Origin: Paratrimastix pyriformis | Taxonomy: Eukaryota > Preaxostyla > Paratrimastigidae | Direction: 5' to 3' | DNA length: 64,000 nucleotides | NCBI GenBank assembly: GCA_027972325.1 | Contig: JAPMOS010000128.1 | Coordinates: 31,001 to 95,000 of the forward strand | Shown here: positions 1 through 64,000 of the stretch, piece by piece | Layout: every line of letters starts with the position of its first letter | Position numbering within the stretch: position 1 is the stretch's first letter | The notes under the pieces: generated by a model | What the model was told of the DNA's origin: nothing | The model's input: the letters and a program-made list of their open reading frames with translations, nothing else | Databases searched by the model: none | Translations under genes and position numbers: made by a program

Positions 1-2063
1 CGACCGCCAATGCCATGGCGGCTTTACTGGGCCCATGCAAGACCCTCGTCAAGTTGTCCTTCCCCAATGAGTCCGAATCCCTTCTGCAGGAGGATGCGCC
101 GCTCCTGTTTGGGTGTGGCGCCACCGCGGCCGCCTGCGCCGCCTGGGTGGATGAGGCCTTCGCCGGCCATGGCCGGCTCACCTCGCTGCGACTGCCTCGA
201 GAGCCGTTCCTTCCTGCCCTCGGGCGCATCCTGGGCCACCTGCCCGGGCTGGTGGAGCTGCACATCATGTACCCCCCGTTCGGCGGCTTCGCAGCCAGCT
301 TCGACAGAGCGCCTGCGCCAGACGTTCTTCGAATCACATCTACCCTACGCGGCTCGATGCCGCCAGCCCTGCGCGTACTCCGGCTTGACTTCCCCGTGCT
401 TGGCCAGGCCCTTGAGGATCTTGTGGCTGCCCTGGCGCCCTGCGCGGGGACCCTCGAGGAGCTCGACGTCGCTCGGTGCGAGTTGGGGGAGGTCCAGGAT
501 TTTCTCGGCCGCTTTCCGTCCATCAGCCGGCTCACACTGGGGCCCATCGTGGTCGGCGACCTGCAGCCCGTGGCAGCCCGGTTGACTCAGCTGACCGTCC
601 GCGACCTGTTTGACAGGAAGCTGCTCGCTCTGCCGAATGGCGGCGGCCTACTGGAGTCTCTCAAAGTCGACTTCTGTTCGGGTCAGAAGGCCGTCGCCTG
701 CCTCCTGCCACCCAACCAGGACACCCTACGGCACATTGCGTTGGGCTCGCCGTGGGAGGACGAGGCGGCAGTGGATCTGCTGTCATCCCTGCCCCACCTG
801 ACCAGCCTGGAGCTCGATCTGGGGCCGACCGGCTTTATCCCCCCAAACTCGCTGCTGAACCGTCTTGAGCATCTCGCTTTGTCTGCCAAACCGAAAGTCT
901 TCGATTCGATCGGCATCACCAGCGAGCGCCTCCGGTCGCTGTGCCTCCACCTGACCATAGGACCTTCGGCCACCGTGACCCTGGACTGCCCCGCCCTGGA
1001 GACCATCACCGGCCTGCCGCGGGAGGAGGGTGACGAGCCGTACGATCTGGAATGTCCCCGGCTGAGTTCCGTCCAGGGGTACGATCTGGTCCTGGAATGC
1101 CCCCGGCTGCGCTCCGTCCAGGGGCTCCCAGCGACCGCGAACGTGCTACTGCCCCCAGTCATGCCCGACCTGGTGATGGTCGAAGCAGCAGCGGAGGAGC
1201 CCGGCCGCGAGCCCCCCTGGCTGCCCACGCTGCTGGCCGCGGCACCCCGCCTACGCGAGGCGCGGCTGGACCGGGTGTATCTCGGCTCCGGGGAACTCTG
1301 GCCCGGCTGCTTGCCTCACGCACCTTGACCCACCTTCAAATCAGGCTGGGGACGGGGCGCTTCCACCCTCGAGCATCCTGAAGGAGGGGCAGCTGCTCTT
1401 GCCTGCCCAGCTGACGCATGCCGACATCACGATGCCCATGTGCGGGAGCTGGGCGCAGCAGATTGTGGCCTGGGGTTGCGCAGCCTCCGCTTGCATGGCT
1501 TGGCTGACTCATTACGGGTGACTGTCATCTGCCCGGCCCTGACCTCCCTCACCATCGACCTGGGCGGCCGTGTGGCCTTTGTGGTGGCTCAGGGGACCCC
1601 TCGTTTCTTCATGCTCGACGGCTGCGATGAGGCGGTGGGCCCCAGCCTTGTGGCCTTCCTCTCCTCCACGGGCGGGGCGGCGGCTCGCCTGCGCCGCGTG
1701 GCTCTTCGACGGATCGAGACGGGTCCATGCTGGCCCCAAATCATGGCGGCCCTGGCGGGATTGCCCCTGCTGGCCAGCCTGGTTCTCACGAACACTGGCT
1801 CCCCCGCCGCCACTGTCGTTCCATTCTCGCTGTCCAGCCCCTCCTTGCGGCACCTGTGCATCCGCTTTCTCCAAGTCTCCGCGCTGGAGCTCAACTGCCC
1901 CCTGCTGGAGGAGCTCTGGGCCTCCTTCGAAGACATCCGCCGATTCGCCCTGATCGGGCCTGCCCCCAGACAGGGCACCATGCGCCGCATTGGGCACAGC
2001 CGTTCTGTCACCTGGGCCGCGCAGATGGAGCGACTGTTCCCCGGGGCCACCGTTGAGCGGTGA
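1..2063 (+). pseudogene. F-box-like/LRR protein, array copy 1 (5' truncated by window, frameshifted)
   Basis: The 5' end lies outside the window. The frame from 15 encodes degenerate leucine-rich repeats such as LPGLVELHI, LRVLRLDF and LTSLELDLG. It is lost near 1285, where a G run is one base shorter than in copy 2, and again near 1350; the last part (from about 1440) continues in another frame to TGA at 2061-2063. Compared with intact copy 4, all disruptions are one-base changes in G or C runs. They may be assembly errors that short reads could not correct in a repeat, rather than true decay. The family is probably a substrate adaptor (F-box followed by LRRs), but no partner is visible. Confidence 0.8.
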
Positions 2064-2612
2064 CACAAGAGACCCAGGCCCCGACCCGCCCCCTACCCAC
2101 TCCTTCCCTCCTCCGCATCGTTGAGGACTTTCTCATCGCTTTTTTTTCACTTGGGACCCTTGTAAATGAAACCGGTACTTTTGGCTCTCCCTCGTGGCCA
2201 ATTCGGGTCGGGAGGTCCGCCCCACAAATCACCCGCCCGGAGAGGGAGAGGCTGTGTTATCGAGGCATTGCGCAGGACGTCATCAGTCTCTCGCTTTCCC
2301 TCCTGTACCAAAAATTTTGCCGTTCATCCCAATACGCCGCGCGTTCTGGGGGGGGGGGGGGGGGGGGGGTGGTTCGTCCAATAATTCATGATAAACGTGT
2401 TGGCCCGGGAATAGGATCAAAAGCCGGAGAGAACACAGAGGCACCACCGACGACCACCACACCGCTTTGGCCAAACGGACTCGCCGGAATTCAACCGCCT
2501 CGCTCGGTGGGCTCGGGCAGCCTGGCCCTGACCCGGACAGGAACCAATTTGCCCTCTTTGCGCCGGCTCGGTCTGAAGGTCCTGGGGGAAGAGCGATCCT
2601 GCCGGAAGGATA
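2064..2612. other. Spacer between array copies 1 and 2
   Basis: No gene seen. The spacer holds a T run, a G run of more than 20 bases (about 2346-2369) and the 5' flank of copy 2. The same spacer recurs at 4978-5525 and 7883-8418 with small indels, and a diverged form lies at 10,934-11,267. About 110 bp next to the gene start is also carried by the inverted copy at 31,009-31,119, so the promoter is probably within or upstream of that shared stretch. Confidence 0.7.
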
Positions 2613-4977
2613 ATGGAGGACTCGAAGGTCTGCTCCGCTCTTCGTTTGCCTCTTCTCGTTAAAACGCTTGCAATCCCAGAGAGCACGGGCAGGAGATGCA
2701 ACCGAGCAAGAAGCGGATCATCACTTTCTTGAACATGCTCCGTCCGAACTCCTGCGTGCCATCGTCGAGGCCTCCGATTGGGCTCTTCGCACATACGCGG
2801 CACTAATTGGCCTTTCGCAACGCACCCGCGCTCGCCTGCTCGGCACCCTCCGTGAGATGTCATTTGAGAACCCCGATCATGTCGACCCGTATGAGCGCGG
2901 GACTCTCGCCTCACCCCGACCGCCAATGCCATGGCGGCTTTACTGGGCCCATGCAAGACCCTCGTCAAGTTGTCCTTCCCCAATGAGTCCGAATCCCTTC
3001 TGCAGGAGGATGCGCCGCTCCTGTTTGGGTGTGGCGCCACCGCGGCCGCCTGCGCCGCCTGGGTGGATGAGGCCTTCGCCGGCCATGGCCGGCTCACCTC
3101 GCTGCGACTGCCTCGAGAGCCGTTCCTTCCTGCCCTCGGGCGCATCCTGGGCCACCTGCCCGGGCTGGTGGAGCTGCACATCATGTACCCCCCGTTCGGC
3201 GGCTTCGCAGCCAGCTTCGACAGAGCGCCTGCGCCAGACGTTCTTCGAATCACATCTACCCTACGCGGCTCGATGCCGCCAGCCCTGCGCGTACTCCGGC
3301 TTGACTTCCCCGTGCTTGGCCAGGCCCTTGAGGATCTTGTGGCTGCCCTGGCGCCCTGCGCGGGGACCCTCGAGGAGCTCGACGTCGCTCGGTGCGAGTT
3401 GGGGGAGGTCCAGGATTTTCTCGGCCGCTTTCCGTCCATCAGCCGGCTCACACTGGGGCCCATCGTGGTCGGCGACCTGCAGCCCGTGGCAGCCCGGTTG
3501 ACTCAGCTGACCGTCCGCGACCTGTTTGACAGGAAGCTGCTCGCTCTGCCGAATGGCGGCGGCCTACTGGAGTCTCTCAAAGTCGACTTCTGTTCGGGTC
3601 AGAAGGCCGTCGCCTGCCTCCTGCCACCCAACCAGGACACCCTACGGCACATTGCGTTGGGCTCGCCGTGGGAGGACGAGGCGGCAGTGGATCTGCTGTC
3701 ATCCCTGCCCCACCTGACCAGCCTGGAGCTCGATCTGGGGCCGACCGGCTTTATCCCCCCAAACTCGCTGCTGAACCGTCTTGAGCATCTCGCTTTGTCT
3801 GCCAAACCGAAAGTCTTCGATTCGATCGGCATCACCAGCGAGCGCCTCCGGTCGCTGTGCCTCCACCTGACCATAGGACCTTCGGCCACCGTGACCCTGG
3901 ACTGCCCCGCCCTGGAGACCATCACCGGCCTGCCGCGGGAGGAGGGTGACGAGCCGTACGATCTGGAATGTCCCCGGCTGAGTTCCGTCCAGGGTACGAT
4001 CTGGTCCTGGAATGCCCCCGGCTGCGCTCCGTCCAGGGGCTCCCAGCGACCGCGAACGTGCTACTGCCCCCAGTCATGCCCGACCTGGTGATGGTCGAAG
4101 CAGCAGCGGAGGAGCCCGGCCGCGAGCCCCCCTGGCTGCCCACGCTGCTGGCCGCGGCACCCCGCCTACGCGAGGCGCGGCTGGACCGGGTGTATCTCGG
4201 CTCCGGGGGAACTCTGGCCCGGCTGCTTGCCTCACGCACCTTGACCCACCTTCAAATCAGGCTGGGGACGGGGCGCTTCCACCCTCGAGCATCCTGAAGG
4301 AGGGGCAGCTGCTCTTGCCTGCCCAGCTGACGCATGCCGACATCACGATGCCCATGTGCGGGAGCTGGGCGCAGCAGATTGTGGCCCGGGGGTTGCGCAG
4401 CCTCCGCTTGCATGGCTTGGCTGACTCATTACGGGTGACTGTCATCTGCCCGGCCCTGACCTCCCTCACCATCGACCTGGGCGGCCGTGTGGCCTTTGTG
4501 GTGGCTCAGGGGACCCCTCGTTTCTTCATGCTCGACGGCTGCGATGAGGCGGTGGGCCCCAGCCTTGTGGCCTTCCTCTCCTCCACGGGCGGGGCGGCGG
4601 CTCGCCTGCGCCGCGTGGCTCTTCGACGGATCGAGACGGGTCCATGCTGGCCCCAAATCATGGCGGCCCTGGCGGGATTGCCCCTGCTGGCCAGCCTGGT
4701 TCTCACGAACACTGGCTCCCCCGCCGCCACTGTCGTTCCATTCTCGCTGTCCAGCCCTCCTTGCGGCACCTGTGCATCCGCTTTCTCCAAGTCTCCGCGC
4801 TGGAGCTCAACTGCCCCTGCTGGAGGAGCTCTGGGCCTCCTTCGAAGACATCCGCCGATTCGCCCTGATCGGGCCTGCCCCAGACAGGGCACCATGCGCC
4901 GCATTGGGCACAGCCGTTCTGTCACCTGGGCCGCGCAGATGGAGCGACTGTTCCCCGGGGCCACCGTTGAGCGGTGA
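2613..4977 (+). pseudogene. F-box-like/LRR protein, array copy 2 (frameshifted)
   Basis: Proposed structure: a 15-nt first exon (2613-2627, reading MEDSK), a 52-nt intron with donor GTCTG (2628-2679), then one long exon from 2680. The start is chosen because the same tiny exon plus GTCTG intron is conserved in copies 3-5 and in the inverted copy. The N-terminal APSELLRAIVEASDWALR segment is F-box-like. The frame breaks near 2910 (one C lost in CTCGCCCTC), near 3994 (one G lost) and again downstream; the stop is TGA at 4975-4977. All breaks lie at homopolymers, so this may be a functional gene with assembly errors. Confidence 0.8.
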
Positions 4978-5525
4978 CACAAGAGACCCAGGCCCCGACC
5001 CGCCCCCTACCCACTCCTTCCCTCCTCCGCATCGTTGAGGACTTTCTCATCGCTTTTTTTTTTTCACTTGGGACCCTTGTAAATGAAACCGGTACTTTTG
5101 GCTCTCCCTCGTGGCCAATTCGGGTCGGGAGGTCCGCCCCACAAATCACCCGCCCGGAGAGGGAGAGGCTGTGTTATCGAGGCATTGCGCAGGACGTCAT
5201 CAGTCTCGCTTTCCTCCTGTACCAAAAATTTTGCCGTTCATCCCAATACGCCGCGCGTTCTGGGGGGGGGGGGGGGGGGGGGTGGTTCGTCCAATAATTC
5301 ATGATAAACGTGTTGGCCCGGGAATAGGATCAAAAGCCGGAGAGAACACAGAGGCACCACCGACGACCACCACACCGCTTTGGCCAAACGGACTCGCCGG
5401 AATTCAACCGCCTCGCTCGGTGGGCTCGGGCAGCCTGGCCCTGACCCGGACAGGAACCAATTTGCCCTCTTTGCGCCGGCTCGGTCTGAAGGTCCTGGGG
5501 GAAGAGCGATCCTGCCGGAAGGATA

Positions 5526-7882
5526 ATGGAGGACTCGAAGGTCTGCTCCGCTCTTCGTTTGCCTCTTCTCGTTAAAACGCTTGCAATCCCAGAGAGCACG
5601 GGCAGGAGATGCAACCGAGCAAGAAGCGGATCATCACTTTCTTGAACATGTTCCGTCCGAACTCCTGCGTGCCATCGTCGAGGCCTCCGATTGGGCTCTT
5701 CGCACATACGCGGCACTAATTGGCCTTTCGCAACGCACCCGCGCTCGCCTGCTCGGCACCCTCCGTGAGATGTCATTTGAGAACCCCGATCATGTCGACC
5801 CGTATGAGCGCGGGACTCGCCTCACCCCGACCGCCAATGCCATGGCGGCTTTACTGGGCCCATGCAAGACCCTCGTCAAGTTGTCCTTCCCCAATGAGTC
5901 CGAATCCCTTCTGCAGGAGGATGCGCCGCTCCTGTTTGGGTGTGGCGCCACCGCGGCCGCCTGCGCCGCCTGGGTGGATGAGGCCTTCGCCGGCCATGGC
6001 CGGCTCACCTCGCTGCGACTGCCTCGAGAGCCGTTCCTTCCTGCCCTCGGGCGCATCCTGGGCCACCTGCCCGGGCTGGTGGAGCTGCACATCATGTACC
6101 CCCCGTTCGGCGGCTTCGCAGCCAGCTTCGACAGAGCGCCTGCGCCAGACGTTCTTCGAATCACATCTACCCTACGCGGCTCGATGCCGCCAGCCCTGCG
6201 CGTACTCCGGCTTGACTTCCCGTGCTTGGCCAGGCCCTTGAGGATCTTGTGGCTGCCCTGGCGCCCTGCGCGGGGACCCTCGAGGAGCTCGACGTCGCTC
6301 GGTGCGAGTTGGGGGAGGTCCAGGATTTTCTCGGCCGCTTTCCGTCCATCAGCCGGCTCACACTGGGGCCCATCGTGGTCGGCGACCTGCAGCCCGTGGC
6401 AGCCCGGTTGACTCAGCTGACCGTCCGCGACCTGTTTGACAGGAAGCTGCTCGCTCTGCCGAATGGCGGCGGCCTACTGGAGTCTCTCAAAGTCGACTTC
6501 TGTTCGGGTCAGAAGGCCGTCGCCTGCCTCCTGCCACCCAACCAGGACACCCTACGGCACATTGCGTTGGGCTCGCCGTGGGAGGACGAGGCGGCAGTGG
6601 ATCTGCTGTCATCCCTGCCCCACCTGACCAGCCTGGAGCTCGATCTGGGGCCGACCGGCTTTATCCCCCCAAACTCGCTGCTGAACCGTCTTGAGCATCT
6701 CGCTTTGTCTGCCAAACCGAAAGTCTTCGATTCGATCGGCATCACCAGCGAGCGCCTCCGGTCGCTGTGCCTCCACCTGACCATAGGACCTTCGGCCACC
6801 GTGACCCTGGACTGCCCCGCCCTGGAGACCATCACCGGCCTGCCGCGGGAGGAGGGTGACGAGCCGTACGATCTGGAATGTCCCCGGCTGAGTTCCGTCC
6901 AGGGTACGATCTGGTCCTGGAATGCCCCCGGCTGCGCTCCGTCCAGGGGCTCCCAGCGACCGCGAACGTGCTACTGCCCCCAGTCATGCCCGACCTGGTG
7001 ATGGTCGAAGCAGCAGCGGAGGAGCCCGGCCGCGAGCCCCCCTGGCTGCCCACGCTGCTGGCCGCGGCACCCCGCCTACGCGAGGCGCGGCTGGACCGGG
7101 TGTATCTCGGCTCCGGGGGAACTCTGGCCCGGCTGCTTGCCTCACGCACCTTGACCCACCTTCAAATCAGGGTTGGGGGACGGGGCGCTTCCACCCTCGA
7201 GCATCCTGAAGGAGGGCAGCTGCTCTTGCCTGCCCAGCTGACGCATGCCGACATCACGATGCCCATGTGCGGGAGCTGGGCGCAGCAGATTGTGGCCTGG
7301 GGTTGCGCAGCCTCCGCTTGCATGGCTTGGCTGACTCATTACGGGTGACTGTCATCTGCCCGGCCCTGACCTCCCTCACCATCGACCTGGGCGGCCGGCC
7401 TTTGTGGTGGCTCAGGGGACCCCTCGTTTCTTCATGCTCGACGGCTGCGATGAGGCGGTGGGCCCCAGCCTTGTGGCCTTCCTCTCCTCCACGGGCGGGG
7501 CGGCGGCTCGCCTGCGCCGCGTGGCTCTTCGACGGATCGAGACGGGTCCATGCTGGCCCCAAATCATGGCGGCCCTGGCGGGTTTGCCCCTGCTGGCCAG
7601 CCTGGTTCTCACGAACACTGGCTCCCCGCCGCCACTGTCGTTCCATTCTCGCTGTCCAGCCCTCCTTGCGGCACCTGTGCATCCGCTTTCTCCAAGTCTC
7701 CGCGCTGGAGCTCAACTGCCCCTGCTGGAGGAGCTCTGGGCCTCCTTCAAAGACATCCGCCGATTCGCCCTGATCGGGCCTGCCCCAGACAGGCACCATG
7801 CGCCGCATTGGGCACAGCCGTTCTGTCACCTGGGCCGCGCAGATGGAGCGACTGTTCCCCCGGGGCCACCGTTGAGCGGTGA
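5526..7882 (+). pseudogene. F-box-like/LRR protein, array copy 3 (frameshifted)
   Basis: Same layout as copy 2: ATG at 5526, intron 5541-5592, second exon from 5593. A three-base deletion near 5817 keeps the frame, but one C is missing near 6218 in the CTTCCCCGTG motif, and more one-base indels accumulate after 6,900 and through the 3' flank. It is the most degraded of the near-identical units. Either it is decaying or the consensus is poorest in the middle of the array. Confidence 0.78.
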
Positions 7883-8418
7883 CACAAGAGACCCAGGCCC
7901 CCGACCCGCCCCCCTACCCACTCCTTCCTCCTCCGCATCAAGTTGAGGACTTTCATCGCTTTTTTCACTTGGGACCCTTGTAAATGAAACCGGTACTTTG
8001 GCTCTCCTCGTGGCCAATTCGGGTCGGGAGGCCCCCACAAATCACCCGCCCGGAGAGGGAGAGGCTGTGTTATCGAGGCATTGCGCAGGACGTCATCAGT
8101 CTCGCTTTCCCTCCTGTACCAAAATTTTGCCGTTCATCCCAATACGCCGCGCGTTCTGGGGGGGGGGGGGGGGGGGGTGGTTCGTCCAATAATTCATGAT
8201 AAACGTTGGCCCGGAAGGGATCGTGCCGGAGAGAACACAGAGGTAATCTCACCGACGACCACCACACCGCTTTTGGCCAAACGGACTCGCCGGAATTCAA
8301 CCGCCTCGCTCGGTGGGCTCGGGCAGCCTGGCCCTGACCCGGACAGGAACCAATTTGCCCTCTTTGCGCCGGCTCGGTCTGAAGGTCCTGGGGGAAGAGC
8401 GATCCTGCCGGAAGGATA

Positions 8419-10933
8419 ATGGAGGACTCGAAGGTCTGCTCCGCTCTTCGTTTGCCTCTTCTCGTTAAAACGCTTGCAATCCCAGAGAGCACGGGCAGGA
8501 GATGCAACCGAGCAAGAAGCGGATCATCACTTTCTTGAACATGCTCCGTCCGAACTCCTGCGTGCCATCGTCGAGGCCTCCGATTGGGCTCTTCGCACAT
8601 ACGCGGCACTAATTGGCCTTTCGCAACGCACCCGCGCTCGCCTGCTCGGCACCCTCCGTGAGATGTCATTTGAGAACCCCGATCATGTCGACCCGTATGA
8701 GCGCTGGACTCTCGCCCTCACCCCGACCGCCAATGCCATGGCGGCTTTACTGGGCCCATGCAAGGACCTCGTCAAGTTGTCCTTCCCCAATGAGTCACCC
8801 CTTCCGCAGGAGGATGCGCCGCTCCTGTTTGGGTGCGGCGCCGCCACCGAGGCCGCCTGCGCCGCCTGGGTGGATGAGGCCTTCGCCGGCCATGGCCGGC
8901 TCACCTCGTTGCGACTTCCTCGGGAGCCGTTCCTTCCTGCCCTCGGGCGCATCCTGGGCCACCTGCCCGGGCTGGTGGAGCTGCACATTATGTACCCCCT
9001 GTTCGGCGGCTTCGCAGCCGGCTCCGGCAGAGCGCCTGCGCCAGACGTTCTTCGAATCACATCTACCCTACGCGGCTCAATGCCGCCAGCCCTGCGCGTA
9101 CTCCGGCTTGACTTCCCCGTGCTTGGCCAGGCCCTTGAGGATCTTGTGGCTGCCCTGGCGCCCTGCGCGGGGACCCTCGAGGAACTCGACGTCGCTCGGT
9201 GCGAGCTGGGGGAGGGCGCCGAGGTCCAGGATTTTCTCGGCCGCTTTCCGTCCATCAGCCGGCTCACACTGGGGCCCATCGTGGTCGGCGACCTGCAGCC
9301 CGTGGCAGCCCGGTTGACCCAACTAACTGTGAGCCACCTGCTTGACGGCATCGCCACCGAGAGGCTGCTCGCTCTGACGAATGGCGCCGGCCGACTGGAG
9401 TCTCTCAAAGTCGACTTCTGTTTGGGTCAGAAGGCCGTCGCCTGCCTCTTGCCGCCCAATCAGGACACCCTGCGGCACATTGCGTTGGGCTCGCCGTGGG
9501 AGGTCGGCTCGGCAGTGGACCTGCTGTCATCCCTGCCCCACCTGACCAGCCTGGCGCTCGATCTGGGGCCGACACCCACCGGATTTTTCTGCGACATCCC
9601 CCCAAACTCGCTGCTGAACCGCCTTGAGCACCTCTCCTTGTCCGCCGAGCCGGACGCAAGATTTGATATGATCGATATCACCAGCGAGCGCCTCCGGTCG
9701 CTGTGCCTCCACTTGACCGTGGGACATTCGGCCACCGTGATCCTGGACTGTCCCGCCCTGGAGACTATCACCGGCCTCCCGCAGGAGGAAGAGTCCGAGT
9801 CCGGGGATGAGAATGACGAATCGCGTGAGGAGGGTGACGAATCCGAGTCGCGGGATGAGGATGACGAATCCGGGTGGCGAGATGACGACTCTGAGTCGCC
9901 GGAGGATGATGATGACGAGTCCGAGTCGCGGGATGAGGGTGACGAGCCGTACGATCTGGTCCTGGAATGCCCCCGGCTGCGCTCCGTCCAGGGGCTCCCA
10001 TCGGCCGCGAACGTGGAACTGCCCCCATTCATGCCCGACCTGGTGATGGTCGAAGCAGCAGAGGCGCCCGACCGCGAGCCCGCCTGGCTGCCCCAGCTGC
10101 TGGCCGTGGCACCCCGCCTCCGCGAGGCGCGGCTGAAGCGGGTGTGCCTCGGCTCCGGGGAGACTCTGGCCCGGCTGCTTGCTTCACGCACCTTGACCCA
10201 CCTTCAAATCACGCTGGGGGAAGCGCTTCCACCCTCGAGCATCCTGAAGGAGGGGAAGCTGGTCCTGCCTGCCCAGCTGACGCATGCCGACATCAAGATG
10301 CCCGCGGGCGGGAGCTTGGCACAGCAGATCGTGGCCCAGGGGTTGCGCAGCCTCCGCCTGCATGGTGACTCGGCCGTCTCCTCACGGGTGACCATCATCT
10401 GCCCCGCCCTGACCACCCTAACCATCGACCTGGGCGGCCGCGTGGCCTTTGTGGTGGCTCAGGGGACCCCTCGTTTCTTCATGCTCGGGTGCTGCGATGA
10501 GGCGGTGGGCTCCAGCCTGGTGGCCTTCCTCTCCTCCACGGGCGGGGCAGCGGCTCGTCTGCGCCGCGTGGTTCTTCGGCAAATCGAGCCGGGCTCACAC
10601 TGGCCCCAAATCATGGCGGCCCTGGCGGGGCTGCCCCTGCTGGCCAGCCTGGTTCTCGCGGGCACCGAGTCCCCCACCGCCGCCGACGTTCCAGTCTCGC
10701 TGTCCAGCCCCTCCTTGCGGCACCTGTGCATCCGCTATCTCCAAGTCTTCGCGCTGGAGCTCAACTGCCCCCTGCTGGAGGAGCTCTGGGCCCCCTTCGA
10801 GCACATCCGTCGGTTTGACCTGACTGGGCCTGCCCCCAGACAGGGCACCATGCGCCACGTTGGGCACATCCGTCCCGGTACCTGGGCCGAGCAGATGGAG
10901 CGACTGTTCCCTGGGGCCATCGTTGAGAGGTGA
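8419..10933 (+). CDS. F-box-like/leucine-rich-repeat protein, array copy 4 (intact)
   Basis: Exon 1 is 8419-8433 (MEDSK), the intron is 8434-8485 (GTCTG donor, CCCAG acceptor) and exon 2 is 8486-10933. The total is 2,463 nt, or 820 residues, without interruption. Residues ~20-75 are F-box-like, followed by many irregular LRRs (LPGLVELHIM, LRVLRLDF, LRSLCLHLT, LRHLCIRYL). Around 9,788-9,945 it carries an Asp/Glu/Ser-rich acidic insertion absent from copies 1-3. An F-box plus LRR layout suggests a substrate receptor of an SCF-type ubiquitin ligase; this is inference from architecture. The intact frame shows the family is coding. Confidence 0.85.
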
Positions 10934-11267
10934 CCCGGCCACCATCATCATCCGTCTGTTTTCGAGGGTTGCGCAGACGTCATCATCATTCTCCCCAGTC
11001 TCTCGCTTCCCTCCTGAACAAGAGATTTTCGCAGTTCATCTCAATCCGCCGCACGTTCTGGGGGGGGGGGGGGGGAGGGGGTACATTCGATCCTCCTATA
11101 TAATTCAAGATGAAAGTGTTGGCCCGAATCGGAGGAAAAATCTTTGTGAACTCTTCTCGATTGCGGTTTTAGTTCGCCTCTAGCCTCCTACATTTTCCGG
11201 ATTGGGAGGTCGTCCTGGGGGGAGAGCGAAGCTGTAGCCGGAATGTTGACGCGCCCTCGTCTCACCG
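10934..11267. other. Spacer between array copies 4 and 5
   Basis: No gene seen. A G-rich run (about 11,060-11,081) and short stretches similar to the other array spacers show common ancestry, but the sequence has diverged. Confidence 0.6.
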
Positions 11268-13599
11268 ATGCTGGTGGCCTCCAAGGTCTGCTCTGCTCCT
11301 TTGTTTATCCTCGTCAAAACGTACCCAGAGGACACGTGCAAATTCGAACGAGCGAAAGGACAATTATTTTTTTGATTGTGTTCCCGCCGAACTCCTGCGC
11401 GCCATTACAGATGCCTCCGATTGGGCACTTCGCACATATGTGATGTTGATCGGCCTCACCCAATGGACCCGCACGCGGTTACTCGGCACCATCCATGAGA
11501 TGTCATTCGAGGACCCCGACCTGGTTGAGTACCATCTCCAGCTCATCCCGACCGCCGATGCCCTGGCAGCCTTACTGGGTCCATGCAAGGGCCTTGTGAA
11601 GTTGTCCTTCCCCAACGAGTCCGCCTTTACGGACCCCGAGAAGGCGCCGCTCCTGTTTGGGTGCGGCGCCACCGAGGCCGCCTGCGCCGCCTGGGTTGAT
11701 GAGGCCTTCGCCGGCCATGACCGGCTGACCACGCTGCGACTGCCTCGGGAGCCGTTCCTTCCTGCCCTCGGGCGCATCCTGGGTCACCTGCCCGGGCTGG
11801 TGGAGCTGCACATCATGTCTCCCTCGTGCGGCTACGACCCCGGCAGCGCCCCTCGGCCGGGCGTCTTTCGAATCATGGCCGCCCTGCACAGGTCGATGCC
11901 ACCAGCCCTGAGCGTACTCCGGCTCGACTGGCCCGTGCTTGGCCAGGCCCTGAAGGATCTTGTGGCTGCCCTGGCACCCATCGCGACCACCCTCGAGGAG
12001 CTCCACCTTCCGTACGTCGAGCTTGGCGCCGAGGTCCATATCCTGCTCGGTCGCCTTCCGTCCCTCCGCCGGCTCACGCTGGAGTCCGGCTCGATCGGCA
12101 GCCTGCAGCAGCCTGTTGCCGCCCGGTTGACCCAACTGACCGTCGGCCATCACTCTGGCGCCGAGGAGTTGTTCGCGCTGCCGGATGGCGGCGGCCGTCT
12201 CGAAGCTCTCAGCTTTGGTGACTGTGGAGGCGGGAGAACCGTCTCGTGTCTCCTGACCCCCAACCAGAACACCCTGCGGCACATTGCGTTGGGCTCGCCG
12301 TGGGAGGACGAGGCGGCAGTCGACCTGCTGGCCTCGCTGACCCACCTGACCAGCCTGGAGCTCACTCTCGGCCCGACAGCCACCGGATTTTTCGGCGCCG
12401 TTCCTCCGGAGCTCCTGGACCGTCTGGAACACCTCGCCTTGTCCGCGCCGGACTCCATCTTCCCTTCATTCGGCCTCGCCGGCAAACGCCTGCGGTCGCT
12501 GTACCTCAACTTGACCGTGGGACATTCGGCCACCGTGACCCTGGACTGCCCCGCCCTGGAGACCATCACCGGCCTGCCGCAGGGAGTCGATCCATACACT
12601 CTGGTCATGGATTGCCCATGGCTGCGCTCCCTTCAAGGGCTCCCTGTGACCGCGATCGTTCGGTGGCCCGCAGTCATGCCCCATCTGGTGCGGGTCGGGG
12701 CGGAGCCGCCGGGCTGTGAGATCTGGGGCGACTCCTGGCTGCCCCAGCTGCTTGCCGCGGGACCCCGGCTGCACGAGGTGCTGCTGGGGGATGTGCGTCT
12801 CTGCTCCCGAAAGACCGTGAACCAGCTGTTTGCCGCCAAGTCCTTGCGCCGCATTCGAATCGCACTGGGGGAGAGGGCGTATCCTCCTTCTTTCGACACC
12901 CGCGTCGAAATGCGGCTGCTCCTGCCTGCCCAGCTGACCCACGCCGACATCACGATGCCGTACCAGAAGTGCTTCGTGCAGCGGGTCGTGGCCAAGGGGT
13001 TACGCAGCCTCCGCCTGCGCGGGGACTCAGAATTCGCGTCCCAGGTGATCATCAGCTGCCCGGCCTTGGAGTCTCTGACCATTGGCCTGGGCGGGCACGT
13101 GTCCTTTCAGGTGGACGAGGGGTTCCCCGGCTACTTCGAGCTCGAGGACTGCGTGGCGGGGGCGGGCCACAGTCTGGAGGAGTTCCTTACATTCCCCACC
13201 GGGGCGGCAGTTCGTCTGCGGCGGTGTGTCCTTCGGCTGAGCAAATCACTCCCTGGCCGGACCGGTATCCTGGTGCCGCTCCTGGAGCAGCTGCCCATGC
13301 TGACCAGCCTGGTTCTCGATGACAACTTGACCTGCACCATCCCTGCTGTTCCCTTCTCCCTGGCCAGCCCCTCCTTGCGGCACCTGTGCATCACAGGGCT
13401 CCGGGTCGCCGACCTGGAGCTCAACTGCCCCCTGCTGGAGGAGCTCTGGGCCACCTTCAAGCCCCTCCGCCGGTTCACCCTGACCGGATCCGTCACTCGG
13501 GGCGTCATGCGCCGCATTGGGCTCATCAGCACCGACACCTGGGCCAACCGGATGGGACGGCTCTTCCCCGGGGCCGTCCTTGTGCGCAATGAATCGTAA
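11268..13599 (+). CDS. F-box-like/leucine-rich-repeat protein, diverged array member 5
   Basis: Exon 1 is 11268-11285 (MLVASK), the intron is 11286-11328 (43 nt, GTCTG donor, CCCAG acceptor) and exon 2 is 11329-13599. The total is 2,289 nt, or 762 residues, uninterrupted. The start is supported by exact conservation of the tiny-exon/short-intron layout with copies 2-4 despite sequence divergence. The F-box-like segment VPAELLRAITDASDWALR is followed by the same LRR series as copy 4, without the acidic insertion. It is probably an SCF-type adaptor like its neighbours. Confidence 0.85.
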
Positions 13600-14027
13600 G
13601 AGATTTTGGTCATCCGAGCACCGCTTGTTCTGGGTTTGGGGGGGTCGAGAGGGTGAGAGTGCGGATGGAGGGAGCGCCAAGTCCTCGCCAGCCACCAGCA
13701 GCAACAGCAGCCGCCTGGCCTCGGCGCCCCCGGCCGTGCTGCAAGTGGCCGTGAGCCCGACCTCACTGCCGGGGACCCCGCTGCCCTCGGGGGTGGGTGT
13801 CCCGCCTGCCGACGTGCCGCCCTCGCCCACCGGGGCGGCGGCCGTGGCGACGGCCCTGGATGAGATCGAGCTGGTCGAGTTCCGCCCCCAGGCCCTCGCT
13901 GCCGCCCCAGCGGAAGCCCCCCAAGCGGAGGCCGCCCCAGCGGAGGCCGCCCCAGCGGAGGCCGCCCCAGCCCCAGCCCCAGCGGAGGCCGCCCCAGCCC
14001 CAGCCCCAGCCCCAACTCCATCCCCGG
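13600..14027 (+). other. Convergent intergenic stretch with Ala/Pro-rich open frame and GCGGAGGCCGCCCCA minisatellite
   Basis: It lies between the convergent 3' ends of two LRR genes. A forward frame open from upstream to 14,080 reads Ser/Pro/Ala-rich sequence with PAEA repeats encoded by a 12-15 bp minisatellite (about 13,905-14,015). The frame overlaps the stop of the minus-strand gene and has no clear start. It could be a relic exon or only a GC-rich open stretch. Confidence 0.35.
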
Positions 14028-16300
14028 CTACGGCAGCTCGACAATCTCCGTCGGCGACTCGGCGGGGAAGCGCTCCCTGAGTCGGGCCGCCCAGGGGCCC
14101 CCGGCATAGCTGATTCGGCGCAGGTTGGGCACCGCCCCGACCAGCTCGAACCGCTCCAAATCCCGTTCGAGCTGCGCCTGAAGATCCTCCAGCAGCGGAC
14201 AGTCGAGCACCAGCGAGCGCAGGAGGGGCTCCTTGACCATGTGCACATCCAGCCGGCGGAGACGAGGCAGGGTCAGCGTCAGGTCGAGCGGGATCCCGTC
14301 GCCCAGCTGGAGGCTGGCCAGTCGGGGCAGCCGGCCCAGGGCGGCGGCCAGCTGGGGCCAGGCCTCGTGCCAGGCGGGCGCACAGACGGGCAGCGCGATT
14401 CGGTCGAGGTGCGCGCCGTGCCGCTCGAGAACGGCCAGCAGGCTGGCCGCATCCAGGGAACACTGCCGCGGGGAGAGAGCAATCCGGAGGCAGCGAAGAG
14501 GCGGGTCCGTGCCCTCGGCCATCCGGAAGGCGGTCAGGGTGGGCGTGGCCAGGTGGAGGGCCGCCAGGGCCGGACAAGCGAGGGTCAGCCGCAGGGGCGG
14601 GGCAAGCTCGGGATGGCTGGTACCCGTGCTCAGGTCCAAAACGCGCAGTCCTGCCGCCTCCACACGCAGTTCGGCCACCGGCTCCAGAAACTCATCGGCC
14701 GGGATGTAGAGGCCCAGGCGCTCGAGGTGCTCGGGCAGCCGCAGGACGGGCGTGGCGGCACGCAGGCGGACGCCCTCCAGCCGGGTCAGCGACGAGCCCG
14801 CCGCCGCCCAGAGGCGGTCCAGGCCGGCCGGCTGGGTGTCGCACAGGGCCACCAATTCGCGCAGCCGGGGGGCGTGGGCCACCAGCTCGGCCAGCCAGGG
14901 CGGGTCCTGGACCCAGGCCAAGTGCGGTGATGAGCCGTTCCACGTGGCGCCATGCGCGCGCACCAGCTGGGGCATGGGTGTCAGACAGCGCAGGCCACGC
15001 CGGGTGCCCATGAGACCCTCGATGGAGCGCAGCTGGGGGCAGTCCATGACCAGGGACTGGTCACCCAGGTCGAAGCCCGCGAGGACGAGCTCCTCGAGGG
15101 CCGGGCAGGCCAGGGTCATGACGGCACCCTCGGTGACCGCCGCCCGGAGGGTCCGCAGGCGGGGGCAGCTGATGGTGAGCGCGCTGTTGCAGGACCCGTA
15201 GAGAGCGAGACATTCCAGCTGGTTGAGAACGCGGGACGGCAGGGCGCCAACAACCGCGGCCCAGTCGGCGCGGCCCGAGACGCGCAGCTCGAGGCTGGTC
15301 AGCTGGGCGAGGCGGCCCAGGGCGGCCATGAGGGGCCCCGGGTCGTCCTCGGCCAGGGCCAGCGAGACGGATCGCAGAGTGGCCTGGTTGGCGGCCAGCA
15401 TCCGGGCGATCAGGGCGGTGTGGCCAGGGTTATACACAAAATAGTCCCACCGGAGGTCGACCAGGCGGGTAGGCAGGCACAGGGCCTCACCATCCGGGTC
15501 TCCGGACTGCTGCATGATGGTGAGGTGGGTCAACTGGGCGGAGGCGCGGGGAAGATGGCGCAGCATGACGGGCAGTTGGTCCCCGCCCATCTTGAGGCGC
15601 TCCAGTGAGATGAGGTGCGGGGCGAGGGCTGCCAGGGCGAGCGAGCCGACCCGGGCCCAGGCCTGACAGCTGAGGTCTCTCAGGGTGCCCCCGAGCGGCG
15701 ACAGCGCGGCGAAGTCCAGGGGAGACTGTTGGGGGGACAGCCGCAGGGTTTGGAGTCCGGGGCAGGACTGGGCCAGGACGGCCAGGAAGGACGGGGGAAG
15801 ATCCCGGCCTCCGAGCAGGAAGTGCAGTTCCACCAGCCCGGGTAGGTGCGCCAGGATGAGCCGGATGGCCGGCCAGAGCGACTTTCCCCCGGGGATGTGC
15901 AACACGGCCAGCCGGCTGTGGCCCGCGAAGGCCGCGTCCACCCAGGGTTGGCAGGCGGCATCGGTCAGGCCGCACCCGACCAGGCCCAGCGGATTCTCAT
16001 CGAATGGGGTCTGCTGGTAGTGACTGGGTAAGGTCAGCTTGACCAGGCCCTTGCAGGGACCCACAATGGCCGCCAGGGTATCGACGGCCAGGATGGGTGG
16101 GGCGACATCGAACCCAGTCTCCAACCCATCCGCCAGGAAGGACAGCTCGCGCGGGGTCCCCCGAACGGCCGTGCGGGTGGCGTGGGAAAGACCCATGAGC
16201 AAAAGGTAGCTGTGAAGATGCGATGCGGAGGCCTCCATGATGACCGAAAGGATGTCGGGAGGCAGCCGAGTCAAGATGTCGGGGTATGACCGAGCTCTGA
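14028..16300 (-). CDS. F-box-like/leucine-rich-repeat protein (paralogue, minus strand)
   Basis: One long frame ends at TAG (14028-14030). The F-box-like segment LPPDILSVIMEAS near 16,270 is followed by GLSHATR, then DTLAAIVGPCKGLVKLTLP and a long LRR series (LPGLVELHFL, LTSLELRVS, LRRLDVHMV), ending in ELVGAVPNLRRISYAGG. These hallmarks match the array genes, but sequence identity is low. The frame stays open to about 16,727 without family-like sequence, so the true start is unresolved. By analogy with the array genes a short first exon is likely; a GTCCG donor near 16,345 is one option. Confidence 0.78.
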
Positions 16301-16774
16301 CTTCGGTGCTGCGAGTTGGTTGTGCGGTCTGGGTGTTGCAGGTCAAATCGGACTCGTGTTTTCGTGGTGTCGAAACCGGGTCGAAATCTGTGATGGCAGA
16401 CAGCGGGGTTTGTCCATCATGCGAACGGGTTCCTGGTCCTCGCAATTCGATCGTTTTCTTCGCGGAATCTTGAGTGGGATGAGGACAGCACTGAGGAAAC
16501 CAGCAACACGGGCGGCGCATCTTTGACCGTTCCGGCGAATTGGGCCGAGTGTTAGAAAGACATGCCGGTGACCTGTGCGAATGAAAGTTCCGAAAAAGCG
16601 ATGACCCGTTCTCATGTCTTCGCAGCCGCACGCGACATTTGATGTTCGAAACGTGCCGTCTTCTTATGCAGATCCCCCGATCCATCACCATCCCCGCCAG
16701 TCCCACATCCGTTTTGGTGAGATCCACGGCATGTTCTCAAGAAACCAAATACAAGAAAGGGGACCCGACGCACT
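16301..16774. other. Spacer between two minus-strand LRR genes
   Basis: It should hold the 5' end of the 14,028-16,300 gene and its promoter. No independent gene, repeat or RNA seen. Confidence 0.5.
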
Positions 16775-19060
16775 TCAGAAAATCTTGAAGGTGGTCTCGA
16801 CAGTCGCCCCGAGAAAGCGGTAGGTCAGGTCCTGCTGCTGCGGGGAGGACCACTTGACCAGGCCGATCCGGCGCAGGTGTCGATGACCCTGGTCATCAGG
16901 ACTGGTCTCCAACGAATCCAGGCCCTTGTCAAACGGACCCTGGAGCTCCTCCAGCAGCGGGCAGGCGATCTGCAACGAGACGAGCGGCCGGGCGGGGCTG
17001 TCCCCGAAGGGGAATCGGTCCATGGTGAGGTAGAGCTGCCGCAGGTTGGGGCAGGCCAGCGCCAACTCTCGGGGAAGTCCCGCGCCCAGCTCGAGGCAGG
17101 CCAGCCGGGGCAGCCGACCCAGGGCGGTGGCCAGCTGGGGCCAGGCGGCGCAACAGGATGCTGAGCAGGCCGGGAGGTGGACCCGCTCCAGGCGCTGCCC
17201 GTGGCGGGTCAACAGGGCCATCAGGCTGTCGCCTTCCAAGCCGTCCGAGCGGCCGATACGAAGCGCGCGCAGGCGCGCGCCACCGTCGACTGCCACCGCG
17301 GTGAGGCCGGGAATCTCAAGGGCGAGCGACTCCAGGACGGGGCATCGCACAGTCAGCCGCAGGGGGCACGGGGCGGCGGCCGGATCGGATCTCAGCCGGA
17401 GCGAGTGGAGGCCCGGGGCCGCCACGGTCAGCCGCCCTGCCGCCTCGGCCGACACCCGGGCGTCGAGGCGTTCCAGGGTGGCCGGCAGGGAGATGGTCGG
17501 TAGGGGCAGGCGGACCCCCTCGAGGCGGGTCAGCGTGCCCATGAGAGAATCCTCAATGGGGCACAGGGGAACCAGCTCACGCAGCCCGGGCGCATGTGCC
17601 GCCAGCTCGACCAGCCATGCCGGGGGCGCGTTCGTCCACCGGTCGTCGTGCGGGTCGGATGATGATGATTGGCCGCCCGACCACACGGCCGCATCGGCGC
17701 GGACCAGGTGGGGCATGGGCGCCAGACAGTGCAGGCTCGTGACGGCCGCCAGCCCCTTGATGGTGCGCAGCCGTGGGCAGTCCAGGGCCAAGGCGATGCC
17801 GGAGTATGCCGAGAGGGCGAGGGTCTCCAGGGCGGGGCAGGCCAGAGTCAGGTAGACCGCCTTGTTGAAGGCGATGCGGAGAGTACGGAGAGAGGCGCGG
17901 GTGATGTTGACGGGGGTCGCGCACCACCCGTCGATGGCGATGTGTTCCAGCTGGGACGGCAGGCCGGCCAGAACGGGGGCCGCGTCGCGGGTGTCCAGGC
18001 GGAGGCTGAGCTCGGCCAGTCGGCTGGTTGCCCCGTTCAGGGCCGTCAGCAGGGCCCCGTATTCCGCGGGGTCGTCCGTTTGGATGTCAAGTGCCACCGA
18101 CCGCAGGGTGGCTTGGCTGGCGACCAGCATGCGGGCGGCCAGGGTCATACTGCCCCGCTGCGGGCCACCCAACTTGGTGTCATCCGTCAGGATCCGGAGG
18201 CTCTCGAGGCAGCAGGGAAGGTGGGCATCATCCAGGACGGGGGCCCGGAGATCCCGCAGGGCGAGGTGGGTCAGTTGGCAGGCGCCTCTGGGCAGCCCCC
18301 GCACAACCTCGAGCGCGCAGTCGCCGGCGACCTCGAGACGCTCCAACGCGACCAGGCGGGGCGCCAGACGGGCCAGGACCTGGACGGCTGCCGGGTGGGT
18401 GCGCCCCGTGATGGCCAGGTCTTTCAGGGTGCCCGCCAGTCCCAATAGAGCGCATTCTGGCAGGGGCGAGTCGCCGACGGATAGGCGCAGCGATTGAAGG
18501 CCGGGGCAGGACTGGGCCAGGGTGGCCAGCAGCGCGGGATGGTGCGGGGGTGCCACCTCGAGGAAGTGCAGTTCCACCAGCCCGGGCAGGTGCGGCAGGA
18601 TGAGCTGGATGGCCGGGCAGAGTGGATCCGCCCAGGGGATGTGCAGCACGGCCAGCCGGCTGTGGCCCGCGAAGGCCGCGTCCACCCAGGGCTGGCAGGC
18701 CGCCTCGGTCAGGCCGCACCCAACGAGGGGCAGGAGGCTCACATCAAACCGGGCTTCCTCGTCGGTTGAGAAGGTCGAACATTTGGGAGGGGCTGTCTTA
18801 CGCTCGGGAAGGGTCAGTTTGACGAGGCCTTTGCAGGGGCCAACGATGGCAGCCAGAGCATCGGCAGTCAAGATGGGAACAATGCCGGCGGGATGGTCAA
18901 ATACAAACGAAATCTCACGAAGGGTGCCACGAATAGCGGCGCGGGTCGCATGAGAGAGGCCAATCAATAAAAGGTAGGCATGAAGCGGTATCGCGGAGCC
19001 ACCCATGATGGCTGGGTAAAGCTCAGGCGGCAGACGCGAGAAGAGACCATTCTCGCTTTT
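16775..19060 (-). CDS. F-box-like/leucine-rich-repeat protein (paralogue, minus strand)
   Basis: An uninterrupted frame of about 760 codons. FSRLPPELYPAIM just upstream of the first ATG at 19,006 is in frame and F-box-like, so the protein starts upstream of 19,006, probably in a short first exon beyond a TCAG acceptor near 19,080. It continues with LTADALAAIVGPCKGLVKLTLPE and LRRs (LPGLVELHFLE, LVALERLEVAG, LRQLYLTMD). It is closest to the 14,028 and 39,607 paralogues. Its direct neighbour upstream is the divergently transcribed clathrin gene. Confidence 0.78.
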   Translation of the reverse strand, partial: KSENGLFSRLPPELYPAIMGGSAIPLHAYLLLIGLSHATRAAIRGTLREISFVFDHPAGIVPILTADALAAIVGPCKGLVKLTLPERKTAPPKCSTFSTDEEARFDVSLLPLVGCGLTEAACQPWVDAAFAGHSRLAVLHIPWADPLCPAIQLILPHLPGLVELHFLEVAPPHHPALLATLAQSCPGLQSLRLSVGDSPLPECALLGLAGTLKDLAITGRTHPAAVQVLARLAPRLVALERLEVAGDCALEVVRGLPRGACQLTHLALRDLRAPVLDDAHLPCCLESLRILTDDTKLGGPQRGSMTLAARMLVASQATLRSVALDIQTDDPAEYGALLTALNGATSRLAELSLRLDTRDAAPVLAGLPSQLEHIAIDGWCATPVNITRASLRTLRIAFNKAVYLTLACPALETLALSAYSGIALALDCPRLRTIKGLAAVTSLHCLAPMPHLVRADAAVWSGGQSSSSDPHDDRWTNAPPAWLVELAAHAPGLRELVPLCPIEDSLMGTLTRLEGVRLPLPTISLPATLERLDARVSAEAAGRLTVAAPGLHSLRLRSDPAAAPCPLRLTVRCPVLESLALEIPGLTAVAVDGGARLRALRIGRSDGLEGDSLMALLTRHGQRLERVHLPACSASCCAAWPQLATALGRLPRLACLELGAGLPRELALACPNLRQLYLTMDRFPFGDSPARPLVSLQIACPLLEELQGPFDKGLDSLETSPDDQGHRHLRRIGLVKWSSPQQQDLTYRFLGATVETTFKIF

Positions 19061-19899
19061 TTCGTGTTTGGGCTGATTTCAAAGATCAGGAGATGAAGCG
19101 GGGGAATAAAAACAATGAGCCTGACCATTTTCCGGCACCCGGAGCGGGATTATTCCCCCAGTCAGTTTCACATGTTCTTTGGACACACAGCGGCGCCCAT
19201 TTTCTCATGAACCGTGTGATGCCAATGAACTTATGCTGGGTGCAGGTGGGGGGTGCGGGTGGTGGTGGGGGGGGGGGGGATGTACCATTCCGCAGTGCAC
19301 GCAGTTCGGCCAGCCATCCGCCGGGTCGGCCCCGTTTTGGCAAGTGGCGGGCTAAAACTGATTCGGAAATTCCGAGGCGGGACGCATGGGCCGCCCCTGG
19401 GCCGCCCCTGCACTTTTTTACTGGGCGGGGTGCTCATGGTTGATGAGTATTCACCGCCTCCCTGTCTCTCCCATCGCGTCCCGTGGTGCATTTGCAATCT
19501 GCCCGCCAGCAGAGAACCTGGACACATTTTCAGGCGGGTCCCGGCGAGCTGCTGACATTCCACTGCCCGACCGAGCAGCCCGGCTAACTTTGCTAAACCG
19601 ATCCCCCGACTGGGGGGAGCGCCACGTGTCGTTTCAGGTGATGCGCAGCATTGACGCTGTTCAAAGGGCTCTCCAGAAACTCGCATAGAAATGCAAGAGT
19701 GTCCTCCTGAAAAACAAGGAACCACAAACAAAAAAAATCAAGAGGTGCGTGCTGAAATCCATATTTGCGGAAGGTCTGAATGCTCAAGAGAACCAGGAAA
19801 CTCTCAACGCCCCCCCGAGGAGCCGAAAGAACGTTCGCTGGCGGCAGCCTCATAGCCCCAGGTGCGACTCACTTTTAAGCGTCGCGAAAGCTGTCCGGA
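19061..19899. other. Divergent intergenic region upstream of clathrin heavy chain
   Basis: No convincing gene. It holds a short G run near 19,268 and otherwise mixed sequence. It should contain the promoters of the minus-strand LRR gene and of the clathrin gene; no recognisable core element was found. Confidence 0.5.
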
Positions 19900-22800
19900 A
19901 TGGCGCAAACTACTCCGATTCGGCAGAGTGACCATCTTGAGGTCTGATCTTTTCAGATGGTTGCATCGGAGTGCTGACGTTCGCGTTGATTCATTCCTTG
20001 TGCCTGATCATAGCTCTCCCGTCTTGTGAACCCTGCTGTGATCGGGTTCGCTTCGGTGACCATGAACTCCGAGAACTTCATCTGTGTCACGGATGTTGTT
20101 GGCGAGGACAAGTTCTTGGTCATTATTGATTTGAAGAACCCCCGTGCTGCCCCTCAGCGCCACAAGATCGGGGCAGCCTCGGCTGTCATGCATCCCACGA
20201 CCCAGATCATTGCTCTCAAGGGTCTGGCTTGTTCGCTGATTCGATCTTTTCACGCTGCTTTCTCACCAGGTCAGGGTATGATTCAGATTTACAACCTTGA
20301 TGTTAAGACTCGGATTAAGTCTGCCAACATCGCCGAAAATGTGGAGTACATGCGCTGGATCTCTCTTGACACTCTGGCACTGATCACTCCCACTGCTGTC
20401 TATCACTGGCCTCTTGACGGTTTGTTTTTTTCTCTCTCATTTTTCAGGTGGACTCATTCACTCTTCTTCAAAATAATAGGTGATGCGACCCCAGCGAAGG
20501 TGTTCGACCGTTCCCCTTCCCTGGCCAACCACCAGATCATCAACTATCGCACCAACGAAGCCAAGACCTGGTGCATGCTTCAAGGTGTCACCATGGAGGG
20601 CAACGCCATGAAGGGCACCCTCATGCTCTATTCGGTTGAGAAGCGCAAGGCGCAGGTTCTTCCTGGCCATGCGGCCACCTTTATCAAGCACGTTCTCGAT
20701 GGGAAGAACGATGCTTCGACTCTTTTCTGCTTCGCTCAGGGCAACAAGGTTTGCGCTTTCTCTTCACTGTTATCGCACCCACTTTTTTTCTCCAAAGATC
20801 AATCTGATCGAAGTGAGCACCGACGAAGCCCCCTTCATGAAGAACGGCGACATCTTCTATCCTCCCGAGTTCGCTCAGGATTTCCCTGTTGCGATGGAGT
20901 TTGTTGAGAAGTATGGCCTCGTTTGCGTCCTTTCGGGCTATGGCTTCCTCTTCGTTTATGAGGTGGAGTCGATGCAGCTCATTTCGATGTCTCGGGTTTC
21001 TCAGACTCCCGTCTTCGCCACCACCATCGCCGGTAACGACGGGCTTCTCGCCATCAACAAGACTGGCTTGGTCTGTGGCCCTGCCTCTTGTTCTTTTCCA
21101 GTTGTGTGGTGAAAAATGATGCATCCTCACGTTGCCGCCCCAGACTGACGGGCTTCCTTTGAAGATTGCAACGTAAATAATGGCTGAATTCCATGATTTT
21201 CTTTTTTGTGGTGTTGCACTTCCTCCTGCATTCGTTCATAATCCCTTTCTTTTTTGGCAATGCAGGTGAGCAAGCTCCAGGTCGACTCTGCGGCCATCAT
21301 CCCGTACATCACCTCCAAGCTTCGGAACCTCGAGCTCGCCATCAAGATCGCCTCCCGCGCCAATGTCCCCGGGGCCGAGGATCTCTTCCGCGAGCAGTTC
21401 GAGGCTCTCTTCCGTCAGGGCCTGTACAAGGAAGCCGCGAAGGTGGCCGCCACCTCCCCTCAGGTCTGCCTCTTCTGCGCGCTTGTCCGTGTGCACTTTG
21501 ATCTGTGATTATCACGTAACGCACCTCCCGCAAAGAGGTGGCCAAAAATTCATGCGGATTCACTTTACAAAGCACGTCAGTCTCGTCTGAGATCCAACCA
21601 CTGCCCTTCCAGTTTGTTCTCTGCTCTTTTTGAACCCGTCCTCAATTGTTTTCCCACTGTCCATTTGCGATTTGCAGGGTGTGCTGCGGACCGACCAGAC
21701 CATCAACCGGTTCAAGCAGGCCCCCGTCATCCCGGGCCAGGCGCCTCCCCTCATCCAGTACTTCTCCCTGCTGCTGGACAAGGGCAAGCTGAACCAACTC
21801 GAGTCGCTGGAGCTGGTGATGCCCATCATGCAGACGGGCCGCAAGGACTTCGTCGATAAGTGGCTGAAGGAGGGCAAGCTGACCTGCTCTGAGGAGCTCG
21901 GCAACTTCATGAAGCAGCACGACCTTCAGATGGCTCTGGCCATCTACCTGACGGCCGAGTGCTCCGCCAAGGTGGTGCAGATCTTCGCCGAGACTGGCGA
22001 CTTCGATAAGATCATCCAGTACGCCACCACCGTCCACTACCAGCCCGATTATGCCGGCCTCATCCGCGGCCTGTGCGCCACCAACCCCAAGGTCTGCTTC
22101 TTCTCCTGCCTCTGTGTGCCTGTTCGGATCTGTGATTATCACGTAACGCACCTCCCGCAAAGAGGTGGCCAAAAATTCATGCGGATTCACTTTACAAAGC
22201 ACGTCAGTCTCGTCTGAGATCCAACCCCTGCGAGAGCCATTCGGCCATCCTGCCCTGTTTTCTCCGTCTCACTTCTTTCTTTTTCCTCTTCCTCGCTCAG
22301 GGTGCCGCCGCCCTTGCTGGCAAGCTTGCCACCTTCCCCCAGGGCGCCCTGGTGGAGCCTGGTGAGATCATGGAGCTCTTCTTCCAGCGGAACATGATTC
22401 CCGAGCTGACGGCCCTCATGATTGACGTCCTGCAGCGCAATGATCCCTCTGACTCCAAGTTGCAGACCCGCTTCCTGGAGATCCTCCTCCAGAAGGTCCG
22501 CTTCTCCGAGGGGCGGGGTCCTTGCGTGCTGGGCCTTTTTGTTTTGACGTGATGCATCCTAACGTTGCCGCCCCAGACTGACGGGCTTCCTGTGAAGATT
22601 GCAACGTAAATTTTGGCTGATCCTCGACCCACTCTGCTTTTTCGCATTGCGCCGCTCCGTCTTTCTCTTCGCTCACTCCTCTTCTCCTTCCGCTTGCCCT
22701 TTTCCCAGGCTCCCAACGTGGCCGACGCCATCTTCGGGAAGGCCCTCTACTCCCAGTACGACCGGACTTACATTGCCCAGTGCTGCGAGAAGGCTCACCT

Positions 22801-25800
22801 CTACCAGCGGGCTCTGGAGCACTACACCGAACTGGCTGACATCCAGCGGTGCATTGTCAACACCAACATGATCAACCCCGAGTTCCTTGTCCAGGTCCGC
22901 CTCCCTGTCTGGTTCTGTTGGTCTTGTCGGGGGTGACTTTCGAGGATGACTTCTAATTCTGACTAGCTGAAATCTTCAAAATTCCGTGTTGTCAAGCGGA
23001 GACGCTTCGTATCGCACTGAGAAATTCCTGTTTCCTCTGCTTTCCGTGTCCTCGTTGTCCTTCGGCCGATGATTTCATCGTTTCTTTTTTCCCCTCTCTG
23101 CCCAATGCAGTATTTCGGCCAGCCTGTCCTGACGCCGCCTCAGGGTCTTGAGTGCATGAAGACCCTCCTCAAGAACCGGGCCAACATGACCCTCTGCATC
23201 GAGATCGCCAAGAAGTTCACTCAGAAGTTCGGCCCCCGTCCCCTGGCCGAGCTGTTCGAGTCCTTCAAGATGTTTGATGGTCCGTACGGCAGTAGGTGCT
23301 GGAGTGTGGTGGTGCGAGCGGCTCTGATGTTACTTTTTATCCTGACTTTTTTCAAACGAAAAAAACCTTTCATGAGGGTCTACATGAGATTACTGAGCCC
23401 CTTCGGTCTTGATACCTTTGGTGCCGGCTTTTTCTGGCTTGTCTTCTCACCTCTTCCGCCTCTGCCTCCCCCGCCAACAGGGCTGTACCTCTTCCTGTCG
23501 AGCATTGTTGCCGCTCTGACCCTGGACGAGAAGGACCTTGTGCTGAAGTTCATCCAGGCCGCTGCCAAGATCCAGCAGTACAAGGAAATCGAGCGGGTCG
23601 TCCGGGACCTGGCCAACTTCGAGCCACGCGAGGTGAAGGACTTCCTGAAGGAGGCCAAGATCGACCCCCAGTCGCTGATCATCCTGTGCGACAAGTACGG
23701 CTTTGTCGACGACCTGACCAAGTACCTCTACGAGAACAACATGCACAAGGCCATCGAGGGCTTTGTCACGGCCTACAACCCCCGCCAGACCCCCATCGTG
23801 GTCGGGACCCTGCTCGACCTGGGCTGCAACGAGGACTTCATCAAGGGCCTGCTGAACGCCGTCCGGGCCCAGTGCCCCATCCCGGAGCTGGTCGAGGAGG
23901 TTGAGAAGCGCAACCGGCTCAAGATGCTCCAGGCCTGGCTCGAGGCCCGCGTCGCCGACGACAACAACGTCGAGCCGGCCACCCACTCGGCCCTGGCCAA
24001 GATTTACATCGACTCGAACGCCAACGCGGACCAGTTCCTGGAGAGCAACCTGTACTACGACACCCTGGTCGTTGGCCGGTACTGCGAGAAGCGCGACCCT
24101 CACCGTGCGGTCATTGCCTACCGGCGCGGCAAGAACGACGACGAGTTGATCGAGGTCACCAACCGCAACTCGCTCTTCAAGGCCCAGGCCCGCTATCTGG
24201 TGGAGCGCCAGGTCTGCCTCCTCTGATTGGTGGGTTGTTGTTGTTGTGCGCGGTCGCGATTATTATGATGCAGAACAACGTTGCCGCCCCAGACTGACGG
24301 GCTTCCGGTGAAGATTGCAACGGATTTTTGGACTGAACTACTTTTTTTTCGCGTAATTGTGTCGGGGGGTTCCGTTTCTGTGTGGGCTTTTTTGCTCATG
24401 GCCTTTTGCTCTTTGCTCTTCGTTTTCCCCAGCTGCCCGAGCTCTGGGCCAAGGTGCTCGTGGAGACCAACCCGCTGCGTCGCCAGCTGATCGACCAGGT
24501 TGTCTCGACTGCCCTGCCCCAGTCGAAGAACCCTGAGGACGTCTCGGCCACCGTCAAGGCCTTCATGAACGCCAACCTGCCCAACGAGCTGATCGAGCTG
24601 CTGGAGAAGATCATGCTCCGCCGCTCCGAGTTCTCCTCCAACAAGAACCTCCAGAACCTGCTCATCATCACCGCCATTCGGGTCCGTCTTGCCGGGCCCC
24701 TCGCCGCTCTCTCGCTGCGTGCTCTGTGTCGTCGGCTGTTCGATGATGCTCTTTGTATACGCTTTGAGAGACCCGTCTGGGTCGTGATGCAAACTATTGC
24801 GGGGCTAAAACCCCACTGAGGAACACTGATAGGGATCCCAGCGGCACGATGAAGGTACGGCACCTCACGCCGCTCTCGTTTCTGCCTCCCCCTGCCCTTC
24901 CACCACCAGGCCGCCCCTGACCGCGTGAAGGAGTACATCCAGCGCCTGGATAACTACGACGGCCCCGAGCTGGCCAAGTACGCCATCAAGTCCCGCCTGT
25001 ACGAGGAGGCCTTTGAGATGTACAAGCGCTTCAACAAGCACGTCGAGGCCGTGGGTGTCCTGCTCCGTGAGATTGGTCGGTCCTCCTCGCCTCTTTACCT
25101 TGCTGTGCGCGACCTCTTCACTCAGATGTGATGCATCCTCACGTTGCCGCCCCAGACTGACGGGTTTCCTTTGAAGATTGCAACGTAAAAATGGCTGATC
25201 CTCGACCCCCCCCCTCCTGCTTGTGCCCCTGTGCCCCCTCGGCCGCTTCCTCACCTTTTTTCCTCTTCCCTTCAACACGCACAGGCAACGTTCCCCGGGC
25301 CACTGAGTACGCGACCACCGTCAACCTGCCCGAAGTCTGGTCGGAGCTCGCCGAGGGGCAGCTCGCCCAGAACCTGGTCTCCGAGGCCATTGGTCAGTCC
25401 TGCCTTGCCTCCCCTCAGCTTGCCGTGGGTGGTATGTTTTTCGATGATGCTCTATGTATACGCTTTGAGAGACCCGTCTGGGTCGTGATGCAAACTATTG
25501 CGGGGCTAAAACCCCACTGAGAAAATCCTACCGACTCGAGCGCCCTGAGTACCTGCGGTCGCTCATGTTCCCTCTTCCTGCCTGCCCCCCCTCCCACCCC
25601 CAACTGCAGAATCGTACATCAAGGCCGCTGACCCGTCCAAGTTCGACCGTGTCATCGAGGCGGCCAAGACGGCCGGCCTGTACGCGGCCCTGATCCCCTA
25701 CCTGTCCATGGCCCGCAAGCAGGGCGTCAAGGATCCCATTGTCGACGGTGCCCTCGTGTACGCCTACGCCAAGACCGACCGCCTCGCCGATCTCGACGAC

Positions 25801-28208
25801 TTCATCGCCTCGCCCAACACCGCCGACGTCTGCTTCTCCTCCCTTTGCCCTGCTCTCGTCCTGCCGCCATGTCGCCCTTCTCTGCTTGGAGACGGTGATG
25901 AGATTCTACAGATTCCCCTTCTTACTCACCCGTGGTGATTAGTCTTCACCCCCGGCAGCCTAACAAACTGTCGGACTGAGCCTCCACTGCCCTCGCTGTT
26001 GTTGTTGTGTGCTTTTTCCTGTCTCCTCCGTCCTGCTCGCTCGCTCACACCCTCCATCCGCTCCTCGCTCGCGCAGCTGCAAGCCATTGGCGAGGAGTGC
26101 TTTGGGGAGGCCCTCTACCACGCTGCCCGGTCGATCTTCACCCAGGTGGGCAACTGGGTCCGCCTCGCTTCGACTCACATCAAGCTCGAGGCCTATCAAG
26201 CTGCTTTCGAGGCCGCCAAGAAGGCCATGACCATGCGGTCCGTTCGCCGCCCCCGCTATGGCTTCGCTGCCTCCTCCTCCACGGCGAGACGGTGATGAGA
26301 TTCCACAGATTCCCCTTCTGACTCACCCGTGGTGATTAGTCTTACACCCCGGCAGCCTAACAAACTGTCGGACTGAGCCTCCACATCCACACTCTCTCTG
26401 CCCGCTTCCCTCCAGTTGTTGCCTGTGCTCACCCTCCGATTTCCCTCTCCTCACAGGACCTGGAAGGAGGTGTGCTTTGCGTGCGTCGAGGCCAAGCAGT
26501 TCCGGCTGGCCCAGCAGTGCGGTGTCAACATCTGTGTGCAAATCGACGAGCTTGAGGAGCTGATCCGGTTCTACCTGGAGCGTGGCCACTTTGAGGAGAT
26601 CATTGCCCTGCTCGAGTACGCCATTGATAGCGAGCAGCGGCCGCCCCACATGGGCATGTTCACCGAGCTGGGCGTCCTCTACAGCAAGTTCAAGCCCGAC
26701 AAGTTGATGGACCACCTGAAGAAGCCCAACATTGTGGCCCGGCTGAACATTCCCCAGCTGCTGCGCGTCTGCGAGGAGAACCTGCAGTGGCCCGAGTGCT
26801 GTTTCCTCTACTGCCACTACGACGAGTACGACTACGCCGCCAGCACCATGCTCAGCCACGGGGTGGATGCCTGGTCCCACCAGCAGTTCAAGGACGTCAT
26901 CTCCAAGATTGGCAATGTCGAGATTTACTACAAGGTCCGCCCGCCCGCCCACTTTGCTTATCCGCACGGACGCACAGAAACACGTATAAATGATGCAGAA
27001 CCACGTTGCCGCCCCAGACAGACGGGCTTCCGGTGAAGATTGCAACGCATTTTTGGCTGACTCCTGTTTTCCCAGTGTGGGTTGTTGTTCCCTCTGCACC
27101 CGACCAGATTTCTCATCTCCTTTCCTTCCTCTCGTCTTCCCCTCCCGCAGTCGATTGATTTCTACATCCAGCAACACCCTCTGCTCCTCTGCGACCTGCT
27201 CAACGTCCTGACGGCCCGCATTGACCACAGCCGCGTCGTCGCCCAGACCCGCCGTGCCGGCCAGCTGGCCCTGATCAAGCCCTACCTGCTCCAGATTCAG
27301 CACCTGAACATCGCCGAGGTCAACGAGGCCCTGATTGACATCCTCGTTGAGGAGGAGGACTGCCACGCCCTGCGGACGGCCCTTGAGGAGCACGACCAGT
27401 ACGACGCGGTCCGTTTGATCTGCCTTCCTGCCCGCCCCTGCGTGGTGACATCATGATGAAATCCATCCAAACAACAACATAATAGGAAGTGCCGTCTGAA
27501 GGCTTCGAAACCCTCATGACGTCAAATGGAATACTGACACATTCGCACGCTCGTTCCCCCTCTGCTGATCGCCTACTTTTTCCGGCCCATGGCTCACCTG
27601 TTTCTGTCTTCTCTGCTGTCTCTCATCAGATCGCCCTTGCCCAGCGCCTGGAGAGCCACGAGCTGCTTGAGATGCGGCGGATCTCGGCCTGGCTCTACCA
27701 GAACAACAAGCGCTGGTCCCAGTCGGTGGCTCTCTCCAAGCGGGACCACCTCTACCACGACTGCATGGCCACCGCCGCCGCCTCTGCCGACTGCGAGGTG
27801 GCCGAGGACCTGCTCCGCTTCTTTGCCGACCTGCCCGAGGCCTTCCGTGCGCCCTGCTTTGCGGCCTGCCTGTACACCTGCTACGACATCCTGCCCGTCG
27901 ATGTGGTCATGGAGCTGGGCTGGTCGTGCGGCCTCAACGACTACGCGATGCCATTCCTGATCCAGTCGACCCGCGAGTACACGGCCAAGGTGGACGTCCT
28001 GGTGGCCGGCCGGGAGGAGGACAAGAAGAAGAAGCCCGCCGCCCCTGCGGTCGGTGCCGATGGTGCCCCCGTTGCCACCGAGGGCGCCCCCGTCCCTGTC
28101 ATGGGCGAGCCCATGCCCCCACCAGTGGCCCCCTTCGCCCCCGTCGGTGGCGTGCCCCCTCAGGCCTACTACATGTCCCCCTACGGCGGCGCCCCCTCTG
28201 CCTTCTAA
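19900..28208 (+). CDS. CLTC: Clathrin heavy chain
   Basis: Vesicle-coat triskelion subunit. The product starts [14 protein letters not shown] and tracks the family from beta-propeller to C-terminus: 1,683 residues (animal protein about 1,675). Exons: 19900-19941, 20014-20221, 20270-20419, 20480-20748, 20798-21070, 21266-21463, 21678-22091, 22301-22495, 22709-22894, 23111-23279, 23481-24211, 24433-24681, 24910-25075, 25285-25392, 25610-25827, 26077-26237, 26457-26934, 27151-27408, 27630-28208. All junctions keep frame. Recognisable segments include FICVTDVVG (propeller), [20 protein letters not shown]-type helices of the clathrin repeats and [19 protein letters not shown]. The tail is Pro/Ala-rich. 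Donors follow GTYYG. Introns 1-4 are 48-72 nt; introns 5-18 are 195-249 nt and each carries a snoRNA or candidate. Confidence 0.97.
21112..21191 (+). ncRNA. Box C/D snoRNA, family A copy 1 (clathrin intron 5)
   Basis: C box ATGATGC 21116-21122, D' box CTGA 21145-21148, C'-like TTTGAAG 21158-21164, D box CTGA 21184-21187. The conserved guide ACGTTGCCGCCCCAGA lies directly before D'. Five copies in different introns share this core while the flanks differ. Confidence 0.85.
21499..21595 (+). ncRNA. Box C/D snoRNA, family B copy 1 (clathrin intron 6)
   Basis: C box GTGATTA 21505-21511 and D box CTGA 21587-21590, enclosed by a terminal GATC/GATC stem (21500-21503 with 21591-21594). Identity with copy 2 covers the whole element and stops a few bases outside it. 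Internal D'/C' boxes are not clear. Confidence 0.75.
22126..22222 (+). ncRNA. Box C/D snoRNA, family B copy 2 (clathrin intron 7)
   Basis: Same element as in the preceding intron. C box GTGATTA starts at 22132, D box CTGA is 22214-22217, and the terminal stem GGATC/GATCC (22126-22130 with 22218-22222) is one pair longer than in copy 1. Confidence 0.78.
22545..22624 (+). ncRNA. Box C/D snoRNA, family A copy 2 (clathrin intron 8)
   Basis: C box GTGATGC 22549-22555, D' CTGA 22578-22581, C' GTGAAGA 22592-22598, D CTGA 22617-22620. The D' guide is unchanged from copy 1; the stretch before D differs in its last bases. Confidence 0.87.
22935..23026 (+). ncRNA. Candidate box C/D snoRNA, single copy (clathrin intron 9)
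   Basis: Degenerate C box ATGACTT (22945-22951), D' CTGA 22958-22961, D CTGA 23017-23020, and a terminal TTTC/GAAA stem (22937-22940 with 23021-23024). Box C is poor. The call rests mainly on position, size and stem in a gene whose neighbouring introns all carry C/D RNAs. Confidence 0.45.
23318..23402 (+). ncRNA. Candidate box C/D snoRNA, single copy (clathrin intron 10)
   Basis: C box CTGATGT (23324-23330), D' CTGA 23342-23345, C'-like ATGAGGG 23372-23378, D CTGA 23393-23396, with a short GGC/GCC terminal stem (23320-23322 with 23397-23399). Confidence 0.5.
24260..24341 (+). ncRNA. Box C/D snoRNA, family A copy 3 (clathrin intron 11)
   Basis: C box ATGATGC 24265-24271, D' CTGA 24294-24297, C' GTGAAGA 24308-24314, D CTGA 24333-24336. 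The D' guide core is conserved; the sequence before D is changed relative to copies 1, 2 and 4. Confidence 0.87.
24738..24824 (+). ncRNA. Box C/D snoRNA, family C copy 1 (clathrin intron 12)
   Basis: C box ATGATGC 24743-24749, C' GTGATGC 24784-24790, D CTGA 24816-24819, terminal stem GTTC/GAAC (24738-24741 with 24821-24824). Internal hairpins ACCC/GGGT and GGGG/CCCC are present in both copies. Confidence 0.87.
25123..25203 (+). ncRNA. Box C/D snoRNA, family A copy 4 (clathrin intron 13)
   Basis: C box GTGATGC 25128-25134, D' CTGA 25157-25160, C'-like TTTGAAG, D CTGA 25195-25198. Close to copies 1 and 2. Confidence 0.87.
25437..25525 (+). ncRNA. Box C/D snoRNA, family C copy 2 (clathrin intron 14)
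   Basis: C box ATGATGC 25444-25450, C' GTGATGC, D CTGA 25517-25520. The terminal stem is TTTTC/GAAAA here, against GTTC/GAAC in copy 1. Both sides changed together, which is direct covariation support for a folded RNA. Confidence 0.88.
25887..25986 (+). ncRNA. Box C/D snoRNA, family D copy 1 (clathrin intron 15)
   Basis: Consensus C box GTGATGA 25895-25901, C' GTGATTA 25935-25941, D CTGA 25976-25979, terminal stem TGGAG/CTCCA (25887-25891 with 25982-25986). The D' box reads CTTA here instead of CTGA. Confidence 0.88.
26283..26384 (+). ncRNA. Box C/D snoRNA, family D copy 2 (clathrin intron 16)
   Basis: C box GTGATGA 26292-26298, D' CTGA 26318-26321, C' GTGATTA 26332-26338, D CTGA 26373-26376, short GAG/CTC terminal stem. 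All four boxes are intact, unlike copy 1. Confidence 0.9.
26985..27065 (+). ncRNA. Box C/D snoRNA, family A copy 5 (clathrin intron 17)
   Basis: C box ATGATGC 26990-26996, D' position reads CAGA (27019-27022) instead of CTGA, C' GTGAAGA 27033-27039, D CTGA 27057-27060. The guide before D' is unchanged. Confidence 0.83.
27443..27545 (+). ncRNA. Box C/D snoRNA, single copy (clathrin intron 18)
   Basis: Consensus C box ATGATGA 27453-27459, D' CTGA 27496-27499, C'-like ATGACGT 27516-27522, D CTGA 27534-27537, with a possible GTG/CAC terminal pairing. Unlike the other families it has no second copy in the window. Confidence 0.75.
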
Positions 28209-28617
28209 GGGGTTGGGGCCTGGTTGCGGTGTGATGGTGCGGGGGCTGATCATCATGTCTTCATTGTAATATTTTTTTTTCCCATTGCTTGTGCTTGCTT
28301 GGCCAACACACCTTCACGACCGCGACCCTCCTGGACATTTTTCTCTCTCTTTTTCTGTTTGTCGTTTCCTTCTTTGCCTCTCTCTCTGAGGGTCCGCTAA
28401 TATCTGCATTTCCCGACTCGCCGCTCGAATACATCGCGGGGCCCCACTCTGCGGAGTGGTCAGCCCCCTGTCCCCTGACTTTTCCTTCGATTGGGGAGAT
28501 TTTTACCGGAACAGGTGAGCTTGGGATCGCACCCCAGAAGCAGCTTTTTTTGTGCAACTCTATTGAGTCCACACTTGTTCATGAGAAAGGAGGAGGTAGA
28601 GAGATGGGGTGGTGATT
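28209..28617. other. Clathrin 3' flank
   Basis: Presumed 3' UTR and terminator region of the clathrin gene: T-rich with no gene seen. It separates the repeat-poor left half from the satellite-rich right half. Confidence 0.5.
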
Positions 28618-29300
<683 letters not shown>

Positions 29301-29752
29301 GTGATGATTCTCGGGGCCGCCGTGGCAGAGTGGGCAGGTGACACCCTCTCCTTTTTTACAACTTTCGTGCGACTCTCTCGCTGTGTCCACTCTTTGTTTT
29401 ATCGCTGTGTGATCGATCCCCGTTCCTCTGGATTGAGACGCCCAGCCCGCCCGCCCTCCTATTTTTGACTGGGCGGTTGTGTCTTTCCTTTTTTGCGGTG
29501 CAATAATATGATTTTGTGCGGATCGGCGTGGCAGGGCGCCCCTGGGGCCGATCACAGAGCCTGGGGTAATTGGGGCCCGCCACCAAGCCCGGGAGGAGCC
29601 ATCATACGGGTCATTTGGCCCGGCCCCCCCCGGAGTGTAACGCATGGCGCGAAGGCGCGAGTACGTAATCTTTCTTCTTGAACTTGTCGCCTGCGCCCTC
29701 GCAAATACACAGCATATTCTCTCTGGGGGTTCGAAAAGCACGCACTGACGTG
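29301..29752. other. Gene-free stretch
   Basis: Mixed sequence with T runs and GC-rich inverted stretches (29,530-29,640). No convincing coding region or RNA. It lies downstream of the inverted LRR copy. Confidence 0.5.
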
Positions 29753-31064
29753 TCATTTTACGAGGTTCGCCCCGGGCCAGCGGCCCTCCAACTCCGCCAC
29801 CCATTTCGCCGAGACGCGGCCCACCTGACACAGGTTGGCCGCCGCCCCGACCAGCTCAAACCGGTCCATCGCCCAGCCCAGCGGGGCCTGGAGTTCCTCC
29901 AGCAGCGGACAGTCGAGCACCAACGAGTGCAGCGTGGTCTGCCAACGGGCACCTGGAGGCAGGTGGGGCAGGGATGACAGCAGATCCACTGCCGCCTCGT
30001 CCTCCCACGGCGAGCCCAACGCAATGTGCCGTAGGGTGTCCTGGTTGGGTGGCAGGAGGCAGGCGACGGCCTTCTGACCCGAACAGAAGTCGACTTTGAG
30101 AGACTCCAGTAGGCCGCCGCCATTCGGCAGAGCGAGCAGCTTCCTGTCAAACAGGTCGCGGACGGTCAGCTGAGTCAACCGGGCTGCCACGGGCTGCAGG
30201 TCGCCGACCACGATGGGCCCCAGTGTGAGCCGGCTGATGGACGGAAAGCGGCCGAGAAAATCCTGGACCTCCCCCAACTCGCACCGAGCGACGTCGAGCT
30301 CCTCGAGGGTCCCCGCGCAGGGCGCCAGGGCAGCCACAAGATCCTCAAGGGCCTGGCCAAGCACGGGGAAGTCAAGCCGGAGTACGCGCAGGGCTGGCGG
30401 CATCGAGCCGCGTAGGGTAGATGTGATTCGAAGAACGTCTGGCGCAGGCGCTCTGTCGAAGCTGGCTGCGAAGCCGCCGAACGGGGGGTACATGATGTGC
30501 AGCTCCACCAGCCCGGGCAGGTGGCCCAGGATGCGCCCGAGGGCAGGAAGGAACGGCTCTCGAGGCAGTCGCAGCGAGGTGAGCCGGCCATGGCCGGCGA
30601 AGGCCTCATCCACCCAGGCGGCGCAGGCGGCCGCGGTGGCGCCACACCCAAACAGGAGCGGCGCATCCTCCTGCAGAAGGGATTCGGACTCATTGGGGAA
30701 GGACAACTTGACGAGGGTCTTGCATGGGCCCAGTAAAGCCGCCATGGCATTGGCGGTCGGGGTGAGGGCGAGAGTCCCGCGCTCATACGGGTCGACATGA
30801 TCGGGGTTCTCAAATGACATCTCACGGAGGGTGCCGAGCAGGCGAGCGCGGGTGCGTTGCGAAAGGCCAATTAGTGCCGCGTATGTGCGAAGAGCCCAAT
30901 CGGAGGCCTCGACGATGGCACGCAGGAGTTCGGACGGAGCATGTTCAAGAAAGTGATGATCCGCTTCTTGCTCGGTTGCATCTCCTGCCCGTGCTCTCTG
31001 GGATTGCAAGCGTTTTAACGAGAAGAGGCAAACGAAGAGCGGAGCAGACCTTCGAGTCCTCCAT
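29753..31064 (-). CDS. Truncated, chimeric F-box-like/LRR gene (inverted copy)
   Basis: Exon 1 is 31064-31050 (MEDSK), the intron is 30998-31049 (52 nt, GTCTG donor) and exon 2 is 30997-29753; 419 residues, open throughout. From about 31,119 down to 29,965 it matches array copies 1-3 almost base for base, but without their one-base deletions (for example CTCGCCCTC is intact). It then switches abruptly to a different C-terminal end (LHSLVLDCPLLEELQAPL, FELVGAAANL) like that of the minus-strand paralogues. It is half the family length and lacks the middle LRRs. Whether it is expressed is unknown. Confidence 0.8.
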
Positions 31065-31119
31065 TATCCTTCCGGCAGGATCGCTCTTCCCCCAGGACCT
31101 TCAGACCGAGCCGGCGCAA

Positions 31120-31480
31120 AAAAAAGCACGAATGGTTTCCAGCCGGAGCCACTCTGGCCGGCCGTCCGGCACCGCACCTGCCCGGGCTGGTGGAGCTCCA
31201 ATTACTGCTGTAGAACCGGGTGCTCCTCACGATTTTCCTGGCTGCTCTTGCCAGTTTTGCCCCGGCCTCCAAGTGCTCCACCTGTCCTCGCCCCCTCCCC
31301 CTCTGCAAACTGCCTTCGATTTATGAGGCGCTGGTACCCCTCGCAGGTGGGACCCTCAAGAAGTTCTCCAACTCAGCAATCGGGTCACAGAGCTTGCACG
31401 AGGCGACACTGCCGGGCGAGCGGCTACTGTGGCGCAATTACCAGGACTTTTCTCAAGCCACCCTTTGCGGTCAATCAGAC
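31120..31480 (+). pseudogene. F-box/LRR family relic
   Basis: Short plus-strand pieces of the LRR family in shifting frames: LPGLVELQ followed by a stop near 31,205, CPGLQVLHLSSP near 31,262-31,300, then ALVPLAGGTLKKFSN near 31,330. These match the order CPGLQTLRLSP ... LSPLGGTLRDLS in the intact 14,028 paralogue. No start and several frame breaks, so it is a dead fragment. A GGGAGGGAGG-rich stretch follows (31,670-31,740). Confidence 0.65.
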
Positions 31481-31870
31481 CCCGCTTTCACTACAATCAT
31501 CGGACTGGAGCAGAAATGTGCGGTGTGCTTCCTGTTTCTGCGGTCCATTCTGTGATGAGGGAGGGCCGCACACACCCTGCCCACCCTGCTCGCCATGTCA
31601 ACGTCGGGGCGAATCCGTTCCACAAACAGCCCGGTTTGCCCCGATGAAGTCCATGTATTCGTCGCAGATCGGAGGGGAGGGGAGGGAGGGAGGAGGGGAG
31701 GGGAGGGGGAGGGAGAGGGAGGGAGGGAAGGAGACGGGGGTTAAAAAGGCGGCTGCAGGTCCCGTGCTGGGCGGTGGGCTGAATTTTGGAAACTTCGATG
31801 GTGTGGCAGCGCGGCGCGGGGCCGTGTGTCCCCACGGGGGGTGGATGGGCAATGAGGGCGCTCTGCCCTG

Positions 31871-34256
31871 TCACTGGGCAGGGTCGCTGAGGGAGCCGTA
31901 CATCTCCAGGCCCCCGAGCACCAAGTAGTGGAACCCGCTGGGGCTGGGGCCGGTCATCAGCACCCGGAAGCGGCGGGCCGGGAATGCCCGTTCGGGGGCC
32001 ACGGTGAAGGTGACCATGGCATCGACACGGGCGGGGATGGCGTTGGGCTCGTTGGTGTGCTCGTCCAGGGTCCGCCAGTTGCCCTCGGCACCGTCCACCG
32101 AGCCCTCCAGCCGCCAAGACTGCAGCCGATGCACCACATCGGCGGGGGCGTTGCTGTGGCGAAGGGTGTAGCGGGTGGGCCTGAAGAGGCGCTCGGCCCC
32201 CAGGTCAACCTGCCACCACGCGTTGGGCTCATCACCGGTGCAGCAATCGCACTGCTCGCGCCCCAGGGCGTCGGAGGCACCACCGTCATCCCACGAGGAG
32301 GAGCGGGTGGTGATCACCCAGCCCGCCTCGGCCGGGTTGCGCCAGGGCTGGGTGCGGCCCTGGGTGCCCAGGTAGTAGAACAGGCCCCGCTCGTCCATGT
32401 CGTGGTCGTGATGAAACTCAATTGCTGGGGGTGGGGCGCGAGCGTGGGGAAGGGGTGGTGGTACGGGAAAAAAGTGAGTTGGATGTACTGCGAGGAGTGA
32501 ATGAAAGACTTGGGCTGGGGTGGCTGGCTGGGCTGGAATGGAGGAGGTTTGGGGATGGAGGAAGAGGGGAGGACAGGGGGGAAGGCGCCGGACTGGGGGC
32601 CAGTGAGGGGCGGCACGTGACAGCCGTGGAGGGGCCGCTCTCGACCAGGCCCCGCAAGGCCACCGCCACAAATCGGGCCTCGGCCCAGCCCGGGGCGGCA
32701 CCATGAGGGAAGCGATACCGGCAGCGGCACTCGGGGCCCATGTAGACGACCGAGCTGCTGCCGGGGCTGCCCCCGTACCCACCACCAACCACGAGGGTGG
32801 CCTGCACCCGGTAGCAGACAGGGGGCCCCATCAGGATGTCACCCTGGGGGAACCAGGCGGGTTCGGCAGGCACGGGCTGCCAGTCGAGGGCAACCTCCTT
32901 TGTGGTCGCGTCCCAGCGGGCCTCGAGGCCCTCGGGGGCAGCAGGCGGGAGGCACAGCTGGCGTGGGGGAGGCGCGAACAGAAGACAGTGGCAATAGGCG
33001 TGATGATGAAGATCCGGGGTGGGGGAGGCGCGAATGAACAGATGCGCGTGGGGGGAGGCACGAACAGAGGGCCAGTGAAGACAGGGCATGAGAGCACAGG
33101 AGTGGGACGAGGAGGAACGGAGAATATCGATTTATTTTGTTTTTTCTGGAGGTGCTGGGGCCCCGTGCTTGCGGAAATATCATCGGATGAGGGCCGGGAG
33201 AAAAGACTCCATCCCTCCCCCCCCCCCCCCCCCCCCCCCCGACCTTTTCGATTGGGCGCGCAAGTACAACGTCGATGGTCAGACACAGGCAGACACAGAC
33301 ACGGACACACACAGGGCGGGTGGGACGACGGACCCGATCGATGTGCGACTGGGTACTCTCCTTGGTCAGGGCCAGCTCGGCACAGCACCTGGTGAGCTCC
33401 CGCGAGCACTGTGCGAGCTCACCCTTGGTCTGGGCGAGGTCGTGCTGGGTCTGGCCAAGGCCGGCCTCGGTCGCCGCCAGCCGCGCACCCAGTTCGGTCT
33501 TGGTCTGGGCGAGGTCCTGCTGGGTCCGACCGAGGTCGGCCTTGGTGGCTGCCAGCGCGGCGGTCGTGGCTGTGAGGTCGGCCTTGGTCTGGGCCAGGGC
33601 TGCCTGACATTGGGTCGTCTCGGCCCGACTGGCGGCCAGCTGGGCCCTGGTCTGGGCCAGGTCGGCGCTGGTGTCGGCCAGGCGCTGCCTGAGGAGGCCC
33701 ACGTGGGCCACCACCCCGTCCCGCTCGTGGGCGGCCAGGTCTTCCTGGGCGCAGTTGGTCGGACAGCCCACATCCGCATACCCGCAGGCCATCTGTGCCG
33801 ACGCAAAAGGCGACATGGACGCCACACGGCATCAGCACCCATCGGAATTGATTGGATGAACGTCGAGGGGGAACAGTCGTGGGAGATCATCATGGGTGGG
33901 AACGGACCGGCTTGCGGGCGCATGTGGTGTCCTTGTGGCGGGCCATCTCAGCCCGGGGCACCAGCTCCCGGCACTGGTCGCACTCCTCCTCGCGCCACTC
34001 GCACTCCGCACCCAGGTGATGCTCCACATCCAACACCCCCAGAATAGCCGCGCACCCTAGGCCCCGGTTGGGGCAGTGGCATTGCATCTGTTTCACCAGA
34101 CGCTGAACGACCCGCGAAGGGCGCAACCTGGTCAACGCACGGGATTGATGAGGTGATCGTGACGCCAAACAACAGACTGCTCCTCAATAAACTTCTCGTG
34201 GCATGCTGGGCAGACGCCGCCAATGACCGCCGCACATGCCCTGCAGATCGTGTCAC
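31871..34256 (-). CDS. RING/TRAF-type zinc-finger, coiled-coil, FN3 and F5/8-type (discoidin) domain protein
   Basis: Exons in transcript order: 34256-34178 (CRACAAVIGGVCPACHEKF, second half of a RING-like finger), 34127 to about 33,910 (CPNRGLGCAAIL...HHLGAEC, TRAF-type finger), 33792-33334 (second TRAF finger, then a long coiled coil of LAQTKxxL repeats), 32957 to about 32,622 (fibronectin III-like) and 32424-31871 (GLFYYLGT...TQPWRNP, WWQVDLG, YTLRHS: the discoidin-like fold found in BTB and HECT proteins). Donors mostly GTCTG or GTCCG. The first RING half and the start codon were not located upstream of 34,256, and the last junction phase is unresolved. Architecture suggests a ubiquitin-ligase or signalling adaptor. 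Confidence 0.75.
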
Positions 34257-34539
34257 CTAGAGAGACAGATGATCAATTGAAATGATCAGACCCCAGACCG
34301 CAACTCAAGAAAACCGGATCTTCATGATGAGCGAGACACTAAATCGAGCACAATAGGTGTCATCAAGCAGGCCCAAACCCAACAGACAGCCGGGCATTGC
34401 CAGTTTTCGTCGTCGTCTCTCCCGGATGTGGTGCTGACATATTCAAGTTGTTTCCTGGGACGGCATGGAGATTGCTTCTTGTCGCAAGGTGTGTCGTTGG
34501 TGTTGGTCAACCCTTCACCGCGTCCCGCCTCCATTCCGT

Positions 34540-34790
34540 CCCGAATCACCGCGTGGGGGTTGTCCACTGGTTCACCGGAAGATGTTCCCTCACACTCACG
34601 GCGGATGCCCAGGCTGCTCTGATTGGTCCCTGCAAGGGGCTCGTTCAGCTGACTCGTGACCCGGGCCTGTGGGGCTGCGGGCGCACCCTGAGTGTCTATG
34701 CCCCCTGGGTCGATGCCGGGCACACCCAGCTTGCCACGCTGCGCATCCCCGTGGGCGATTCGTTGATGGCTGGCAATCGTACAGGATCAC
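34540..34790 (+). pseudogene. F-box/LRR family relic (N-terminal piece)
   Basis: Encodes LTADAQAALIGPCKGLVQLT, then GLWGCG and YAPWVDAGHTQLATLRIPVGDSL, matching LTADALAAIVGPCKGLVKLTLP and the following finger-like segment of intact family members. Short deletions and loss of frame at both ends mark it as a remnant. Confidence 0.65.
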
Positions 34791-34900
34791 TCCTGGATTG
34801 TCAGCACCCTGCCTCGTCTCAGCCCAGAAAATCCCTCATGTTCCGTTGAGTTGGCTTTCCTCGTCCCCATCCCCCAAGGTCGTGCTGGCCCAGCCATCCG

Positions 34901-37474
34901 CTCTATTCGTCGACCTCTTCATCCTCGGGGAGCTCGCCGGCATCGTCGTCGTCATCACCCCCAAACAGGGGCTTCTTCTTCGAGCCTGCGGTGAGATATC
35001 CCCATTCAAGAGAAAAGATTTATGAGGTGAGTCAAAAACCAATCATCATCCAGCCATGATCACCACCCCATCCCAGTCGTCGCCACCACCCATCCATCAT
35101 CATCGCCATCAGTCCACCATTCATCATCATCGCCGTCCATCGCCATCATCCCATCGCCCGTCATCGCCCACCCCCATCGCCCCACCCCCCATCGCCCACC
35201 CCCATCGCCCACCCCCATCGCCCACCCCCATCGCCCACCCCCATCGCCCCACCATCCAGCAGTCACCATCCAACAGTCATCATCCAGCAGTCATCATCCC
35301 CACCACGGAGTCATCAATCAGTCATCGGCATGATCCTCCCCATCTAACCATCATCATCATCATCATCAGCCAATGATCATCATCAACATCATCATCATCA
35401 TCATCCAATTCATCAACATCATCCAATGAATGATGATGATCATCATCAATCATCACCATACGAGACCTTTCTTTCGGGGCTTCTTGGGCTTGGCTGGGCG
35501 CGCCTTCTTGGCGGGCTGCTTCTTCTCGGCCTCGTATTCGCTGCTCTCGCTCTCCTCCTCGGGCTCCTCCTCGGCCTCCTGCAGAAAGAAAGGTGGTGGT
35601 GGTGGTGGTGATGATGCTGATGCTGATGCTGATGCTGATGCTGATGCTGATGCTGATGCTGATGCTGATGCTGATGCTGATGCTGATGCTGATGCTGATT
35701 GGATGCTGATTGGATGCTGATTGGATGCTGATTGGATGATGCTTGGATGATGCTGATGCTGATGATTGGATGATGATTGGATGATGATTGGATGATGATT
35801 GGATGATGATTGGATGATGATTGGATGATGATTGGATGATGATTGCTCTCCTCCTCGGGCTCCTCCTCGGCTCTGCGGGTGCCGAAAGGAAGGTGATGAT
35901 GGCAATGGGATGATTGTGGGGGTGCTGATGACGATGCTCCTGATCTGGATGATGCGATGATGCTGATTGCTGATGCGATGATGCTGATGCGATGATGCTG
36001 ATTGGGTGATGGATGGTGATGACGACTGATGATGATTGCTGGATGATGACCGAGGGGGCCAGACCTCCTCCTCCTCCTCGCCCTCGGACGGCTCGCTCTC
36101 GTCCTCCTCGGAGGAAGCGGCCTTCTTGGCCCGTCGGGCCCCCTTGCCGCGAGGCTTCTTGGCGGCAGCGGCGGCCTTCTTCTTCCGGGGCCGCTCCTCC
36201 TCCTCGTCGCTGACCACGAAGTCGCCCATGTCCTCCTCCTCCTCGCCCTCCTCGGCACCACCGTCGCCCTCGTCCCCGCTGCTCTCCCGCTGTGCAGTGG
36301 GGGGGAACCCAAGTTGGGGAAGCAAGTGGGCGAAGTGGGAACCAAGTGAGCGAAAGTGGGAACCACGTGTAGTAGGAACGAAGCGGGAAGAAGGAAGTGG
36401 GAACCCAAGTGAGCGAAAGTGGGGAACCAAGTGAGCGAAGTGGGGAACCAAGTGTAGTAGGAACGAAGCGGGAAGAAGGAAGTGGGAACCCAAGTGAACG
36501 AAGTGGCCCCCCAAGTGGGAACCAAGTGAGGGGGTGAGGATGGCAAGGCGGGGGGGGGGAGCGACCTTTGCTCGACTGGCGCGGGGTTTGCGGGTTTTGG
36601 TGAAGCGGGGCAGGGGCCGTTTGGGGCCACTGGTGGTCCGTGTTCGCCTGCGCGGCGCGGCCTGTGGTACAACAAGATGATCAGGGGCGGTGGGTACAAC
36701 AAGACGATCAGGGGCGGTGGGTACAACACAAGATGATCAGGGGCGGTGGGTACAACACAAGATGATCAGGGGCGGTGGTACAATAAGATGATCAGGGGCG
36801 GTGGTACAATAAGATGATCAGGGGCGGTGGGTACAACAGAAGATGATCAGGGGCGGTGGTACCACAAGATGATCAGGGGCGGTGGGTACAACACAAGATG
36901 ATCAGGGGCGGTGGTACAATAAGATGATCAGGGGCGGGTGTTGGGAAGAGCGCAGACCTTCTCCTTTGGGGCATAGGATTCCTTGAGGGCCCCGATGTTG
37001 CCTGAAGTTCGGAAAGGGGCGCGTGAGTGGATATCAAGGGAAGGGGTGCATGAAGGGAAGGCGCGGGCATCATCATCATCATCATCATCACCATCACCAT
37101 CACCATCATCATCATCATCCAATCATCATCCTCACCACCACCGCCACCGCCACCATCATCATCACCATCACCATCATCATCCAGATCATCATCCTCATTT
37201 TCCGGGGGCATGTATGGCTGACCCTCTTCGTCCCCATCGGCAGCGGCCTGCTGGGGCTGATCGGCCTCGAGGGCCTCAGCCGTCAGCCTGTCGGTGCCCT
37301 CCTTCTCGTACTGGGCAAGCACCTTGCGACGGCCCTTCTCCAGCTGGGCAAGCGACTTCTGGCGGGCTTGCTCGAACTGGGCGAACATCATCATCATCCA
37401 GGCATCATCATCAACATCATCATCAACATCATCAACATCCAATCATCATCATCATCCAATTCATCATCACCCAG

Positions 37475-37523
<49 letters not shown>

Positions 37524-39246
37524 CCCGCACACACACAGAGACAGACAGACGCGGGCCGAAAAAGGGGTGAGAACGGCAGGCGGGTGGGGAGGACGAGGAG
37601 GGGCAAACGGCAGAGGGAGTCGCGGCGTGGGGCGGGGATCTTGCTCGTCAGAGTATTCGGCTCAGCAGCGGGACATGCCGGACAACCACGAAAAACCCAT
37701 GCTGCGGCCTCGGGGGTGGAAGTGGGAACGCGCGTCACCCGCCACCCGTCACCCGCTCCGCGGGGGGGATGCACCCCTCCCACAATAAAGGGAGTCGGCA
37801 TATATGGGGCTGATTACCAATGTGGCGACACAATGCGAGACAGCACCAAATACCATGCACATACCCGCGCCCCCCGCATCGGGTGGCAAGGCCAGGCAGG
37901 CAGACAGCGCACCACCCCACCCACACACCCCCGTAGCCACCCGCACAAGTCCCCCGTGGTCAATGCGGCGGCAGCCCCTCAGAACCTGTTCTATGAATCT
38001 CATCATCCGAGCAATGTCCCACGACTCGCCAAGATCATATATGGTGGTTGGTGGTGGGTGGGGGCAGGGCGGGGGAGAGCCAAGACCTTGGCGTCGCCCG
38101 TCTCGGCGGCCAGGCACTGCTTGATCTTGCGGCTCTTGTTGTGGCGGAACTGCAGGGAGGTCGCACCCAGGTTGGACCTGCAGGCAGACACACAGGCACA
38201 CAGGCACACAGACACAGACACACACACCACACGGATGGAAAGGCGAAGGTGAAAACCCAGGTTGGATCTGCACGGGACAGACACACACACAGACACACAG
38301 ACACAGACACAGACAAGCCAAAGGCACAGACACACCCCAATGTTTAAAATGCTCTTTTCATCCAGGAATTGGGCACCCCCGGCCACTTTGATGATCAGTC
38401 GCCGTCGCCCACGGATGTGGAAAGGCGAAGGAACGGGGGCGAGGATGAAAGCCCAACACATCGGGGGCGGAACCCAGTCACTCCCCAGTGTGTTCGATGA
38501 AGACGACCAAGAATGGGTCCCCACATTCGCGCACACGTTCTTGGGCCGCCATCCCCTCCCCTCCCCTTCCCCCCACTCGCCCCACCCCCAATCCCCGGTG
38601 CCCCACAGACTGATGCAGGTTGAACCGGTGGTTGAGTCGACCCTGGCACTCGATCAGGGGGCCCCTTCGGACGTATAAGAAATCCTTGTTGCTGGTGTCT
38701 TTCTGTGGGTGGCGGGTGTGAGTGCCGGGGGCAGAGCGACCACTACTGACCTGGAGATCAACATCAAACAGCTCGCCCCCGACTTGGAGCGAGAATGTGT
38801 GATCCGACCATTCGATGAAACGTGCGTTGCTCTCCTGGACAAACTTGTCCGTGCTCGGGTCGCGCGTGTATCGCCAGCGGATGATGTGTTCCGGACGAGG
38901 TCGGGTTTGAGGGTTCCCTTCTTCATCGATATAGTCTTCCTCTGCATCCTCTTCCTGGAAGGTATTTGGATTAAAGGGCTTCGGCTCGATCTTCAGGATG
39001 TTCGAGGTCCGAAACAGATACAGCTACATCAAATTGTCGCAGAGACGAAGGCGCATCGGGCGCGAGAGTGAGCTGGATAGTTGGAGTCGTGCCGAGACAG
39101 ACAGTCGCATCACGAGAAAGAGAGTTAATTTGGGGGATATCTACAATCGATGGCTGAAGAAGCGGCTGCTGTGCGGGTGGGGCAGATTCCATTTCCATCT
39201 GACTGTCGCCCCCGCCAACAGTGGGTTCTTCATGTTCGAATTCCAT
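34901..39246 (-). CDS. LEO1: LEO1, Paf1 complex subunit (transcription elongation)
   Basis: Exon 1 39246-39103 ends SIVDIPQINSLSRDAT; exon 2 39023-38751 starts LYLFRTSNILKIEPKPFNP, the LEO1 signature, and contains IIRWRYTRD and ESNARFIEWSD; exon 3 38702-38611 has DFLYVRRGPLIECQGRLNHRF. Joins 1-2 and 2-3 are in phase (introns 79 and 48 nt, donors GTCTG and GTCAG). Later exons: about 38,180-38,085 (LQFRHNKSRKIKQCLAAETGDAK), 37,390-37,200 (basic coiled segment), 36,290-36,055 (DFVVSDEEEE, acidic/basic), 35,590-35,450 (EEESESSEYEAEKK) and 34,987-34,901 (acidic end, TAG). LEO1 binds Paf1 and histones on elongating polymerase II. The middle exons (38.6-37.4 kb) are not fully resolved and their introns are full of satellites. 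Confidence 0.87.
35056..35450. repeat. CATC / CCCATCGCC repeats
   Basis: Runs of CATCATC with a CCCCATCGCCCA minisatellite (about 35,160-35,260), between the last and penultimate LEO1 exons. Confidence 0.9.
35610..35850. repeat. (GATGCT)n and GATTGGATGAT satellite
   Basis: Lies just upstream, in transcript sense, of the 35,590 LEO1 exon. A partial copy of that exon's first ~45 bases (CTCCTCCTCGGGCTCCTCC) reappears beyond it at 35,845-35,890. Confidence 0.93.
36300..36945. repeat. Two minisatellites: AAGTGGGAACCAAGTGAGCG and a ~29-bp GATGATCAGGGGCGGT unit
   Basis: First array 36,300-36,530 and second 36,665-36,945, separated by a small putative LEO1 exon near 36,560-36,660. Both are intronic within LEO1. 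Confidence 0.9.
37060..37520. repeat. (CAT)n stretches flanking a LEO1 exon
   Basis: CAT repeats at about 37,068-37,200 and 37,388-37,520 flank the coding block 37,200-37,390. Confidence 0.88.
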
Positions 39247-39606
39247 CTGCTCCGGTCGGATGGGAGGCCGCTGGGCCGAAACCGATCAGTTGGGAGAACA
39301 ACCCGGGCCACTGAGGATAAACCCGGGCGAGCCGGAATAGGGCCTTTGTTTTGACCCCATTCTCGCCGAGAATTTAATATACAACAAACTGGAGGCCGCA
39401 GCGTGGGCTTCATTCATATCAAATGCGCGAGAAACCGGTGGCGTGTTTTTTCGAGTTCTGACGACGGAGCTGCTGTGACCCGAGGCGGAATTTCACTAGC
39501 ACCGATATATGATATATGGGAAAAATCGTCTGTACAAAACAGCCAAAACGGATCAGCAACGGCAAACACAAAGGTGGTGGTGGGGATAGATGCATCTATC
39601 CCGATG
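39247..39606. other. Intergenic, LEO1 5' flank
   Basis: No gene seen. It should hold the LEO1 promoter and the 3' end of the next minus-strand gene. Confidence 0.5.
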
Positions 39607-41940
39607 TCAGAACAACCCGGGGCAGGCGCTCCCTGAGTCGCTCCGTCCAGGGAGCCCCCACCACCCCCGCCACCCGGCGCAAGCACGGCGCAGGCCCGGC
39701 CAGCTCAAACCGCTGGCAGCTGTCGGTGAGCGGGGCCCGGCCTCCAGCAGCGGGCAGTCGAGCACCAGCGTGCGCAGCCCGTACGTGTGGCTCGGTGTGA
39801 GGTGTAACAGACGCAGGGTCGGACAGACCACGGACATGTCCGCCATGGGGTGTCCGACCAGGGTGAGGTCGGCCAGGCGGGGCAGCCCGTACAGCGCGGC
39901 GGAGAGCTGGGGCCAGGCTGCCTGGAAGGCGGGGGATTCCGTCGTCAATCTCACCCGAGACAGACGGGGCCCCTGGTGGGCCAGCAGGGCGAGCAGGCTG
40001 TCAGGATCCAGGGCCGATGACCACGGGGCGATCTGAAGCGTGCGCAGTGGCGGCTCCTCCGGGGTGAACTCGACCGCGGCGATGGTGGGGATCTCCAGGG
40101 TCAGTCCCACCAGCGCCGGACAGCCCAGGGTCAGCCGGACAGGGGCCAGGGCCCGCCCAATGAAGGCCGTCTCGGTGGTCAGGCGCAGACTGCGCAGCCC
40201 GGACGCCTCGACCCGCAGGGGCAGCGGCCTGGCGGGCTCCCGTCTGGGCTTCGGCAGACAGAGGTCGAGACTGAGGCAGGTCAGGTGGTCAGGCATCCGA
40301 ATGGTGACGTCGCTCTTGCCCGCGTGCAGTGCCACCAGCCGGACGGCCAGCCGGGTCAACCGGGGGCAGGCGGCCCACAGCCTGGCCAGCATGGGCGGGG
40401 TGAGGGTCGCGTGTGCCAAGGATTCCAGCCGGGGGGCGCAGGCCATCAGGGCAGGCAGCCAGGCCGGATCAGCTGCCGTCCAACACCACTGCGGGGGCCC
40501 GTCCGCGCGCACCAAGTGCGGCATACAAGTCGCGCATCGCAGCTCACGTACCCGAACCAGCCCGTCAATGGCGCGCAGCTGGGGGCAGGACAGGGACAGG
40601 ACCAGGCCGGCCCGGTCGTTCCCACGCAGGGTCAGTTCCTCCAGGGCGGGGCAGGCTAGGGTTAGTGCGGCCTCACGCTCCGGGGGCACCATGACGCGGT
40701 CCGGGTCACTGCTATCATCAACATCATCATCAACATCATCCCGCTTAAAGGCCACCTCGGTCTCGACGCAGATGCACAGGGTGCGCAGCCGGCTGCTGGC
40801 GATGCGAACTGGGGGCGCGCACTGGCCCAACAAATCGAGGTGTTCCAGCCGGTCAAAGGACACGTGGCTCCCAAGGACGGCCGCGTCCACCAGCCCGCCC
40901 ACCCGCAGCTGGAGCCGGGCCAGGCGGGGGAGCGCGCCCAGGGCCGAGAGCAGCGGTCCCGTGGCCGCCGTGCGGTCATCGACCTCAAGCGAGACGGCGC
41001 TCAGGGCCGCCTGGCTGGCTGTCAGCAGCTGGGTCGCGATGCGGGCGCTGCCCAGGCCGGTCAGCGCCAGGTGGAGCGTCTCGAGACGGCAGATGTGCGC
41101 CAGGAGGTCGTCGCTCGGGTGGTTACGGTCGTCCAGGTGGATCTGACCGGGGATGATCAGTCGGGTCAGCTGGCCGGGGTGAGGCAGGCCCGACAAGATC
41201 GGAAGCGCGTCGTGACGGTTCAGCTCAAGCCCTTCCAGGCAGCCGAGGCGCGAGATCAGAGGGGCGGCCAGGGCGGGTGCCTCCGGGGGGAGCAGGTCAG
41301 GCCGGGGCAGGGCAAGCTCCCTGAGGGTCCCTGCGAGCGGGGCCAATCCCGTGAGATCGAGTGCGCCATCCCGCGTGGCCTGGAGCGGGGCGAGGCGCAG
41401 CGACTGGAGGCCGGGGCAGGACTGGGCCAGGGCGGCCAGCAGGGCGGGATGATGCCGGGGTGCCAACTCGAGGAAGTGCAGTTCGACCAGCCCGGGCAGG
41501 TGCGGCAGGATGTATCGGATGGCTGCGGATAGTGGATCCGCCCAGGGGATGTGTAGCACGGCCAGTCGGCTGTGGCCCGCGAAGGCCGCGTCCACCCAGG
41601 GCTGGCAGCAGGCCGCGTCGGTCAGGCCGCACCCAACGAGGGGCAGGAAATCATCCTGCTTTGGTTGGCGCTCGGGGAGAGTCAGTTTGACGAGGTCTTT
41701 GCAGGGACCCACAATGGCCGCCAGGGCATCGGCAGTCAGAGTGGGTGCAATGTCGTCATCGGCATCAAGGCCAGTGAATGACAGCTCGTGAGGGATGCCT
41801 CGAATGGCCCTTCGAATAGCATGGGATGTGCCCAACAACGCGACGTAGGCGCGAAGTGTGACTCGAGAGGCCTCCACAATGGCCAACAGAAGATCGGGGG
41901 GCAGCGAAAATAGGTTGACAGTGGGTGGTGCTGCGCATTC
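39607..41940 (-). CDS. F-box-like/leucine-rich-repeat protein (paralogue, minus strand, 3' frame slip)
   Basis: Starts around FSLPPDLLLAIVEAS (about 41,900), upstream of the first ATG-like codon at 41,886. By family analogy a short first exon lies beyond an ATTAG acceptor near 41,940. Then come GTSHAIRR, LTADALAAIVGPCKDLVKLTLPE and LRRs (LPGLVELHFLE, LARLQLRVGG, LADLTLVG). Near 39,735-39,750 the frame slips: the family ending ERFELAGPAPCLRRVAG is present but in another frame, in a GC-rich run. It is either a sequencing indel or a recent 3' mutation. Otherwise intact. Confidence 0.75.
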   Translation of the reverse strand, partial: ECAAPPTVNLFSLPPDLLLAIVEASRVTLRAYVALLGTSHAIRRAIRGIPHELSFTGLDADDDIAPTLTADALAAIVGPCKDLVKLTLPERQPKQDDFLPLVGCGLTDAACCQPWVDAAFAGHSRLAVLHIPWADPLSAAIRYILPHLPGLVELHFLELAPRHHPALLAALAQSCPGLQSLRLAPLQATRDGALDLTGLAPLAGTLRELALPRPDLLPPEAPALAAPLISRLGCLEGLELNRHDALPILSGLPHPGQLTRLIIPGQIHLDDRNHPSDDLLAHICRLETLHLALTGLGSARIATQLLTASQAALSAVSLEVDDRTAATGPLLSALGALPRLARLQLRVGGLVDAAVLGSHVSFDRLEHLDLLGQCAPPVRIASSRLRTLCICVETEVAFKRDDVDDDVDDSSDPDRVMVPPEREAALTLACPALEELTLRGNDRAGLVLSLSCPQLRAIDGLVRVRELRCATCMPHLVRADGPPQWCWTAADPAWLPALMACAPRLESLAHATLTPPMLARLWAACPRLTRLAVRLVALHAGKSDVTIRMPDHLTCLSLDLCLPKPRREPARPLPLRVEASGLRSLRLTTETAFIGRALAPVRLTLGCPALVGLTLEIPTIAAVEFTPEEPPLRTLQIAPWSSALDPDSLLALLAHQGPRLSRVRLTTESPAFQAAWPQLSAALYGLPRLADLTLVGHPMADMSVVCPTLRLLHLTPSHTYGLRTLVLDCPLLEAGPRSPTAASGLSWPGLRRACAGWRGWWGLPGRSDSGSACPGLF

Positions 41941-42125
41941 CTAATGAATTCGGAAACCTTTACAATGCGGGAGCATGTGAAGGAGAGAAGAAGCAGACCA
42001 TCCTCGGTACGTGAGGTGATTGATCCCCGCTATCACCGTGGTTCTTCCCCCAACCCCGTCTCCACGGAAAAGTGTGGAAATTCCGATCTCTGTTAATTGC
42101 GCTGGACCACCCCGGCCGTCATAAG

Positions 42126-42460
42126 CTCACCCCCCCCCCCCCCCCCCGCCTGTACCTCCCACCGCCTGTACTCCCCCCCGCCTGTACCCCCGCCTGTACC
42201 CCCCCCCCCCACCCCCACCCCTGCCTGTACCCCCGCCTGTACCCCTGCCTGTACCCCCCCCCCCGCCTGTACCTCCCCGCCTGTACCCCCGCCTGTACCC
42301 CCGCCTGTACCCCCGCCTGTACCCCCGCCTGTGCCCCCCCCTCCCCCCCCCGCCTGTACCCCCGCCTGTACCCCCCGCCTGTACCCCCTCCCCCCCCCCC
42401 TCCGCCTGTACCCCCCGCCTGTACCCCCCCCCCCCCCCCGCCTGTACCCCCCGCCGTGAC
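42126..42460. repeat. CCCGCCTGTAC minisatellite
   Basis: An 11-bp unit with variable C runs. The large reverse frames over it are repeat artefacts. The interval 41,950-43,130 holds no other recognisable gene. Confidence 0.95.
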
Positions 42461-42635
42461 CCGGGGTTATAATGTGTTGGGGGTCTGAGCGACAACCATC
42501 CTCCCGTCTGGCGGCTTGCGGGGCGCTCATCATCGTCATCTTCTTCTTCCAAAGGGCAACCATTTGACCCGAGCGGGAGGGGGAGCAGCAGGCGGACGGA
42601 GCAAAGAACAGTGAATACAAGGGGAACGTCGAGAC

Positions 42636-42960
42636 GAAGAAGGTGGTGATGAAGACGAAGAAGGTGACGATGAAGACGAAGAAGGTGACGATGAAGACGA
42701 AGAAGGTGGTGATGAAGACGAAGGGGGCTGCCTTGGCGGCAGTGGAGGTGCCGCGAAGGGTGGAAGGTGGTGATGAAGAGGAAGGTGACGATGAAGACGA
42801 AGAAGGTGACGATGAAGACGAAGAAGGCGATGATGAAGACGAAGAAGGTGGTGATGAAGACGAAGACGAAGGGCCAAGATGAAGACGAAGAAGGCGGTGA
42901 TGAAGACGAAGACGAAGAGGGCCAAGATGAAGGGCCAAGACGAAGAAGGGGTGCGGCCAA
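42636..42960. repeat. GAAGAAGGTGATGAAGAC minisatellite
   Basis: A 15-18 bp unit (GACGAAGAAGGTGATGAA) with one unique insert (42,722-42,768) flanked by repeat. No credible gene across it. Confidence 0.92.
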
Positions 42961-43138
42961 CACGAATAAGTCAGCCGACGAAGAACGAAGACAGATGGTG
43001 TTGTGAAGAAGGGAGGAGCTGGGGCAGCGACCAACAGGAAAAAGTCCACAGAGACCCAACCAGACCCCAAACGAACGCCAGTACAGAAAGACGGGGGGGC
43101 CCACAGGAGGAGCCGGCCGGGGCGCAACGACCAAGACG

Positions 43139-43831
43139 ATGACCCACGACAACAGACAAGACAAAGGACGGGGGGGTTGCGGAGAGGGACGAGGGGTGTT
43201 CCCCCTCCCGCAACGCCAGCAAGCAGAGGCGCGGAGGCCAACCATCATCAAAACAAACAGCAAGAAACAGCAAGAAACAGCAAGAAACAGCAAGAAACAG
43301 CAAGAAACCAACAAGAAACCAACAAGAAACCAACAAGAAACCAACAAGAAACCAATAAGAAAAAACGGGGGGGATGGAACAAAAAAAGGCGGAACGCAGA
43401 GCAAAAAGAGAGACATGGATGTGCCGCAGATGCAGCACGGACACCAACGAACGACACCAACGAACGACACCAACGAAAGACAACTCCTTCAAAAAACAAT
43501 AAAAATAATAATAGGTCTTGATGGTGTGGGCACTCCGCCGTCATGTACTGCACTCGCACTCACTGGCAACTGTTTACGTCTCAAGACAGGCACCTCAACG
43601 GCCGGAACGGGTCTCATCGTCGAGGATAACAGCGGCGCCGTTAACTTTGCCGTGAACACATCTGGCGCGTCATACTCCCGTGGGAATCACATCCTTGGTG
43701 GGTCGCTCACCGTTGGCGGAACGACCTCCGCGAGCTTGCTGGGTACTGATTCAACGGGTCTTGTCGTTGCCCGCACTGCTTCAAGCAACTCGGCGATAAA
43801 TACCTATGCCCTCCGCGCTGGTGACGAATAA
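43139..43831 (+). CDS. Orphan Thr/Ser/Gly-rich ORF with low-complexity Lys/Gln/Asn N-half
   Basis: Open for 230 codons from 43,139 (start not certain). The first half is built from a CAAGAAACAG/CAAGAAACC tandem repeat (43,255-43,365) and is low complexity. The second half (43,505-43,831) is complex sequence: GTSTAGTGLIVEDNSG, NFAVNTSGASYSRGNHI and TTSASLLGTDSTGLVVA, ending before a double TAA and an AGAAGA repeat. This style resembles beta-structured tail-fibre or adhesin repeats of phages and viruses; that is inference only. It has no introns and a T-richer codon choice than its neighbours. It could be a transferred fragment. Confidence 0.5.
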   Translation: MTHDNRQDKGRGGCGEGRGVFPLPQRQQAEARRPTIIKTNSKKQQETARNSKKQQETNKKPTRNQQETNKKPIRKNGGDGTKKGGTQSKKRDMDVPQMQHGHQRTTPTNDTNERQLLQKTIKIIIGLDGVGTPPSCTALALTGNCLRLKTGTSTAGTGLIVEDNSGAVNFAVNTSGASYSRGNHILGGSLTVGGTTSASLLGTDSTGLVVARTASSNSAINTYALRAGDE

Positions 43832-43902
43832 TAAAAGAAGAAGAAGAAGAAGAAGACGGAACAGGAACGGAGATCTCAGATGCGGCCAAAGCAACCTGCG
43901 CT

Positions 43903-47840
<3,938 letters not shown>

Positions 47841-47998
47841 TTCTTGCAAAAACCGAATCCGAAAAAAACCGAGTCTGGACCGCCCTCGGGCCCCTCGATG
47901 TGTGTCAAATTCAACGAGTCGTTGTCCGGGGCTGCCGACATCTTCCTCAAACTATGACGAGCTCTTTCTGTGTCTCCATGTACGCCGCTCCATCCCCT

Positions 47999-49695
47999 CT
48001 ATTTAGCAGTTGGGGCGGCGCTCCCCAGCTCGCGCATCAGCATATACATAAACTGGAGCCCCTCAAAATACGACTTGACCAGCACCCGCTCGTTGGAGGC
48101 ATGGCACCGGTTATCGTCGGCATCGAAGAACATCCCGCAGACTCCGTACACCGGAATGCCCGCATGGCGGAGGGCCTGGCCATCCGTCGCCCCGGCCGAG
48201 AGGAGCGGCAGCACGGGGACCCCGGACCACATAATGTTGGTGATCCGTTCGACGGGCCCCAGGACCGCCGGGTCGAGCGGGGACATGGGGGCCGGCAGGG
48301 GCTCGGCCAGGCGCCGGATGGCGATCTGGGGGTCGGCCAACACGGCCGCGATGGTGCGCTGGACCTCGTCGGGGTCGTCCTCAGGCAGCAGCCGGCAGTT
48401 GAGCGTGGCGCGGGCCAGCTGGGGCAGGGCGTTCTCGGCATGGCCGCCGCTGATCTGGGTGGCCGTGACGGTGGTCCGCAGCAGGGCGTTGTAGTATGGG
48501 GCTGCGCCCGCCACCAGGTCGGCCGCGGGCTGGTCGATGGGGCCCGGGGCAGCCAGCCGGGTCATGGCGGCACTCAGGGCAGGCACCTGCTCGAGGCGGG
48601 CCATCCGCTCCATGAACAGCCGCACGGAGTCGTTCAGTCGGACGGGGAACTGGTGCCCCGCCAGCTGGGCCAGGCCCACGGCCAGACGGTAGATGGCATT
48701 GTCCGGGGTGGGCAGTGAACTGTGGCCGCCCCGGCTGGTGACGGCCAGCTCGAGGCTCATGTAGACCTTCTCGCAGGTCTGTATGGTCTGGGCCAGGTTG
48801 TAGCCCATCTTGGCCTGGCCACTGCCCGCGTCTGGGGGGGGGGGGGGGGGCCAATCATCACGGGGCGAGGAGGAGATGAAGATCGGGTGAGTGCCGGTCA
48901 GAGGCGAGGAGGGGGCTGTTGTGGTGAGCGCGGAGCAAAGAGACTGATCGGTGCGGACAGGAAGGGTCTCAAATGACACCACAGAGCTGAGGATGACTCG
49001 CAAAAAAAATCCAAACACAGACAGGCACAGAGAGACACGCAAGTGAGTCGAGGCGTTCACACCCCGGGATCAGGTCCGGAGGGGCTGCTCCCCCAGTAGT
49101 GCGAGCAACCACACTGAAATCCGAAGGGTACGCCACACCAGCGGACCTCCGTTGATGCAGAACGCCGCCCGGATCTTGTCGGGGTGGTGGGCCAGCAGGT
49201 AGTTGACCCCGTTGCACTCGCCGGCCTCCTCATCCTCGGTCAGGGCCAGGATGAAGTCACGCCGGGGTTGGAAACCTCCCGCCGCAGCCGCAGGAAGTTG
49301 GCCGCCATCTCGGAGGCCTCGTTCTTGATGTCCTGCGTGCCCCGGCCGTAGAAATAGTCTGCTCCGCCCTCGGTGCGCTCGACAAACTGAAAGGGGTTCG
49401 TCTCCCAGTTGGAGGGATCGGCATCGACCACGTCCAAGTGGGCCAGGAACAGGACTGGGGCAAGACCCGAGTCGGTGGGTCCGCGAAGGCGTGCCACGAA
49501 ATTGGCCTTCTCGGGACGGCCCGGATGCCTGATGATTTCAACATCTTCTGTCGGCCAGCCATCGCGCAAGAAGCGTGCGGCAAGCATCTCGGCGGCTTTG
49601 ATGCTGCCATTTTTGTGGGTCGTATCGATTTCAATCAGTTCCCGAAAGATATCGCGGGCCTCGAGTTGGTGCGGATTGAGTGGTTGTGCGTACAT
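47999..49695 (-). CDS. M20-family metallopeptidase / acyl-amino-acid hydrolase, one frameshift
   Basis: Exon 1 is 49695-49147 and exon 2 is 48831-47999, joined G|AC across a 315-nt intron (GTCCG donor). Motifs: FLAHLDVVDAD (metal His and Asp), YGRGTQDIKN (bridging Asp), LTEDEEAGE (catalytic Glu), GGHSSLP (lid domain) and GMFFDADDNRCH (last metal His). The length of about 460 residues suits the M20 carboxypeptidase/aminoacylase group. Around 49,265 the frame shifts: restoring one G in the GGGG run would connect EVSNP to RRDFILALTEDEE and make the exon length fit the splice phase. That favours an assembly error over a dead gene. It has no signal peptide, so it is probably cytosolic. Confidence 0.87.
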
Positions 49696-50276
49696 GTCTC
49701 AAAGTAAAACGCTACCGAGAATTCGAGGGGAGATCAGCGAGAACACCAAACAAAACGCCGGACCGTGAGCTCGGTGTGTCGCCTGAGGCGCCTGTTGCCC
49801 ATGGTCGGAAGAACGCTGAAGGTGAGGGTGGCTCGTCTCGATTACGGAGTAAAGGAGTAACGGAGTAACGGAGAATGCCCGACGCGAATGCGCTTCCGGA
49901 GAGGGCAGATATTTGATTCTTCTCCGTCCGACCGAATGTAGCATAATTGGCGATGTTCCAAGCACCCACCATTCCAGCCCTCGGTGTGAAAAGGGGAGAG
50001 AAACGTATTATTGAGTCCACCAGGGGCGGCAGCGCCAAGCCCCCGGGGACCACAAGAATTTCACCAATCAACATCAACATCAACATGACTCCAATTCGCA
50101 AAAAAGATGAAGAAGGAAGAAAGAAAAATACCGCGGGACATCATTCACCTCATCCAGACAAGAAAAAAACCCGAACGAACAAAGAACAAGGAGAGTCTCC
50201 CGACCAACGATCGGGGAAGGCTCCCTTTGGGGGTTTGATATTCCTCACACTGCACCGCCGGGGGGATAGCCGCCGC
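49696..50276. other. Intergenic between M20 peptidase and GH39 genes
   Basis: No convincing gene or repeat apart from a short ACGGAGTAA-like duplication near 49,850-49,870. It should contain the peptidase promoter and the GH39 3' UTR. Confidence 0.5.
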
Positions 50277-51589
50277 TTAGCGGCGCATGGGAATGCGCAC
50301 GTGCCAGACGGCCTCCGGGGTCAGGGTGGCCTTGATCTGGATGTCGGCACCCACCCGGGCAGCTGCCAGGGAGGTCCACTGCAGCTCCGAGGCCCGGGCC
50401 AGGGTCGAGACCTGGGCGGCGGTCAGGTACTGGGGGGCACCCATGGCTGCAGGGGGATAGCCACAAGGACAGACAGGGGGAGATGGGGGGTGAGTGTGTG
50501 CGTGAGGGGCAGTGGGCAGGTACTGGGGGGCACCCATGGCTGCAGGGACAGGGTGGGTGGGGGTGATAGAGGAAGGGTGTTGGATGAGGGAGAGCAGGGA
50601 CTGGGGGCGCGCCCAGGGAGGGGGATGGGGGTGGAGGCGAGGGGATTGGAAGAAGGGGCATGGAATGGGGGGGGGGGAGGGTGGCATGGTGGTGGGTGGT
50701 GGGGGGGCAAGGGGGGGGACTCGCGTGGGTGCATGGTGGGCGGTGGTGGAGACGGGGCAGGCAGCGGGGCAGCGGGGGGCGTGGATCGATGGCGCGCACC
50801 TGGACGTTGTCCCCGGCCATCCGGGAGGCGACCCCGGCAATGGTCACCTGTGTGGGGGCCAGGGGGGTGCGGGTGGGGCGACAGTGAGGATGGAGGGGCC
50901 GGATGGAGGGCGGGAAGGTAAATGTCATGATGATGGACTTGATCCGCCCCGTGCTGATGGTGCAAAATGCCGATGCCCGTATGGTGATGATGATTGATTG
51001 GATGATGATGATGATGATGGTTGGATGAATGATGATGATTGGATGATGATGATTGGATGATGCCGATCGCCTCCTGGTGGTGCCCATGGTTGGGCTGAGG
51101 GCACAGGGGGGGGGGGGGGGCGGAGAGGCATATCCGGGTGGGCATATATCCGGGTGGGCATATAGGCATATCCGGGTGGGCATATCCGGGGGCATATCCG
51201 GGGGCATATCCGGGGGCATATCCGGGGGCATATATCCGGGTGGGCATATCCGGGTGGGCATATCCGGGGGCATATCCGATCCGGGTGGGCACGGACCGTG
51301 ACTGCCTCGGGCGCAATGGGGCTGCCGATGACCTGGTGGTTGTACAGCACCAGATCAATGTCGGCCGACCCGTTGGCCGCCTGGACGGCGAACATCTGCA
51401 GGGTGGGGCTGGCGGGCCCGCTGGTGGTCACTTGCAGCTCCTTGTCACCGAGCTGGTGCAGGATCTGGTAGGCCCGGTAGCTGGGCTTGGGAATGCCGTG
51501 CATGTTGAGAAGGCCCCAGCCGTCGCCCTAATGGGAGTGGAAGTGGTGGGAGTGGCGGTGATGATGATGATGATGATCGGATGATGATC

Positions 51590-51678
<89 letters not shown>

Positions 51679-54600
51679 GGATGACGAGGACGATGGCGAT
51701 GATTAGATGATGATTAGATGAGGATTAGATGGTTGGATGATGGTGCAGGATCTGGTAGGCCCGATAGCTGGGCTTGGGGATGCCGTGCATGTTGAGAAGG
51801 CCCCAGCCGTCGCCCTGTGGGGATGGTTGTGGTGGTGATGGTGATGCTGTCTGGATGATGTTGATGAGATGGTTTATGATTTATGGTGATCGTATGATGA
51901 TGCTGATTGGATGCTGATTGGATGATGGTGATCTGCGATGATGAATAATGGTGATGATGGTGCTGATGACGGTGTGTGGGGTGTGTGAGGTGCGGGCCTT
52001 GAGGAAGGGCTGGGACTCGAGGCCGCCCTCCTCGAAGAGGTCCGAGAAGGTCCACCAGGAGAAGACCTCCAGCAGGCCCCGCACATCGTACACGTTCTGC
52101 AACAGACACACAGACACACACACAGACACACAGATTTCGATGATGATGATGATTGGAGGATGATTGGATGCTTGGATGACACAGAATGACAAAAAGGATG
52201 AGCAAGGTCTCCACCAGCAGGCCCCGCACATCGTACACGTTCTGCAACAGACACACAGACACACAGACACACAGAATGACAGAAAGGACGAGCAAGGTTC
52301 CACCTCCAGCAGGCCCCCACACAATTTCCAAAAAGGTCTGAGCCAGGAGAACGTTATCTGCATAAGGCGGGGGGGGCCGCTGTGGGGGCCGCTGTGGTGA
52401 GTAGGGGGTGGGGTCCGGACCTGCATGATGAAGGCAGCTGCGAAGGGGCGGTCGTGGTACGAGGGGGTGAAGTAGAGCCCGTCGTTGAACTCTGTGGGGG
52501 GGGAGGGCAGGCGGAAGGCAGGACCACAGGGTGGTTGTGTGAGATGATGATGATGATGATGATTGGATGATGATGGTGATGATGCTGATTGGGTGATGGT
52601 GATGATGATGATTGGATGATGATGACGATGATGGTGATGGTGATGATGGTGATGATGGTGATGATGCTGATTGGGCGATGATGGTGATGGTGATGATGGT
52701 GACATCCTGACACATACTGACACATCCGACACATGTCCCGCCGAACAGACACAAGACACACACACGACACAGACAAGACACACAAGACACACACACGACA
52801 CAGACAAGACACACAAGACACACACACGACACAGACAAGACACAGACAAGACACATGACAAGACACATGACAAGACACATGACAAGACACATGACAAGAC
52901 ACATGACAAGACACAGACAAGACACATGACAAGACACATGACAAGACACATGACAAGACACATGACAAGACACATGACAAGACACAGACAAGACACATGA
53001 CAAGACACATGACAAGACACATGACAAGACACAGACAAGACACATGACAAGACACATGACAAGACACATGACAAGACACATGACAAGACACATGACAAGA
53101 CACATGACAAGACACAGACAAGACACATGACAAGACACATGACACACACAGACAAGACACATGACAAGACACATGACAAGACACATGACAAGACACATGA
53201 CAAGACACATGACAAGACACAGACAAGACACATGACAAGACACATGACACACACAGACAAGACACATGACAAGACACATGACAAGACACATGACAAGACA
53301 CATGACAAGACACATGACAAGACACAGACAAGACACATGACAAGACACATGACACACACAGACAAGACACATGACAAGACACATGACAAGACACATGACA
53401 AGACACATGACAAGACACATGACAAGACACATGACAAGACACATGACAAGACACATGACAAGACACATGACAAGACACATGACACACACACGGCACGACA
53501 CAGACACGCATAGCCACATCACGGACCGGTGTAGAAGACGGGCGGCCCACCCACATGGCAGACGCATGACAGCCACACAGCCACACATAGCCACATCACG
53601 GACCGGTGTAGAAGACGGGCAGCCCGCCGGCCTGGGCGCGTGCCTTGAGGACAACCTGCTTCATGATATCCCGCCGGACAGACTCATACTGACACATACT
53701 GACACATACTGACACATACTGACACCTACTGACACCTACTGACACCTACTGACACCTACTGACACCTACTGACACCTACTGACACCTACTGACACCTACT
53801 GACACCTACTGACACCTACTGACACCTACTGACACCTACTGACCCATATCCGCCGGACAGACACACGACACTCGCAGGCACACACACATGACACACATGA
53901 CACACATCACACACATGACGCGCATGACACACAGACACGACACACGACACAAAGACACACATAGTCACATCACGGACCGGTGTAGAAGACGGGCAGCCCG
54001 CCGGCCTGGGCGCGTGCCTTGAGGACAACCTGCTTCATGATATCCCGCCGGACAGACTCATACTGACACATACTGACACATACTGACATATACTGACACA
54101 TACAGACACATACAGACACATACAGACACATACAGACACATACAGACACCTACTGACACATACTGACACATACTGACACCGACTGACACATACTGACACA
54201 TACTGACACATACGACACATGTCTCGCCGGACAGACACACGACACTCGCAGGCACACACACACGACACTCGCAGGCACACACAGATGACACACAGATGAC
54301 ACACAGATGACACACAGATGACACACAGATGACACACAGATGACACAGATGACACAGATGACACACACATAGTCACACCACGGACCGGTGTAGAAGACGG
54401 GCAGCCCGCCGGCCTGGGCGCGTGCCTTGAGGACAACCTGCTTCATGATATCCCGCCGGACAGACTCATACTGACACATACTGACACATACTGACATATA
54501 CTGACACATACAGACACATACAGACACATACAGACACATACAGACACATACAGACACATACAGACACATACTGACACCGACTGACACATACTGACACATA

Positions 54601-54968
54601 CTGACACATACGACACATGTCTCGCCGGACAGACACACGACACTCGCAGGCACACACACACACACTCGCAGGCACACACAGATGACACACAGATGACACA
54701 CAGATGACACACAGATGACACACAGATGACACAGATGACACAGATGACACACACATAGTCACATCACGGACCGGTGTAGAAGACGGGGAGCCCGCCGGCC
54801 TGGGCGCGTGCCTTGAGGACGACCTGCTTCATGATATCCCGCCGGACGGGCTCCACGTCGGTCGGGTACTCGTGGGTCGACACAAAGTCCAGTGGGAAGT
54901 TGTGCTGCTGCGCGTAGGCCACGGTCTCTGCGATCCAGGCAGTCTGGCAGGTCGCAGGGCCGCCTGGG

Positions 54969-55036
<68 letters not shown>

Positions 55037-55157
55037 GGATGATGATGATGATGATGATGAGGATGATGGATGCATGAAGATGATGATTGGATGATGATGG
55101 TGATGATGGTGATGATTGGATGATGATGGTGATGATGATGATGATGATGATGATGAT

Positions 55158-55193
<36 letters not shown>

Positions 55194-55236
55194 GGATGAT
55201 TGAAACATGGGACGATGTGGAAAGGCTGATGATGAT

Positions 55237-55272
<36 letters not shown>

Positions 55273-55377
55273 GGATGATGATGATTGGATGATGATGATT
55301 GGATGATGATGATTGGATGATGATGATTGGATGATGATGATGATGATTGGATGATTGGATGAGATGATTGGATGATG

Positions 55378-55456
<79 letters not shown>

Positions 55457-56936
55457 GGGAGATGATGATTGGGAGATGATGATGATGATGATGATGATGA
55501 TTGGATGATGATGATGACTGGATGATGATGATGATGATTGGATAATGATGGTAATGAGGGTAATGAAGATGATGATGATGGCAATGATGGTGATGGTAAT
55601 GATGGTAATGATGATTGGATGATGATGATTGGATGATGATGATTGGATGATGATGATTGGATGATGATGATTGGATGATGATGATTGGATGATGATGATT
55701 GGATGATGATGATTGGATGATGATGATTGGATGATGATGATGATGATGGTGCTGCTGCTGCTGCTGATGCTTGGCGGACCGACGGGGATGCGGGTATCGA
55801 CGCCCTTGATGGTGCGCACGGTGTTCTCAAGCAGCTCAAAGTACTGCGCCTGCGTCCCCGTGAAGAAGCCGCAGTTCTGCCAAGGGGACGGAGTGGGGGG
55901 GGGGGGATGATGACATGGGGAATGATGACATGGGGATGATGACGTGAAGAAGCCGCAGTTCTGCCAAGGGGACGGAGGGGGGGGGGATGATGACATGGGG
56001 ATGTTGACATGGGGATGACATGGGGATGATGACATGGGGATGATGACATGGGGGATGAATGGAAGACCGCAAAGGGGACGGAGTGGGGGGATGGACATGG
56101 AATGATGACATGGGGAATGGGGATGGTGGGGGTGGGGATGGGGAATGGGGATGCAGACCGGCTCGTTCCACACCTCGAAGAACCTGGTCGAAGAAGACGG
56201 GGGGGGGGGGAGGGTGGTGGTGGTGGTGGTGGAGGGGGAGAGGACGCAAACCAACCAAAGAGAGAATGACCGGGGATGGACCATCGAATGGGGCAATGAG
56301 ACCCTGCATGAACTGCCGGATAAAGTCGTTCCACTGGGCGTACGACTGTCGAAAACCAACACATACAGAAAAAAAATGGTTCCAAAGTGTTTGGTGATGA
56401 TGATGACCTTGGGAGGGGTGATGTTGCCCTTGTAGTGGAAAATGGTGTCCTTGCCGCTGGCCAGAGCTTCGGGCACTACGAAAGAAAAATGAGCAAATGA
56501 ACCCCCCCCCGAAGTACCGGCGGCACGGACTGAAGGACAGCTCGACAATGGGGCGCATGTCAATGGAGCGCAGGAAATCGAAGACACTGAAGACATTGTA
56601 AAGGGAGAGTTGCAGCGTGCCATTCTCGGTGACACTGAGGAGAACGCTCATGTCGTCATCGAACAGTCCGTGGAACCGAACCATCTTGAAGCCGAGCTCG
56701 TCGTGTGCCTTCTTCATCTGTTCGCGCCAGTCTGCACGGAGGGCCCTAAAGAGTGGGGGCGGAAAATGGAAGATTGATATAACGGCAAAATGAAGGGAAA
56801 ATCCAGACATCAGAGCATGGCAGGAACCGACACAATTTTCGTAGTAATGCGGAAATTCACCAACAACGGTGGGCGTGACCACAAATTCAGCAGCGGTCGC
56901 AAGTGCGACCAAACCCAGCAGGAGAAGCGTCCGCAT
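50277..56936 (-). CDS. Secreted GH39 glycosidase (beta-xylosidase/iduronidase-like)
   Basis: Signal peptide MRTLLLLGLVALATA, then a GH39 (beta/alpha)8 enzyme. Exons: 56936-56809, 56745-56531, 56475-56408, 56345-56282, 56183-56159, 55876-55780, 54963-54772, 52491-52421, 52096-51998, 51527-51297, about 50847-50785 and 50446-50277. Motifs: VELSFMPEALASG (joined across intron 2), FFEVWNEP (acid/base Glu), VDTRIPVGGPAT, DFVSTHEYPTD, VFYTEFNDGLYF (nucleophile Glu, its codon split by intron 7), SWWTFSDLFEEGG and GLLNMHGIPKPSYRAY. Intron 9 begins GC, not GT. Junctions 4/5 and 11/12 do not fit phase cleanly, so a short exon or a few bases may be missing. It probably cleaves xylosidic or glycosaminoglycan-like bonds outside the cell. 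Confidence 0.87.
50519..50547 (-). repeat. Duplicated start of GH39 exon 12 with its splice acceptor
   Basis: The acceptor CTGCAG plus the first ~20 coding bases of exon 12 (MGAPQYL) recur here, about 90 bp upstream in transcript sense of the genuine exon start at 50,446. Confidence 0.8.
51117..51292. repeat. CATATCCGGGTGGG / CATATCCGGGGG minisatellite
   Basis: A 12-14 bp unit directly beside the donor of GH39 exon 10. Confidence 0.95.
51555..51820. repeat. (GAT)n satellite and duplicated start of GH39 exon 10
   Basis: GAT repeat at 51,555-51,690, followed at 51,741-51,820 by a copy of the acceptor and first ~75 coding bases of exon 10 (GDGWGLLNMHGIPKPSYRAY) with three or so substitutions. 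The genuine exon starts at 51,527. Confidence 0.88.
52205..52330 (-). repeat. Duplicated pieces of GH39 exon 9 start with acceptor and CACACAGA tail
   Basis: TTGCAG plus NVYDVRGLL coding bases recur at about 52,212-52,247, and a shorter GGCCTGCTGGAGGT piece at 52,295-52,315, upstream of the genuine exon 9 (52,096). The ACACAGACAC run next to the acceptor is copied as well. Confidence 0.85.
52735..53500. repeat. ACACATGACAAG satellite
   Basis: About 12-bp unit ACACATGACAAG with ACACAGACAAG interruptions in higher-order blocks of roughly 110-125 bp, inside GH39 intron 7. Confidence 0.95.
53517..54472 (-). repeat. Three tandem copies (plus a stub) of GH39 exon 7 end with its splice donor
   Basis: The last ~75 coding bases of exon 7 (RRDIMKQVVLKARAQAGG...VFYT) plus donor GTCCGTGATG recur at 53,594-53,690, 53,969-54,060 and 54,378-54,470, with a stub at 53,517-53,550. 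They are spaced by TACTGACACC/TACTGACACA and ACACAGATGAC satellites. The genuine end is at 54,772. The three share a C>A change making QVV from GTT and read SVRRD instead of PVRRD at their start. Confidence 0.9.
54966..55760. repeat. (GAT)n / GATTGGATGAT satellite
   Basis: Almost uninterrupted GAT-type repeat filling GH39 intron 6. Confidence 0.97.
55940..56150. repeat. Duplicated start of GH39 exon 6 and GATGACATGGGG satellite
   Basis: The exon 6 start (NCGFFT) with its CCCCTTGGCAG acceptor recurs at about 55,943-55,975, and a stub near 56,065-56,080, embedded in GATGACATGGGGAT repeats in intron 5. Confidence 0.85.
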
Positions 56937-57198
56937 CTTCTTGCCGAATCGAGGCGGATGAACCGAGGTGGATTCAGCCGAGTCGGCCGTTTCGACACCC
57001 CGGCTCCTCGTATTCTCCTGTGGCGCTGGTCAACCAAAGTGGACCACTTTACGACCGGTTCAGTTTGAAAATTCACGTACGCTTTCGGAAATGTGGCAAA
57101 GGATCATACACGCTCGTGGACCCGGTTATTCCGCGTGAGCTGGCACAAAGGGACTCGCCCCCTCATCTTTTTCGGTGCACATCGTTGTGTACACTTGG

Positions 57199-57500
57199 TC
57201 AGACCTGGTGTGTATGGGGGAGAGTTCCACGTTTTTCACGCATTAAATCGACCAGTCTTCGCGGCACCTCTCCCGCGAGTTGCCTGCCCGGCAGCACCTC
57301 ATTCCATGATATGGCGCACATGTTCGGTGCCGACCCGACCAGTTCAAACCGCGGGATGAACTCCTCCAGGGGGCACGCATCCCGGTCTCTGGGAGGCGAG
57401 ATGAGGGCCAGACATCGGAGGGCGGGACAGGCCAAGTAGAAGCCTCACTAAAAGGCACACACATTCGAGAGGAACTCCACAAAACCCCCATCTGATCAAA
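57199..57500 (-). pseudogene. F-box/LRR family relic (C-terminal piece)
   Basis: Reads CPALRCLALI, then CPLEEFIPRFELVGSAPNMCAISWNE and a Leu/Arg-rich end, matching the family C-terminus (CPLLEDLQ...FELVGAVPNLRRIS). Only the last ~75 residues exist and no upstream LRRs are present. It lies between the GH39 and coiled-coil genes. Confidence 0.7.
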
Positions 57501-58019
57501 CCCTCATCGTCATCTGGCACCCCTGGGCCAGGGCATCCGGGACCATACAATCGTCTTTGTCTTTGCGAGGAGGGAGGTCAGAGAGAGGGAAGGGGGGGGG
57601 GGGGGGAAGCGAGAGGAAGTCGAGGGGGAAGGTCCTCACCCCCTCGGAATGCCGAGCATGCGAGGTGATGGGATGGGAGGTGATGGATGGGGGTGCCAAC
57701 ACCCGATTGGATGAACAAAAGAAGGGACGAGAACGAGAAACGGGAGTGGTTGTTGTTGTTGGGGGGGGGGGGGGGGGGGGAGGAGGGGGGTAGGGGGATG
57801 AGGAGCAGGTGAGCTGGAGTGGGGGGGGGGGAGGAGGAGGCGGGGCTAATGACACACACAACGTAGGCTGGAGGGTATAACGCCTGGGGTGTGAGCGGCC
57901 GACGGGGTCCCCCCCGTGCCGCCCATCAAAAATCATCTCCAAACCACGCACGCATCGATGGCCCCGTCGGGGGGGATGGGCTGCTGGATCAGAGGGAGGG
58001 GGGCGCGGGGCCGACGACA
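57501..58019. other. G-run-rich intergenic stretch
   Basis: Several long G runs (about 57,585-57,605, 57,759-57,780, 57,815-57,830) and no credible gene. It forms the 3' flank of the coiled-coil gene. Confidence 0.55.
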
Positions 58020-63490
<5,471 letters not shown>

Positions 63491-63859
63491 CTGGAAACGC
63501 AAGAAAAAAAGAGGTTCTCAGTCCCCAAAAATCCAAAGAAAAAAGGCGAACCGAAAAAACGGTAGTGTGAGTTTCCCGGGCGTTGATTCCTAAGCTCGTT
63601 TTTTGAACTTCGGCCGTTTTGCCTGTTTGTGTGCATTTCGCCCTTCGATGCAAAGGTCTGTGAGCAGCATTCGTGTGGGAATGTTCTAATTTTCTGGGCA
63701 AAGCTATCCCGACCTCGAACATCTGATGCAGCAAGCATCGCTCTTTGTAAACCCCAATCAGGCACCGATGGCTGCCGAGGGTCCGTGCGGTTCTCGTCGC
63801 ACCACTCCTTTGCAACGCTTTTTTCGATAGCCACGCAACCTGCTGTGGCCGCCCCCATC
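63491..63859. other. Intergenic, 5' flank of coiled-coil gene
   Basis: No gene supported. A minus-strand frame crosses it but has no family-like sequence. It probably holds divergent promoters. Confidence 0.45.
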
Positions 63860-64000
63860 ATGCCTTCCCCTCCCTACTCCGCCCCTGCGCCCGCCCCGGC
63901 GCCGATCAGCGGGTCAACATCTGCCCGTGGTGCTTCGAGATCTTCACGCAAACCGGCGGCAGCCGCTGTTTCGGCGCCATCCGATGCGATGCCACCGAGC
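63860..64000 (+). CDS. Possible gene start running off the window
   Basis: An ATG at 63,860 opens a Pro/Ala/Ser-rich frame to the window end. A second forward frame over the same bases reads NICPWCFEIFTQTGGSRCFG, a CxxC...C pattern like a zinc-binding finger. Only one can be right and the window ends here. Orientation suggests a gene diverging from the coiled-coil gene. Confidence 0.35.
   Translation, partial: MPSPPYSAPAPAPAPISGSTSARGASRSSRKPAAAAVSAPSDAMPPS

Follow-up and report, generated by a model that had tools for sequence, protein, structure and literature searches.

The clathrin heavy chain (CHC) gene of Paratrimastix pyriformis is, with a probability that we put at roughly 92%, a protein-coding gene whose introns 5 to 18 each carry one box C/D snoRNA, fourteen in all and of seven kinds. 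As such it is a known kind of multi-snoRNA host gene, and both the identity of the host and the density of its snoRNAs are unusual. All positions given without a contig or locus name refer to the window, the whole 64-kb stretch of DNA that was analysed.

Structure of the clathrin heavy chain gene

The CHC gene (19900–28208, + strand) comprises 19 exons and 18 introns, all 18 of which follow the GT...AG pattern. The gene model was made by hand from reading frames and GT/AG sites, and once spliced it yields a clean single frame of 1683 amino acids. Its exons match the Pfam Clathrin domain and clathrin heavy chain chains in the PDB; together with the spliced frame, these matches bear out the identification of the gene made in the sequence-only reading that preceded this analysis. 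All nine Pfam Clathrin matches found in the genome fall within this gene, which is therefore apparently single-copy. Of 20 other open reading frames in the window compared with Pfam, 18 gave no match; one at 55836–56936 (− strand) carries a partial glycosyl hydrolase family 39 domain and another at 31871–32788 (− strand) an F5/8 type C domain.

Intron size in the CHC gene divides cleanly by cargo. Introns 1–4, in the stretch 19942–20797 (+ strand; 19942–20013, 20222–20269, 20420–20479 and 20749–20797), are minimal at 48–72 nt each, a length that leaves no room for a C/D snoRNA. Introns 5–18 measure 195–249 nt and carry one box C/D element apiece.

Box C/D elements in introns 5–18

The sequence-only reading had placed a C/D element in 14 consecutive introns, from the fifth to the eighteenth, and a search against shuffled sequence confirmed this. 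Thirteen of the 14 introns contain at least one C box with no more than one mismatch to RTGATGA and a CTGA 50–110 nt downstream, compared with 0.77 expected from 200 dinucleotide shuffles per intron; intron 10 is missed because its C box, CTGATGT, has two mismatches. When a stem of at least 3 bp is also required, 11 of 14 introns qualify against 0.42 expected from the same shuffles, introns 11 and 13 dropping out because their stems are only 2 bp long. At the element coordinates given below, stems of at least 3 bp are likewise present in 11 of 14 (introns 5–10, 12 and 14–17), in agreement with the terminal stem earlier noticed in most elements, and introns 11, 13 and 18 show 2-bp stems, the one in intron 18 becoming 4 bp if the C box is read 3 nt earlier. 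The distance from C box to D box is 71–86 nt which, once some 5 nt of stem are added at either end, approaches the 78–103 nt first estimated for the elements. The D′ and C′ boxes were noted by eye only.

We also scanned for the full intron layout (donor, C box, D box, stem, branch point and acceptor) with a pattern that was tuned on the CHC gene and recovers 10 of its 14 introns; it gave no match elsewhere in the 64-kb window on either strand, and none in six stretches of 10 kb each taken from other contigs. When only the boxes and a 4-bp stem were required, chance matches turned up elsewhere in the window, many of them within GATGAT repeats, so these features lack specificity by themselves. 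Stretches rich in GATGAT or GCTGAT lie outside or just after the CHC gene at 28600–29300, 35600–35970, 51850–51970 and 59850–59960; they mimic C and D boxes and need to be masked in any C/D scan.

Families and position within introns

The sequence-only reading gave no count of distinct snoRNAs; alignments sort the 14 elements, all on the + strand, into seven families. Family A has five copies, in introns 5 (21071–21265; element 21116–21187), 8 (22496–22708; 22549–22620), 11 (24212–24432; 24265–24336), 13 (25076–25284; 25128–25198) and 17 (26935–27150; 26990–27060, D′ box CAGA). Family B occupies introns 6 (21464–21677; 21505–21590) and 7 (22092–22300; 22132–22217), family C introns 12 (24682–24909; 24743–24819) and 14 (25393–25609; 25444–25520), and family D introns 15 (25828–26076; 25895–25979, D′ box degenerate) and 16 (26238–26456; 26292–26376). 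Families E (intron 9, 22895–23110; element 22943–23020), F (intron 10, 23280–23480; 23324–23396) and G (intron 18, 27409–27629; 27453–27537) are singletons; F has the degenerate C box and an LSU match before D, and G is SNORD49-like.

Within families, identity is high inside the element and drops at its edges, and the flanks are not conserved. Copy pairs are 90% identical over 112 nt in D, 99% over 105 nt in B and 90% over 107 nt in C. In family A all five copies share an identical stretch before D′ but differ in the stretch before D, a pattern that favours D′ as the site of the working guide. The two B copies are near-identical though their host introns are otherwise unlike, and this suggests that they arose by copying of the element alone or by correction between copies.

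At the gathering threshold, the only Rfam match in the window is a tRNA, and the names given to families are based on matches below that threshold or on direct evidence. One such match is the SNORD49-like score of family G (RF00277; 28.2 bits, E = 0.0023, gathering score 37). G shares with SNORD49 the stretch ATAGGAAGTGCCGTC and the boxes; it differs in carrying 14 extra nucleotides after the C box and in scoring under the gathering cut-off. Among the CHC elements, only G convincingly resembles an Rfam snoRNA.

Multi-snoRNA hosts are recognized by several introns with one snoRNA each, placed comparably far from the 3′ splice site; here the predicted snoRNAs occupy 14 introns, and the end of the D box lies 78–97 nt from the 3′ splice site in every one. 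The 5′ splice site lies 40–67 nt from the C box. A YTCAY branch-point candidate was picked automatically in 13 of 14 introns (none in intron 6), with 44–67 nt (median 54) between the D box and its A. The splice-site distance is the firmer of the two measures, as YTCAY-type motifs occur often in pyrimidine-rich DNA and branch-point-like patterns were not enriched in a crude count over 124 kb of the genome (217 against 350 expected). An excerpt of PMC10234308 reports a rule of 40–50 nt for C/D snoRNAs, together with the result that the majority of those expressed in humans are 100 nt or more away. The CHC gene offers a natural array of copies for testing such intron-position rules.

Predicted guide pairing with rRNA

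Pieces of this genome's rRNA were located through 5.8S and a yeast 25S query. The resulting set is incomplete: the SSU lacks its first ~420 positions, and the LSU, with parts missing, was pieced together from several diverged copies (98% identity between two; 92%, in places 77–84%, between two others). LSU pieces are scattered across many contigs (38 matches), with several loci sharing tandem repeats and copies differing by 2–8% or more. Weak, sub-cut-off 5.8S-like matches (L016, L017 and L018), one of them on a 1.1-Mb contig, perhaps represent bacterial 23S and hence bacterial contigs in the assembly.

In the canonical-run test, we measured for 13 guides the Watson–Crick run that starts no more than 3 nt from the box and includes the fifth nucleotide; the guide limits were chosen after an earlier result was known, and the test is in that respect not blind. 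Family B was tested before D only, since no D′ box was assigned to it. Runs with LSU reached 13 bp for F before D, 11 bp for A before D′, 10 bp for D before D′ and 9 bp for C before D′; the remaining nine guides gave runs of 6–8 bp. With 200 shuffles per guide, the fraction reaching the observed run was 0 for F, 0.005 for A, 0.02 for D, 0.05 for C and 0.13 for G. Three of the 13 guides had runs of at least 10 bp (0.21 expected from shuffled guides), and two had runs of at least 11 bp (0.04 expected). On the opposite rRNA strand, used as a control, A before D reached 10 bp and G before D 9 bp, so a lone match of 9–10 bp is weak. The F guide follows the LSU letters of this genome at positions where they depart from the yeast sequence. 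At the SNORD49-like site, G pairs with one mismatch, and its mismatch-free canonical run before D′ is only 8 bp.

For B and E, no canonical match was found in the incomplete rRNA of the same genome. The best LSU match of B, 10 bp long, was discounted: it begins at position 6 and leaves a mismatch at position 5, the nucleotide that would be methylated. A looser scoring of 14 guides, including one alternative family E guide left out of the canonical-run test, against rRNA loci with flanks, U1 and U6 (60 shuffles per guide) was set aside as too permissive and the canonical-run test used instead; shuffles equalled the best score in about 10% of cases for A, B and D, 22% for G and 2% for F, and the best-scoring D site differed from the one claimed here.

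Families A and D (before D′), F (before D) and the SNORD49-like G (before D′) most likely direct 2′-O-methylation of LSU rRNA. The predicted nucleotides are the second G of GGGG in GCUGGGGCGGCA for A, the third G in AAGGGGAAUC for D, the C of AAAUC in AAAUCUCAUGUAGA for F and the C of UCGGC in UCGGCUCUUCC for G. Family C, with its 9 bp, possibly guides LSU 2′-O-methylation as well. The sequence-only reading had made its interpretation depend on complementarity to rRNA or snRNA in at least one family; families A, D and F show it towards rRNA, as does G if one mismatch is allowed, and with the boxes, mostly present stems, spacing and family-wise conservation it supports the view of these elements as snoRNAs.

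Relatives elsewhere in the genome

Relatives of family B exist in two other genes. One lies in an apparent intron of the dyskerin gene (locus L052, 1503–1587, − strand), dyskerin itself being a snoRNP protein gene. The other belongs to a dense multi-intron gene on contig C222 (~350.3–358.8 kb; loci L053, L051, L050 and L054), in which at least 16 introns hold C/D snoRNAs, several of them forming repeated families. This C222 gene is perhaps a non-coding host of the UHG type. Genes for fibrillarin and Nop-domain proteins are also present in the genome.

5′ splice sites and U1 snRNA

The 5′ splice sites of the CHC gene have C at +3 in 16 of 18 introns and G at +5 in all 18, with exact GTCYGY in 12. 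In the C222 gene, GTYYGY is found 22–80 nt before the C box in 16 of 18 snoRNA introns (24% of random windows) and GTRAG in none of the 18, and three fibrillarin introns read by eye start with GTCTGT. Across a 124-kb sample, AGGTCTGY is mildly above expectation (16 against 9.6) and AGGTRAGT below it (2 against 5.2).

Eight U1 snRNA matches were found (L055–L058 at position 1501, and L069–L072), scoring 50.8–60.2 bits, all below the gathering score of 69.5. Their first 24 letters are identical and start with ATACAGACCTTGC; the usual U1 5′ end is ATACTTACCTG. The complement of the changed start, CAAG/GTCTGTAT (CAAG/GTCTGT), fits the 5′ splice sites of the CHC, C222 and fibrillarin genes, and over positions +1 to +6 each of the 18 CHC donors forms 4–6 Watson–Crick pairs with this U1, against 3–5 with the usual one. 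U6 retains ACAGAGA in the two matches read, of four found. From these sequences, it looks as though U1 and the 5′ splice sites have co-evolved towards unusual GTCYGY-like donors. Among the papers listed in a literature search, no title or abstract shows a comparable joint change of U1 and 5′ splice site.

Interpretation

In the mechanism that we propose, splicing of the CHC pre-mRNA would release each snoRNA-bearing intron. The 15.5K protein, Nop56, Nop58 and fibrillarin would come together at the C/D motif, itself placed a set distance upstream of the branch point, and exonucleases would then trim the released intron to the snoRNP ends, while the spliced mRNA would still yield clathrin. Expression, processing and methylation are in this sense predictions from sequence.

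One alternative is coincidence of C/D-like motifs within pyrimidine-rich introns: the boxes are short, and boxes with a 4-bp stem do arise by chance elsewhere in the window, also within GATGAT repeats. We consider this hardly credible given the excess of box pairs over shuffles (13 of 14 introns against 0.77), the absence of the full layout from the rest of the window and from the six 10-kb stretches, and the conservation of element copies within families. A role mainly in cis, in which the elements influence how the clathrin mRNA is spliced or how much of it there is, more than they guide rRNA modification, would fit the presence of a single element in every long intron with a constant spacing to the 3′ splice site, and cis effects of intronic snoRNAs are described in excerpts of PMC10324135 and PMC11028025. 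It is nevertheless improbable: some families pair with rRNA at the canonical guide position, four CHC introns have no element, and relatives of B reside in two other genes.

Loss of function among the copies deserves more weight, if still unlikely. Some copies might be dead or redundant, retroposed or locally duplicated without forming functional snoRNPs, leaving few of the fourteen at work; the CAGA D′ box of A copy 5, the degenerate D′ box of D copy 1 and the 2-bp stems in introns 11 and 13 would be its traces. Yet the D boxes, near-consensus C boxes and spacing have been kept among copies while the flanks diverged, as have the stretches before D′ in A and before D in B. Starting from the preferred reading of a fourteen-snoRNA host, we tentatively suggest, at well below even odds, that in this lineage the CHC gene has turned into a snoRNA array amplified for dosage. 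Introns 5–18 would be long only for their cargo, and the cassettes would have spread from intron to intron as units, as copies alike in the element and unlike in the flanks would suggest. Expression of a membrane-coat gene would thereby be coupled to ribosome modification, alongside a second host that is apparently non-coding.

Comparison with known host genes

Excerpts of the literature state that many snoRNAs reside in introns of ribosomal-protein and biogenesis genes (PMC7277114) and that ribosomal-protein, translation and RNA-binding functions are over-represented among the hosts of expressed human snoRNAs (PMC10234308). Against this background, the earlier remark that a coat-protein gene is an unusual host was fair, though hsc70 provides a coding precedent outside translation (excerpt of PMC7277114). 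Clathrin as a snoRNA host was not found among the matches listed in a literature search, which does not prove its absence from print, and the word clathrin does not occur in PMC3511168. Human hosts also include non-coding genes. A coat-protein gene that has a C/D element in each of its long introns suggests that a gene may qualify as a host through strong, constant expression and introns that can be spliced, and not through its own function.

The hsc70 (HSPA8) gene resembles the CHC gene as a protein-coding, non-translation host, with three U14 copies in its introns (excerpt of PMC7277114); it is a different gene and carries three copies of one snoRNA, whereas the CHC gene has fourteen elements of seven families. 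Rfam, the one comparison made for U14 homology, named no CHC element U14. UHG (SNHG1) and gas5 share with the CHC gene the many C/D snoRNAs per host, 8 and 10, respectively (excerpt of PMC7277114), against 14. UHG apparently has no coding potential; the CHC exons code for 1683 amino acids, so the gene is not of the UHG type, and the nearer counterpart of UHG in this genome is the C222 gene. In Neurospora crassa, 45 of 55 C/D snoRNAs are intronic, in coding or non-coding hosts that include UHG-like clusters, and the distance from 5′ splice site to snoRNA is mostly 41–60 nt (excerpt of PMC2780460), similar to the 40–67 nt that separate the 5′ splice site from the C box in the CHC introns.
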